Assembly: GCA_016214755.1 (NCBI GenBank)
Contig: JACRNX010000019.1
Span: 1 to 55,539 of the forward strand
Source of the DNA: Candidatus Falkowiibacteriota bacterium
Lineage (GTDB): Bacteria; Patescibacteriota; Patescibacteriia; UBA11705; JABHMO01
Length of the DNA stretch: 55,539 bases
Direction: 5' to 3'
In this document: positions 1 through 55,539 of the stretch, piece after piece
Layout: the number at the start of each line of letters is the position of its first letter
How positions within the stretch are numbered: the first letter of the stretch is position 1
Program-made: the position numbers and the translations under genes
Notes under the pieces: generated by a model
Told to the model about the DNA's origin: nothing
Database searches by the model: none
Seen by the model: the letters and a program-made list of their open reading frames with translations, nothing else

Positions 1-253
1 ACCTTAAAAAACAACACCGACAACAAATAGCCGCGCAGCAAAAGGTCGAAAAATTCAAAAAAATAATCCCTCGTTTGGGAACATTCTTAATTGCAGAGCC
101 GAGAAGAGTTCGGCAACATTCCTTAATTGCTTGACACGTAGCTGACATTATAGCGTTGTTGTTTCGCGTAAAACGTTATCAATAATTTACATTGTAATTT
201 GCGCTAGATTTAGTCCTTTTTAAGTTAATCGGAAATAAATTTGTTAATGACTA

Positions 254-282
254 TTGACAAGAATTGAAGGATTTGCTATAAT
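254..282 (+). promoter_or_regulatory. sigma-70 type promoter TTGACA-17-TATAAT
   Basis: Perfect -35 TTGACA (254-259), 17-nt spacer, perfect -10 TATAAT (277-282), upstream of a small ORF with a strong SD. Confidence 0.8.
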
Positions 283-375
283 GCTTTGTTCATTGGCCAG
301 AATGCTTGTCTAGCTGATGAAAATAAGCAATTAGTTTATTGGCTTTAATGCGCGTAATAACCAAGGGGGGAAAAG

Positions 376-528
376 ATGAGAAGGCAGAAGCAATGGGACA
401 GGGAACGCGTTTATCGCGGCATCGCGCGGAAAATCATTGGTCCGGTGCCAGCGACGAAGCCACATTCGACAAAAAAGGGAAAGAAGGGTTATCAGCGGTG
501 CAGCGGCAAAGCGGTGCTCGTTGAATAG
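376..528 (+). CDS. small basic protein, 50 aa (MRRQKQWDRERVYRGIARKIIGPVPATKPHSTKKGKKGYQRCSGKAVLVE)
   Basis: Not in the ORF track (different frame from the 339..524 ORF). SD AAGGGGGG just upstream, consensus promoter at 254-282, inverted-repeat terminator downstream. Confidence 0.55.
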   Translation: MRRQKQWDRERVYRGIARKIIGPVPATKPHSTKKGKKGYQRCSGKAVLVE

Positions 529-550
529 AAAGGGAAAAATGCGAACAAAC

Positions 551-586
551 GAAAAACGAGGGAATCCGAATGATCTCCTCGTTTTA
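551..586 (+). terminator. putative intrinsic terminator
   Basis: AAAACGAGG...CCTCGTTTT inverted repeat followed by T-rich sequence. Confidence 0.5.
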
Positions 587-703
587 GTTTGCTTTTATTT
601 TTAGAGATATTTTGCTCCGCAGTTCTATTTTTGTCTTTTTTAACTACCAACTACCACCTACAACCTCAAGTCAAAACGACGTTCGGAATTCTTAGATTTT
701 AAA

Positions 704-2686
704 TTATGGCTTCACGGTTCCGTCGCCGGGCGCGAATTTATCTTGCTCGAGCGCGGTCGTTAAAATATTTTTCGTCCGCGTGATGATGGCGTCGGTCAGC
801 GCGTCTTTGGCGATTAACGTAGCGGTGCCAGTCAGTTCCAGTAATTTACCGACGTCTTCATTTTTAGGATAGACGACGAGGCTGAAATTGGCATGCGCTT
901 CTTTGATTGATTCTGGCAGGCGATTAATTTTCCAAGTTACTTTTCGCGTTATTTCGTCGAAGAAAATATCGCCGGCGCCCGCTTTTTTTTCTTCCATCCA
1001 GCTAACGTAATTTGGCAAGCTGGCGGAAACGCTAATATCTTTGATTTCGTGGATGTCGTTGGATAAATCCCAAAAAATTTTCAATTTAGTGGGTTGTTCC
1101 GCTTGGAAAGGCAAGGGTCCGCTGCCAATCGGCGTGCCGTCGTCGAAATAGTAAAGCGCCTTGACTCCGAGATTGGCGCTTGAGCTTAAAGTTAAGATCA
1201 CCGGACTACTTTTTATCGCCGGCACGCTTTCCGTGCTGGTGGAAATATCAAGTTCCGAGCGCGCCTCGATTATCGTCTGATTCAAATCAGGCAGATTGGT
1301 CAGTTCTGAATACGTTTTGAGCGGCAGGGAAAAATCAATCGAGACGTCCCGCCCGGCGTTTAATTTTTTCAGTTCCGCGATTTGCGTTTCGTCCCAGAAT
1401 ATTTCCTTGCCCGTTTCAGTTTTTTTTATTTTTCCAAAATGTTTATCGTCAATTTTATTCCAATTGAAAATGTCCGCGCCGCTTATTTGCAACACTGTTT
1501 TCGCTTTCAGATTTTCAAAAACCGTCTGGCCGTTGTTTTTAATCACCAAAGAAAAAGTCAATTGGTCTCCCAAATTTATATTTCTGTTTTCCGTCGCTCC
1601 GTTTATGATAAGAAAAGTATTGAGCGGCTGGTCATTGATTTTGATTGAAAATTTTTCTTCTTTGATGATTATGTATTGCCCGGCCGCGTCGCTGGCGAGC
1701 AGTTGAACCAGAAAATTCTGCTCGCGTTCACTGTCCTTTGCGAAGCTGGTGGCCGCGGGAAAGACGCCTTCGATATTGATTTCTTTATTTTCCTCTCCGC
1801 CGGCCAGTTGATTAATGAGCCAGCCGCGATTATCTTCCGCGGCCGCCGGCTGAGCGAACGCGAATTGAAAATTTTTTGGATAAGTGAAAAGGATTTTTAT
1901 GTTTTTTAATATTTCGCTTTCTTCATTTTTTAATTTCGTCTTTATGTTGACTTTTTGTCCGAGAACGACATTAGCGGAAAAATGAAAAGCGAGATTCAGC
2001 CGCGGCGCTTCAAGCAGAACGCTGTACGTTGTTTCCTTGGAAAATTCGGAATTAAAATTTTCCGGCTTGAATATTAATTTGGCGGTCAGCGTTTGCGCGT
2101 CGCCCGGCGCGTCAATGATCCGGCCGGTGATTTTTAAAATTCCTTCTTGACCGGCTGCCAGTTCTCCGATCGAAAAACTGTGATTTTGAAGCGTTGGTTC
2201 AGCTTTTTCAATTATCAGGCCTTTGGGATATTGCAGGGACAAACGCGCGTTGGACAGTTTGAGCGCGCCTTGGTTTTTGTACGATATTTGATAATCAAAG
2301 GGTTCATTGACGCTGATTTTCTCCGGCGCCTGAATTTCAAGAAGCAGTTTCTCGCTTTGAAACGGCCTTTCACCCTGAAAATACAAAAAGCCGGCGGCCG
2401 CGGCGGCCAGCAGTAAAATGGAGAGGCCGAGCGCGAGAGCGAGCAGATATTGGCGATGGCGCGTCCGGCTTTTTTCAATCAAAATTTTTAAGGAAGAATT
2501 TTCGTCTTCCTTTTTTTTAGCGCCATCGGCGCTGATTTCCTGATTTTGATTTTCAGATTCCGTTTCCTCGTACAGCGTTATCAATTCTTGAATGGGATTT
2601 TCTGCCGGGGCCTTGATTTTATGCCGGCGGAATCGCAAAGAAAATCGCCGCTTATTTTGCATATGGGGCCTGTCGTCAAATGTCAT
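704..2686 (-). CDS. membrane-anchored extracellular protein with repeated Ig-like/DUF11-like domains
   Basis: 660-aa ORF, one N-terminal TM helix, repeated motifs such as 'ISVNEPFDYQISYKNQGALKLSNARLSLQYP' and 'VLGQKVNIKTKLKNEESEILKNIKILFTYP'; overlaps the next gene by 4 bp. Confidence 0.7.
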   Translation of the reverse strand: MTFDDRPHMQNKRRFSLRFRRHKIKAPAENPIQELITLYEETESENQNQEISADGAKKKEDENSSLKILIEKSRTRHRQYLLALALGLSILLLAAAAAGFLYFQGERPFQSEKLLLEIQAPEKISVNEPFDYQISYKNQGALKLSNARLSLQYPKGLIIEKAEPTLQNHSFSIGELAAGQEGILKITGRIIDAPGDAQTLTAKLIFKPENFNSEFSKETTYSVLLEAPRLNLAFHFSANVVLGQKVNIKTKLKNEESEILKNIKILFTYPKNFQFAFAQPAAAEDNRGWLINQLAGGEENKEINIEGVFPAATSFAKDSEREQNFLVQLLASDAAGQYIIIKEEKFSIKINDQPLNTFLIINGATENRNINLGDQLTFSLVIKNNGQTVFENLKAKTVLQISGADIFNWNKIDDKHFGKIKKTETGKEIFWDETQIAELKKLNAGRDVSIDFSLPLKTYSELTNLPDLNQTIIEARSELDISTSTESVPAIKSSPVILTLSSSANLGVKALYYFDDGTPIGSGPLPFQAEQPTKLKIFWDLSNDIHEIKDISVSASLPNYVSWMEEKKAGAGDIFFDEITRKVTWKINRLPESIKEAHANFSLVVYPKNEDVGKLLELTGTATLIAKDALTDAIITRTKNILTTALEQDKFAPGDGTVKP

Positions 2687-5220
2687 TCAGCGATGAAAGC
2701 GAGCAAAGCGTCGTCCGCGAGAGATGACTCGAGTTTTATTTGGTCAAAATGGTTTATGGCCGCGTGGCCGAAGGTTTTTGTCGCGCTATATCCTGTCGGC
2801 AAATTGATGGTAATATTGAATTTCGTGTTTTGAACGCCGGATTGTTTTTGCAGGAGAAAGGAATAAAATTCTGGATGTTTTTCGTTCGAGAAAATCGTTA
2901 ATTTTGATTTTTGGGCGGCGCTGAAGCGAAAAGGCAGGCGATATTTTATTATCAATTGTCGCTCTTCGCCAGAGTCAACCTGCAACCAGTTGCCGAAGAC
3001 GGTTTTATCGAATTCATTGTTTATTTGCGTCCCTGAAGTCGGATCAATCCATATCTTGCCTTGAATTCCGGCGAGCCATTCGTCTTCTTGCCAAGCGGTC
3101 TCGGGTTTTTCGAATTTGTTCGCCGGCACCGAGCTGTGGCCGGTAATTTCCAAAAGTTCGCTACCGGCCGGAGTGTAAATCCTCACGAAAGACAGGTTTG
3201 ATATTTTGCCGAATTGGTCGTTCGCGCTGCCCGTGTGTTTCCGGGAAATGGCGAGCGTGTTGATGATCGTTCCGTCGTCCGCGATATTGGAAACAAGATT
3301 AATGTTTTGCTCGATGAACGCATCGGTCTTTCCACCACCGATATTTGAACTTACGACGGCTAAGTAATCCCGTGAGCTATTAAGCATTTTCCCCGCCCAG
3401 CCGTAGCTGGCGATTTTTTCTTCAATCGCTTGATTGGCGAAATAGAGCTGAATGTCTTTTTCTGCCAGCCCTTTTTTCACGGCTTGAGCGATGGTGATGA
3501 TTGTTTTTTTGTCGGCGCCAAACAGTTTTTTCAAAAATTCAGGCGCTAAGTCGGCTAAAAGCTGTTTGGGTTTGGCCGTGTTTTTCAGCGCGCTGGTGGA
3601 TTTTTGAAGTTCGATGATGAAATTTTTCGCGTTCAGCGATTGGCCGTAGTCAGGCAAATTAATCGGGCCGATTATTTCCAAAATGGCGGGAATCAATGAC
3701 GCGTTCACGCTGATGACGCCGTCAACAGTCGGTCCGCCGGCGTTTTCGTAGAACCATTTAATTTTTTGGGCGGAAGAAGGGAAATCCGGCAGCCAGTTCG
3801 CGTCCTGCATTTCCCAAAGCGGATTAATGACGGTTAGGGGATAAGGCGCTTTCCGTTTCGCCAGCAAAGAACCTTGCAGGTCGTAACTGCCGCCGCTGGG
3901 AATTTCTATATTTTTTATTTCGCCGCGGTCAATGTCAACCAAGGCGAAACTGCCGATAAATCCGCCGGTGGCGCGGATTTCATTGTTGTTTTGAAAAACG
4001 AAAAGATACCGCCGTAAGTAGTCCGCCCCAAGGATTTCATTGATTGTTTTCGAGAGTTCGGAAAATTCCGTTAAATCATTCGCCAGGGACGAAAGATAAT
4101 TTTTAATTTGGCTGAATTGCGCGCGCTTGTTTTCCGGTAGCGCCTCTGGCCGGATTTTGTTCATAAGCGAATTGACGCTATTTACTTTTCCGGCGATTGA
4201 CGAAATGTCGCTTTCCGCGTTCGCTAAACGTTCAGTTAGTTTTTTATCCGACGATTTCAGCGCTTCGAACGCGTTGGTGATTTGCTGGCCAATGTCCGCC
4301 GCCGCCGCGCCGGCGTCAAGTAGGTACTCGGCGTCAGCTAAATTTGGTCCGGTTCGCGGAATGAGATTGATGAGAATTTTAAGTCCGGCGTTAATTTTAT
4401 CTAGTTCGTTTTCCGCTTCAAATAAATTTTTTTCAGCGGCCGCGAATTGTTCGCGCGCTTCGCCGGTCTTTTCGTCAAGAAGATTTTGGCTGGCGATTTT
4501 TATGTCGGCATACGCTTCGGTCGCGTAATTCACGATTTTTGCCTGTGAATTTTTCAATTCATGATAATAGCCAAAGGCCTTGATCGGCGCGATGCATAGG
4601 AGGAAACCAAACGTGTAAATAACGATTTTTTTTGGCCAATCGTATGGTAAATTTAAATGATAAAACCAAGGCGCCTTGGTGAATTGTTCGCCATGCTCGT
4701 CATAATGTCGTTTTGACGGAAGATGATTTAAAACAGCGATTCGCTCTTCGTGTCTGAAAATAACCGTCGGCCCCAGCTCTCCAGCGGCTTTGTGTTTCGG
4801 CTTTTCGTTCGCCATGGACTTGGACGAAGTGGGTAGTTCGCGGCCGCGCCGTCTGAGCAGTGAAAGGATTCTTTTCTTCTCTGCTTTTTCTTTCTGTTTT
4901 TTGGCGAGTTCGGTTAAATCCAAAACAAAAGAGGAATGGCTGGAGCGCGCGGTCGTTGGTTTGACGATAATGTCAGTGTGATGATGAGGATGTTTGACGC
5001 CGATGGTTTCGCCGGCCGGCAGGAGTTTCGCCAATTCCTTCATGACTGATTGCTCAAGTTCGCGATTGGTGTCTTTTTGATGATGGGCGAGGATGCCGTC
5101 TATTTCATGCTGGAGCAAACCAAAGGTGAGCGGCTCGTTCGGTTTTTGGTTTTCGCCGCTTCGCGCGTCGCGTTTATTGAGGCGGATGTTAGGCGTGGTT
5201 TTTTTTATTTTTTTATTCAT
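2683..5220 (-). CDS. DUF4012 domain-containing protein
   Basis: 845-aa ORF with DUF4012-type motif 'RRYLFVFQNNNEIRATGGFIGSFALVDIDRGEI' and a TM segment. Confidence 0.85.
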   Translation of the reverse strand: MNKKIKKTTPNIRLNKRDARSGENQKPNEPLTFGLLQHEIDGILAHHQKDTNRELEQSVMKELAKLLPAGETIGVKHPHHHTDIIVKPTTARSSHSSFVLDLTELAKKQKEKAEKKRILSLLRRRGRELPTSSKSMANEKPKHKAAGELGPTVIFRHEERIAVLNHLPSKRHYDEHGEQFTKAPWFYHLNLPYDWPKKIVIYTFGFLLCIAPIKAFGYYHELKNSQAKIVNYATEAYADIKIASQNLLDEKTGEAREQFAAAEKNLFEAENELDKINAGLKILINLIPRTGPNLADAEYLLDAGAAAADIGQQITNAFEALKSSDKKLTERLANAESDISSIAGKVNSVNSLMNKIRPEALPENKRAQFSQIKNYLSSLANDLTEFSELSKTINEILGADYLRRYLFVFQNNNEIRATGGFIGSFALVDIDRGEIKNIEIPSGGSYDLQGSLLAKRKAPYPLTVINPLWEMQDANWLPDFPSSAQKIKWFYENAGGPTVDGVISVNASLIPAILEIIGPINLPDYGQSLNAKNFIIELQKSTSALKNTAKPKQLLADLAPEFLKKLFGADKKTIITIAQAVKKGLAEKDIQLYFANQAIEEKIASYGWAGKMLNSSRDYLAVVSSNIGGGKTDAFIEQNINLVSNIADDGTIINTLAISRKHTGSANDQFGKISNLSFVRIYTPAGSELLEITGHSSVPANKFEKPETAWQEDEWLAGIQGKIWIDPTSGTQINNEFDKTVFGNWLQVDSGEERQLIIKYRLPFRFSAAQKSKLTIFSNEKHPEFYSFLLQKQSGVQNTKFNITINLPTGYSATKTFGHAAINHFDQIKLESSLADDALLAFIAE

Positions 5221-5293
5221 TTTGTTTTCGTATTTGAAATCAAGGGTTGTTTGCAGACGGTTTTCTCCGAAGGATAGCGAGAGGAGCGTTTTT

Positions 5294-5388
5294 TGTCATG
5301 CTGAGGTTCTCGAAGTATGACAGATGAAGAGTTTTTGTCGCCCTTCGAGAGCACTTCGACAAGCTCAGTGCATGCCTCAGGGTGACAA
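5294..5388. repeat. family-B dispersed palindromic repeat (TGTCATGCTGAGG.TCTCGAAG / CCCTTCGAGAGC..CTCAGGGTGACA)
   Basis: Related copies at 16021-16265, 24752-24822, 26956-27007 and 51636-51752. Confidence 0.8.
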
Positions 5389-5514
5389 GTGGCGGGACAA
5401 GTTCGGGCTTAACTTCATTGAAGTGCCCCAGACCCCGTGATATGCACATTAGAAGTAAAAAGTACGGCTTAAAGACGGCAAAATTGAGTATTATTGATCA
5501 TTGAACGTTGATCA

Positions 5515-6636
5515 TTAATCATTAATTGCATTATATATTTCTAACGTTTGCTCGGCGCAGAGCCGCCAGTTAAATCTTTTCGCGTTTTTCAGCCCTTTTT
5601 CGATTATATTTTGTTTTAATTCTTTATCAGTTAAAACTTGGAATATTTTGTCAGCCATTTCAGCGCAATCACTCGGGTTGAAGAACAGTGCGGAATCTCC
5701 TAGTACTTCGGGCATTGACGTTGTATTCGTGGAGATAACCGGACAGCCGCATGCCTGCGCTTCAATGGCGATTAGGCCAAATCCTTCGATGAACGATGGC
5801 AGAACGAACGCATCCGCGGCGTTGTAAAGGATTGGCAGTTCGTCATTGCTGACATAACCAGTGGTGATAATGTCGTTTTTATACGGCGAAGCGTTGATTT
5901 CCGCTCGGACGTTGGTGTAGTGCAGGTCTTCGCGGCCGGCGAGCACGAGCTGATGCTCGATTTTGTGTTTGGTTTTCAGTAAATTAAACGCTTTGACCAA
6001 GCCCTCAATGTTTTTATGGCCGCGCCAGACGCCGAGGAAAAAAATGAATGGTTTCGCGATGTTAAACTTATTTTTTACTTTGTTAATTATACCACAATCA
6101 TTGATAATTTTAAAATTTTCGTCCACACCTTCGTAAATAATCGTGATTTTATCGGGGTTTATCGAAAAATGTTTGAGTAACGCGTCTTTTGTGCTTTGCG
6201 AGACAGCGATGATTTTCGACGCCTTATGTAGAGTGGAAGCGAAAACCGCGCGATACGCCAGCCGGCGGAATAGTGAATTCATCTTGTGTCCGGGAAAGAA
6301 AAGGGGAGTCAAATCATGAATGGTGCAAACGGACTTCTTCGGAAAAAAAATCGGCGAGTTAAAATGAGGATAATGGATTAAATCAAAGTCCTCCTTCATA
6401 AATTGAGAAGGCAGAAGGGTTTGTTCAGCATAACTGTACCATCTTGGAGTGACGAGACATTTATTAACGTGAGAAGTTGGAGGTTGGAAGTTGGAATAAG
6501 CAGGTTCGCGCAAAAACAAAACATACTCATTAACTTTGTCAATTTCAAATAAATTGTCCGTCAAATTTTTTATGTAGGTGCCGATGCCGGTGCATTCTTC
6601 GTTGCCGTACATGCGGGCGTCAATGGCGATGTTCAT
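5515..6636 (-). CDS. glycosyltransferase family 4
   Basis: GT-B pattern with 'VLPSFIEGFGLIAIEAQACGCPVISTNTTSMPEVLGDSALFF'. Confidence 0.9.
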   Translation of the reverse strand: MNIAIDARMYGNEECTGIGTYIKNLTDNLFEIDKVNEYVLFLREPAYSNFQPPTSHVNKCLVTPRWYSYAEQTLLPSQFMKEDFDLIHYPHFNSPIFFPKKSVCTIHDLTPLFFPGHKMNSLFRRLAYRAVFASTLHKASKIIAVSQSTKDALLKHFSINPDKITIIYEGVDENFKIINDCGIINKVKNKFNIAKPFIFFLGVWRGHKNIEGLVKAFNLLKTKHKIEHQLVLAGREDLHYTNVRAEINASPYKNDIITTGYVSNDELPILYNAADAFVLPSFIEGFGLIAIEAQACGCPVISTNTTSMPEVLGDSALFFNPSDCAEMADKIFQVLTDKELKQNIIEKGLKNAKRFNWRLCAEQTLEIYNAIND

Positions 6637-6654
6637 AAATAACGAATAGTAATG

Positions 6655-6894
6655 TTAAAAAGCATATGTGATGTCTGTCCGCCTTTCTATCGTCAGGATT
6701 CTTATTGTCTCGCCGTTTTTATAAAAAATGATTCTTAAGCTTCCTTGGTGAACGCGGTAAATATCATCGCGGCCTTTTAATTTGGTAATATCAATATGGC
6801 TAAAATCGCCGCGCAAAATTTTTTCTAATAGAATCTTAATTTTCGTTTTCTCTTTCGGCCGCAATCGTCGCAGGGCTTTTGAAATTTTATCCAT
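6655..6894 (-). CDS. RelE/ParE-family toxin
   Basis: 79 aa, 'LKGRDDIYRVHQGSLRIIFYKNGETIRILTIERR' typical of RelE; follows an antitoxin gene. Confidence 0.8.
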   Translation of the reverse strand: MDKISKALRRLRPKEKTKIKILLEKILRGDFSHIDITKLKGRDDIYRVHQGSLRIIFYKNGETIRILTIERRTDITYAF

Positions 6895-6895
6895 A

Positions 6896-7105
6896 TTAGA
6901 GCCGCTTTAATATTTCTTTAACGTCAACTCCGCCTTTTTTGATTTTCGTGAAATCAATTACTTCTTCCCACGCGCCTTCGTTCACAGGGGAGATTTTAAA
7001 GATTGGTTCAGAGCGCCGAATGACGATGAAGGATTGTCCGGTTTTTACTTTTTGACAGTACTCTCCCAGATTTTCCCGCAGTTCTTTTAGTTTGATGGTA
7101 GTCAT
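6896..7105 (-). CDS. Phd/YefM-family antitoxin
   Basis: 69 aa, 'IKLKELRENLGEYCQKVKTGQSFIVIRRSEPIFKISP'; immediately upstream of the RelE-like gene. Confidence 0.8.
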   Translation of the reverse strand: MTTIKLKELRENLGEYCQKVKTGQSFIVIRRSEPIFKISPVNEGAWEEVIDFTKIKKGGVDVKEILKRL

Positions 7106-7120
7106 ATTTTTTTACTCTAC

Positions 7121-7160
7121 TTTAAGTTAAACTTAAGTTCATCCTTAGTTTAACTTAGTT
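7121..7160. promoter_or_regulatory. putative TA operator
   Basis: Repeated palindromic TTTAAGTTAAACTTAAGTT...TTAGTTTAACTTAGTT directly upstream of the antitoxin start. Confidence 0.5.
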
Positions 7161-7262
7161 ATTTTATAATGTCAAATAACGTCGTATTATGGCGTATTTA
7201 CTGTCGAATTTAAAATGAAAAACCGTCCCTGTCGTGGACAGAAACGGTCGAGTGATCATTGT

Positions 7263-7643
7263 CTAATTACTTCGGCTTTTCATTTTGAAAAAGACGAAAT
7301 AGCCCAATGGTTGATAACTTTGTGCGCTATTCAAGTCTGGAGAGATTGTAACTACTTCCAGCTCGGAATGGTTTCGTAAAAACAAAGTCAATTCTTCAGT
7401 GAATCGTTTGCCAAATCCAGGAAAATAGTAGAATCCCTTGCCGTAGTCGCGCGGCGGAATCAGCGTTGTTTCGTCAGTATTCAAGATACTTTTTCCTGAA
7501 TTGTAACATTCGTAATTCCATGGATTCCCTTTTTCGATTTCCGGACAGGGGTCTTTGCAAGTGTTTCCTTGATTGCTTGTTTCCTCTTTTGGTAGGCACG
7601 CGGAGACAGCGATTATCAGAATGATGGCGGCGATTCGTTCCAT
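7263..7643 (-). CDS. small lipoprotein, paralogue 3 of a tandem triplet
   Basis: Lipobox 'AVSAC'; core 'YGKGFYYFPGFGKRFTEELTLFLRNHSELEVVTISPD...GYFVFFK' shared with the two upstream genes. Confidence 0.7.
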   Translation of the reverse strand: MERIAAIILIIAVSACLPKEETSNQGNTCKDPCPEIEKGNPWNYECYNSGKSILNTDETTLIPPRDYGKGFYYFPGFGKRFTEELTLFLRNHSELEVVTISPDLNSAQSYQPLGYFVFFKMKSRSN

Positions 7644-7724
7644 TTTTTACCTCCTTCAGATTTTCCCCCCTTAGAATAAGGGGGGTGGGGGGGTTATTCT
7701 CGAGGTCCCCCCTTTTTCCTCCCC

Positions 7725-8049
7725 TTATGGCAAAAAGTCATCGCCGATTTTTTTGCGTTTACAGACGACGAAGTAGCCGCTGATATAGCCACCGTTTTGC
7801 ATTTTTCGCTCGCCTTTATCATCTGGAGCAATAGACGTTATTTCCAATTCAGGATGTTGTTTGATGAATGTGGCCAATGAATTCGCGAATTCAGCGGCCA
7901 CGCAAGGAAAGTAGTAAACACCTTGGCCGTATTCTACTGGCAGAAGGATATTAGTTTTGCCAATGTTCTCGGGATTAGCGGCTGGTGATTTTTTCGCAAG
8001 CAAGTGAAAACAGTGAAAGCAACACAATCAAGATTGCGCGTTTGTCCAT
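7725..8049 (-). pseudogene. small lipoprotein, paralogue 2 (frameshifted at an A6 run, or slippage-expressed)
   Basis: SD AGGAG + ATG at 8049 gives MDKRAILIVLLSLFSLACEK (lipobox LSLAC), then a frame change at the A6/T6 tract (7989-7994) into '..KSPAANPENIGKTNILLPVEYGQGVYYFP' (track ORF 7725..8027). Confidence 0.65.
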
Positions 8050-8050
8050 T

Positions 8051-8515
8051 TTATTTCTCCTCTGTTGTGCTTGTTAGTTGTGTCTCGAAAACCACGAAAT
8101 AACCATTGCGTTCGCTGACTGAATCTTCGGCGATAGTGACGACGCGCAGTTCTGGATGCGCTTTCAGAAACATGGCCAGCGCTTTGGCGAAGTCCTGTTT
8201 GATAATCGGGAAAAAGTAGATTCCATGGCCAAAGTCGCGCGGCGGCAAAGGGATGTCTCTGTCCGGCGTTTTGCCCGCGTAATAGCATTTCGTATTCCAC
8301 GGGTTTTGCTTTTCGTCCTCAGAACACTGGTCGGCGGAGCAAGGCGGACAAGCTGGGCAGATAATTTTCCCTGTCTCTTGGTCAACTCTCGGAACAGCCG
8401 GGTTTGGAGGCAGGGGTTTGAATTGTATCGGCTCCCTTGATTTTCTTGATTGCGGTTCGCAGTTTGTCATTATCAGCGCGAGAAAAACTGTTGTGATTTT
8501 AAGGAACTTATTCAT
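8051..8515 (-). CDS. small lipoprotein, paralogue 1
   Basis: N-terminal signal 'FLKITTVFLALIMTNCEP' and core 'FGHGIYFFPIIKQDFAKALAMFLKAHPELRVVTIAED..GYFVVFE'. Confidence 0.7.
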   Translation of the reverse strand: MNKFLKITTVFLALIMTNCEPQSRKSREPIQFKPLPPNPAVPRVDQETGKIICPACPPCSADQCSEDEKQNPWNTKCYYAGKTPDRDIPLPPRDFGHGIYFFPIIKQDFAKALAMFLKAHPELRVVTIAEDSVSERNGYFVVFETQLTSTTEEK

Positions 8516-8663
8516 CGCTAACCTCCTTTTTGGAGTTCAAATAAGCTTACATTATAGAAATAACTTTGTCAATAGCACAGAGACAAAAAAACAAGAAAAC
8601 AAAAAAACAAGAAATCAATGAAGAAAGGGCGCGTAATGCGTAAATGTGTCAGAACATTATTTA

Positions 8664-8702
8664 AAAAAGAACGCCGCAGTTGGTTTGACCAACTGCGGCG
8701 TA
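8664..8702 (-). terminator. strong intrinsic terminator
   Basis: CGCCGCAGTTGGTCAAACCAACTGCGGCG followed by TTCTTTTTT on the minus strand. Confidence 0.8.
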
Positions 8703-8706
8703 AGCG

Positions 8707-8835
8707 TCAATGGACGCCCAAGAGCCATTTGAGCCCGCCGGCCGCGATGAAGCAGCCGATTATGACCAGAATCCCGACAGCGCAGAAGAACAACGTGTTC
8801 TTCCGTCTCCCCTCCTTCCCGTCTCCCGCGTTCAT
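8707..8835 (-). CDS. single-TM small membrane protein, 42 aa (MNAGDGKEGRRKNTLFFCAVGILVIIGCFIAAGGLKWLLGVH)
   Basis: Absent from the ORF track. SD AAGGAGAAGAA upstream of ATG; one hydrophobic helix; terminator directly after the stop. Confidence 0.65.
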   Translation of the reverse strand: MNAGDGKEGRRKNTLFFCAVGILVIIGCFIAAGGLKWLLGVH

Positions 8836-8959
8836 TTCTTCTCCTTTCAGTTTGTTGAACTTTTCGCTACTGGGTTTACCATGAACCCGACCCCGCCATT
8901 ACGGGGGAGTGGTTCGTTGGTTTACCATGAACCCGAGGCACAAAGTGCCGAGTGATTCA

Positions 8960-9034
8960 TGGCTGGGGCGGCAGGATTCGAACCTGCGATAAGTGGATCC
9001 AAAGTCCACTGCCTTTCCACTTGGCGACGCCCCA
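8960..9034 (-). tRNA. tRNA-Gln (TTG), CCA encoded
   Basis: Cloverleaf; anticodon loop CTTTGGA; T-arm GGTTCGAATCC. Confidence 0.9.
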
Positions 9035-9104
9035 AACTTTCGCCAAAGGCGGAAGAAGATCCAAGTTTCAAGTTCAAAGTTTAAAAATCAAAGGTTAGAT
9101 CAAG

Positions 9105-9178
9105 TCGGAGCGGTAGGACTCGAACCTACGGCATCTTGCTCCCAAAGCAAGCGCGCTGCCGGACTGCGCCACGCTCCG
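9105..9178 (-). tRNA. tRNA-Pro (TGG)
   Basis: Cloverleaf; anticodon loop TTTGGGA; T-arm GGTTCGAGTCC. Confidence 0.9.
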
Positions 9179-9227
9179 ATTGTTCGACTTCCAACTTCCT
9201 AGCTCCCATTTCCAACTTCCATTTTTG

Positions 9228-9300
9228 TGCCCCTAGGGGGAATCGAACCCGCCTCCTCCAGCTTGAAAGGCTGGCGACCTTGCCGTTAGTCTACAGGGGC
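9228..9300 (-). tRNA. tRNA-Glu (TTC)
   Basis: Cloverleaf; anticodon loop CTTTCAA. Confidence 0.9.
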
Positions 9301-9343
9301 TACTTCCAATCTCCAACCTCCAACTTCTAACTTCTAATAATTG

Positions 9344-9417
9344 TGGACCCGCCGGGACTTGAACCCAGAACCTCTCGCGTATCAGACGAGCGCTCTATCC
9401 AATTGAGCTACGGATCC
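9344..9417 (-). tRNA. tRNA-Ile (GAT)
   Basis: Cloverleaf; anticodon loop CTGATAC. Confidence 0.9.
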
Positions 9418-9430
9418 GACTGAATTTAAG

Positions 9431-9515
9431 AGGAAGGAGTGGGATTTGAACCCACGGAGGATTTCTCCCCAGTGGTTTTCAGGACCACCGCCTTAAGCCG
9501 CTCGGCCATCCTTCC
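9431..9515 (-). tRNA. tRNA-Ser (TGA)
   Basis: Class II tRNA with long variable arm; anticodon loop CCTGAAA. Confidence 0.9.
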
Positions 9516-9537
9516 TTTTTCCTGAATAGAGCATTTG

Positions 9538-9622
9538 AGGAGAGGGTGGGATTTGAACCCACGGGAGCTTGCGCCCCGGCGATTTAGTAGACCGCCGTCA
9601 TAAGCCACTCGACCACCTCTCC
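9538..9622 (-). tRNA. tRNA-Ser with apparent ACT anticodon
   Basis: Class II tRNA with long variable arm; anticodon loop CTACTAA (bacterial tRNA-Ser GCT normally has CTGCTAA). Confidence 0.8.
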
Positions 9623-9677
9623 TTTGTGAAAAACGTACTCTAACCTCCAATCTCCAACCCCCCAACTTCCATTATTG

Positions 9678-9750
9678 TGCGTCTGGCGGGAATCGAACCC
9701 GCGGCCAACGGATTAAAAGTCCGCTGCTCTCCCAACTGAGCTACAGGCGC
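9678..9750 (-). tRNA. tRNA-Lys (TTT)
   Basis: Cloverleaf; anticodon loop CTTTTAA. Confidence 0.9.
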
Positions 9751-9901
9751 TTCGAACAAATTTGAATGAACAAAGTTAAGTAATTATAGCATTTTTTAAA
9801 TTAGAAGTCAATCATTAGCTAATATTTTATTTTAATTTAGCAAAAATTGAAAAATTAAAAGGAAGCGATGTAGCTTCCTTTTTCAGCTGTGTTTTTGATT
9901 G

Positions 9902-11053
9902 TCAACACAATTCCTCTTTTATGGCATTAAAGACATTTAACAATTTCTGCGCCGTGGTATACCAGTTAAATTGCCGCGCGCGTTCAATGCCTTTCGCGCG
10001 ATAGGATTGGGCTACTTCTGGGATAAGCATTTCGTTCATTGCGCGGACTAAATCATTAACGTCAAATGGATTAATTAATAATGCGGCGGAGCCGCAGATT
10101 TCGGTCAGCGACGAATTGTTTGAAATAATCGTCGGACAGCCGCAGGCCATGGCTTCAAGCGGCGGAAATCCGAAACCTTCGTAATATGATGGATAGATGA
10201 ACATTGTGGCCGCGTTGTAAAAGTATCGTTTTTCGGCGTCTTTAATAAAATGGACGCAGAGGACGTTCGGCGTTCGCGCGATATCTTTTTCTATTTCAGC
10301 GCATTTCCAGCCGCGCTTGCCGGCGATGACTAAATTGTATTCAGGATGTTGCCGGTAAAACAACTGAAAAGCGGCAATTAATGTTTCCAGATTTTTTCGC
10401 GGCTCCAACGTTCCTAAAAATAGAATGAATTTGTCCGGCAGGCAATATCTTTTTTTGATTTCTTTAAAACGCCAGTCGTCCGTCTTGATAATTTTATAAT
10501 TATTGGCGACGCCGGAAAGGATGGTGATAATCTGTTTCGGGTTCAGCCCGTACGCGCTTGCCAAATCCTCACGGGTGTTGTTCGAAACAGCGATAATTTT
10601 AGCCGCCCTTTGAAACAATTTTTTCGGCTGAATTATTTTATGCCAAAGCCGGCGCTTCCAGTCAAGAAATTCCGGAAAAAATTTAAAGCTTATGTCGTGC
10701 GCAGTAATAACAAAAGGACAACGCGCCGCGAAAAAGGACAAATTCGGAAAGAAAAATAAGTCAATCGCTGGCGTTCCATGTTTTCGCTGAAGCCATAAAT
10801 CCAATCTCGGGCGATTAAATAAAATTAATGACAGATTCAGCAATTTATTCGGCCATTTAAATTCGCAATAATGGACATTGTCTTTCGGGAATTTGGGAAT
10901 ATATGGCCGGACGTTTTGGCGCGAATTATAAAAAAGGTAATATTGATTTTTATTGTCAATTTCAAAAAGGTGTTTCAGTAAATGAAAAGTGTACTCGCCA
11001 ACGCCGGTGAGTTCTTTCTCCATCAGGCAACGGATGTCAATGGCGATACGCAT
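9902..11053 (-). CDS. glycosyltransferase family 4
   Basis: 'IIAVSNNTREDLASAYGL', 'FLGTLEPRKNLETLIAAF', 'YPSYYEGFGFPPLEAMACGCPTIISNNSSLTEICGSAALLI'. Confidence 0.9.
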   Translation of the reverse strand: MRIAIDIRCLMEKELTGVGEYTFHLLKHLFEIDNKNQYYLFYNSRQNVRPYIPKFPKDNVHYCEFKWPNKLLNLSLILFNRPRLDLWLQRKHGTPAIDLFFFPNLSFFAARCPFVITAHDISFKFFPEFLDWKRRLWHKIIQPKKLFQRAAKIIAVSNNTREDLASAYGLNPKQIITILSGVANNYKIIKTDDWRFKEIKKRYCLPDKFILFLGTLEPRKNLETLIAAFQLFYRQHPEYNLVIAGKRGWKCAEIEKDIARTPNVLCVHFIKDAEKRYFYNAATMFIYPSYYEGFGFPPLEAMACGCPTIISNNSSLTEICGSAALLINPFDVNDLVRAMNEMLIPEVAQSYRAKGIERARQFNWYTTAQKLLNVFNAIKEELC

Positions 11054-11124
11054 GGATTTAGAAAATAGAATCTAGAAAATAAAAAATAGAATTTGGAAAG
11101 AGAGCGCGAATTAATGAGTTCGAG

Positions 11125-11153
11125 GCAGGGAACCAAAAATTTTTGTTCCCTAC
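11125..11153. repeat. family-A palindrome (GTAGGGAACAAAAATTTTTG.TTCCCTGC)
   Basis: Near-perfect inverted repeat; supplies the stop codon of the 11150..12235 gene. Confidence 0.8.
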
Positions 11154-12235
11154 TGCATCTTGGCGATAATAAATTCCTTGATTTTCCGTTTGAAAATTTC
11201 GATGTCGAATTGAAGAGAATGTTCGCGAATTTGATTTGGATTATAATCAGTCGGATTGAATCGTAAAATTTTATCCGCCAAATCTTCCCACGTTTGCTCT
11301 TCAAAAAAGACGCCGGTTTTGCTCTCGACGACTGTTTCAAGCGCGCCGCCGGCGCGATAGGCGATCACCGGCCGGCCAGAAGCCATCGCCTCTACCGCCG
11401 TGATGCCGAAATCCTCTAATTGCGGATTGAGAAACGCCAAACAATGGCTGTACAGTTCAGCGCGTTTTTTATCCGTTACCTTGCCGAGGAATTGAATGTT
11501 GCTTTTCGCGCTGGCTTTTAATCTTTTTAATAATGGGCCGTCGCCGAAGATTTTCAGCGCTATGTTTAAGCGATTGAAAGCGCTGACGGCGAGGTCGAAT
11601 CGTTTATAGCCGACGAGCCGGCCGCCGGCCAGAAAATAATTTTCCGTCCGGCCGGCGACATGAAATTTCCGCGTTTCCACCGGCGGGTGGATGATTTCAC
11701 TGTCGCGGTTATAGTATTTTTTAATCCGTTTTTGCACTTCTCGCGAATTGGCGATAAAGTGGTCAACGCGCTCGGCGGCGACCTTGTCCCATTGTCGCAA
11801 TTTGGTCAGAATGAGAGGCAGGAATTTTTTGATTAAAAAATTTTGTTGGAGTTCTTTCAGATAATTATGGCTGTCGGTCCAGAGAAAGCGCGGCGGCGTG
11901 TGACAATAACAAATGTGGGTGGCGTTTGGCGGCGGAATAATGCCTTTGGAAAAAATAGACGAGCTGGAGAAAATCAATTTATAATTATTGAGATTGTGGT
12001 GCTCGGTGGCGGCAGGCATGAGAGGCAAGAACCATTGATATTTTTTCACGCCGAAGGGAAACGCTTGAATAAAGGAAGGAATGATGTTTTTGTCATGAAA
12101 AAAAGAGTCCACATTTTGTTTGTCGAAGACAATGGTGTAAACAGGGCTTTGCGGAAAAATGTCAATCAGCGCTTTGACGACTTCTTCCGCGCCGCCGTCT
12201 TGCGTCAAATGGTCGTGCACTAAGGCGACGTTCAT
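11150..12235 (-). CDS. glycosyltransferase family 4
   Basis: 'VNVALVHDHLTQDGGAEEVVKAL..' N-terminus and 'FLNPQLEDFGITAVEAMASGRPVIAYRAGGALETV'. Confidence 0.9.
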   Translation of the reverse strand: MNVALVHDHLTQDGGAEEVVKALIDIFPQSPVYTIVFDKQNVDSFFHDKNIIPSFIQAFPFGVKKYQWFLPLMPAATEHHNLNNYKLIFSSSSIFSKGIIPPPNATHICYCHTPPRFLWTDSHNYLKELQQNFLIKKFLPLILTKLRQWDKVAAERVDHFIANSREVQKRIKKYYNRDSEIIHPPVETRKFHVAGRTENYFLAGGRLVGYKRFDLAVSAFNRLNIALKIFGDGPLLKRLKASAKSNIQFLGKVTDKKRAELYSHCLAFLNPQLEDFGITAVEAMASGRPVIAYRAGGALETVVESKTGVFFEEQTWEDLADKILRFNPTDYNPNQIREHSLQFDIEIFKRKIKEFIIAKMQ

Positions 12236-12463
12236 AAATAATGGAAGTTAGAGGTTGGAGATTGGAGGTTAGATTAGAAATTGGAGATTAGAGTTGAATT
12301 GATTTAATATCTAATTAAATTTTCATTTTTCAAATCTCTAAAATTTTGACATTCAATCATTAGTCATTGGGCATTTATTAGGTTAATTAGATCAATTATG
12401 GACATCACATTATGAAAACGCACTAAGAAATAAGAAAAAATCGATGAGCTGCGAAGTTTTGGA

Positions 12464-12512
12464 GCGTGAAAAAATTTGAGTCGTAGCCATAGCTACGATG
12501 AAAATTTTTTCC
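12464..12512. repeat. long inverted repeat / hairpin
   Basis: GAAAAAATTTGAGTCGTAGC-CATA-GCTACGATGAAAATTTTTTC inside a longer imperfect palindrome (~12438-12538). Confidence 0.7.
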
Positions 12513-12557
12513 GCGAAAAACAAGCGGATCGCGATTAGAGTTCTTCAGAAAATAAAA

Positions 12558-12586
12558 GTAGGGGCAGGATTAAATTCCGTCCCTAC
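12558..12586. repeat. family-A palindrome (GTAGGGGCAGGATTAAATTCCGTCCCTAC)
   Basis: Inverted repeat just 3' of the sugar-transferase gene. Confidence 0.7.
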
Positions 12587-12595
12587 TTTTTGCCT

Positions 12596-14047
12596 CTATA
12601 CTTTTGATTTTCTTGTCAGCACGCCCCAAGGGGTTTTCAGCAAAATCCAAAAGTCCAATTTCAGCGACCAATTTTCAATGTAATAAGTGTCAAGTTTGAC
12701 TTCTTCTTCAAAATCCAAGTCGCTGCGGCCGGAAATTTGCGCCAGTCCGGTTACGCCGGGTTTTATATCAAACACGCGGCGATGATGCTTCTCGTATTTT
12801 TCCACTTCCCGCGGCTGGTGCGGCCTCGGACCGACCAAACTCATCTGGCCGAGCCAGACATTGAACAATTGCGGCAATTCGTCCAAAGAAGTGCATTCCA
12901 AAAAACGTCCGATTATCGTCCGGCGTGGGTCATGCAAAATTTTATAAACCGGACCGTGCCGCTCAGATTGTTTTTTAATTAACGCTTGTTCGAATTCTAA
13001 CGCCTTCTTTTGGTCAGTTTGTTTTTCAAATTGCTGGCCGGTGCAATATTTCACGTACATTGAACGGAATTTGTAAACATTGAAAGTGCCGCGCGTCGTG
13101 ACCCGTTCGTTTTTATAAATCGCCGGCCCCCAGTTCTCTAGTCGCACCAGAATAGCGATTAAAACTAAAAGCGGACTTAAGATGACAATCAAAATAGTGC
13201 TGAAAATAAAATCAATCACCCGTTTAATGATTTTTTCCCAGCCGTCCAGTTTGGTTTTTTTGATTTCCACCAGCGGCACGCCGGCGATCATGTGGACCTC
13301 GACGTTCGTGGTTCTTGATTCGAATTGGCCGGCGGCGTATTTGAAAATAATATTGTGTTCATAAGTGAAATCAAGGAGCGCGCTCGAAACGCGTCGAGGC
13401 AAACTCGAATCGGTCTGAATGATTTCATCAATGCCTTTTTCCTCGTGCGATTTTAAAAGTTTTTCTTTATCGTCTTCGTCAAATTTTTCCAAATGAGCAA
13501 TGACTTTATAGCCGAGTTGCGGCTGTTCTCTGAATGTTTTTATAATTTCCTCAGTATTTTTATCATTGCCGACAATCACCACGTGATGGTTGCCCCAGCC
13601 ATGTTTCAGCGTCAAATTCTGAAATTTTCTGACTACTCCGCGTTCGATGATGATAAAAATAATGCTAAAAATCCAAGCGGCAAGCACGATGAAACGCGAA
13701 GAAAAAAGTTCGCGCACGAAAAACATGTAAATGATGATGGCGGTCATTCCAGTCGAGCAGGCGAGAATGATTTTCGCGAGTTCGTCGGTGATTTTTCGTT
13801 TGGCGAACGAGTAAAGTCCCGCCCAGGCGAAAAATACTAACCAAATGGCGGCGATCAAAAGGACAAAGGATAGATAATTTTTTGTCGGCAGATCAAAAAT
13901 TACCGGCCGGATTTCTTGCACTGGTTGAAAATGGCGGATGGAGTAGGCGATGATAGCTGCCAGGATTAAAGTTAAATAATCAAGCGGGATTTTTAAAAAA
14001 GTAAAAAAAAGTTCTGCTTGTTTTTTCATATATTTTGTCCATCGCAA
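12596..14047 (-). CDS. exopolysaccharide biosynthesis polyprenyl glycosylphosphotransferase
   Basis: N-terminal TM helices and bacterial sugar-transferase domain 'KRVIDFIFSTILIVILSPLLVLIAILVRLE..KFRSM..SLDELPQLFNVWLGQMSLVGPRP'. Confidence 0.9.
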   Translation of the reverse strand: MRWTKYMKKQAELFFTFLKIPLDYLTLILAAIIAYSIRHFQPVQEIRPVIFDLPTKNYLSFVLLIAAIWLVFFAWAGLYSFAKRKITDELAKIILACSTGMTAIIIYMFFVRELFSSRFIVLAAWIFSIIFIIIERGVVRKFQNLTLKHGWGNHHVVIVGNDKNTEEIIKTFREQPQLGYKVIAHLEKFDEDDKEKLLKSHEEKGIDEIIQTDSSLPRRVSSALLDFTYEHNIIFKYAAGQFESRTTNVEVHMIAGVPLVEIKKTKLDGWEKIIKRVIDFIFSTILIVILSPLLVLIAILVRLENWGPAIYKNERVTTRGTFNVYKFRSMYVKYCTGQQFEKQTDQKKALEFEQALIKKQSERHGPVYKILHDPRRTIIGRFLECTSLDELPQLFNVWLGQMSLVGPRPHQPREVEKYEKHHRRVFDIKPGVTGLAQISGRSDLDFEEEVKLDTYYIENWSLKLDFWILLKTPWGVLTRKSKV

Positions 14048-14070
14048 TTATTGTAGCATTTTTTTAACAA

Positions 14071-14099
14071 TTGACAAAATAATGGATTTTGGCTATAAT
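14071..14099 (+). promoter_or_regulatory. rnpB promoter TTGACA-17-TATAAT
   Basis: Perfect boxes 7 nt before the start of the RNase P RNA. Confidence 0.85.
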
Positions 14100-14105
14100 C
14101 TTTGG

Positions 14106-14447
14106 GCCTTAAACAAGCAGCACTGCCGCTCTGCTTCGACTAATGTCGAGGCGGGGAGGAAAGTCCGGACATTCAGCCATTAAATTGACACGGGTAGCAG
14201 GTAATCCCTGTCGATCGTGAGATAGAGTTGCGAACAGTGACGCCGCGAGAAGCGATTCGCGCGGGACCCTTCGGGGTTAATCGCTATGGAAACATAGCGG
14301 GTGAAACGGCTAAATACTTACCTGAATGCAAGGGCAAGTTTGGTAGCCCGCATGAGCCCCGCCGCGAGGCGGGGTCCAGATAGATGGCAGTTAAAACCCC
14401 GCATTTTGCGGGGTAAACAGAATCCGGCTTACTCGCTTGTTTAGGGC
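14106..14447 (+). ncRNA. rnpB: RNase P RNA
   Basis: Conserved 'GAGGAAAGTCCGGAC' and 'ACAGAATCCGGCTTAC'; P1 pairing GCCTTAAACAAGC / GCTTGTTTAGGGC, followed by a T run. Confidence 0.95.
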
Positions 14448-14520
14448 TTTTTTTATTGACTTTGTTGCCGAGTTGATTTATTATTTGATTGTTCCTGCCC
14501 TCTGGCAGGCGGAGGTTGGC

Positions 14521-14709
14521 ATGGATAAAGACGAAGAGGTCGTCGGCGCCGAGGATAATTCGTTAAAGAAAAAGAAACCGAAAAGGGAAGACAAGGTTAC
14601 GGCCAGTATAACGGCTGCCGACGTCGCCGAAGGTATTGTTGAAACTGTTGGTAATGTCGCTAGCGCTGTTGCTGAAGCAATTTTTGATGTTGACCTTCCT
14701 GATTTTTAA
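14521..14709 (+). CDS. small acidic/amphipathic protein, 62 aa (MDKDEEVVGAEDNSLKKKK...DLPDF)
   Basis: SD GGAGG upstream of the ATG; terminator hairpin after the stop. The longer track ORF from 14437 overlaps rnpB and is unlikely. Confidence 0.55.
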   Translation: MDKDEEVVGAEDNSLKKKKPKREDKVTASITAADVAEGIVETVGNVASAVAEAIFDVDLPDF

Positions 14710-14750
14710 AAAGTGAAACCGCAGATTCACAATCTGGCGGTTTTTATTTT

Positions 14751-14990
14751 TTAAATATTATTGCGATCGCGGCGCCAATTTCGCGGATTATTTTGAATAT
14801 ACCAACGGGCGTGCTCCAATTCGTCATCATCGCGCAAAACGCGATCAAAATATGATTTTTGCCATTGAAAAGAAATATGGCGATGTTTATTGATTATTCT
14901 TGTTACCGCGGATTTAAATTGTTGGATGAATTGTGAGATGCCGCAATTTTTTATCGGTAGGGAACGCATATATGCGTTCCCTACCGTCAT
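14751..14990 (-). pseudogene. C-terminal remnant of a REP-associated tyrosine transposase (RAYT, Y1_Tnp/transposase_17)
   Basis: 'QFIQQFKSAVTRIINKHR..FQWQKSYFDRVLRDDDELEHARWYIQNNPRNWRRDRNN' matches the RAYT C-terminal pattern; N-terminal HUH part missing; 5' end replaced by a family-A palindrome. Confidence 0.75.
14957..14984. repeat. family-A palindrome GTAGGGAACGCATATATGCGTTCCCTAC
   Basis: Perfect 28-nt palindrome at the truncated end of the RAYT remnant. Confidence 0.9.
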
Positions 14991-14999
14991 TATTATTAT

Positions 15000-15971
15000 T
15001 TACAACCCAACGGCGTCCTTGATTTGCTCCATCTTTTGTCCGGCGATTTTTCGCGCCCGCTCGGCGCCGTCGGATAATATTTTTTCCGCTTGATCGTCGG
15101 AGACGGCCTGGAATTTCTTTTGAATCGGCTGGGTGAATTTAACGATTTGTTCCGCTAAGTCCGACTTGAAATCAGCATAGCCCTTACCATTGAATTTTTT
15201 TTCGATTTGGCTGAAGTCCAAGCCCGTTGTCAACGAGTAAATCGTCATCAGATTAGAAATTGCCGGACGGTCAGCGCCATATTTTATTTCTGAACCAGAA
15301 TCAGTGACTGCTTTTTTTATTTTTTTACGAATTAAGTCAGCAGAGTCGGTTAGAGCGATGTAATTATATTCAGAAGCAGCGCTCTTGCTCATTTTCTTTT
15401 CCGGATTATCCAGCCCTTTGAGCCGCGCGCTGATTTTATTTATTTTCGCTTGCGGCAATTTCAAAATGTCAGCGTAAAGGTTGTTAAATTTTTGCGCGAT
15501 GGCGCGCGTCAGCTCAACGTGCTGAACCTGGTCTTCGCCAACTGGGACAAAGTCCGTATCGTAAAGCAGAATATCCGCCGCCATCAGGCAGGGGTAAGTG
15601 AATAATCCAGCATTGATATTCTCTTTATGCTGTTTGGATTTATCTTTGAATTGAGTCATTCGTTCAAGTTCAGCGATCGGCGTCACGCAATTCAAAATCC
15701 AACCCAGTTCAATGTGCTCTTGAACGTCCGATTGTCTGAAAATAATGTGTTTGTCCGGATTCAGTCCCGAGGCGAGATAAATTTTCAAAAGATTAAGCGT
15801 GTTACGCCGCAATTCTTCTGGTTTTTGATAAACAGTTAAAGCGTGCAGGTCGGCGATGAAAAAAACGCAATCAAATTTTTTTTGCAAGGCGAGCCAGTTA
15901 TGAATGGCGCCGAAATAATTGCCGAGATGGATGATGCCGGTCGGCTGGATGCCGGAGAGGATGCGTTTCAT
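15000..15971 (-). CDS. trpS: tryptophanyl-tRNA synthetase
   Basis: 'RILSGIQPTGIIHLGNYFGAIHNW', 'DNPEKKMSKSAASEYNYI'. Confidence 0.95.
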   Translation of the reverse strand: MKRILSGIQPTGIIHLGNYFGAIHNWLALQKKFDCVFFIADLHALTVYQKPEELRRNTLNLLKIYLASGLNPDKHIIFRQSDVQEHIELGWILNCVTPIAELERMTQFKDKSKQHKENINAGLFTYPCLMAADILLYDTDFVPVGEDQVQHVELTRAIAQKFNNLYADILKLPQAKINKISARLKGLDNPEKKMSKSAASEYNYIALTDSADLIRKKIKKAVTDSGSEIKYGADRPAISNLMTIYSLTTGLDFSQIEKKFNGKGYADFKSDLAEQIVKFTQPIQKKFQAVSDDQAEKILSDGAERARKIAGQKMEQIKDAVGL

Positions 15972-16020
15972 AAAATTAAAAATATAAAAAATTAAGAAAT
16001 TAAAAAATGAAAATTGCTAC

Positions 16021-16265
16021 AAATTACCCTTCGACGGGTTCGACAAGCTCACCGCAGGCAAGCTCAGGGCAAGCTTATCACTACGAATGTTACAAATAAA
16101 AACCTTTGACCATCTGTCTCAAAAATCCGTACCAGAGTGTCATGGTGAGGCTCTCAAACCACGACACTGTCACCCTTCGAGAGCCTCAGGGTGACAGAAA
16201 GAACGCAATTGTCATCCTGAGGTGCGAGTCCCGACGTAAAGTCGGGACGAGCCTCGAAGGACGTA
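16021..16265. repeat. family-B palindromic repeat cluster
   Basis: CCCTTCGACGGGTTCGACAAGCTCA..; CACCCTTCGAGAGCCTCAGGGTGACA; GTCATCCTGAGGTGCGAGTCCCGACGTAAAGTCGGGACGAGCCTCGAAGGA. Confidence 0.85.
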
Positions 16266-16308
16266 ATCCGTATTTAAATTATAGCAAACAGCCATGAAAA
16301 CGCCAGTA

Positions 16309-16337
16309 TTGACATTTGGATTTAAGTTGATTATGCT
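16309..16337 (+). promoter_or_regulatory. promoter TTGACA-17-TATGCT
   Basis: Near-consensus boxes upstream of the 16373 gene. Confidence 0.6.
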
Positions 16338-16372
16338 CAAATGAGCAGGTGGACCTTAACAAGGAGGAAAGC

Positions 16373-16735
16373 ATGAAAGCAAAGATTCAGGCGTCGTTGA
16401 AAAAGTTGTTTCCGTATGGGACGATTAATAAAGAGCGAGACGTTTTCAAAATTTTGAATGGGTTTTACCGCCTGGCCGTGGAATTTGAAACCGGCCCAGT
16501 GAGAGTTTATTATGGCCCTATTGTCGGCGTTGAAATTCATGAGCTCGGAGGAGTGATTAGGTTTAATGTAAAAATCCAAAATGCTTTTGGCAAGGATGGA
16601 GAGTTTGTCGCGTGCGTTGATTATGACTGGACGGATGGCGATTGCCGTGTTTATTATGAAAAAGAGAAAGGTATTTCGCGGACTGTTAAATGTTTCAAAT
16701 TCAGTGTTTTCTCTTCGGATGGCAAATTGATTTAA
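16373..16735 (+). CDS. hypothetical protein, 120 aa
   Basis: SD AAGGAGG before ATG 16373; own promoter and terminator. Confidence 0.65.
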   Translation: MKAKIQASLKKLFPYGTINKERDVFKILNGFYRLAVEFETGPVRVYYGPIVGVEIHELGGVIRFNVKIQNAFGKDGEFVACVDYDWTDGDCRVYYEKEKGISRTVKCFKFSVFSSDGKLI

Positions 16736-16742
16736 AAATCAC

Positions 16743-16769
16743 AGCGCCCCGACGCAACATCGGGGCGCT
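16743..16769 (+). terminator. intrinsic terminator
   Basis: AGCGCCCCGACGCAACATCGGGGCGCT hairpin after the stop. Confidence 0.65.
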
Positions 16770-16814
16770 ATTTAATTTGTCTAATTAAAGATGGGTTCTC
16801 CGAAATTTTTTGAA

Positions 16815-16843
16815 GTAGGGACAGGGCAGTGCTCTGTCCCTAC
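16815..16843. repeat. family-A palindrome GTAGGGACAGGGCAGTGCTCTGTCCCTAC
   Basis: Near-perfect inverted repeat between convergent genes. Confidence 0.85.
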
Positions 16844-16861
16844 GGTCCTTTAAAATATTTT

Positions 16862-18634
16862 TTACACCTCAATCACCACCGGCAAAACCATCGGCCGGCG
16901 CTTGGTGCGTTGATACAGGAATTGACCTAAGCTGTCGCGCAATTTATTTTTAAGCTCCATCGCGTCGAAAGCAGTGTTCAGCTTTTTGCCGCAAATTTTC
17001 CGCACCAGCGTCCGCGCTTCTTCAATCAGTTTTTTGCTTTCTTTCATGTAAACGAATCCGCGCGAGATTATGTCCGGACTGCCGATCAGTTCGCCGCCGC
17101 GTTTTTTAACCGTAGCGATGATGACGAACATGCCGTCTTCGGACATCATCCGCCGGTCGCGGAGCACGATGTTGGAAACATCGCCGACGCCGAGCCCGTC
17201 CACCATGATATATTCAGTCGGCACTTTTTCTTCGGTCAAGCGGCCGGTTGTTTCTTTTTGATTATCGCCTTTGACGAATTCCATCACTTGCCCGTTCATG
17301 GCGATGAAAATGTTTTCTTTGGGAATGCCGACGCTTTCAGCCAATTCGCCGTGGATGCGGAGCATATAGTGATTGGCGGAAATGGGAATAAAATATTTCG
17401 GCATCAGCAAGCGGATAATCAGTTTTAAGTCCTCTTGCTTGGCGTGGCCGCCGGCGTGAATGTCCATCATTTGATAATGATAAACCTTCGCGCCTTGCCG
17501 GTAAAAAGTGTCTTTCAAATTTTGGATGGTCCGTTCATTTCCCGGAATGACGGAAGAAGAAAAAACAATGGAATCGCCTGGTTTGACGCTAAGGAATTTA
17601 TGCTCTCGGTTGGCGATGCGTTTCAAAACCGCGGATTTCTCGCCTTGGGCGCCGGTGCCGAGAATCACTATTTTCTCGTCCGGTAGCCGTTTAACATCGC
17701 CTTCTTCAACCAGCGTGCCGGGTTTGATTTTTAGATAACCGAGCTGACGGGCGATTTCAATATTTGCATTCATGCTGCGGCCGTCGAGATACACTTTGCG
17801 ATTATATTTTTCCGCGATGGAAATTATTTGCTGGATGCGATTGATGAGCGAGGCGAAGGTGCCGACGATAATTCGTCCCGTCGCTTGCTGAAAAATCGTT
17901 TCAATCGAACTGGTGATTTCGCCTTCGGAGATTTGATGTCCGCGGTGCTCCGCGTCCGTGCTGTCCGCCATCAGCGCGAGCACGCCGCGGCCGCCGATTT
18001 GGGCGAGACGGTTTAAATCAATCGGCTTGTCGTTAATCGGGCTCAAATCAATTTTGAAGTCGCCGGTATGCACGACCGTGCCGACCGGAGTATGTAAAAC
18101 CACGCCAAAACTGTCGGGGATGCTATGGTTGACGCGGAAAAATTCCACTTCGAATTTTCCGAGCCGCAAGCGGTCTTTATCCGGATCAACCACGCCGATT
18201 TTGAGCGGCGTTTTGTTAAATTCCTCGTGCCGTTTTTTAATCAGTCCGGCGGTGAGTTTCGCGGTTAGAACAGGCGGGTCGCCTAATTCCGGAATTAGAT
18301 GGGAAATCGCGCCGATGTGGTCGTAATGGCCGTGCGTGATAATCACGCCGCGGATGTTTTTCGCCTTGGATTTGAGATAAGTAATGTCCGGAATAATGTA
18401 ATCAATGCCCGGCATGTCTTCCTCGGGAAACTGGAGCCCCATGTCAATGATGACGATGTCGTCGCCATATTCCAAGACCGTCATGTTGCGGCCAACTTCT
18501 TCCAGCCCGCCGAGAACCATAATGCGCAAGGCGTTGGCGCTGCCGATTTTTTTGCGCTGAAAAAAGGTTCCGCGGTTAAACGTCGGCCTTGGCCGGCGCG
18601 GATAATTTGGCCGTTGTCGTTTGTGTTGAATCAT
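16862..18634 (-). CDS. rnj: ribonuclease J (MBL-fold/beta-CASP)
   Basis: 'GGLEEVGRNMTVLEYGDDIVIIDMGLQFPEEDMPGIDYIIPD', 'ITHGHYDHIGAI'. Confidence 0.95.
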   Translation of the reverse strand: MIQHKRQRPNYPRRPRPTFNRGTFFQRKKIGSANALRIMVLGGLEEVGRNMTVLEYGDDIVIIDMGLQFPEEDMPGIDYIIPDITYLKSKAKNIRGVIITHGHYDHIGAISHLIPELGDPPVLTAKLTAGLIKKRHEEFNKTPLKIGVVDPDKDRLRLGKFEVEFFRVNHSIPDSFGVVLHTPVGTVVHTGDFKIDLSPINDKPIDLNRLAQIGGRGVLALMADSTDAEHRGHQISEGEITSSIETIFQQATGRIIVGTFASLINRIQQIISIAEKYNRKVYLDGRSMNANIEIARQLGYLKIKPGTLVEEGDVKRLPDEKIVILGTGAQGEKSAVLKRIANREHKFLSVKPGDSIVFSSSVIPGNERTIQNLKDTFYRQGAKVYHYQMMDIHAGGHAKQEDLKLIIRLLMPKYFIPISANHYMLRIHGELAESVGIPKENIFIAMNGQVMEFVKGDNQKETTGRLTEEKVPTEYIMVDGLGVGDVSNIVLRDRRMMSEDGMFVIIATVKKRGGELIGSPDIISRGFVYMKESKKLIEEARTLVRKICGKKLNTAFDAMELKNKLRDSLGQFLYQRTKRRPMVLPVVIEV

Positions 18635-18710
18635 AAGAATTAAAAATATAAAAATATAAAATTATAAAAATAGAAAAATAGAAATCACCATTTTAAAATA
18701 TAATTAAGAT

Positions 18711-18805
18711 TAGTTAGGTGGTAGGTGGTAGGTTGTAGGGTGTAGAGATTTTTTGTAATCAAAATGTTCCGAGATTCTACTCACTACCCACTACCACCTA
18801 CACCC
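18711..18805. repeat. family-D GTAGT-type inverted-repeat element
   Basis: GGTGGTAGGTGGTAGGTTGTAGGGTGTAGAGATTTTTTG...CTACTCACTACCCACTACCACCTACACCC. Confidence 0.75.
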
Positions 18806-18810
18806 TGCTT

Positions 18811-20688
18811 TTATTTCCACTCCCTCTTTGTTTTAATGTACCATTCATTGATTTGGTTGAAGCGGTTGGCGGGAACAATAATTTCTTTTATATTGAAGCC
18901 CTTGATTTTTTTATTTTGCGGATAAGTATAAGTGGGATTAAAAAGGAAAATCGCTGGCACGGATTCGGCGATCAGGGCCTGGAACTTTTTGTATTTTTCC
19001 GCCCGCGCCTTGTCGTCGCCGATTTTCCGCGCGTCTTCCAGCAATTTATCAACATCCGGATGGTTCAGCGAAGTGAAATTCAACCCCGGATACGTCTTTT
19101 GCGAGGAATGCCAAAATGGGAATGGATCAGGGTCATAGCCGAGAATTTGGCCATAGAGCAAGGTCTCATATTCGCGTTCATTGATAATGTTTTGCGCGGT
19201 CTCTGTATTAATTAAATTTAAATTAACTTTGGCGCCGATTTGCTGCCAGTCCTTTTGCAGTTCTTTGGCGATTTTCACGCTTTCCGGCTGATTAACCGCC
19301 GTTAAGCTGAATTCTAAATAACGGTTTTTCAGTTGGCGCACGGGATAAGGAAAGGCCTCTGTTTCAGTCAGTTTTTCTGATTTATCTTCTTCCTTTTTTT
19401 CCGGTTTGTATTCCGTCAGTTTCCAGCCGAGTTTTTCCAACTCGTTTCTCGCGTGCTCCGCGTTGAACGGGAATTTGACCGTCTCGGCGTTGTAGCCAAG
19501 CGCCCCCGGCAATATCGGGCCGTCAATGATTTGCGCTTCGGCGTTTAAAATTTCGTTCACGATTTTTTCTTTATTGACGGCGTGCGATAAAATTTTTCGC
19601 AGGGTCAAGTCCTTCAGAATCGGATTCTTGTCATAATTGAAAAACACGGCGGTGTATTGTGGCAATTGCAATAAGTTGAAATTCAAATTGCGATTGTTAA
19701 TGATGCGGCCGCGGATTTCTTTCGGCAAATAGCTCAAACCGTCAACTTTTTTGTTGTTCAGGGATTCCACCGCTTGTTCGAAATTATCGTGAAATTTAAA
19801 TGTCAGCTCTTCGATGTGCGCGACGCCGGCGTAATATTTTTCGTTCCGGACGAGCTGGTAGCTTTTAATTTTTCCGTTTTTATTTTTTAAAAACGATTGG
19901 AATTCGTACGGTCCGCTGCCGATGGGTTTTAAATTATATTCGGCTAGCATCATGTTTTCCGGCAAAATGTTTTTCCAAACGTGTTCCGGCAAAATTCCGA
20001 CCGTCAAACTTTCCAGAAACGGCGCGAACATCGTTTTTAACGTGAAGCGGATGGCGTAGTCATCAACTTTTTCCACGTTAATTCCTTGGAAATTAAAATA
20101 TAGCGGCGTTTTTGATTTATTATTGGTGACGCGGGCGAAGGTGAAGATAACGTCGTCAGCCGTCAATTTTTCACCGTCATGCCAAAGCGCGTCTTGGCGG
20201 AGGCGCAGGGTATAGGTTAATTGGTCGTTGCTGACTTCGTAGTTTTCCACCAAATTTTTTTCCAGCCCTTTGTTAGTGAATTTAAAAAGTCCGGCAAACA
20301 TCAGAGTCGTCAAATCCAAATCAACGTCATTGCCTTGGGCGTAGAGGGGATTCAAATATCGCGGTGAGCCGACTAGCGCCTCGGTGTAACTGCCGCCGTT
20401 TTTAGGCAGCAGCTCCGAATGTGTCCAATAAAAATTTATCAGAAATGAAGCGAGAGCGATGATAATTAGCCCGCTTAATATGCGGATGATTATTTTTTCG
20501 AGCGGTGAAAGCAAGAGGGCCGTCAATTTTAATTGAGGCCAAGACGGCAATCTTTTTTTCATTCGCAGTTTCCGCACCAGGTATTCGTCGTGGCTATGAA
20601 ATCGTTTTGTTTTCCGTTTCGCCAGCCGGGCTTTGATTTTTAATTGAAAAGACAAAAATTTGTCCAAAATGAATTTTAGAGAAATCAC
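18811..20688 (-). CDS. ABC transporter substrate-binding protein, peptide family 5
   Basis: 'VGSPRYLNPLYAQGNDVDLDLTTLMFAGLFK', 'YTLRLRQDALWHDGEKLTADDVIFTF'. Confidence 0.9.
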   Translation of the reverse strand: MISLKFILDKFLSFQLKIKARLAKRKTKRFHSHDEYLVRKLRMKKRLPSWPQLKLTALLLSPLEKIIIRILSGLIIIALASFLINFYWTHSELLPKNGGSYTEALVGSPRYLNPLYAQGNDVDLDLTTLMFAGLFKFTNKGLEKNLVENYEVSNDQLTYTLRLRQDALWHDGEKLTADDVIFTFARVTNNKSKTPLYFNFQGINVEKVDDYAIRFTLKTMFAPFLESLTVGILPEHVWKNILPENMMLAEYNLKPIGSGPYEFQSFLKNKNGKIKSYQLVRNEKYYAGVAHIEELTFKFHDNFEQAVESLNNKKVDGLSYLPKEIRGRIINNRNLNFNLLQLPQYTAVFFNYDKNPILKDLTLRKILSHAVNKEKIVNEILNAEAQIIDGPILPGALGYNAETVKFPFNAEHARNELEKLGWKLTEYKPEKKEEDKSEKLTETEAFPYPVRQLKNRYLEFSLTAVNQPESVKIAKELQKDWQQIGAKVNLNLINTETAQNIINEREYETLLYGQILGYDPDPFPFWHSSQKTYPGLNFTSLNHPDVDKLLEDARKIGDDKARAEKYKKFQALIAESVPAIFLFNPTYTYPQNKKIKGFNIKEIIVPANRFNQINEWYIKTKREWK

Positions 20689-20769
20689 AATTTAAATTAT
20701 CGCGTTAATATTTCGCCAAAGGGCCGTCAGGCGCGGGGCAATGCCTCCGCCAGCGCTGATGATGAGAAA

Positions 20770-20997
20770 TTAAGCCCTCACCAAGATGTTAGCCAGAGAA
20801 GAGCTTAAAAATAATATGGAGAAGATAATAGTTAAAATAAAGATGCCGCGCTCAACGCCTCGTTTGGTCCGATAGACATTGGCGATTTCACTGCCGCCAA
20901 AAATGCCGCTCAAGCCGCCGCCGCGGTTTTGCAGTAAAATTAGCGCGATTAACAACACAGCGCAAGATACTTGAATGATGGTAAAGATGTTTGCCAT
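20770..20997 (-). CDS. secG: preprotein translocase subunit SecG
   Basis: 'LLIALILLQNRGGGLSGIFGGS' motif, two TM helices; start reassigned to the internal Met. Confidence 0.85.
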   Translation of the reverse strand: MANIFTIIQVSCAVLLIALILLQNRGGGLSGIFGGSEIANVYRTKRGVERGIFILTIIFSILFLSSSLANILVRA

Positions 20998-21254
20998 AGT
21001 TTTAAGTCTGATGTCAGTAGGCAGTATATCAAAGGGGAAAGGGAATGTCAATTATGAGGGAGTAGGTGGTAGGTTGTAGCTTGTTAGCTTCTTAGGCAAT
21101 TTAGACGAGGTAGCTTCTTAGGTGGTAGCTTATTAGGCAACTTAGACAGGAAAAATACTAATAAGCAAAAAGCTAAGAAGCTAAGAAGCTTTTTAAGTTT
21201 TTTCGTTTTTTGGTTTTTCTGTTTTTTTTGTTTTATGTTATAATTAAATCACTT

Positions 21255-21983
21255 ATGCCGAAGCAGAAGATAGATTTGTTAAAAAAAACGCGGCCATGGT
21301 ACGTTGAATGGTGGGGAAAAATCATCCTCGCGTTTTTGGCGCTGTTTCTCGTTTTTTTGCCGTTTTATTTTTTCCAATTGTATAAAGTTTACAAGCAATT
21401 TAAATCCGGCGAATTTATCAGCGCGGAGGCGCTGGAAAAACAAGCGCCGTATAAAATGGCGTATTTCGTTGATTCAATGAGTCCATCTATAGGGGCGGAA
21501 GATGCGAAAATTACGATTGTCGAGTTTGGTGATTTTAATTGCTCGCGCACGAAAGAAGAAGCTGCGGTTCTAAAGCAAGTAGCCGCTGAATACAAGGATA
21601 AGATAAAAGTGTATTGGCGAAATTATCCTGTTTTCGCGGAAAGTTCCGCGGACCTGGCGCTGGCGTCAATTTGTGCGCATAAGCAAGGGATGTTTTGGCT
21701 GTTTCATGATTATTTGTTTCAGAATCAAGGCGATATCTCTGTCGAAAAGTTGAAGTCAGCGCCGACAGAGCTTGGCTTGGATAAAAAAAAGTTTGAATCA
21801 TGTCTGTCGAACCCGCTGACGCAGGCGCAAATCAAAAAAGATTATTACGCGGCGAAAGACGGCGAAGTGGCCGGCACACCGACGTTTTTTGTCAATGGAT
21901 TTAAACTCCAAGGCGCGATTCCAATCGAAACCTGGCGCGAAATAATTGATAAATTTATTCGGATCTACGAAAAAGATTTATGA
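21255..21983 (+). CDS. DsbA-family thioredoxin-fold membrane-anchored protein
   Basis: 'IVEFGDFNCSRTKEEAAVLKQV...KVYWRNYPV..GTPTFFVNG'; overlaps porG by 4 nt. Confidence 0.8.
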   Translation: MPKQKIDLLKKTRPWYVEWWGKIILAFLALFLVFLPFYFFQLYKVYKQFKSGEFISAEALEKQAPYKMAYFVDSMSPSIGAEDAKITIVEFGDFNCSRTKEEAAVLKQVAAEYKDKIKVYWRNYPVFAESSADLALASICAHKQGMFWLFHDYLFQNQGDISVEKLKSAPTELGLDKKKFESCLSNPLTQAQIKKDYYAAKDGEVAGTPTFFVNGFKLQGAIPIETWREIIDKFIRIYEKDL

Positions 21984-22537
21984 AAAAGATGATGGAAATT
22001 AGGATCCACGGACGGGGCGGCCAGGGAGCGGTGACGGCGGCGGAACTTTTGGCCATCGCCGCTTTTTGCGATGGGAAATTTTCCCAAGCGTTTCCTTCTT
22101 TCGGCGTGGAGCGGCGCGGCGCGCCGGTAATGGCGTTCTGTCGGATCGCCGAAACCCCGATTCGTCTGCGGGAGCAGATTTATTCGCCGGAATACGTGAT
22201 TATTCAGGACGCGAGTTTGGTCGTCTTCGATCCGCAAGTGCTGATTGGCATTGAGAAGTGCTACGCCGTGTTGATTAATTCGGAAAAAACGAACTGGCCG
22301 GAGATTAAAAATAAAAATATCGTTAACATACCGGCGACAAAAATCGCCATTGAAAAAATCGGCAAACCGTTTATCAATACTGCTTTAATCGGCGCGTTCG
22401 CGGGCATGACCGGGGCAGTCAGTTTAGCCGGGCTCACCCGCGCGGTAACGGAAAAATTCGGCGGCAAAGATAATAAAGTGGCAGAAAGCAACGTGGCGGC
22501 GATGGAGGAGGCGTATCGTCTGGTGAAAAAATCCTAA
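21980..22537 (+). CDS. porG: 2-oxoacid:acceptor oxidoreductase gamma subunit
   Basis: 'EIRIHGRGGQGAVTAAELLAIAAF..GKFSQAFPSFGVERRGAPVMAFCRI'. Confidence 0.9.
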   Translation: MKKMMEIRIHGRGGQGAVTAAELLAIAAFCDGKFSQAFPSFGVERRGAPVMAFCRIAETPIRLREQIYSPEYVIIQDASLVVFDPQVLIGIEKCYAVLINSEKTNWPEIKNKNIVNIPATKIAIEKIGKPFINTALIGAFAGMTGAVSLAGLTRAVTEKFGGKDNKVAESNVAAMEEAYRLVKKS

Positions 22538-22778
22538 ATTCGAGATCCTAATTTCTTGACAAATTCGAAATCCGAAATCCTAATTTCTAAACAAATCCTA
22601 AATTCTAAATTCGAAATCCTAAACAAATTCCAATTCCAAAATTATAATTTTACAAAGCATTCTATAAACTGTTTAAAATTTAGATATTGAAGAATTGAGA
22701 TTTGTTTAGAATTTCGATATTCGGATTTTTCCTAAAAATAGATATTGGAATTTAGAATTCTAAGCTATATATTTTTAC

Positions 22779-23060
22779 TTGAATTTATTTATGAAAATAA
22801 ACCTCGCCGTCTCTCCCGGCACAACCAAAGATTGCAAAACCGGCAACTGGCGCGTGTATTATCCTTTGATTGACCATGAAAAATGCATTGCCTGCGGAAC
22901 TTGCGCTCGTGTTTGTCCGGAAGGTTGTGTTTTTCCCGTCAAAGACGAGAAGTCAAAAAAAATATATTTTGAAAAAGATTTAGATTATTGCAAAGGATGC
23001 GGCATCTGCGCGGAAGAATGTCTAGTTAAGGCGATTACTATGGAATTGGAGAGAAGATAG
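22779..23060 (+). CDS. porD: 2-oxoacid:ferredoxin oxidoreductase delta subunit (2x4Fe-4S)
   Basis: 'CIACGTCARVCPEGC' and 'CKGCGICAEECLVKAI'. Confidence 0.9.
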   Translation: MNLFMKINLAVSPGTTKDCKTGNWRVYYPLIDHEKCIACGTCARVCPEGCVFPVKDEKSKKIYFEKDLDYCKGCGICAEECLVKAITMELERR

Positions 23061-23061
23061 G

Positions 23062-23081
23062 TTGTAGTGAGTAGGTTGTAG
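23062..23081 (+). repeat. left arm of 20-bp perfect inverted repeat
   Basis: TTGTAGTGAGTAGGTTGTAG. Confidence 0.9.
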
Positions 23082-23113
23082 TGAGTAGATTAATTGAGAA
23101 GAACATTAATAAT

Positions 23114-23488
23114 ATGGAATTTAAGAGTGCTATCAATTCATATAAAGATTTGATAGTTTGGCAAAAATCCATGGAACTGATAGCAGAAGTTTATAAATTA
23201 ACAAAGCAATATCCTCGTGAGGAGTTGTACATTTTAGCTCGCGAAACCAAACGGTCCGCCATATCCATACCGTCTAATATCGCAGAGGGAAGCCGGCGAA
23301 GCACTAAAAAAGATTACAGGCAGTTTCTATTAATGGCATATGCTTCGGATGCGGAGCTGGAGACTCAAATTGAAATTGCGAAGCGTGTTTTAAATGATTG
23401 CGTTTTGGATTTTACAAAAATTGATTCTTTATTGAAAGAAGTTATGCGAATGTTGAATAAGTTGACGCATGAATTGGAGCAATATTAA
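23114..23488 (+). CDS. four-helix-bundle protein (S23/23S rRNA IVP-like)
   Basis: 'SYKDLIVWQKSMELIAEVYKLTKQYPREELYILARETKRSAISIPSNIAEGSRRSTKKDYRQFLLMAYASDAELETQIEIAKR' is a classic signature of this family. Confidence 0.9.
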   Translation: MEFKSAINSYKDLIVWQKSMELIAEVYKLTKQYPREELYILARETKRSAISIPSNIAEGSRRSTKKDYRQFLLMAYASDAELETQIEIAKRVLNDCVLDFTKIDSLLKEVMRMLNKLTHELEQY

Positions 23489-23513
23489 AGTGAGTAGTGG
23501 TAGTCTTATATAA

Positions 23514-23533
23514 CTACAACCTACTCACTACAA
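23514..23533 (+). repeat. right arm of 20-bp perfect inverted repeat
   Basis: CTACAACCTACTCACTACAA = reverse complement of 23062..23081. Confidence 0.9.
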
Positions 23534-23583
23534 ACTACCACCTAAAATTAGATTTTGCGCTTTAAACTTGTAACTTTGAGTTT

Positions 23584-24720
23584 ATGAGAAAGTGCATCGA
23601 GGGATCATTAGCAGTCGCGGAGGCGATAAAATTATGTCGTCCGGCGGTGGTGGCGGCTTATCCGATTACCCCGCAGACGCATATCGTTGAAGAACTCGCC
23701 AAGTTTAAAGCAGAAGGCGAAGCGGATTTTGAATTTGTCCGCGCGGAAAGCGAATTTAGCGCCGCGTCCATTGTTCTCGGCGCTTCCGCGTCCGGCGTTC
23801 GAACATACACCGCGTCCAGCTCGCAAGGATTGTTGTTAATGACCGAAGTTTTATTCACCATCGCCGGCCTGCGTCTGCCCGTGGTTTTGACTTGCGCCAA
23901 CCGCGCGGTGTCAGCGCCAATCAACATTTGGAATGACCAGCAGGACGCGATGACAATTCGCGACGCCGGCTGGATAATGCTATTCGCGGAAGACAATCAG
24001 GAAGCAGTGGATTTTCATTTGCTGGCGTACAAAATCAGCGAGCAAGTAAAAATTCCGGTTATGGTTAACATGGATGGCTTTGTTTTGACGCACACTTTTG
24101 AGCCGGTTGATATTCCATCGGAAAAAGAGGTAGCGTGTTTTTTGCCGAATTACGCGCCAGCGGCCGGCCAGATTTTAAACGTGAAAAGTCCAGTCAGTTT
24201 GGGTTGTTTCGCCACGCCGGCCGATTACTTAGAGATTCGGCAAGATTTATTTAATGATTTAGTCAGTTCAATGGAAATAATAAAAAAAGAATTGGGAAAC
24301 TTTAAAAAAACTTTCAAACGCGGCAATTCAGAGTTAGTTGAATATTATGGTGATAAAGACGCCGAGATTGTTTTCGCGGCCATGGGTTCAATCGTGGGAA
24401 CAATCAAAGACGCGGTGGATGAACTGAACGCGGCCGGACAAAAAGCAGGGGTGATAAAGATAAAATGTTTTCGGCCGTTTCCGAAAGAAGAAGTAGTGAG
24501 TCAATTATCAAAAGCAAAATACGCGGCGGTGATTGATAAAAATATTTCGTTGGGACAAGAGGGGATTTTAGCGACAGAGATTAAAGCATTAGTTAGAAAC
24601 GACAAAAAAGTCCAGTCGTTTATCGTCGGTCTCGGCGGACGCGACGTGACACGTCAGCATATTTTCGATATATATAAAAAAGTTCAGGATAATAAGGACG
24701 GCGTTTTGTTCGTTGGATAG
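23584..24720 (+). CDS. porA: 2-oxoacid:ferredoxin oxidoreductase alpha subunit
   Basis: 'VAAYPITPQTHIVEELAKF..ESEFSAASIVLGASASGVRTYTASSSQGLLLM'. Confidence 0.93.
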   Translation: MRKCIEGSLAVAEAIKLCRPAVVAAYPITPQTHIVEELAKFKAEGEADFEFVRAESEFSAASIVLGASASGVRTYTASSSQGLLLMTEVLFTIAGLRLPVVLTCANRAVSAPINIWNDQQDAMTIRDAGWIMLFAEDNQEAVDFHLLAYKISEQVKIPVMVNMDGFVLTHTFEPVDIPSEKEVACFLPNYAPAAGQILNVKSPVSLGCFATPADYLEIRQDLFNDLVSSMEIIKKELGNFKKTFKRGNSELVEYYGDKDAEIVFAAMGSIVGTIKDAVDELNAAGQKAGVIKIKCFRPFPKEEVVSQLSKAKYAAVIDKNISLGQEGILATEIKALVRNDKKVQSFIVGLGGRDVTRQHIFDIYKKVQDNKDGVLFVG

Positions 24721-24751
24721 AAGAATATACGGCCAAGATAAAAAATAAATT

Positions 24752-24822
24752 TGTCACCCTTCGAGAACCTCAGGGTGACAAAAAGACGGCCTTTGTCATG
24801 CTGAGGCTCTCGAAGCATGACA
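24752..24822. repeat. family-B palindromic repeats (two)
   Basis: TGTCACCCTTCGAGAACCTCAGGGTGACA and TGTCATGCTGAGGCTCTCGAAGCATGACA. Confidence 0.85.
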
Positions 24823-24838
24823 GGCAATAAACATCATT

Positions 24839-26692
24839 ATGAAATTATCAATAAAAAAAGTATTTATCATTTGTTCCGCGCTTGTTGTTTTGTCGCAGAT
24901 TTTTAGTTTAAGCTATTTTGTTTTAGTTCCAGCAGTATTCGCGGCGGACGAGGGCGCGCCTGATATTACCGGCGCTATTATTCGCGTACCGTTTTGGGAT
25001 TTGCCGGCAGAATTAAAAACATTTAGTTTCGAGCCATGCCCGGAAGAGTGTAAAGCAACTGATCCGTCGGATGTCTGTCAAACGAAACAAAGCAAGACTT
25101 GTTTGAACATTCCTTGGATCGCGATGTACATCGGCGCCGCTTATCGTTATGCGGTTGTCTTGGGTTCGATTTTAGCCGTGTTTATGATTATGCTCGGCGG
25201 AGTGGTATATTCACTCGCCGGCATAAATCAGAATATGGTAAAAACCGGCCGAGATTTTATCAGCGGCGCGGTCATTGGTTTGATTTTACTTTTGGGCTCG
25301 TATATTCTTTTAAATACCATTAATCCGAATTTCATCTCGTTGAAGCCGGTTAAAATTGAAGTGGTGAAGGAGCAAGGAATGATCAAAGAACTGACTTGCG
25401 ATGAAGCGGAGAAGCAGGGCTATACCGTGGATACACCGAATTGGAAAACAAATAATACTTGCGGTCAGGAATTTGATTTAAAGTACGCTGGCTCTGATAC
25501 TACCAAGCAAGTCGCGGGTCAAAAATGCACGAGTACAAGTTGCGGCAACACCGGACTCGCGTGCATTAAAATGGTTGAGACAGGAGATTATCAATGCAAA
25601 TCAGTGCTGATGTACGGAGAAATTATTTATCCGGGTTTTTCTACGCTTCTTGGTTGCGGGCAATTAAAAGAAGCAGTAGCTACAAAGGGGTTTTATGTTG
25701 ATGAATTAATGTTAAAGAGATTTGATATTGAAGGTGATTCGATCGGTATGACTTCTATAATTCCCATCGGACAAAATAAATTCTCATATTATATTGAGAA
25801 AAAAGACATTGTTGACATGACGGGTCCTAATGTGTCCAAATTACAGCCGAGCGATAGGGTTTATCTTTGGATTTCAGTTAATGATGCTGATTTTGGCTGG
25901 CTGGTAGCGACGATAGACGATGATTTTATCGCGGCGCCGTCAATAAAAAATTATACTGGTAAAAATGAAGTTGGGCCAATCGCGATTTGCAATGGAAATA
26001 TGTACAGCGCTTCCTTGGACGCAAGTAATAAAAAGTTGACCTATTTTTCAATTTCAGCATTGACGTGGGACCAATTGAAATCAGCTCCGAACGGTATTCA
26101 CTGGGATATTAATATCACGAAAGATTTTTTTGATTGTGAGGGAGGGGCAACTAAGGATGCTTTGAAAGTTGATTGTGACATTGCCAAGAATGCTGGCACT
26201 GGAAGCAAGGGAGAGAAAGGCGATGTTTGTAAAACAAATTCTGATTGCAAAACAGAATCAGGATTGATTTGCAACAGCGTGACAGGAGTTTGCAGTGTAA
26301 AAGGGCAAACGGATGCTCTATGTTCAATAAACGGTGATTGTGAAGTGGGTTATTATTGCGATAAAACAGGTTCAAAAAATGTTTGCGAATTAGCTGGTCT
26401 TGAAAAAATGAAGTGTGATCCTAGTAACGATAGCTCATGCGGCGCCGAGTTAATATGCACTGATGAGGATGATTTTGCTGATCAACCAATTTGTGTTCAA
26501 GCACCAAAAGCTTGTACTGATGAAGAAGATAATAGCGACTGCAAAAATGTAGATGGATGGTTGGATGGTGATTGTGATGGCGGTTCCTGTGACTGTGATT
26601 TGGATAGTGACTGCGATGAAACTAAGGGATATATCTGCGCGGGTAATCCAACAAGTTTGTACAATAAAAATGCTTCTTGCGTACTAAAATGA
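24839..26692 (+). CDS. secreted Cys-rich protein with TrbC/VirB2-like TM segments
   Basis: Signal peptide; two TM helices 'VLGSILAVFMIMLGGVVYSL' and 'DFISGAVIGLILLLGSYILLNTINPNF'; C-terminal CxxNxDC-type Cys repeats. Confidence 0.7.
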   Translation: MKLSIKKVFIICSALVVLSQIFSLSYFVLVPAVFAADEGAPDITGAIIRVPFWDLPAELKTFSFEPCPEECKATDPSDVCQTKQSKTCLNIPWIAMYIGAAYRYAVVLGSILAVFMIMLGGVVYSLAGINQNMVKTGRDFISGAVIGLILLLGSYILLNTINPNFISLKPVKIEVVKEQGMIKELTCDEAEKQGYTVDTPNWKTNNTCGQEFDLKYAGSDTTKQVAGQKCTSTSCGNTGLACIKMVETGDYQCKSVLMYGEIIYPGFSTLLGCGQLKEAVATKGFYVDELMLKRFDIEGDSIGMTSIIPIGQNKFSYYIEKKDIVDMTGPNVSKLQPSDRVYLWISVNDADFGWLVATIDDDFIAAPSIKNYTGKNEVGPIAICNGNMYSASLDASNKKLTYFSISALTWDQLKSAPNGIHWDINITKDFFDCEGGATKDALKVDCDIAKNAGTGSKGEKGDVCKTNSDCKTESGLICNSVTGVCSVKGQTDALCSINGDCEVGYYCDKTGSKNVCELAGLEKMKCDPSNDSSCGAELICTDEDDFADQPICVQAPKACTDEEDNSDCKNVDGWLDGDCDGGSCDCDLDSDCDETKGYICAGNPTSLYNKNASCVLK

Positions 26693-26693
26693 T

Positions 26694-27668
26694 ATGACCG
26701 ATAAAATGCTATTTAATAGTTTACTTAATCCCGGCCATTCGTCGTGCGCGGGTTGCGGCGAGATTTTGGCGATGCGCCATGTTTTGGACGCGGCTGGTTC
26801 AAACACCATCATCGTCAACGCCACTGGTTGTTCGGAGGTAACGACCTCGAAGTTTCCGACTAGTTCGTTCAAAGTGCCGTGGATTCACGCGAACTTCGAG
26901 AACGCCTCGGCCGTGGCGGCGGGAGTTTGGGCGGCGCTGAAAACAAAAAGGAAGATCCTTCGAGGCTCGTCTCGATTTACATCGGGACTCGCACCTCAGG
27001 ATGACAAACAAAAACAAGCGCAGGATGACAAGGCGGGCAAAATTAATGTTATGGCGTGGGGCGGAGACGGCGCGTTTTTCGATATTGGCTTTGGTTTGCT
27101 CTCCGGCAGTTGGGAGCGCGGAGAAAACATTTTGCATGTTTGTTTCGACAACGAGGCCTATATGAATACTGGCGTGCAAGCGAGCGGCGCCACGCCTTTC
27201 AGCGCGAACACGACGACAACGCCGCCGGACACGAATTCATTTGGTAATGAATTGATGAAAAAAGACATGATTGCTATCGCGCTCGCGCATCGTTGCGTTT
27301 ACGCCGGGACGGCGACAATCGCTAACGTCGTTGACATTGAAAATAAAGTTAAAAAAGCGCTGACACTCGCCGGCCCTAAGTATTTGCAGATTTTAGTCAC
27401 CTGCGTCCCTGGCTGGTACACGGACGCGAAAGACACGATTAAAATCGCGCGCTTGGCGCAGCAAACCGGTGTTTATCCTGTCGTTGAGTTCGTCAATGGC
27501 GAATTATTGGACGCGGTCAAATGTCCGGTCCCGCGGCCAAAAGTCGAAGAATATCTGAAATTGCAAGGCCGTTATAAGCATTTATTTAAATCAGATAAAG
27601 GGCAAGTGATAATTAAAAAAATCCAATCCATGGCTGATGAGAACATGGAAAAGTATAATTTGCAATAA
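26694..27668 (+). CDS. porB: 2-oxoacid:ferredoxin oxidoreductase beta subunit with in-frame repeat insertion
   Basis: 'PGHSSCAGCGEILAMRHVLDAAG', 'AWGGDGAFFDIGFG', 'DNEAYMNTGVQASGATPFSANTTT'. Confidence 0.92.
   Translation: MTDKMLFNSLLNPGHSSCAGCGEILAMRHVLDAAGSNTIIVNATGCSEVTTSKFPTSSFKVPWIHANFENASAVAAGVWAALKTKRKILRGSSRFTSGLAPQDDKQKQAQDDKAGKINVMAWGGDGAFFDIGFGLLSGSWERGENILHVCFDNEAYMNTGVQASGATPFSANTTTTPPDTNSFGNELMKKDMIAIALAHRCVYAGTATIANVVDIENKVKKALTLAGPKYLQILVTCVPGWYTDAKDTIKIARLAQQTGVYPVVEFVNGELLDAVKCPVPRPKVEEYLKLQGRYKHLFKSDKGQVIIKKIQSMADENMEKYNLQ
26956..27007. repeat. family-B palindromic repeat inside porB
   Basis: TCCTTCGAGGCTCGTCTCGATTTACATCGGGACTCGCACCTCAGGATGACA, same module as 51636-51687 and the reverse complement of ~16207-16260. 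Confidence 0.9.
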
Positions 27669-27707
27669 TCAAAAGCATCGTTTATAATATATTTGGAGGA
27701 CGGCAAA

Positions 27708-27794
27708 TTGCGTTTGCTCGTGGAAAAACTTCATCAGCGTCGGATTTTATCCGATGAAGACAAGAAAGAAATCCTTAAATACGAACCGTCTTAA
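27708..27794 (+). CDS. putative 28-aa microprotein (M/LRLLVEKLHQRRILSDEDKKEILKYEPS)
   Basis: TTG start with SD GGAGG 8-9 nt upstream and TATAAT at 27683-27688 with TTGCAA 18 nt before it. Confidence 0.3.
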   Translation: MRLLVEKLHQRRILSDEDKKEILKYEPS

Positions 27795-27884
27795 TAACCC
27801 CCTTTTTCCCCTTATTTTAAGGGGGAAAGTAAATGGAACCGTTTCCGCAGTTGTATATTTAATTTAATATTTAATTTTAAATTT

Positions 27885-28589
27885 ATGCCAAAATTTTCAT
27901 GGGAGGCATTAAGTAACAAGCAAGAAGACAAGCCGAAAAAAGCAAATTTTAAGTTAAAAGAAAAAGTTGAAAAAAAAGAAGAATCATCGCCAGTGGAAAG
28001 CGCATCCGCGGAATTGCGAAGATTAATAGAGCCGGCGAAAGCGGCAAAGCGTGAGCTTCTTAACAGAATACAGGCGCGCGAAGCGCAGGATAGTGAGACG
28101 ATGCACAAACAAAGATTCGTTGAAATTGAAAAGGCATATGGCGAAGCGGTTGGATTATTGGAGAAATTATTGACAGAGGGCGAGTGGATAGACGCGGATG
28201 AATTGCGCGATGTCGCGTCTCAGATTCGAGGAGAAGCAGAAAATTTTAGGTTTCTTGTAAGAGAAATGAGAGTGCATGATAAAGACGCCGCGGAAGGGGA
28301 AGGATTGCCGCCAAAAATAATTCAAATAAAAAGGGTTCCAGTTGAATATTTAGCGAAATTGGAAAAGATAACTGCGTTGGTAAATATGATTCAACGATTC
28401 ACGGGAGACGAATTAGAGCGGTATGATTTGGAGGAAGTCGCCGCGAGAAGAACCGCTCCAACCGTAAAAACATTTATTGATGGAAGGTATAATTCAGAAA
28501 CAGTTTCTGCCAAAGATAGAGAAAAGATTGATTTAACAATAGACGATGTCAATTTGCGAATAATGAAAGGCGGAGAGATTTTAGGATAA
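27885..28589 (+). CDS. hypothetical coiled-coil protein, 234 aa
   Basis: Long ORF, K/E-rich N-terminus, helical. Confidence 0.65.
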   Translation: MPKFSWEALSNKQEDKPKKANFKLKEKVEKKEESSPVESASAELRRLIEPAKAAKRELLNRIQAREAQDSETMHKQRFVEIEKAYGEAVGLLEKLLTEGEWIDADELRDVASQIRGEAENFRFLVREMRVHDKDAAEGEGLPPKIIQIKRVPVEYLAKLEKITALVNMIQRFTGDELERYDLEEVAARRTAPTVKTFIDGRYNSETVSAKDREKIDLTIDDVNLRIMKGGEILG

Positions 28590-28654
28590 TTATCAGTAGC
28601 TTATTATAAAGAGGCGGCTGGCTGGCGCGCCTCTTTTGTATTTTTCATTCGCTC

Positions 28655-28683
28655 TTTACAATGCTTTTTATAAATGATATAAT
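28655..28683 (+). promoter_or_regulatory. uvrA promoter TTTACA-17-TATAAT
   Basis: Near-consensus boxes upstream of uvrA. Confidence 0.6.
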
Positions 28684-28851
28684 AGACCGCAAATGATGAA
28701 GTTCTAAATTCTAAATTCCAAATCCTAAATAAATTTAAATTTCTAATGATTAAAAGTTCAGAGAGTTCAGAAGATAAAAATTTATGATTTGAGATTTGGA
28801 TTTTGACTTTATTCTGGACTTAGGATTTTGAGTTTGGAATTTTAATTATTT

Positions 28852-31725
28852 ATGTCCGACAAAATTTCCATTCGCGGAGCGAAAGTCAACAATTTGAAAA
28901 ATATCAATGTTGACATTCCGCGGAATAAATTGGTGGTGATAACCGGTTTGTCCGGTTCCGGCAAATCGTCATTGGCGTTCGACACAATTTACGCCGAGGG
29001 ACAGCGCCGTTACGTGGAAAGTCTGTCTTCCTACGCGCGGCAATTTTTGGATGTCAAAGAAAAGCCGGACGTTGACCAGATTATCGGCTTGTCGCCGGCC
29101 GTGGCCATTGACCAGCGCTATAGCCCGCAGAATCCGCGGTCAACCGTGGGCACCATCACGGAGATTTATGATTTGCTTCGTTTGTTATTCAGCCGCGTCG
29201 GCCATCCGCATTGCCCAAATTGCGGCCGCGAGGTTTCGCGTCAAACAGTGGACGAGATTGTTGATAAAATTTGGAAGATTGACCGCGGAGTGAACGTGAC
29301 GATTTTAGCGCCGGTGGTGCGCGAACAAAAAGGAACGCACGTGAAAATTTTTGATGAATTGCGAAAAGCGAATTATTATCAAGTGCGTTTTGACGGAATT
29401 GTTTATAACATCGAGGAAGTTGAACAGTTGGAAGTGAATAAAGAAAAGCGCCACACGATTGAAGTAGTAGTGGACAGGATTTTGCTTGACCGTGAAAAAG
29501 AAACCAAAGCGCAACTGACTGAATCAATTAAAACCGCGGCTGATTTGGGCGACGGATTGGTCGTTATTTTGCGTTCAGACGAGACAAAGGACACGATGTT
29601 TAGCCGATATTACACTTGTCCTAAATGCGATATTGATTTGCCGGAAATTGAACTCCGCAGTTTCTCGTTCAATTCTCCGTTCGGCGCCTGTCCGACGTGC
29701 AGTGGACTTGGCGTCAAGCAGGAAGTTGACCCGGAATTAGTCATCAGCAATCCGCGCTTGACGCTCGCTCAAGGCGCGATCAAGCCGTGGACGAAAATTT
29801 TTTCCAATCAGCCGATGGTTTGGCAGCTGCTGGCGCTGGTGGCGAAGCGACATCGTTTTTCCGTTGACTTGGCGGTGGAAAAATTGAACAAGCGGGCGTT
29901 GAAATGCGTTCTTAGCGGCACCGGCGAAGAAGAATACGAGATCGTCGGCAAGAAAATGACGTTTGAAGGCGTGATTCCTGGATTAGAAAAAAAATATATT
30001 GAAACAGACTCGGATTACATCCGCAAAGAAATTGAAAAGTACATGCGAGCGCATGTTTGTCCATCCTGTCAGGGCAAGAAATTAAAAAAAGAAAGTTTGG
30101 CCGTGACGGTCGCCGGGCTGTCAATCGTGGAGTTTAACGGAGTGCCAGTATTGGATTTAAAAATTTTAATTTCCGAACTGCAAGAAAGCGTTAAATATGA
30201 AGGTAAAAAATTACCGAAAAAAGAATTTAATTATCTAAAAGAGCCATTGAGCAGAATTGAAACGAAAATCGCGAGCGCCGTGATTAAAGAGATTGAAAGG
30301 CGGATCCGCTTTCTGGAAAATGTCGGATTGGGTTATCTAACTCTTGGCCGAAACGCGATTTCGCTTTCCGGCGGCGAAGCGCAGAGAATACGGCTGGCGA
30401 CGCAACTCGGTTCGTCTTTGTCGGAAGTGATTTATGTTTTAGACGAGCCCTCGATCGGTCTTCATCCGGCGGACAATAATAAACTAATTGAAACGCTGAA
30501 AACATTGCGCGACAAAGGAAATTCAGTAATTGTCGTTGAGCACGACGCGGATATGATGCGGGCGGCCGACCATATCATTGACATCGGGCCTGGCGCCGGC
30601 GTTTACGGCGGCGAGATAGTGGCGCAGGGCAATTTGAATGAAATTAAAAGATCGGAAAAATCATTGACCGGCAAATACCTGTCGGGCAGAGAAAAAATTG
30701 AAATTATCAAACGGGAAAAGCGCGGCGGCGACAAATTTTTGGAAATAAAAGGCGCGAAAGCGTTTAATCTAAAAAATATAGACGTCAAAATTCCGCTCGG
30801 CAAGTTAGTGGCGATTACCGGCGTGTCCGGCTCGGGCAAATCAACGTTGATGACCGAGATTTTATCAAAGGCGCTGGCGCGTTATTTTTACCGTTCAAAG
30901 GATTTGCCGGCCGAGCACAAAGCGGTTGTTGGTTTGGAAAATATTGATAAAGTAATTACCATTGACCAATCGCCGATTGGCCGCACCCCGCGTTCCAATC
31001 CGGCAACCTACACTGGCGTTTTTACTTACATTCGCGATTTGTTCACCGAAGTGTCGGAGGCGAAAATCAAAGGATATGACGCCGGCCAATTCAGCTTTAA
31101 CGTGAAAGGCGGCCGGTGCGAGGCCTGCGCTGGCGACGGCTTGATTAAAATTGAAATGCAGTTTTTGCCCGATGTTTACGTCGAGTGCGCGGAATGCAAG
31201 GGCCGGCGGTATGACAAAAAAACATTGGAAATACATTATCGCGGAAAAAATATCGCTGATGTTTTGGACATGACCGTGGCGGAAGCGAAAATTTTTTTCG
31301 GCGACACGCCGATCTTGAATGAAAAATTGACGATTTTGGAAGAAGTGGGTTTAGGTTATTTGCGCTTGGGCCAATCGGCGACAACTCTTTCCGGCGGCGA
31401 GGCGCAAAGAATTAAGCTGGCGACAGAATTGTCGCGTTACGCCACGGGCAAGACCTTGTATATTCTCGACGAGCCGACGACCGGACTGCATTTCGACGAC
31501 ATCAAGCGGCTATTGTTTATTTTGAATCGCTTGGTCGTCAAAGGAAATTCGGTCTTGATTGTCGAGCACAATCTTGATGTGATAAAAAATTGCGATTGGA
31601 TTATTGACCTCGGGCCCGAGGGCGGCGACAAAGGCGGGTATTTGATGGCCGAGGGCGCGCCGGAGCAAATCGTCCGCGTTGAAAAATCCATTACCGGTCA
31701 GTATTTGAAAAAGGCGTTAAGATGA
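28852..31725 (+). CDS. uvrA: excinuclease ABC subunit A
   Basis: '[35 protein letters not shown]', two ABC signatures '[12 protein letters not shown]' and '[12 protein letters not shown]', Zn-finger cysteines. Confidence 0.98.
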
Positions 31726-31761
31726 ATTTTTAATGCTGGATTGCCAATATATTTAAAGAGA

Positions 31762-31789
31762 GTAGGGAACAAAAATTTTTGTTCCCTAC
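31762..31789. repeat. family-A palindrome GTAGGGAACAAAAATTTTTGTTCCCTAC
   Basis: Perfect 28-nt palindrome between convergent uvrA and rplS. Confidence 0.9.
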
Positions 31790-31823
31790 TCTTGATTATC
31801 TTGTTTATCCTGTTTATCCTATT

Positions 31824-32174
31824 TTATTTTATCTCCCTCATCCGTCTCTGCTGTCCTTTCAAAAATCCGAGCTTCGCCCGCCGGACTTTGAATTTTTTTA
31901 CCACTTCAATGCTTTTAATCGTCGGCAGATAAAGCGGGAATATTTTTTCCACCGCCACGTTGTCGGAAAATTTCTGAACCGTGATGGTGGCGTTAATGCC
32001 TTGGCCGTGTTTGCGGGCCAAAACAATTCCTTCAAATGTCTGTATTCTTTTTTTCTCTTCGCCTTTGGGCGTGGTTTCCGTTATTTCCTGGTTGACGCGC
32101 GCGACAACGCCCGGCCGCACTTCGGGAAACGTGCGGTCGGTTGTTTGTTCGATGATTTTTTTCGCGGAAGTCAT
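31824..32174 (-). CDS. rplS: 50S ribosomal protein L19
   Basis: 'FEGIVLARKHGQGINATITVQKFSDNVAVEKIFPLYLPTIKSIEVVKKFKVRRAKLGFLKG'. Confidence 0.9.
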   Translation of the reverse strand: MTSAKKIIEQTTDRTFPEVRPGVVARVNQEITETTPKGEEKKRIQTFEGIVLARKHGQGINATITVQKFSDNVAVEKIFPLYLPTIKSIEVVKKFKVRRAKLGFLKGQQRRMREIK

Positions 32175-32214
32175 AAGATAAAAAATTAAGAAAATAAGAA
32201 AGTAAAAAATAAGT

Positions 32215-32370
32215 TAGCAGGTTGTAGTGAGTAGGTTGTAGTGGGTAGGTTGTAGTGAGTAGGTTGTAGAGATTTTTTGACGTAAAAAATAACCCTTTCA
32301 AGACAGCTCGCTTCACAGTTCCAATTTTTGTCGTCTCTATAAAACTACTCACTACCCCCTACCACCTACA
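32215..32370. repeat. family-D ~155-bp element
   Basis: GTAGT-rich inverted ends with core TAGAGATTTTTTGACGTAAAAAATAACCC...TTCCAATTTTTGTCGTCTCTAT; ~93% identical core at 39663-39826. Confidence 0.85.
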
Positions 32371-32501
32371 AACTGTTTCGTTTTTTCATATATATGTTAA
32401 TCTGTACATCTGTACCCTGAAAAGTATAGCGGAAAGTTTACGAAAGGTCAAGCGTAAATAAAACAGCTTTGGAATTTGATTCCAAAGCCGTTATTTTCCG
32501 T

Positions 32502-32993
32502 TTAGAACAGATAACTGATATTGACTCCTGGCACGAATGTCCAACCAGGCACGTTCAATCCGCGAAAGAAGCAGAATGACGGCGAGATTGTCCATTGCCC
32601 GAGAAAGATAGAAGCGCCTGGACCGAATCCAAGCAGAAACACCGCCTCGTCCCACTTGTTTCCTTCCTGGTCGTGCGTAAGCGCCAGATTCAAGTCCAGT
32701 CCGATTCTGTCGTTTAGCGGTCTGTCTAAAACGAGATTGGCGACAAACCCCCAGCGATTGAATTCCGGCGACCATTCAACGCTCAAGCCCGGGACCAGCG
32801 TTACTTCTTTCGTCGGAATGACGAGCGAGCCGCCGAGATATGGATAAGCGCCCAAATGTATCTCGTCCGGAATCGCCATTACTTCGATCGCGCCGGCGTT
32901 CACCGCCAAATCCTGCGCGCCTGCTGTTCCTGCCCAAAAAAGTGTCAAAGCGATTACCATTCCTGCCAGCGATTTCCTGCCGATGTTTTTCAC
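32502..32993 (-). CDS. secreted beta-rich protein resembling an outer-membrane barrel
   Basis: GTG start with SD GGAGA; signal peptide ending 'GTAGAQ'; alternating strands; C-terminal Phe 'GVNISYLF'. Confidence 0.55.
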   Translation of the reverse strand: MKNIGRKSLAGMVIALTLFWAGTAGAQDLAVNAGAIEVMAIPDEIHLGAYPYLGGSLVIPTKEVTLVPGLSVEWSPEFNRWGFVANLVLDRPLNDRIGLDLNLALTHDQEGNKWDEAVFLLGFGPGASIFLGQWTISPSFCFFRGLNVPGWTFVPGVNISYLF

Positions 32994-33214
32994 TATGGTC
33001 TCCTCTCCCTTCTGTTTCGAATATATGCGAGGCCCTCCTCGCAAACATTTTTAATAAACTGGCAAGCGCGTTCGAACATTGTTTACCTCCTTTTTCAAAG
33101 TACAAAGCCGGATTCAATCAGATATTAAAGCATAGCGGTTTGATTAAAAAAGTCAAGAGGCTGTTATAAATTCAGAAAATCGCCCCGACTTTGCGTCGGG
33201 GCTTTCTTTTTCGT

Positions 33215-33766
33215 TCAGCCGCGGCTGATGATTGTTTTTACTTTTATCACGGTCTCGTCCATTTTTCCTTCTTCATTGATGACTTGAAAATCGCAATTCT
33301 CGGCTTCGGCGAGTTCCTGTTCAACTTTTTGCAAGCGTTTTTCAAAATCCTCGTCGCTCATCGGCCGCGCGCGGATGCGTTTTTTAAGATTCTCCAGCGT
33401 GTCGGGAAAAAGAAAAATAGAAATCGCTTCTGGAATTATTTTTTCGATTGTTCTAACGCCCTGAATGTCAAGCACCATCAGCGCGATTTTTTCATTATCC
33501 CAAATTTGTTTTAATTTTTGACGGCAGTTGCCGTACAAATGGCCATAGACCTCGGCGTGCTCAAAAAAATCGCCAGCATCCAGTTTCGCCTGATATTTTT
33601 CAGCGCTGACAAAGTGGTAATCAACGTCGTTTTTTTCATTCGGCCGCGGCGCGCGCGTGGTGTAGGTTACGAGCCGTTGTAAGTTTGGCATCGCGGCCAG
33701 CAACGCAAGCGCGACAGTCGTCTTACCCACGCCAGACGGACCGGTGAGGAGGATTAGTTTGTTCAT
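33215..33766 (-). CDS. gmk: guanylate kinase
   Basis: 'ILLTGPSGVGKTTVALALL..TYTTRAPRPNEKNDVDYHFVSAEKY'. Confidence 0.95.
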   Translation of the reverse strand: MNKLILLTGPSGVGKTTVALALLAAMPNLQRLVTYTTRAPRPNEKNDVDYHFVSAEKYQAKLDAGDFFEHAEVYGHLYGNCRQKLKQIWDNEKIALMVLDIQGVRTIEKIIPEAISIFLFPDTLENLKKRIRARPMSDEDFEKRLQKVEQELAEAENCDFQVINEEGKMDETVIKVKTIISRG

Positions 33767-33769
33767 AGG

Positions 33770-33861
33770 TAGAGAATCTAGAAAGTAGAAAATAGAATCT
33801 AGAATTTTTAAAAGCACCCTCTAACATACTTCTACATTCTACATTCTACTTTCTATTTTCT
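33770..33861. repeat. family-E inverted repeat (TAGAAAGTAGAAAATAGAATCTAGAA)
   Basis: Inverted copies flank an ~25-nt centre; related copies at 11058-11095 and 46087-46183. Confidence 0.75.
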
Positions 33862-34905
33862 GGTTGTTAATTTTGAAATAAAGTCAAAAAATTTTTCGGG
33901 CATGGCTGATTCGTATGTCTTTTCGACACCATTGGAATCAATAAAACTTAATTTCGTCGCGTGCAGCAATATCCTTTTAACTTTGGTTTTGAGTTTAAAG
34001 TCGCGCGTCGAATAGAGCGAATCGCCGACAATCGGATGATTGATGGCGAAAAAATGGACGCGGATTTGGTTTGTCCTGCCGGTCAATGGTCGTGCCCGCA
34101 CTAAGGTGTAATTGATAAATCGCCGTTCGACTTCGTATTCTGTTACCGCCGGCTTTCCCTTGCCCGAACCCTTTGGATGGCTGGCCATTTGCCCTTCTCC
34201 GCTCTTCCGGCTGATTTCGAATTCAATCGCGCCGGCGTCACGTTCTAATTCTCCGTGGATAAGCGCGGCGTATTCTTTTTTAACTTGTTTGGTTTGGAAT
34301 TGTTTTTTAAAATAATCGAACGCCGCTTGATTTCGAGCGATGAGCATTACGCCGGAAACATCTCTGTCGAGGCGATGCACAATGCCCGGCCGAAAAGTTA
34401 AATCAGCGCGCGCCAATGATTCGCTGTCAGCGATTTTTTTTATTTCCGGAAATTTTTTCGCTAACCAATCAGCCAGCGTCGGCGCGGTTGAATTTTCAGT
34501 GGCGTGCACTAAAAGTCCGGCTGGTTTTTCTACGATAAGATAGGCGGCCGTTTTCGCGATTATTTTCGGCGTTCGTTCGTCCGATTTGACGAACAATTTA
34601 ATTAGAAAATTAAGAACGCGCGCGAACCAATTTATTTTTTGTTGATTATCCGCGGCGTTTTTCTGTTCCGTAGGGAACGCATATATGCGTTCCCTACTCG
34701 GCGATTGGGCGCTGATTTTTTCAATTTCAACATTATCGCCGATTTTCAAAAAGCGATGCGTTTTCGGCTTTTCCGCGTTGACTGTCACCAATCCGGCTTT
34801 AATCATTTTTTGAATTTGACTGCGCGATTGGCCCATCTGTTCAACTAGAAATTTATCCAGCCGCTGGCCATTATTTTTTTCTTCAACTTTAAAACAGTTT
34901 GTCAT
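33853..34905 (-). CDS. RluA/RluD-family pseudouridine synthase (S4 + catalytic domain) with embedded palindrome
   Basis: S4 'QRLDKFLVEQMGQSRSQIQKMIKAGLVTVN'; catalytic 'GIVHRLDRDVSGVMLIARN', 'GRTNQIRVHFFAINHPIVGD'. Confidence 0.92.
   Translation of the reverse strand: MTNCFKVEEKNNGQRLDKFLVEQMGQSRSQIQKMIKAGLVTVNAEKPKTHRFLKIGDNVEIEKISAQSPSRERIYAFPTEQKNAADNQQKINWFARVLNFLIKLFVKSDERTPKIIAKTAAYLIVEKPAGLLVHATENSTAPTLADWLAKKFPEIKKIADSESLARADLTFRPGIVHRLDRDVSGVMLIARNQAAFDYFKKQFQTKQVKKEYAALIHGELERDAGAIEFEISRKSGEGQMASHPKGSGKGKPAVTEYEVERRFINYTLVRARPLTGRTNQIRVHFFAINHPIVGDSLYSTRDFKLKTKVKRILLHATKLSFIDSNGVEKTYESAMPEKFFDFISKLTTRK
34670..34697. repeat. family-A palindrome inside the rluD-like CDS
   Basis: GTAGGGAACGCATATATGCGTTCCCTAC encodes RERIYAFPT. 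Confidence 0.95.
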
Positions 34906-34956
34906 ATATTGTATTTTAACAAAATTCAGATAAAATGCAATTTTGTAAAAATCCCA

Positions 34957-34985
34957 TTGACAAAAAGATAGCGCGCCGGTAAGAT
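34957..34985 (+). promoter_or_regulatory. promoter TTGACA-17-TAAGAT
   Basis: Near-consensus boxes upstream of the 35024 gene (SD GAAGGAGA before the ATG). Confidence 0.65.
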
Positions 34986-35023
34986 GAAATCTTTGGAGGG
35001 GTGTCCTCTACAATTAGAAGGAG

Positions 35024-35734
35024 ATGACAATGGCTGAAGAGCGTTTTGTGGAAGTAATGCCTGGCTGTTTGGTCGTTCATACCACTGCTGGCGACGTGAT
35101 GTTCGGTTGCCCGGCCGAGGTGCTGAAAGTTTTCAAAAAGAAAAATTTGGCTGTGCCGAAGCAGATTGTCCTGCCGTCTTATTTCTACAACAACGGCTTG
35201 GTGCAGGCGGCGCTGGAATTTATTCTTTACAACTTTCTGTTCGTTCAGCAAGGATTTTTCCGCGGAGAAAAACTGACAGTTGTCGGCACGGCCGCGCAGG
35301 TTGAACGCATGCGAAAGATTCTGCGGCTGACCTTGCTCGGGCCGACGGAAGAGCAGATGCTGGCTTGGCGGATTGACCGCCGGACAAGGGAGCGCGCGCT
35401 CGCGCTTTCGCGCCATTTTGCTTTGAAGAAAGTCGGCACGCGGGAAGTGGCGGAGATTGATGATTTCATTGAATTCAAAGTTTTTGACGGCGACGCTGAA
35501 GTTAATCTCGCGGGAGTAAAAATCTGTCAAAAAGAATTGAACTTGTTCGCGATTATTGACACGGAAGATGAAATTCCCGTGGACATTAATTTGTTCACCA
35601 TTCAAAAGCCGCCAATTCCGCTCGAGCCGAATGAAGCTCTGCCGCCGCGTCCGATTCTCGGCGCCACGGCGTTAAGCAAGTGCACTAGCGGTTTGACCCG
35701 TCCGGCTATACCACCGGCCTTGTGCTTTGGCTGA
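35024..35734 (+). CDS. N-terminal part of an MBL-fold/cNMP-binding protein, apparently separated from 35722..37179 by a -1 frameshift
   Basis: Continuous ORF up to ~35689; after that the conserved-looking 'RFDPSGYTTGLVLWLNYIGVSVDG' is in the other frame. Confidence 0.65.
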   Translation: MTMAEERFVEVMPGCLVVHTTAGDVMFGCPAEVLKVFKKKNLAVPKQIVLPSYFYNNGLVQAALEFILYNFLFVQQGFFRGEKLTVVGTAAQVERMRKILRLTLLGPTEEQMLAWRIDRRTRERALALSRHFALKKVGTREVAEIDDFIEFKVFDGDAEVNLAGVKICQKELNLFAIIDTEDEIPVDINLFTIQKPPIPLEPNEALPPRPILGATALSKCTSGLTRPAIPPALCFG

Positions 35735-37179
35735 ATTATATCGGCGTTTCTGTTGACGGCGTGGCTTGGGAAAAAGACCATTTGCGCGCGCTCGGCATCA
35801 ATCCCGAAGAGCTTCGCGCGCATATCATTACCCATGTCCATGACGACCACGCGAATATCTTCGACTTGCTTATCAATGGCAAGCGGCCGGTGATAATCGC
35901 CGACCATTTGGGCTTTGAATGTCTGGTGGAAAAAGCCAGTTTGGTGCTTGATTTGGATCGCGAGTCAGTTAAGAAAATGGTTGAATGGCAAAAAGTGATT
36001 TTTGGCAAACTATTCCATTGGCTGGGCGCGGAATTCGAATTCTGGCCGACCGCTCATCCCATTCCCACGGTCGGATTTCGGGCGACGGTTGGCAATCAGT
36101 CAATCGTCTTTTCCGGCGACACGCTTTGGGGCGAGCGGTTAACGCAGTTGTTCAATGCCGACGTGGTTGACAGCGAACTGTACGACGCGACGATGAGTGC
36201 GCCATATCGCGCTTCGGATTTGACTTTTCACGACGCCGGCGGCGGACTGATTCATCCTGAATTAGCGGAACTCGCTGGTTTGCCGGAGCAGGCGCGCCGG
36301 CATATCGTGCCCACGCATCTGGCGTCAATTCCGCCGGAATTCAGCGATAAATTCGAAGTGATTCGGCCCGGCCAAACATGGATTATCCAAGGAGACCGGA
36401 AGCAAAGCGTGAGCGATATGCTTGTTCTGTCCAATTCGCCAATCGTTCACTGGGTGGATGAAGAATGGCGCAAGGTGCTTTTGGCGCAGGGACGGGTAAG
36501 GGAGCATGTTTCAGGCGCGACAATTTTGAATTTCGGGCAGACAAACAAGGACTTCTTTATTATCCTCGGCGGTACGGTTAAAGTAATGGACGCCAATCAA
36601 GAGGAATTGGCGCGGCTTTCCACCGGCGATTTCTTCGGCGAGATTTCCATTATGTACAACGTGCCGGTCACGGCCACGGTTAAGGCGGCGTCGGCGGTCA
36701 GGTTGTTCGCGCTTGATGGCGTCATTTTCAAGCAGATGATTGGTTGCGACGGCGTGGCGCGCCGGTTGCGCAAGATTCACGCAGTGCGTCCGATTCTGAT
36801 GCATTTCGGCATCATGCAAAGTTTGACGCCCAGCCGGCTGAACGAGCTCGCGCAAATCGTGGAACTTGACCGGATATACAACGCTGGTGAATTCATCATC
36901 AAGGAGGGAGCGCCGGCGGATAAATTTTTCGGCATCATCCGCGGCCGGGCGCGCGTGCAGGTGCAGGGCCGGCCGGTCGCCACTTTGTACGAGAACCAAG
37001 TGTTCGGCGAAGTGGCGCTGATCAAGAACACGGCGCGCACCGCCGACGTAATCGCGGAAACGCCAGTCGAGGTGTTTTCCGTTTCCAAGCGCCACTTCGA
37101 GCGCTTCGTCGGCCAAGTGCCGATGTTGTACTATTATTTGGGCGTGCTGGCTGAAAGCCGCCAGCCGCGAAAGCGTTAG
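35722..37179 (+). CDS. MBL-fold hydrolase with two C-terminal cyclic-nucleotide-binding domains
   Basis: 'THVHDDHANI' metal motif; two cNMP modules '..TGDFFGEISIMYNVPVTATVKA' and '..NQVFGEVALIKNTARTADVIAET'. Confidence 0.8.
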   Translation: MLWLNYIGVSVDGVAWEKDHLRALGINPEELRAHIITHVHDDHANIFDLLINGKRPVIIADHLGFECLVEKASLVLDLDRESVKKMVEWQKVIFGKLFHWLGAEFEFWPTAHPIPTVGFRATVGNQSIVFSGDTLWGERLTQLFNADVVDSELYDATMSAPYRASDLTFHDAGGGLIHPELAELAGLPEQARRHIVPTHLASIPPEFSDKFEVIRPGQTWIIQGDRKQSVSDMLVLSNSPIVHWVDEEWRKVLLAQGRVREHVSGATILNFGQTNKDFFIILGGTVKVMDANQEELARLSTGDFFGEISIMYNVPVTATVKAASAVRLFALDGVIFKQMIGCDGVARRLRKIHAVRPILMHFGIMQSLTPSRLNELAQIVELDRIYNAGEFIIKEGAPADKFFGIIRGRARVQVQGRPVATLYENQVFGEVALIKNTARTADVIAETPVEVFSVSKRHFERFVGQVPMLYYYLGVLAESRQPRKR

Positions 37180-37368
37180 GTCATCTAAAATGATGTTTTG
37201 AAAAAAAGTAAAGCCCGAGCAACAATGTTTGCCAGGGCTTTTTATTTTACCAACATAACCTTTTTTGAATTTTTAATTTCGAATTTTGAATAAATTTTTA
37301 ATGATGTAATTTCAAAATTCAGAAATTCGAGTTTGATTCGAAATTCAAAATTGGAAATTCAGAATTTA

Positions 37369-38475
37369 TCATGGCTTGACGATTACAGTGCAGAGGTAGC
37401 CGTCGTGGACTTTTGTTTTGGGCTTGTCAATGAATTTGATATTCGCGCGAACTGATTCGACCAGCGCGAGGGTTTCGGATTTTTCCGGTTCGTTTTGAAA
37501 ATACGGGCAATAGTCATCAGGCAATGAAAGCTGGCCGCTATGCAAGACCGCCCGCGAGGCGCAGCCGCCGCGGCATGTCTCCAGCGCCTCGCAGCCGCTT
37601 TGAACGCAGAAATTCGGCAAGCGTTCGCGTAAAGCGCGGAACGGCTCGCTTTCGTACAGTTCGGCCAGCGTTTTGTCTTTGATAGAACCGCCCGCCCACG
37701 CGCCTTTTAGAAACACGCATGGTGTCACGCGCAAGTCGGTCTGAATGCGGCAAGATAACTTGCCGCAGACGCAACCTGGCGATGGATTTTTTTCCGGCCG
37801 GCTGACGAGCGGAGCGAAGAGCGGGTCAGACAGCGATTCGAACAACACGTTTTCATCAGTCAGCAATTTCAGAATTTGCCACGCTCTTTTCGCGCTGATG
37901 CGCAGATACTCTTTGCCGCGGCCAGTATTTCTGAACCAGTTGATTCTCCACGCCGCGCCAAAGCGCTTCGCCAGTTCAAGAAATTCTTTCACATGATGGT
38001 CTTTTGTTTCGCTGGTGACGCAGGTGACGATCGAGCGCTCCATTCCGATTTCAGTCAAAATTCTTAAACTGCGTTCGACGAATGACCAGGCCATTGGGTG
38101 CTGGCGAAAACGATTGTGTTCTTCGGGATTGGGAAAATCAATGGAAATGTCAATGTCATTGAAAAGCCGCGCGATTTCTATCGGTTCAAGCAGGATAATG
38201 GTGGCGCCATTGGTTGTGACCGCTTGGCGTATAAGCGGATATTGTTCCTTCAAATAGCGCGCGAGCGCCAGCGCGTTGGCGTTGAAAATAAATTCGCCGG
38301 TGCCATAGTTGATTTCTTTCACTCCGTCCGCCGCCAGTTTGTCGGCAATGGTTTTTAGCGTGGCGAAATCGTGCTGTTCGCTTTGCAAAACGCTCGCGTT
38401 ATAGCATTGTTTGCAACGCATGTCACAGCCGCCGAAGCCCCAGCCAACCCGTTCAATCTTGTGTTCTTGTTCCAT
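37369..38475 (-). CDS. radical SAM/SPASM protein
   Basis: CxxxCxxC in 'GGCDMRCKQCYNA'; C-terminal Cys cluster 'CGKLSCRIQTDLRVTPCVF...CVQSGCEALETCRGGC'. Confidence 0.85.
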   Translation of the reverse strand: MEQEHKIERVGWGFGGCDMRCKQCYNASVLQSEQHDFATLKTIADKLAADGVKEINYGTGEFIFNANALALARYLKEQYPLIRQAVTTNGATIILLEPIEIARLFNDIDISIDFPNPEEHNRFRQHPMAWSFVERSLRILTEIGMERSIVTCVTSETKDHHVKEFLELAKRFGAAWRINWFRNTGRGKEYLRISAKRAWQILKLLTDENVLFESLSDPLFAPLVSRPEKNPSPGCVCGKLSCRIQTDLRVTPCVFLKGAWAGGSIKDKTLAELYESEPFRALRERLPNFCVQSGCEALETCRGGCASRAVLHSGQLSLPDDYCPYFQNEPEKSETLALVESVRANIKFIDKPKTKVHDGYLCTVIVKP

Positions 38476-38527
38476 TGGTTCCTCCTTTTTGTCAAGAGTT
38501 AATTTTCAATGTTCTATGTCCAATTAT

Positions 38528-39499
38528 TTAATTGATAATAAATTTTCTGCTCGGGCAAACGAATTTATACGTTCCGTCTTTAACTAAATTTTTGAAACAA
38601 TAATCAACACATCCTTCATTGGTTTGAAACAGCGGCAGAATTTGCTCCTGCCAATAGTTTCCGCCTGCTGGATTTTTGTTTTTCCAAAATTCGGTTAAAG
38701 AAGTCTGCCTTAAATTGATTAATGGTTTCGCTTGGCTGGCCATTATCGCGCACGGATAGGCGTCGCCATTGGGAAAAATTTGCAAAAAGGATAAATCCTT
38801 GGCCAAACAGCTCTCCGCCGCTTGGGCGGACTCAATGATTGGAATTGCTGTCACAATTTTTATCTGCTTGGCGTATTGCGGCAGAACGTTCCTCGTGATT
38901 TTTAACCAGTCAGTCGGCGAGGCGACTAAATGCTGACACTCTTTGCCGCGGCCGAGCGGCGAGAAAAAGCAAAAGCGGATTTCCTGAACGCTGAGTTCAA
39001 TCGCTTGTTTGACAATATTTTCAATGTCGTTAATATTATTTTGAAAAATGACGGTGTTGATTTTTGTGAATAATCCAAGGCCGACGCAATCGCGGATATT
39101 TTTGATGACGCGTTCGTATGTCTCGCGGCTGACCGGCCGAATTTGGTTGAATGTCTCATAAGAAGCGCCATCAACGCTGATTGAAACGCCGTTTAGTCCA
39201 GCGGCTTTGAGCGCCAGTAATTTTTCTTTATTCAATTGTCCGGCGTTGGTAACGATTTTTGTCCGCAAGCCAAGCCGCGCGGCGTAGCCAATCAGTTCGT
39301 CAAGGCCAGCGTAGAGCAATGGTTCGCCGCCGGTGAAGTCCACTTTTTCTCCGCCTAGCATTTTAAAGTCATCAAGAATTTTTTTGACGAAAGACAAGTC
39401 CATTTCTTGCATTTTTAAATTGCCAGAATCAAAGCCGCAGTGCGGGCAATGGAAATCGCAATTATTAGTCACGTTGAGGTCAATTTGAATCGGCGTCAT
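38528..39499 (-). CDS. radical SAM/SPASM protein
   Basis: 'NVTNNCDFHCPHCGF' and 'VDFTGGEPLLY'; C-terminal Cys residues in 'PNGDAYPCAIM..GCVDYCFKN..VCPS'. Confidence 0.88.
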   Translation of the reverse strand: MTPIQIDLNVTNNCDFHCPHCGFDSGNLKMQEMDLSFVKKILDDFKMLGGEKVDFTGGEPLLYAGLDELIGYAARLGLRTKIVTNAGQLNKEKLLALKAAGLNGVSISVDGASYETFNQIRPVSRETYERVIKNIRDCVGLGLFTKINTVIFQNNINDIENIVKQAIELSVQEIRFCFFSPLGRGKECQHLVASPTDWLKITRNVLPQYAKQIKIVTAIPIIESAQAAESCLAKDLSFLQIFPNGDAYPCAIMASQAKPLINLRQTSLTEFWKNKNPAGGNYWQEQILPLFQTNEGCVDYCFKNLVKDGTYKFVCPSRKFIIN

Positions 39500-39589
39500 A
39501 TCTGATTTACATTAGCAAAAATTAACGGCGGCGTCAATGTCAGCGGCGGTTTGTTTTATTTCGTTGGTTCGGGTATAATTAATTTAAGA

Positions 39590-39642
39590 TACGGATTACG
39601 GATTATGTACGGATATGCGGATAATACAAGATGTACGGATTA
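39590..39642 (+). repeat. family-F 53-bp direct repeat, upstream copy
   Basis: TACGGATTACGGATTATGTACGGATATGCGGATAATACAAGATGTACGGATTA. Confidence 0.85.
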
Positions 39643-39662
39643 ACATACATACGAAAAAACGA

Positions 39663-39826
39663 AACAGGTTGTAGGTTGTAGTGAGTAGGTTGTAGAGATT
39701 TTTTGACGTAAAAAGTAACCCTTCCGAGATAGCTCGCTTCACAATTCCAATTTTTGTCGTCTCTATGAAACTACCCCCTACCCCCTACCCCCTACCCCCT
39801 ACCCCCTACAACCTACCATCTGCCAC
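39663..39826. repeat. family-D ~160-bp element
   Basis: ~93% identical core to 32215-32370. Confidence 0.85.
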
Positions 39827-39848
39827 ATAATTTATATTTTTTCATTAT

Positions 39849-41432
39849 ATGACGAAAAAAATTTGTTTTGTTCTCGGAGCATTGTTAGTTGTCAGTTTGT
39901 TAATTGGCGCTGGATTCGTTCACGCCAAATCAATTCAGGAAAGTTTGAAAGGCAAGATTCTGCTGCAAGTGGAGGAAAACGGTGAAGCGTGGTACGTGCA
40001 TTCGACGACGCTTTTGCGCTATTATCTCGGCCGGCCGGCGGACGCGTTCCAAATCATGAAGGATTTGGGATTGGGCGTTACGCACGCGTATATTTCGTCG
40101 CACGTAACTTTTCCGGCCAGCGTGGTTGGAAAAATTCTGATTGACGTGGAAGAATCGGGCAAGGCGTATTACATTTATCCAAAAGACAAAAAAGCGTATT
40201 ATCTCGGTAAGCCGGATGACGCGTTTCAGGTGATGCGCGACCTTGGGTTGGGCATTTCCAACGACAACTTGAATTTAATCGTCATCGCGCCAAAATCGAA
40301 AGTGCCCGGAGTGATTCAAAGCAAGTATTCCTGCGGCGCCTGCGCCAAGGATGAAAAATGCGGCGCTGGCAAGTGCCAAAAATTAATTTTAAGCAATCAA
40401 AATTTTTGCGGCAATTATTCTTGCGAGGCAGGCGAGTCATACAATGGTTTGGCGGAGGAAACGTTTCAGCAATGTTCATTAGACTGTCCGGCGCCGGCCA
40501 GCGGGGGTTACTCCAACGAATACGTGAAAGTTGAATGCGGCTGCGCGGAATACAATGTTTTGTCAAAGCGCCATGGTTGCGTTAAAGATGCGAAAAAGTG
40601 CGATGATTGCGGTCCGCAGGAAGCTCTGTTTAGCGAAGTTCAGAAAATTCAAACTGATGTCGTAAAATGTCTGTCCGATTATTTTCAATTCAAGCCGAAT
40701 CGGCTGGTTTACAAAGTTTTTTATAACCCGGATTTAGAAAAATGCAGTCAGAAAAATGGTTGTACTGGAATCGAGGGCGGCGTGGGCGGACCTGATTACG
40801 TCATGTTTCATAATTTGAACGGCTTCCGCGCCTATGGCCAGGTTGTTCCGACAAAAGTCGAGTATTTGACGTCCGATGTCCACGAAACAACGCATTATTT
40901 CATTTACCAAATGTTGCACGCCCCGCCGAGCTGGTTTCAGGAAGCGTTGGCGATTCAAACCAACGAACGTTTGAATTGCTCGAATAAACAGACAAGCGAC
41001 GGCGACGCTTATTTGCAAGAAAAAGGCAATACGAGCGGCGGAATTAATATGAGCGCCGGCGTGAATTTGAATTCTGATTTTTATAAAAAATTCAAAGCAG
41101 GAAAAGTTAGTTTGAATAGCGCGGAGAAAAAAGACCATTACATCGTCGCCTCATTATTTTTAATGGGATTGAAGCAGGATTATAATTGCTCCGCGGATTG
41201 CGTCAAAGACGCGGTGATAAAATTGCGCGAATTTGAACAGAACGCGTGCATGTCTGGTTCTGGCGCGAATTGTTCAATCGTCAATGCTGGCAAGAATTGG
41301 CTGTTGATGGGGCTGAACGGTTCGACCGGCGAGGACATTACCAAAGCGAATGCGCTCATCAAGCAGAAATTTGAAGAAGTGATCGGTAAGGATATTTCAG
41401 CGTTGTTTGATTTGGTTGGGTTGGTGTATTAA
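39849..41432 (+). CDS. secreted zincin-type metallopeptidase with N-terminal tandem repeat domain
   Basis: Signal peptide; duplicated 'GKILLQVEENGEAWYVHS..RYYLGRPADAFQIMKDLGLGVT'; 'DVHETTHYFIYQMLHAPPSWFQEALA' (HExxH + downstream Glu). Confidence 0.8.
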   Translation: MTKKICFVLGALLVVSLLIGAGFVHAKSIQESLKGKILLQVEENGEAWYVHSTTLLRYYLGRPADAFQIMKDLGLGVTHAYISSHVTFPASVVGKILIDVEESGKAYYIYPKDKKAYYLGKPDDAFQVMRDLGLGISNDNLNLIVIAPKSKVPGVIQSKYSCGACAKDEKCGAGKCQKLILSNQNFCGNYSCEAGESYNGLAEETFQQCSLDCPAPASGGYSNEYVKVECGCAEYNVLSKRHGCVKDAKKCDDCGPQEALFSEVQKIQTDVVKCLSDYFQFKPNRLVYKVFYNPDLEKCSQKNGCTGIEGGVGGPDYVMFHNLNGFRAYGQVVPTKVEYLTSDVHETTHYFIYQMLHAPPSWFQEALAIQTNERLNCSNKQTSDGDAYLQEKGNTSGGINMSAGVNLNSDFYKKFKAGKVSLNSAEKKDHYIVASLFLMGLKQDYNCSADCVKDAVIKLREFEQNACMSGSGANCSIVNAGKNWLLMGLNGSTGEDITKANALIKQKFEEVIGKDISALFDLVGLVY

Positions 41433-41442
41433 TACGGATAAA

Positions 41443-41495
41443 TACGGATTACGGATTATTTACGGATATACGGATAATACAAGATGTACAGATTA
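41443..41495 (+). repeat. family-F 53-bp direct repeat, downstream copy
   Basis: TACGGATTACGGATTATTTACGGATATACGGATAATACAAGATGTACAGATTA, 3-4 mismatches to the upstream copy. Confidence 0.85.
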
Positions 41496-41661
41496 TTACA
41501 GATGTACAGATGAGATCTAAATTTTGAATTTCGATTTATTGTAACTCGTCTCACAAATTACGATTTACGAATTACGATTTACGAATTACGGATTATTTAA
41601 AATGAAAAGCCCGCCCTGACGTTTGTCGGAGCGGGTTTTTGTGTTGGTTTGTTTTGTGGCG

Positions 41662-41689
41662 GTAGGGAACGCATATATGCGTTCCCTAC
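41662..41689. repeat. family-A palindrome GTAGGGAACGCATATATGCGTTCCCTAC
   Basis: Perfect palindrome; supplies the stop codon of 41686..42411. Confidence 0.9.
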
Positions 41690-42411
41690 GCAGAAATTTT
41701 GATTCTGATTTTATCAGCCAATGTTTCAACCACTGGCTTAATGTACATTTTATTTAGAACGCCGAACGCGCCGCCGGCGATGGAGAAGACGGCGAGATGG
41801 ACGAGCACCGAGCCGGCCAGCCAACTGTTTCCGAGCGCGCCGGCGCCATACGCCAGCATGGCGAAGAGAAACGCGTCCACCGCGCAAATCAGGCGGTCAG
41901 TGGTGTGGATGAGTCGGAAGCAGTTCACAACGAACAAGGCGAGGAACAATAGAATTGTCGGTATAGCGCGAATAATTTCCTTTCCGCCAGTGTAGACCAT
42001 CATGGCAACCGCAAACAAGAAAACACAAATTAGAACCGGCGGAAGCATGACGATAGCGAATTCCCTGTCATTAGGGGTTGGTATAGGAATGAATAGAGCG
42101 GTGACAAAAAGTGCAATAGCTGGCACGGCTATGACATAGAAGCCAAGTATGGTAATGTACGTTTCTTGTGTCAGCGCAGAAGGCTGAGACGGACCATATG
42201 CAATTACAATAAGAATAATGAAAGCGCAGGGATAAAATAGCAAATCGGCAATTGTTAGGGCGTTCCACGCGACGCTGTTCCAGCTGTTGATTTGCTTTTT
42301 GCAAATGAAGCGCAGGGCTTGGCGCAATGCGTCTGCGATGATTGGCATTGCCGCGGCCGTCATTTTCCATGCTTTGGGGACAGCGGCGAGTGCGCCGCGC
42401 CAGTCGTTCAA
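41686..42411 (-). CDS. multi-spanning membrane protein
   Basis: 241 aa with about six TM helices; TTG start overlaps the stop of the upstream ORF. Confidence 0.6.
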   Translation of the reverse strand: MNDWRGALAAVPKAWKMTAAAMPIIADALRQALRFICKKQINSWNSVAWNALTIADLLFYPCAFIILIVIAYGPSQPSALTQETYITILGFYVIAVPAIALFVTALFIPIPTPNDREFAIVMLPPVLICVFLFAVAMMVYTGGKEIIRAIPTILLFLALFVVNCFRLIHTTDRLICAVDAFLFAMLAYGAGALGNSWLAGSVLVHLAVFSIAGGAFGVLNKMYIKPVVETLADKIRIKISA

Positions 42412-42566
42412 GACGTAGGCGCTGAAAGCGCGATGGCGCCGCCAACGAGCGAAAGCCAGGCAGATATTGGCGCGAGATATTCTTTAATCAGCAGAAATCC
42501 GATGGCAATGCCCAAAACCGTGGCGAAAAAGATGTTATAGAGCTTTTGCTTGTCAACCTTTTCCAT
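42408..42566 (-). CDS. small membrane protein, 52 aa
   Basis: SD AGGAGG before ATG 42566; MEKVDKQKLYNIFFATVLGIAIGFLLIKEYLAPISAWLSLVGGAIALSAPTS. Confidence 0.6.
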   Translation of the reverse strand: MEKVDKQKLYNIFFATVLGIAIGFLLIKEYLAPISAWLSLVGGAIALSAPTS

Positions 42567-42671
42567 TGAACTTTTCCTCCTGCGTCCAAAGGCGCTGTTT
42601 GTTGTCAATGACCCGATTACGACAGTATATGTTAAATAACAAAAAATGTCAAGGCGAATCACGCCCGTTGT

Positions 42672-42700
42672 TTGCCATCTCCGCTAATTTACTTTATAAT
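42672..42700 (+). promoter_or_regulatory. asnS promoter TTGCCA-17-TATAAT
   Basis: Boxes placed so that transcription would start inside the adjacent palindrome. Confidence 0.65.
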
Positions 42701-42702
42701 AG

Positions 42703-42730
42703 GTAAGGAACGCATATATGCGTTCCCTGC
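42703..42730. repeat. family-A palindrome, asnS 5'UTR
   Basis: GTAAGGAACGCATATATGCGTTCCCTGC immediately before the asnS start. Confidence 0.88.
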
Positions 42731-42732
42731 TT

Positions 42733-44022
42733 ATGGCGATAAAAATGGTTTCAATAAATGATTTTAAGGCGTATCTCGGACAAGAGGTCTTAATCAAGGG
42801 CTGGGTTTATAATTTCCGCTCATCGGGAAAAATCGCGTTTCTGCAAATTCGCGATGGTTCTGGTTTTGTTCAGGCGGTTGCCGCTAAAGATTTAGTTGAC
42901 GAAAAAAGTTGGCAAATGATTGAGGAAATGACGATTGAAAGTTCAGTTGAGATTGTCGGAACAGTGTCCAAGCATCCGAAAAAAGAGGAATATGAATTGC
43001 AGGTCAAAACATTGCAGTTCGTCCAAAAGGCCGAGGAGTATCCGATTGGCAAAAAAGAGCATGGCCCGGATTTTTTGATGGAACATCGCCATTTATGGCT
43101 GCGCGCGCCAAAACAGTGGGCAATTCAGCGCGTGCGGAATACGATTATCAACGCGATGTATGAGTTTTTTAACGCCGAAGGATTCACAAAAATTGATTCG
43201 CCGATTTTAACGCCCAGCGCTTGCGAGGGCACGACTGAACTTTTTGAGATGGACTATTTTGATATCGGCAAAGCGTATCTGACGCAGAGCGGACAATTAT
43301 ATCTTGAAGCGGCGATTGCTTCGTTCGGCAAGGTGTTTGACTTCGGACCGGTTTTTCGCGCGGAGAAATCAAAGACGCGGCGACATCTGACCGAGTTTTG
43401 GATGCTCGACGCGGAAATGGCCCTTTTTGACCATAAAATGAATTTGGATTTGCAGGAGCGTTTAATTGAGTTTGTCGTTGGAAAAGTTTTATCGTTAAAT
43501 CAAAATGAATTAATGCTTTTAGAGCGCGACATTGAGCCGCTGAAAAAAATAAAAGCGCCGTTTTCGCGTTTGACATACAAAGAAGCGATAGAAAAATTGC
43601 GTCAGCTTGGGTCAGATATCAAAGAAGGGGAGGATTTGGGCAATGATGATGAGACGTTGATTATGCGGGACGAAGCAAAGCCGCTGTTCGTTGAAATGTG
43701 GCCGCTAAAGATAAAAGCGTTTTACATGAAACGCGAGAATGATTTGGCGTTGTGCGCGGACTTGATCGCGCCAGAGGGTCATGGCGAAATTATCGGCGGC
43801 AGTCAGCGCGAAGATGATTTCAGCGAGTTGATCAAACGGCTGGAAGAAAAGAATTTAGCGCGCGAGCCGCTGGAATGGTATTTGGATTTGCGGAAATACG
43901 GCAGCGCGCCGCATTCTGGTTTCGGCGTCGGACTGGAGCGATTGGTCGGCTGGCTCTGCGGGGTGCACCATGTGCGCGAAACGATTCCGTTTCCGAGGAC
44001 GTTGAATAGAATTTATCCGTAA
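42733..44022 (+). CDS. asnS: asparaginyl-tRNA synthetase
   Basis: 'VLIKGWVYNFRSSGKIAFLQIRDGSGFVQAV', 'SPILTPSACEGTTELFEMDYF', 'GFGVGLERLVGWLCG'. Confidence 0.92.
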   Translation: MAIKMVSINDFKAYLGQEVLIKGWVYNFRSSGKIAFLQIRDGSGFVQAVAAKDLVDEKSWQMIEEMTIESSVEIVGTVSKHPKKEEYELQVKTLQFVQKAEEYPIGKKEHGPDFLMEHRHLWLRAPKQWAIQRVRNTIINAMYEFFNAEGFTKIDSPILTPSACEGTTELFEMDYFDIGKAYLTQSGQLYLEAAIASFGKVFDFGPVFRAEKSKTRRHLTEFWMLDAEMALFDHKMNLDLQERLIEFVVGKVLSLNQNELMLLERDIEPLKKIKAPFSRLTYKEAIEKLRQLGSDIKEGEDLGNDDETLIMRDEAKPLFVEMWPLKIKAFYMKRENDLALCADLIAPEGHGEIIGGSQREDDFSELIKRLEEKNLAREPLEWYLDLRKYGSAPHSGFGVGLERLVGWLCGVHHVRETIPFPRTLNRIYP

Positions 44023-44080
44023 AAAATTCGTAAATCGTAACTTGTAACTCGTAACTTGTAACTTGTAACTTGTAAATTGT

Positions 44081-44303
44081 CATTCCGACCGAGACGATAC
44101 TGCTTTAGCGAGAGAGGCGAGTGGAGGAATCTGTGACTAAAATGGATGAGAGATCCCTCGACTCCGTTTCGCTCCGCTCGGGATGATAAAAAAGGGAGTT
44201 TATCCTGAGCTCGCCCCGCCATGGCGGGGTGAAGCAATCTCAGATTCTATAGTCTCGAGATTGCTTCGTCGCCCGACGTGCGTCGGGGCTCCTCGCAATG
44301 ACG
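44081..44303. repeat. family-C dispersed repeat (GTCATTCCGACC.. / GAAGCAATCTC...CTCGCAATGAC)
   Basis: Related to 50036-50132 and 53411-53450. Confidence 0.8.
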
Positions 44304-44367
44304 TTTAGACGGGATTTAGAAACTGAACATTAAGAATTTTATTTTATGTTTTTATATTTTTAATTTT

Positions 44368-45726
44368 ATGAAGCGAACATTAATCATTGAAACAATAAGA
44401 AAAGTCGGACAAGCCGTGACAGTCAAGGGCTGGGTTAACGCGCGGCGCGACATGGGCAAAATTGTTTTTGTTGATTTGCGCGACCGGAGCGGCTTGGCGC
44501 AAATTGTTTTAGTGCCAAGCGAGCTGGACGCTAGATCAGACGAATTATTGGACGGTTTGCGGCCAGAGTTCGTCTTAGAAATTAAGGGCATTGTCAACGA
44601 ACGCGGAGAAAAGCAGAGGAATCCGAATTTAGCAACTGGAAACATTGAAATTCTGGCGAAAGAAATAAAAATTTTGGCGCGAGCGGAAACATTGCCTTAT
44701 GAGCTGGATTCAGAATTAAATATTGAGGCGTACTTGGATAATTTGCCGTTCAACTTGCGGGCGGAAAAACAGCGGGCGATTTTTAAAGTCCAGGCGGCTT
44801 TAATTGAAGGATTCAGAAAGATTTTGTTGAAGAAAAATTTTGTCGAATTCGCTTGTCCGAAAATCGTCGCCGGCGCCACAGAAGGCGGAGCGAATGTGTT
44901 CAAAATTGATTACTTCGGCCATCAGGCGTATCTGGCGCAGAGCCCGCAGTTTTACAAACAAATCATGGTCGGCGTTTACGAACGGGTGTTTTCAATCGGC
45001 AATGTTTATCGCGCGGAAGAGCATGACACCAGTCGGCACATCAATGAATACACTAGTTTGGATTTTGAAATGGGTTTTATCAAAGACCATCGTGAGGTGA
45101 TGAAAATGGTTGACGCGGTCGCGCGCGCGATGATGTTAGAAGTTGAAAAAAAATGCGGCGCAGAGTTAAAGTTGTTGCAGGCGACTTTACCAGCCATGCC
45201 AAAAAAATTGCCAACGCTGAAATTAAGGCAGGCGCAGAAAATTTTAGAAGAGCAATTCGGCGAAAAGGATTGTTCGAAGGAACCGGATTTAGAGCCGCAT
45301 CAAGAACGTCTAATCGGCGAATACGCCAAACGGCAGTTTAATTCTGATTTTATTTTCATCACTCATTACCCTGTCGAAAAACGGCCGATGTACACTTTTG
45401 AAGACCCCAAGGACAAAGGATTCACCCGCAGTTTTGATTTGCTTTTCCGCGGAGCGGAGATTGTCACCGGCGGCCAGCGCATCCACGAGTATGAAAAATT
45501 AAAAAGCAACATGATAAAGTTCGGATTGAATCCGGATAATTTCCAATTTTATCTGCAAGCGTTTAAATACGGCATGCCGCCAGAAGGCGGCATCGGCATG
45601 GGGCTTGAGCGGGTGACTTGGCAGTTGCTCGGTTTAGACAATATCAAGCGGGCGACGCTTTTCCCGCGCGACAAGTCGAGGATTGACGAACCGTTGAACA
45701 AGCAAGACGAGCGAGACAAGCGTTGA
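44368..45726 (+). CDS. aspS: aspartyl-tRNA synthetase, archaeal/short type
   Basis: 'VTVKGWVNARRDMGKIVFVDLRDRSGLAQIV', 'AQSPQFYKQIMVG', 'FNSDFIFITHYP', 'GGIGMGLERVTWQLLGLDNIKRATLFPRD'; no bacterial GAD insertion. Confidence 0.92.
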   Translation: MKRTLIIETIRKVGQAVTVKGWVNARRDMGKIVFVDLRDRSGLAQIVLVPSELDARSDELLDGLRPEFVLEIKGIVNERGEKQRNPNLATGNIEILAKEIKILARAETLPYELDSELNIEAYLDNLPFNLRAEKQRAIFKVQAALIEGFRKILLKKNFVEFACPKIVAGATEGGANVFKIDYFGHQAYLAQSPQFYKQIMVGVYERVFSIGNVYRAEEHDTSRHINEYTSLDFEMGFIKDHREVMKMVDAVARAMMLEVEKKCGAELKLLQATLPAMPKKLPTLKLRQAQKILEEQFGEKDCSKEPDLEPHQERLIGEYAKRQFNSDFIFITHYPVEKRPMYTFEDPKDKGFTRSFDLLFRGAEIVTGGQRIHEYEKLKSNMIKFGLNPDNFQFYLQAFKYGMPPEGGIGMGLERVTWQLLGLDNIKRATLFPRDKSRIDEPLNKQDERDKR

Positions 45727-45780
45727 CAAGCGAGACGAGGAATAAACTTGTCTTGCTTGTCTCGCTGATATTGTCTCGTT
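45700..45780. repeat. GAGACAAGC-type inverted repeat
   Basis: GCAAGACGAGCGAGACAAGCG...CTTGTCTTGCTTGTCTCGCTG..TTGTCTCGTT; encodes the aspS C-terminus. Confidence 0.75.
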
Positions 45781-45795
45781 GATTATTTAAAAATT

Positions 45796-46095
45796 ATGCG
45801 ATTGTCGAGTTTGCAAAAATATATTTTACTTCAATGCTACCATCGCATCGGCGCGCGGATGGGCCGCGATGGTTTAGTTAAGTTTTACGAGGACAAAAGA
45901 ATTCCGCGAAAAGCGCTGCGGCAAAAAATCATCACCCGGAGCATCGAAAGTTTGATTGATAAAGAATTATTGGTCGGCTACGGACTAAGGACGCCGCACA
46001 AATGGTTTATCAAAGAAATCCGCTTGACCGGCAAAGGCGAAAAGATGGGCAGAAAACTGCTGGGCGAGCAGATGCGGCTACCGTTTAGAAAGTAG
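45796..46095 (+). CDS. winged-helix-like small protein, 99 aa
   Basis: 'LQKYILLQCYHRIG..LIDKELLVGYGLRTPHKWFIKEIRLTGKGE'. Confidence 0.6.
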   Translation: MRLSSLQKYILLQCYHRIGARMGRDGLVKFYEDKRIPRKALRQKIITRSIESLIDKELLVGYGLRTPHKWFIKEIRLTGKGEKMGRKLLGEQMRLPFRK

Positions 46096-46183
46096 AAAGT
46101 AGAAAATAGAAGTTTGTTAGACGAATCGTCTATATCCTGATTTTCACATTCTAGATTCTATTTTCTATTTTCTAGATTCTGCT
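46087..46183. repeat. family-E inverted repeat
   Basis: AGAAAGTAGAAAGTAGAAAATAGAAG...CATTCTAGATTCTATTTTCTATTTTCTAGATTCT. Confidence 0.75.
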
Positions 46184-46208
46184 AAGTTATTCATTTTTAA
46201 TTAACTAA

Positions 46209-46898
46209 ATGATGTATCAAATAAAAACAGAAAAATTTAACGGGCCGCTGGATTTGCTGCTGCAGCTCATTGACGAAGATAAATTGGAAATAACTGAGGT
46301 CTCTTTGGCGCAAGTGACCGACCAGTATTTAGTCCACTTGGAAAAAATGATAGAAAAAGATCCGGAGGAGCTGGCGGATTTTTTAGTGGTGGCGGCGCGC
46401 CTTCTGTTGTTAAAATCAAAAGCGCTTCTGCCGGAAATTGAAGAGGAAGAAGTAGATGATTTGGCCGGGCAGTTAAAATTATATAAAGAATTTATTGAAG
46501 CGTCTAAAAAAATAAAAACGATTATCGCCGAAGGTAAATTCACCTTTTCCCGCGAACAGTCGCCGTTAAAAACCGAAGTGGAATTTTCACCGCCCGCCAA
46601 GTTGAAATTGGCGGAAATGAAAAACGCGTTTTTACTCGTCCTGCGCCGGCTTGACCCTTTGGTGAGAATGCCGAAGCAGATGATTGAAAAAACAATCAGC
46701 TTACAGCAGAAAATTTTTGAAATCCATAATTTATTAAAACAGGAAAAAAGATTTTCTTTCGGGCAGTTAGTCGAAACGGCAAAAAGTAAAACAGAAATTA
46801 TTGTCAACTTTTTGGCCTTGCTTGAACTTTTGAGACAGCAGGAACTGCGGGTGAAGCAGGGGAAATTATTCGAGGATATTGTGGTGGAAAAAATATGA
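46209..46898 (+). CDS. scpA: segregation and condensation protein A
   Basis: 'EKFNGPLDLLLQLIDEDKLEITEVSLAQVTDQYLVHLE'. Confidence 0.93.
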   Translation: MMYQIKTEKFNGPLDLLLQLIDEDKLEITEVSLAQVTDQYLVHLEKMIEKDPEELADFLVVAARLLLLKSKALLPEIEEEEVDDLAGQLKLYKEFIEASKKIKTIIAEGKFTFSREQSPLKTEVEFSPPAKLKLAEMKNAFLLVLRRLDPLVRMPKQMIEKTISLQQKIFEIHNLLKQEKRFSFGQLVETAKSKTEIIVNFLALLELLRQQELRVKQGKLFEDIVVEKI

Positions 46899-47452
46899 AG
46901 ACGAAAATAGAAAGTTTATTATTCATCTCCAACAAGCCATTATCAATCAAATGGTTAGTTAATTTTTTAAGTCGGACAGTCGGAAAAGTCGAACAAAAGG
47001 AAGTCGAGCGGGCGATTGACGAACTTAAAAAAAAGTATAATATCGAAGAAAGCGGCGCGCGCGTGATTCAAACCGGTGAGGATGTCCAAATGGTTACCGC
47101 GCCTTCGTCGGCTGATATCGTCAAAACATTTCTGAAAGACGATATGACGGGCGAACTGACGCCGGCGTCTTTAGAAACATTAACCGTGATTGCTTATCGC
47201 GGCCCGATTACTAAAATAGAATTGGAACAGATTCGCGGAGTCAACTGCAGTTTGATTATTCGCAACTTGCTTATTCGCGGCTTGATTGACGTTTATGAAG
47301 AGCGCGGCCAAAATTATTATCAAGTAACCACGGATTTTTTGAAGTATTTGGGGCTGGACGGCGTCGAACAATTGCCTGATTATGAGAAATTGCATCAAGC
47401 GAAGGATTTGGAGCAATATCTGCAAAGTACTGAACAAAATCGTGATTCGTGA
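46895..47452 (+). CDS. scpB: segregation and condensation protein B
   Basis: 'KIESLLFISNKPLSIKWLVNFL..LTPASLETLTVIAYRGPITKIELEQIRGVNCSLIIRNLL'; overlaps scpA by 4 nt. Confidence 0.93.
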   Translation: MKTKIESLLFISNKPLSIKWLVNFLSRTVGKVEQKEVERAIDELKKKYNIEESGARVIQTGEDVQMVTAPSSADIVKTFLKDDMTGELTPASLETLTVIAYRGPITKIELEQIRGVNCSLIIRNLLIRGLIDVYEERGQNYYQVTTDFLKYLGLDGVEQLPDYEKLHQAKDLEQYLQSTEQNRDS

Positions 47453-47553
47453 TTCGTAAATTGTAATTTGTATTTTTTATCTTTAATCTTTTCTGCCGAA
47501 GGATTTTGCGCCAGTCAGAGGCTGGTCCGCCTTTGGCGGAAATCATCAATCTT

Positions 47554-47946
47554 ATGACAATGGAACAATCCCAAGCCAAACAAGAAAAAGTCGAAGGAGG
47601 GAAGAGAGTATTTATCAGCGCGGAGGCGATTAGGAGCAAAGCGCAAAAAACGCCGGAAGAGGAGGCCTATTTACGCGCTTACGATAAGTCGCAGGCAGAA
47701 CGTCAGCAGTACGAAGCAAGAGTACGAGAAAAAACGCGCGCAGACATCGCCAGCGTAAGAGAAAACATTGATAACGCAAAAACTCAGCCGCCGCATATTA
47801 CAGAACATCCGGTGCAAACTTTTCGCGCGGCAGACATCGAAGCGGCGGTAGCGGCGAAAAAAGGGGAAGAAGAAAAAAAGGCGGCAGAAGGGAAGTTAAA
47901 GCGGAGAATAAAGATGTTGGGACAATTTTTTAGAAGCAGTAGATAA
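47554..47946 (+). CDS. hypothetical protein, 130 aa
   Basis: Charged helical ORF; start reassigned to ATG 47554; overlaps the next gene. Confidence 0.55.
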   Translation: MTMEQSQAKQEKVEGGKRVFISAEAIRSKAQKTPEEEAYLRAYDKSQAERQQYEARVREKTRADIASVRENIDNAKTQPPHITEHPVQTFRAADIEAAVAAKKGEEEKKAAEGKLKRRIKMLGQFFRSSR

Positions 47947-48839
47947 TGCTGTTAAACATAATTTTAACATTATTGTTGGTTAATCCAATAGGCAATGTTT
48001 ATTTTACCAATAAGCCAGTTTTTAATGTTAATGAAAAAATTACCGCGCCGATTCGAATCAATCCGGAGAACATTGGCGTAAAAGTGACGGCCAAAAGGTG
48101 GGCAGTGATTGACGAAGCGAGCGGCGCCTTGCTTTATCAGCGGGACAGCAATTTGCGCCAGCCGATCGCCAGCATCACGAAGCTGATGACCGCGATCGTG
48201 ATTTTGGAAATGAAGCCCGATTGGCAGAAATTAGTTACCATGCAAGAAACAGATGAAACCATTGGCGCGTATCCGCACCTTTACCGCGGCGAGCAAGTTC
48301 GTTTCATTGATTTATGGAAAGCAGGGTTAATCAGTTCTGATAACAATGCCATCAAAGCGATGATCCGTTCTTTGGATTTGGAAGCAGATGAGTTTGTCGC
48401 TCTGATGAATGTAAAAGCGAGGACATTAAACATGAATAATACTTTTTTTTCCGACGCGATCGGACTCGATGAAAAGAATTTGTCAACGCCGATTGACGTC
48501 GCGTTATTGGTTCAATCAGGAATGCGGGAAAATGAAATTCGGGAATCAGTGCTGGAGCCGCAGTATGAATTTAAAATCAATAACACGAATAAAAAGCGGA
48601 AGATTTTTAACACTGATATTTTGGTTGACAGTTTTCTCAATCGAAAACAATATGGATATGAGCTTATCGGCGGCAAAACAGGCTATCTCGAAGAAGCGGG
48701 TTATTGTTTGACGGCGATAATCAGCCGCGAAAATCATCCGCTTATCATCGTCGTTTTGAACAGCGCGACGATGGCCGAAAGATTTGCAGACGTCAAAGCG
48801 CTCGCTGATTGGACGTACGGAAATTATCAATGGCAATGA
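47946..48839 (+). CDS. D-alanyl-D-alanine carboxypeptidase (S11)
   Basis: 'SITKLMTA' (SxxK), 'SSDNNAIKAM' (SxN), 'GGKTGYLEEAG' (KTG). Confidence 0.92.
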   Translation: MLLNIILTLLLVNPIGNVYFTNKPVFNVNEKITAPIRINPENIGVKVTAKRWAVIDEASGALLYQRDSNLRQPIASITKLMTAIVILEMKPDWQKLVTMQETDETIGAYPHLYRGEQVRFIDLWKAGLISSDNNAIKAMIRSLDLEADEFVALMNVKARTLNMNNTFFSDAIGLDEKNLSTPIDVALLVQSGMRENEIRESVLEPQYEFKINNTNKKRKIFNTDILVDSFLNRKQYGYELIGGKTGYLEEAGYCLTAIISRENHPLIIVVLNSATMAERFADVKALADWTYGNYQWQ

Positions 48840-48851
48840 AATTGACGCAAT

Positions 48852-49994
48852 ATGAAAATTGGAATTGATTGTCGAAATTTTTATGACGCGTATCGCAACG
48901 AAGGCGCGGGGATTGAGCGATACGCGTATCATTTAACGAAAAGTTTAATCGCCAGGGACAAAGTCAATGACTACGTCCTGTTTTTTTACAGCGATTTAAG
49001 TCCCGAGGCCATCCACCGCGTTCGCACCGGCAACCCGCGCGTCAAAATCGTCAAAGTCCTTCGTCGAAATTCGCGCCTGCCGTTTTGGGACAGTCATATC
49101 AAGTTTTCTGCTTTGCTGAAAAAGGAAAAATTGGACTTAACGATTTTTCCCGCTAATACGATTCCGCTTTTTTATCGCCAACGTTCGATTTTAGTTATTC
49201 ATGATTTGGCGATTTTTCTTCATCCAGAATGGTTTCCTGATCGCCAATGGTTTTCCAGGCGGATCGTCGTGCCGCGCAGCATTCGAACAGCGACGAAAAT
49301 CGTCGCTGTTTCCGAAAGCACGAAGCTGGACTTGTGCCGGCTGTTTAAAACAGCCGAGAAAAAAACGCGGGTCATATATCCCGGCGTGGCGGTCAAAGAA
49401 GATTATTCAGCAAGCGAGTCGGAAAAAGTAAAGATTAAATTCGGCATTGGCGCTGATTATGTTTTGTTTATTGGGACGATGGAGCCGCGGAAAAACGCCG
49501 TTAATTTGTTAAAAGCGTTTTTCAATTATATTTTTGAAAACGAAGCCAGCCATGTTTCTTTGGTGCTGGCGGGAATAAAGGGCTGGAAGTTTCAAAATTT
49601 TTTTGGCGAACTTAGCCGCGTCAATCAGCAGTTGGTCGGGCAAAGAGTGAAATACATCGGCAAAATCAGCAACCGCGAACGCAACATTTTAATTAAAAAT
49701 TGTCGGGCATTTGTTTTTCCGTCGCTTTATGAAGGATTTGGTTTCCCTGTCGCCGAAGCGCTCGCGCTTGGCGCGCCGGTGGTGACCAGCGATAATTCTT
49801 CGCTGAAAGAAATCGGCGAAGGGTGCGCGATTTTAATCAATCCGGAAGATGCAAATGACATCCGGCGCGGAATAAAAAAAGCGCTGGAAGATAAGGTTCT
49901 GCGCTTTCAATTAATCAGCCGCGGGCAAGAGCGGGCGCGACAATTTTCTTGGATTCGGACGGCGGAAAAATTTGTTGAGCTTTTTTCGGATTAA
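48852..49994 (+). CDS. glycosyltransferase family 4
   Basis: 'KIVAVSESTKLDLCRLF', 'FIGTMEPRKNAVNLLKAF', 'FPSLYEGFGFPVAEALALGAPVVTSDNSSLKEI'. Confidence 0.92.
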   Translation: MKIGIDCRNFYDAYRNEGAGIERYAYHLTKSLIARDKVNDYVLFFYSDLSPEAIHRVRTGNPRVKIVKVLRRNSRLPFWDSHIKFSALLKKEKLDLTIFPANTIPLFYRQRSILVIHDLAIFLHPEWFPDRQWFSRRIVVPRSIRTATKIVAVSESTKLDLCRLFKTAEKKTRVIYPGVAVKEDYSASESEKVKIKFGIGADYVLFIGTMEPRKNAVNLLKAFFNYIFENEASHVSLVLAGIKGWKFQNFFGELSRVNQQLVGQRVKYIGKISNRERNILIKNCRAFVFPSLYEGFGFPVAEALALGAPVVTSDNSSLKEIGEGCAILINPEDANDIRRGIKKALEDKVLRFQLISRGQERARQFSWIRTAEKFVELFSD

Positions 49995-50035
49995 ACGCAA
50001 AGAAAGCAAGTGTTGATTAAAAGTAGAGCGACACC

Positions 50036-50132
50036 GTCATTGCGAGGAGCCTCGACGTATGTCGAGGTGACGAAGCAATCTCGAGATTATAGACGATGAG
50101 ATTGCTTCGTCGCCGCGGCTCCTCGCAATGAC
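50036..50132. repeat. family-C dispersed repeat
   Basis: GTCATTGCGAGGAGCCTCGACGTATGTCGAGGTGACGAAGCAATCTCGAGATTATAGACGATGAGATTGCTTCGTCGCCGCGGCTCCTCGCAATGAC. Confidence 0.9.
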
Positions 50133-50287
50133 AAAAGGGTGGGCGGAATTTATACTGAGCGGAGCCGAAGTGCCTCAGACGCCGTGGTATGCATGATATA
50201 CAGTTAAGAACAAGAGATTAAAGACAGAAATAAAAAATGATAGAAAAGCAAACGTTGATTGTAAATAACGCTGATTATTTGTATCGA

Positions 50288-51209
50288 TTAAAGGTTAATT
50301 TTTAACACAGTTAATTCTGGTCTATTGAAAAGCCGCGCGCGCGGCCCGGTTTCTCCCAGTCCGGCGGTTATGTAAAGATAACCGTTTTTTAATTTAAATA
50401 AACCGGCGCTGAAAGCGCGGCCCAATTTCGTCGGCATCGAAGGAATGTTGCCAATAAATGGCAGACGAATTTGTCCATTGTGAGTATGTCCGGAAAGAAT
50501 CAAGTCGAAATTTTCCGACTCTTTGTCGAGAATAATGTCCGGATTGTGGCTAAGGAGTATTTTAGGATATCGCGGGTCAATGAAATTATTAATGACATCA
50601 AGGTTCGCCTTGTTTGTCCATAAATCCGGCACGCCGGCGATGTTGATTGTTCCTTCTCCCAGTGTTATTTTTTTTGTCTGATTGTCCAAAATTGAAATTT
50701 CCCATTGATTAAATAATTTTCTTAATGTCGCGGTTTTGTCTTTATAATCCAGATCGCCGGCAAAGGCCAAATCAAATTCATGATTGCCGGTGACCGCGAA
50801 AGTTGGATATTTTTGTCCGATGTCTTTGAGAGGCGAAAGGTATAAGGCGTTTGATTCTCGTCCCAGAATGAAATCGCCGGTCAGCAGGACCAAATCCGGC
50901 GCTTCTTCATCAATTTTGTTCGCGACTTTGCGGACAAAGCCGGATTTTTTATAAGCAACCTTTCCGCTGTGTCTCGTCCAAGGAAACGTCAACTTTCTTT
51001 ACTGTTATCAGCCGCGGTTCGATGAAACCGCCCCAAAAGGCGATGAGAAAAATAATCGCCAGCGCGGACAAAATCGTCAGCCGCGCGATCTTCGTCTTCG
51101 ACTGTTCCGCGTCGTCCTTGTAATAAAAAAAAGAACGGACAATAACCGCTATCCAATAGCCGGACAAGATTAGGATAAAAAAAATGATAAAATCAAAGAC
51201 AATGGTCAT
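50288..51209 (-). pseudogene. membrane-anchored metallophosphoesterase, frameshifted and missing the first metal motif
   Basis: N-terminal TM half in one frame (50949..51209) and 'AYKKSGFVRKVANKIDEEAPDLVLLTGDF..GNHEF..SGHTHNGQIRLP' in another (50288..50992); no DxH motif. Confidence 0.75.
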
Positions 51210-51559
51210 AAGAACTGGTTTGTATATTTTTAAGACGGTTTGCTTCGCGGGCAGGTTCTCCGAAGGGTGACTTTTTGACGCCAAAAAGTCACCAAAAAGC
51301 GCTGGGGTTCCGCATTCGCGTGGGGGCGATTGTCGTTCGTAGGAAATGCGTTGGCGAAGCTCCACCCCAAACCCCGTGATATGCGTTTTATATAATTAAG
51401 AACGCGGATTAAAGACAGGAATAAAAAGTAAATACTGAATATAAATAATATTGACTATCCTTAATACAGAATAGCAAATTTTGACGACAAAGTGAATGGC
51501 TTGCGCGAATAATATTTTTGCCGTATAATAAGAACGCGTTTTGTCAAATGTGTAAATGA

Positions 51560-51635
51560 CGCGGGGTAGAGCAGTTGGCAGCTCGTCGGGCTCATAACCC
51601 GAAGGTCGCCGGTTCGAGTCCGGCCCCCGCTACCA
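51560..51635 (+). tRNA. initiator tRNA-fMet (CAT), CCA encoded
   Basis: C1:U72 mismatch, GGG/CCC anticodon stem, CTCATAA loop. Confidence 0.9.
51617..51635 (+). repeat. 19-bp direct repeat, copy 1 (tRNA-fMet 3' end)
   Basis: AGTCCGGCCCCCGCTACCA. Confidence 0.95.
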
Positions 51636-51752
51636 TCCTTCGAGGCTCGTTCTGACTTACGTCAGAACTCGCACCTCAGGATGACAATTAGATATTGGTC
51701 GGACGAGAAGTTTATCCTGAGCGACCCCGCATTTTGCGGGGGAGTCGAAGGA
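51636..51752. mobile_element. 117-bp MITE-like unit with terminal inverted repeats TCCTTCGA/TCGAAGGA
   Basis: Begins TCCTTCGAGG, ends GTCGAAGGA; contains a family-B module; flanked by a 19-bp direct repeat. Confidence 0.65.
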
Positions 51753-51771
51753 AGTCCGGCCCCCGCTACCA
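51753..51771 (+). repeat. 19-bp direct repeat, copy 2
   Basis: AGTCCGGCCCCCGCTACCA. Confidence 0.95.
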
Positions 51772-51772
51772 A

Positions 51773-51849
51773 GCCAGGGTAGCTCAGTTGGTAAGAGCGA
51801 GGGAATCATAACCCCTAGGTCGGCGGTTCGATCCCGCCCCCTGGTACCA
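51773..51849 (+). tRNA. tRNA with CAT anticodon (elongator Met or Ile2), CCA encoded
   Basis: Cloverleaf with loop ATCATAA; acceptor GCCAGGG/CCCTGGT. Confidence 0.85.
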
Positions 51850-51991
51850 AAAACTGCGGAAGCAGTTTTTTATTATTGACAGAATATTGACAAGATAAAA
51901 CTGACATGCTAAGTTGAGTTAAAGTGTATTCGTTCTTTGACAATATTATTGACGCCAACAAGCGCCATCAAGGTGCCATAAAGGAGATAAA

Positions 51992-53395
51992 ATGGGAAAG
52001 TCCAAACGAAAGGAGGACTCAATGGGAGCGATTGAAAATGATGAAGGTTCGCAAACGACGAGATTAGAATTAATTTCTTTGGATTTGATTAGGAGCGACC
52101 CGCGCCAGCCGCGCCAACAGTTTGACGAGGAGAGCATAAAAGGATTGGCGTTTTCCATTGAAAAACAAGGACTGCTTCAGCCGATAGTGGTGAAGCCATC
52201 GCCAGAGCACGAAAAAGACGGTACCTATGTCATCGTGGCCGGCGAGCGCCGCGTGCGCGCTTTCAAGTTAATCGGCCGAACGAAAATTCCAGCCATCATC
52301 CGCGAACAAGGCGACACCTATGTTTTGTCTCTGGTTGAAAATCTGCGGCGCGAGGATTTGAACCCGATTGACGAAGCGAACGCGATCAAGCGGCTGATTA
52401 ATGAATTCGGCTACACGCAGGCGCAAGTTAGTGAACATGTCGGAAAATCAGTGCAGTGGGTTCAGCAACGTTTATTGCTCCTCCGTCTGCCGAAAGAGAT
52501 TCAGGATATGGTCTCCAACGACAAATTGCCAGGAGCGCAGGCGCTAAACTTGGCCCGATACAAAGGGCCGAAAGGAACCATCATCCGCTTGGCGCACGAC
52601 TTGTCGGCGGCGCGGCTTTCGGGCGAGCGGGCTTTGCGCGCCATTCGTTCTGCGTTGGGGGTTAAGGAAGAAGATTTTTCGGACGAAGACCTTCTTCTCG
52701 GAATCCGGGACGTTAAAACTAAAAAGATGGATGAAGATGAAAAAGAATTAGTCGAGGAACAGCGAGGCCAAACGATTAAGGTTTTCTCCAAGTTATGGGA
52801 TTCTTTGAAAAGAACACGGAATAGTCTTGGCTGGCTTGACAAAATTCCTGCCAATGAAAGAGTGGAATATTTTAAAACCATTCCCGAGCGGACGCGGTCA
52901 AAATTGCTGATGACGGCGCTGGAGGTCTGCCAGGACATGGTTTTGCTCTTTGACTTGGCGAAAGAAACAGGCACCGATATTTACGCCGCCACGCAATACG
53001 AATCGCTGGTGAAAAAACTGTCGGCCGCGGATTCAGAAAAAATCGGCAAAGCCGCGCGAAGCGGAGCGACCCAGATGAGGACAGTGCCAGAATGGCTTTT
53101 GGCGCCATGGGCAATGCTTTTGCATCCAAACGGCCCAACCCGTTCAACCAAAGAGCTGGTTAGCCGGACCGCGATAACAGCAAAAAGTTTGCCGGGCTTT
53201 ATGAACGGCGCTCTGACGGTAATCGCCAGCGCTTGGGACGGGAAGGAAAAGGACACGCCAGAAGCGATTGATTTCTGCGCGAAACTGCGCGAGCGGTTTC
53301 CAGAACAGCCGAATTTGCTGGAAATTATCAAAGCAATTCCTGTCGGCGATGACCCGTTGAACATTGAACTGCTGACTGTCGGAGAAGCTGTCTAA
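51992..53395 (+). CDS. ParB/Spo0J-like protein with long C-terminal extension
   Basis: 'LDLIRSDPRQPRQQFDEESIKGLAFSIEKQGLLQPIVVKP', 'VIVAGERRVRAFKLIG', 'LVENLRREDLNPIDEANAIKRL'; alternative start at 52022. Confidence 0.85.
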   Translation: MGKSKRKEDSMGAIENDEGSQTTRLELISLDLIRSDPRQPRQQFDEESIKGLAFSIEKQGLLQPIVVKPSPEHEKDGTYVIVAGERRVRAFKLIGRTKIPAIIREQGDTYVLSLVENLRREDLNPIDEANAIKRLINEFGYTQAQVSEHVGKSVQWVQQRLLLLRLPKEIQDMVSNDKLPGAQALNLARYKGPKGTIIRLAHDLSAARLSGERALRAIRSALGVKEEDFSDEDLLLGIRDVKTKKMDEDEKELVEEQRGQTIKVFSKLWDSLKRTRNSLGWLDKIPANERVEYFKTIPERTRSKLLMTALEVCQDMVLLFDLAKETGTDIYAATQYESLVKKLSAADSEKIGKAARSGATQMRTVPEWLLAPWAMLLHPNGPTRSTKELVSRTAITAKSLPGFMNGALTVIASAWDGKEKDTPEAIDFCAKLRERFPEQPNLLEIIKAIPVGDDPLNIELLTVGEAV

Positions 53396-53410
53396 AAAGA
53401 ATAAAATTTG

Positions 53411-53450
53411 AGATTGCTTCACCTCCGCAGAGCGGAGGGTTCGCAATGAC
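53411..53450. repeat. family-C dispersed repeat
   Basis: GAGATTGCTTCACCTCCGCAGAGCGGAGGGTTCGCAATGAC. Confidence 0.8.
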
Positions 53451-53529
53451 ATATCAAAAAAAGGGAGCCACGCTCCCCTTTCTTTTTTATAAAAAATGGT
53501 AGGATAACAAAAGGTAAGAAGGAGGAAAA

Positions 53530-55329
53530 ATGTTTGACGAAAAAGACGGTCTAGAAGGCAGATTCAAAAGATTGATATTGACGGAAAGACAGAAAAAAAT
53601 CGCTACTGTTCTTTTACAAATGGACAAAATTTTTCGCCAATCGCGCGAGGAAATCGTAGCCGCGATTTTTGGCGCAGAAACAGTGAAGGATGGGAAAGCG
53701 ATAACTCGTCATTACGGTAATGTTTGCCTTGAATGGAAACCTGCGGAGAACAAAATTTCCACGGCATTATCTTTGCCTGCGCCAGAATGGGCGATTTTAA
53801 TCAGGATTGATCCGTGGTGGCGCGATTTCAATGAGCAATTCGGCTATTGCGCGATTGAGAATGTGGTTGAACACCGGAAATCATTGATGCCGGGCGCGCG
53901 CCAGGCGCGATATGAATCGTCGCGCAAATATGAAACTGATTTGGAAAGCCAATTGAGACAACTCGCGTTAACTCCATCGCAGGAATTCATCGCGACAAAA
54001 GCGTTTCAATTAGATGAGCAAAGGAAATGGACAATTTATGAGTTGGCTGAAGCGTTGATTAGTTTCCGAGCAACTGATAAGCAGTTGCCTTCGTATAGAG
54101 CAATTAAATTTCGGCAAAGGGGAATTAAATTCATATTGAAAACCGTAAAAGAGAAAATTGAAATCAGCGTTGGATTGCCTGCGCAGGAAAGAAGAATTTT
54201 GGAATCATTGATTCCGTGGTACGGACGTTTATTCAACGCCTATCCGCAACTTTCAAAAGCAGATATTGAAGCTTTGGTCAGAAATTGTTTTGGCGTTTCA
54301 GGGCAGGGAAAGAAAAAAGACAAACAGAAAAGAATGGTAAGGACAGGTCTCGACCTGTCCGTGAAAAAGAAAGAACGAAACAAGAAAAAGAAAGAGGAAA
54401 GAATTGAAAGAGAAGAATTGAACGCCTTGGTGCTTTGGAAGCAAGCGCTCGCGCGCTCAGAAAAATGCGACGATAATAGATTGCTTATTCCGGCGACAGC
54501 ATTGAATCGGCCAATGCTGGAAACCGTGTTTAACCGCGGAATGGTGATTGTGAGCGGGGTGGCGCGAACACTGCGAAAAGTCGGAGAATGCTACGGTTTT
54601 GAACAAATGGATTTGACGCAGGAAGCAGGGCTGGCTTGGTGGGCAATGCTGAAAGAGTGGCCGGGCGGTTCGATAAAAGATTTCAACGCGTTCGCGCGGG
54701 AAACCGCGTACACCGCTATTCGGGCGACCTTCAGCCATCCCGCGCTTATCGGCCCGTCAAGCGCTGTGCCAATCGTGGAATTGAGGGCTTTCGTGAAAGA
54801 GACAGTTGTTCATCGGCTGACATATAACGAAGACCTTTCTCTGGCGCAAATGCGCGAGATGTTTGGCTGGTCAGACGAACAGTTTAAAAATTTCCAGGAT
54901 TTGACGCGGCTGTCGTGGCGGCATTTCACTTTAATTCAAGAATCAGCGTTTAATGATGGAGATAAGAGACAGGGCGGCGAGACAAGAGAAACGAAAATTC
55001 GTTCAGAAGCGCCGAATCCGGAAGAGTTGATAGTCGTTTTCCAACGCGGAATCGCCAGAAATATGATCGCGTCGTGGATAGAAGGGCCGTTGAACGAACT
55101 GTTGGCGCCGCTGGAGCAGTTGATTCTACGTTATCGTTTTGGATTTCATAAGGAAGACATGAAAACGCTTTCCGTGGAAGAAGTGGCGGAAATTCTTGAT
55201 ACGCCGGTTGAGGTGATTGTGCGGCTGGAAGATCAGGCGATCGCCAAACTGCAACACGATGAAGAATTATTAAAACGATATCAAGTAAGCATTAAAATGT
55301 TGAGGCGCGCGGAAGAGCAATGGAGATAG
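53530..55329 (+). CDS. divergent sigma-70-like protein with duplicated N-terminal domain
   Basis: Region-2-like 'VIVSGVARTLRKVGECYGFEQMDLTQEAGLAWWAMLKEW..FNAFARETAYTAIRATF' and region-4-like 'LAPLEQLILRYRFGF..KTLSVEEVAEILDTPVEVIVRLEDQAIAKLQ'. Confidence 0.6.
   Translation: MFDEKDGLEGRFKRLILTERQKKIATVLLQMDKIFRQSREEIVAAIFGAETVKDGKAITRHYGNVCLEWKPAENKISTALSLPAPEWAILIRIDPWWRDFNEQFGYCAIENVVEHRKSLMPGARQARYESSRKYETDLESQLRQLALTPSQEFIATKAFQLDEQRKWTIYELAEALISFRATDKQLPSYRAIKFRQRGIKFILKTVKEKIEISVGLPAQERRILESLIPWYGRLFNAYPQLSKADIEALVRNCFGVSGQGKKKDKQKRMVRTGLDLSVKKKERNKKKKEERIEREELNALVLWKQALARSEKCDDNRLLIPATALNRPMLETVFNRGMVIVSGVARTLRKVGECYGFEQMDLTQEAGLAWWAMLKEWPGGSIKDFNAFARETAYTAIRATFSHPALIGPSSAVPIVELRAFVKETVVHRLTYNEDLSLAQMREMFGWSDEQFKNFQDLTRLSWRHFTLIQESAFNDGDKRQGGETRETKIRSEAPNPEELIVVFQRGIARNMIASWIEGPLNELLAPLEQLILRYRFGFHKEDMKTLSVEEVAEILDTPVEVIVRLEDQAIAKLQHDEELLKRYQVSIKMLRRAEEQWR
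54337..54364. repeat. family-A palindrome, degenerate, inside the sigma-like CDS
   Basis: GTAAGGACAGGTCTCGACCTGTCCGTGA; core matches 55367-55394. Confidence 0.85.
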
Positions 55330-55330
55330 A

Positions 55331-55360
55331 ACCCTGCTTGTCATTCAAGCGGGGTTTTTT
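55331..55360 (+). terminator. intrinsic terminator
   Basis: ACCCTGCTTGTCATTCAAGCGGGGTTTTTT. Confidence 0.7.
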
Positions 55361-55366
55361 GTTAAC

Positions 55367-55394
55367 GTAGGGACAGGTCGCGACCTGTCCCTAC
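55367..55394. repeat. family-A palindrome GTAGGGACAGGTCGCGACCTGTCCCTAC
   Basis: Perfect 28-nt palindrome. Confidence 0.95.
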
Positions 55395-55415
55395 ATTGTG
55401 TCGAAAGGAAGTGAT

Positions 55416-55539
55416 AATGTCATAGTGCAGGGAAATAGAAATGTCATACCCGTGTGCTAACATGGTTGGTTAAGAAATAACCAACCAATGTATGACAGGA
55501 CGTATTTCTATGAGCCAACGAGAGTTGAAGCGTTACAGC
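55416..55539 (+). mobile_element. left end of an insertion sequence, truncated by the window edge
   Basis: AATGTCATAGTGCAGGGAAATAGAAATGTCATACC-type end, hairpin TTGGTTAAGAAATAACCAA, then ATG at 55510 reading MSQRELKRYS.. like an ISNCY-type transposase start. Confidence 0.5.

Follow-up and report, generated by a model that had tools for sequence, protein, structure and literature searches.

The window, i.e. the whole stretch of 55,539 nt that we analysed (Candidatus Falkowiibacteriota bacterium, assembly GCA_016214755.1, contig JACRNX010000019.1), carries on its forward strand the gene porB (positions 26694-27668), an open reading frame (ORF) of 324 amino acids for the TPP-binding beta subunit of a pyruvate/2-oxoacid:ferredoxin oxidoreductase. 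The Pfam search identified the TPP_enzyme_C domain (1.6e-15), the top PDB match was 9bt4_C (E-value 3e-80), and the same chain gave the best fold match (TM 0.83/0.93). The intact partner genes lie shortly upstream on the same strand: a porC-like gene for the gamma subunit (21980-22537; Pfam POR, 6.4e-36), a porD-like gene for the delta/ferredoxin subunit (22779-23060; Pfam Fer4 domains), and a porA-like gene for the alpha subunit (23584-24720; Pfam POR_N, 1.2e-70, and PFOR_II). Among named records, the closest PorB relatives come from MAGs of Patescibacteria, Parcubacteria, and Falkowbacteria, in agreement with the preliminary description of this DNA, which had taken the host for an apparent CPR bacterium.

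Two other forward-strand ORFs are present in this region. The gap between porA and porB contains a 617-aa Cys-rich predicted membrane protein (24839-26692) without Pfam match, which ends 1 nt before porB, an odd position for a por cluster. A small S23/four-helix-bundle-like ORF (23081-23488), starting within a AGGTTGTAG simple repeat, is located between porD and porA.

The comparison with the PorB proteins of same-family genomes (G002-G004), against which the boundaries were set, revealed an in-frame insert of 78 nt (26 codons, ILRGSSRFTSGLAPQDDKQKQAQDDK) at positions 26955-27032 of porB. Once the insert is removed, PorB aligns without gaps to that of G004, with 72.6% identity over 292 amino acids. 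In 9bt4, only two residues separate the two matched halves, versus 28 in the window PorB. The first 53 nt of the insert (26955-27007, forward strand) are a palindromic repeat, hereafter family B, which reads in frame as ILRGSSRFTSGLAPQDD(K) and is predicted to form a hairpin (-18.7 kcal/mol). The remainder (27008-27032, forward strand), contributing QKQAQDDK, derives from an in-frame 24-nt tandem duplication: indeed, CAGGATGACAA starts at position 26997 and again at 27021. The whole extra segment had initially been ascribed to family B. This holds for the first 53 nt, whereas the last third of the insert comes from the duplication and the residues "RK" following KTK belong to the ancestral PorB, with RKAGK aligning to GKEKE of the relatives. 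Judging from this composition, the insert probably results from a net insertion of 54 nt and a duplication of 24 nt, each divisible by three. The repeat has imperfectly inverted ends, and the insert is flanked by a 7-nt direct repeat (ACAAAAA), which is weak in such A-rich DNA; no clear target-site duplication was found at the insert.

Family B has two intergenic copies in the window, one at 16209-16261 on the reverse strand, in reverse orientation relative to the porB copy, and one at 51635-51687 on the forward strand, directly after a tRNA-Met and 87% identical to the porB copy. The three copies had been located previously to within one or two bases. By BLAST, family B was found in 29 places of the genome (1.09 Mb, 71 contigs), and the best other copies were 92-94% identical to that in porB, with E-values from 1e-15 to 3e-17; chance is therefore excluded as the source of these matches. 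The 53-nt hairpin of this family is composed of two parts, an 8-bp inner stem and an outer stem that is imperfect. At five loci (L009, L010, L012, L013, and L018), family B is itself nested in another palindrome (TGTCACCCTTCGA...CCTCAGGGTGACA).

A genome split into 71 contigs and rich in repeats, whose relatives are also metagenome-assembled, could have had a repeat joined into porB by misassembly. We consider this highly improbable: the repeat is just 53 nt long, the porB copy is a distinct variant (94% identity to the nearest other copy), the frame is maintained over 78 nt, the contig extends for 27 kb on either side, and different repeats occur at the same codons in independent genomes (see below). 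It could also be argued from the predicted hairpin that the repeat is never translated, being bypassed by the ribosome or excised from the RNA, and hairpin-type bypass elements are known in some mitochondria. The cases that we observed, however, keep the frame and contain no stop codons, which is needed for translation and not for bypass, and the Rfam search matched no family. We give this explanation almost no credit.

As had been noted, the insert lies shortly before the TPP-binding motif GDG (residues 124-126; positions 27063-27071, forward strand), its end being ten residues from the motif, which is intact. An insertion in such a core region of the sequence could be the mark of a decaying pseudogene, still open by chance. 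Nevertheless, PorB retains every invariant position of a 40-sequence alignment, including GDG, DNEAYMNTG, and the conserved Cys, its partner genes are nearby and intact, and its identity to the G004 protein is still 73%, so that decay appears extremely unlikely. In the predicted structure, the core is confident, and the insert, modelled with low confidence (pLDDT of about 50-55), is placed between helix 71-89 and strand 118-123. The fold suggests that this loop should lie away from the cofactor, because it joins the strand at the end opposite to that of the GDG.

The porB insert had been described on its own. The insert is real, but this description is too narrow, as several in-frame repeats, from more than one family, are present in the genome, and others in other species. 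Family B also occurs in frame inside MnmA (L019), HrcA (L021), an O-antigen-ligase-like ORF (L010) and, together with a second repeat, KsgA (L017). All five gene-internal copies are in sense orientation, and most of the remaining copies lie outside genes. The PDB homologues of MnmA and KsgA are devoid of the repeat-coded stretches, and the match of HrcA to 1stz stops just ahead of the repeat.

Another family is represented by a perfect 28-nt GTAG...CTAC palindrome, found in 19 places of the genome. One copy (34670-34697) is located in the ORF of an RluD-like pseudouridine synthase (33853-34905, reverse strand), where it reads in frame as SRERIYAFPT; the palindrome-coded residues fall in the linker, variable among relatives, that follows the S4-like part. 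Of the 15 GTAG-palindrome loci examined, this was the only one with the palindrome clearly within a conserved gene, the others being mostly outside genes or at their edges. A weaker case is that of a simple intergenic-type repeat (6457-6501, reverse strand; AYSNFQPPTSHV...) in a glycosyltransferase ORF (5515-6636), which matched intergenic DNA of the window with 82.6% identity over 46 nt (blastn, E-value 1.3e-5). Repeats at the start of ORFs (rpsB, asnS, the kinase at 33215, and ORF 47506) were not counted as cases, since the 5' start of these ORFs is probably miscalled. The RluD matches of G001 and G002 (L051 and L053) include one in-frame TGA, though an open ORF spans most of the protein. 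The window also contains a 125-nt repeat in two copies (32245-32369 and 39671-39795, 93% identical, units TAGGTTGTAG/CTACCCACTAC), which is one among several intergenic families of long simple repeats, and three tandem small paralogous ORFs with a PPRDYGKGFYYFP-type motif (7263-8515, reverse strand).

Then, we compared the loop hosting the insert among 129 distinct PorB proteins from Patescibacteria, Proteobacteria, Chloroflexi, archaea, and further groups. Measured from H..FEN to GDG, it was 34-36 residues long in 106 of them and 40-42 in 16 (34-42 in 122), and that of the window PorB, with 62 residues, was the longest; an equally long loop is thus not a feature of most homologues. Among 11 PorB insertions of at least 8 amino acids, seven fell within 10 of 303 positions, i.e. 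in the loop of the window insert (p of about 1e-8 under a uniform null, a crude one since the sequences are related by descent and greater variability is to be expected of loops).

The content of this loop varied widely among genomes. The G019 loop contains a hairpin repeat (GGAGTAGC...GCTACTCC) with 15 places in its genome, while the loop of G261 and five relatives carries (CGAAAAT)n-like units, dispersed in G261 with 26 matches. That of G381 holds a C-rich hairpin (AAATCCCCCCTACCCCCCTTTGTTAAAGGGGG) found dozens of times in G381 and G382, that of G384 two C-rich hairpin palindromes in tandem, and those of G386, G387, and G391 other C-rich fillings, the one in G386 being a hairpin as well. Simple-repeat fillings, with similar stretches elsewhere in the respective genomes, were found in G001 and G090. 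The G342 loop contains a perfect 32-nt palindrome; it occurs as a single copy, and BLAST found no dispersed copy of it in the G342 genome, so this case rests on palindrome shape and position. In total, the distinct fillings number about nine to ten by our count, and at least six of them (G000, G001, G019, G090, the G261 type, and G381) are repeated elsewhere in the genome that carries them. The inserts are mutually unrelated, except for a common GAAAAAAATA start within the G381-G391 family, which suggests turnover at one old site. The empty site, i.e. a short loop, was found in G388, of the same family as G381-G391, and in G002, G003, and G004. The longer loops of three distant PorB proteins (L132, L036, and L133) were rejected as repeat inserts: they are free of palindromes and resemble the usual variation of loops.

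Furthermore, we analysed 40 regions surrounding copies of the repeat of the G381 PorB, taken from two genomes of a related family, G382 and G381, and selected by repeat similarity alone. In these regions, 21 of the 53 copies lie in frame inside 16 Pfam-confirmed genes, a count that leaves out antisense ORFs with repeats and the ORFs at L263 and L255, without Pfam match. The genes hit encode class-I tRNA synthetases, ArgRS, a GatA-like amidase, PPDK_N (PEP synthase-like), KsgA, UvrC, a MiaB-like protein, UvrD-like helicase/nucleases, a glycosyltransferase, enolase, iron hydrogenase, SecA, Dus, and TsaD. In enolase, the repeat-coded residues fall where the closest PDB chain (3tqp) has a gap of 13 residues, and in TsaD they correspond to an alignment gap of about nine residues. 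Almost all the repeat matches in these ORFs were in sense orientation (23 of 24; binomial p of 1.5e-6 versus one half). Open frames alone do not account for the whole of this bias, as the p-value is about 8e-4 even if two thirds of the usable frames are sense. A UvrD-like helicase/nuclease carries three translated repeats in G382 and two in G381 (L253 and L269), with at least one in a matching place, possibly reflecting common ancestry of the inserts.

The repeated filling of one PorB loop by different sequences, its presence in some form in 12 of 13 species of one family, and the strong sense bias of in-gene copies could indicate that the insert is under selection, the loop or an mRNA hairpin being beneficial (for docking, assembly, or expression control) and PorB a favoured site. 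This seems unlikely to us: the fillings have no common sequence, charge pattern, or length, G388, G002-G004, and most other genomes lack them, unrelated enzymes are also invaded, and a permissive loop accounts for the site.

We hold it as highly probable, instead, that a palindromic repeat inserted in porB, was extended, and was retained in a permissive loop, through a process general in the class. More precisely, a non-autonomous REP/MITE-like repeat would have inserted after codon 87 and would then have been lengthened by the 24-nt tandem duplication. The insert would have been retained, presumably as a neutral segment, with its 78 nt keeping the frame, bringing no stop codon, and falling in a solvent-exposed loop; we expect the cell to produce PorB with the 26 additional residues forming a disordered loop, and the enzyme to be still active. 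Across the class, many unrelated repeats would strike genes, and the survivors would be those in frame, mostly sense, and in permissive loops. The best reading of the data is that repeats insert indiscriminately and, within genes, survive where the frame is kept and the loop is permissive; the dependence of survival on frame and position is well supported. A bolder view, which we regard as possible but rather doubtful, is that the repeats of Patescibacteria, in several unrelated families, are by now coding-compatible class-wide and enter or survive almost only in sense orientation, by transcription-linked insertion or selection on a soluble encoded peptide, thus being a running source of protein segments, with fixed landing loops (as in PorB) where repeats replace one another.

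Short palindromes found between and inside genes, and in frame in proteins, are known in Rickettsia as RPEs (Ogata et al. 2000, 2002, reviewed in PMC10969869). The preliminary description had proposed a likeness to these elements, which stands as a mode of action and not as family membership. As with RPEs, the palindromes described here are short, lie between genes and also, in frame, within metabolic and housekeeping proteins that are unrelated, and add tens of residues. Differently from RPEs, they occur in another phylum, several unrelated families are active in one genome, and a single enzyme loop has received, through independent invasions, a different repeat in each of several species.

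According to the description in PMC3733652, RPE-4 and RPE-6 are CGTC REPs, which have a CGTC (or TGTC/CCTC) end tag, A-T first in the stem, an 8-9-bp stem, a 4-5-nt loop, and a short unpaired tail. The same source reports intragenic GTAG/CGTC REPs ("REP-decorated proteins") in O. terrae and in Thioalkalivibrio uvrA, often as dimers or grouped, and many in DNA repair genes. Family B resembles RPEs and CGTC REPs in occurring between genes as well as in frame within unrelated ones (PorB, MnmA, KsgA, HrcA, and the O-antigen-ligase-like ORF), and nearly all its copies bear a TGTC-type tag (TGTC-ATCCT...), with A-T at the head of the stem, on the minus strand. Despite this tag, we do not place it among the CGTC REPs, because its stem-loop differs from the measures that PMC3733652 gives for them. 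The GTAG tag was found only in the 28-nt palindrome, at both ends, and not in family B. By analogy, then, family B would work like RPEs, compared here by description, and intragenic REPs as portrayed in that source, and we claim membership in neither.

As in the REP cases cited there, repeats occur here inside coding regions, including UvrC and UvrD-type genes, whereas the C-rich repeat of G381 and G382 has neither tag and recurrent invasion of the same site is not mentioned in the relevant passages of PMC3733652. ERIC/RU elements and Coxiella QMITEs are also small non-autonomous repeats joined in frame to genes (PMC2759123, PMC5896051); as outlined in these sources, they are longer than the repeats described here (about 100 nt or more). 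The mid-ORF in-frame cases that PMC5896051 describes for Coxiella concern hypothetical proteins, and the functional case that it names, a C-terminal extension, does not concern a core enzyme.

Proteins with in-frame repeats are thus already known from Rickettsia, intragenic REPs, ERIC, and Coxiella MITEs, as far as the cited descriptions go. In the open-licence papers that we searched, we found no report of in-frame repeats of this sort in Patescibacteria/CPR; the occurrence across a Patescibacteria class, the simultaneous involvement of several unrelated families, and the recurrent use of a single enzyme loop by different repeats appear to be new. Rickettsia has long been the main case of protein-invading repeats, and here the process is seen in reduced genomes of another phylum, where "junk" DNA appears to turn repeatedly into protein and even such conserved enzymes as SecA, enolase, and aminoacyl-tRNA synthetases are affected. 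These genomes offer, in replicate, a natural test of which protein sites tolerate random sequence and of how new segments arise. They also carry a warning for annotation, as "repeat" and "protein" are not mutually exclusive.

Elsewhere, according to PMC3733652, the movement of small palindromes is ascribed to Y1 (RAYT) transposases acting in trans, and by analogy a trans-acting enzyme is a plausible, unproven agent of insertion for family B. The Y1 genes of the genome are of the IS200 type or are relics and fragments; we found in it no intact transposase tied to family B, and no intact one (RAYT) with the GTAG palindrome. A truncated Y1 (IS200/RAYT-like) relic (14787-15026, reverse strand), directly after trpS, carries the GTAG palindrome in frame in its 5' part (VGNAYMRSLPIKNCGISQFIQQFKSAVTR...), which ties that palindrome, but not family B, to a transposase.
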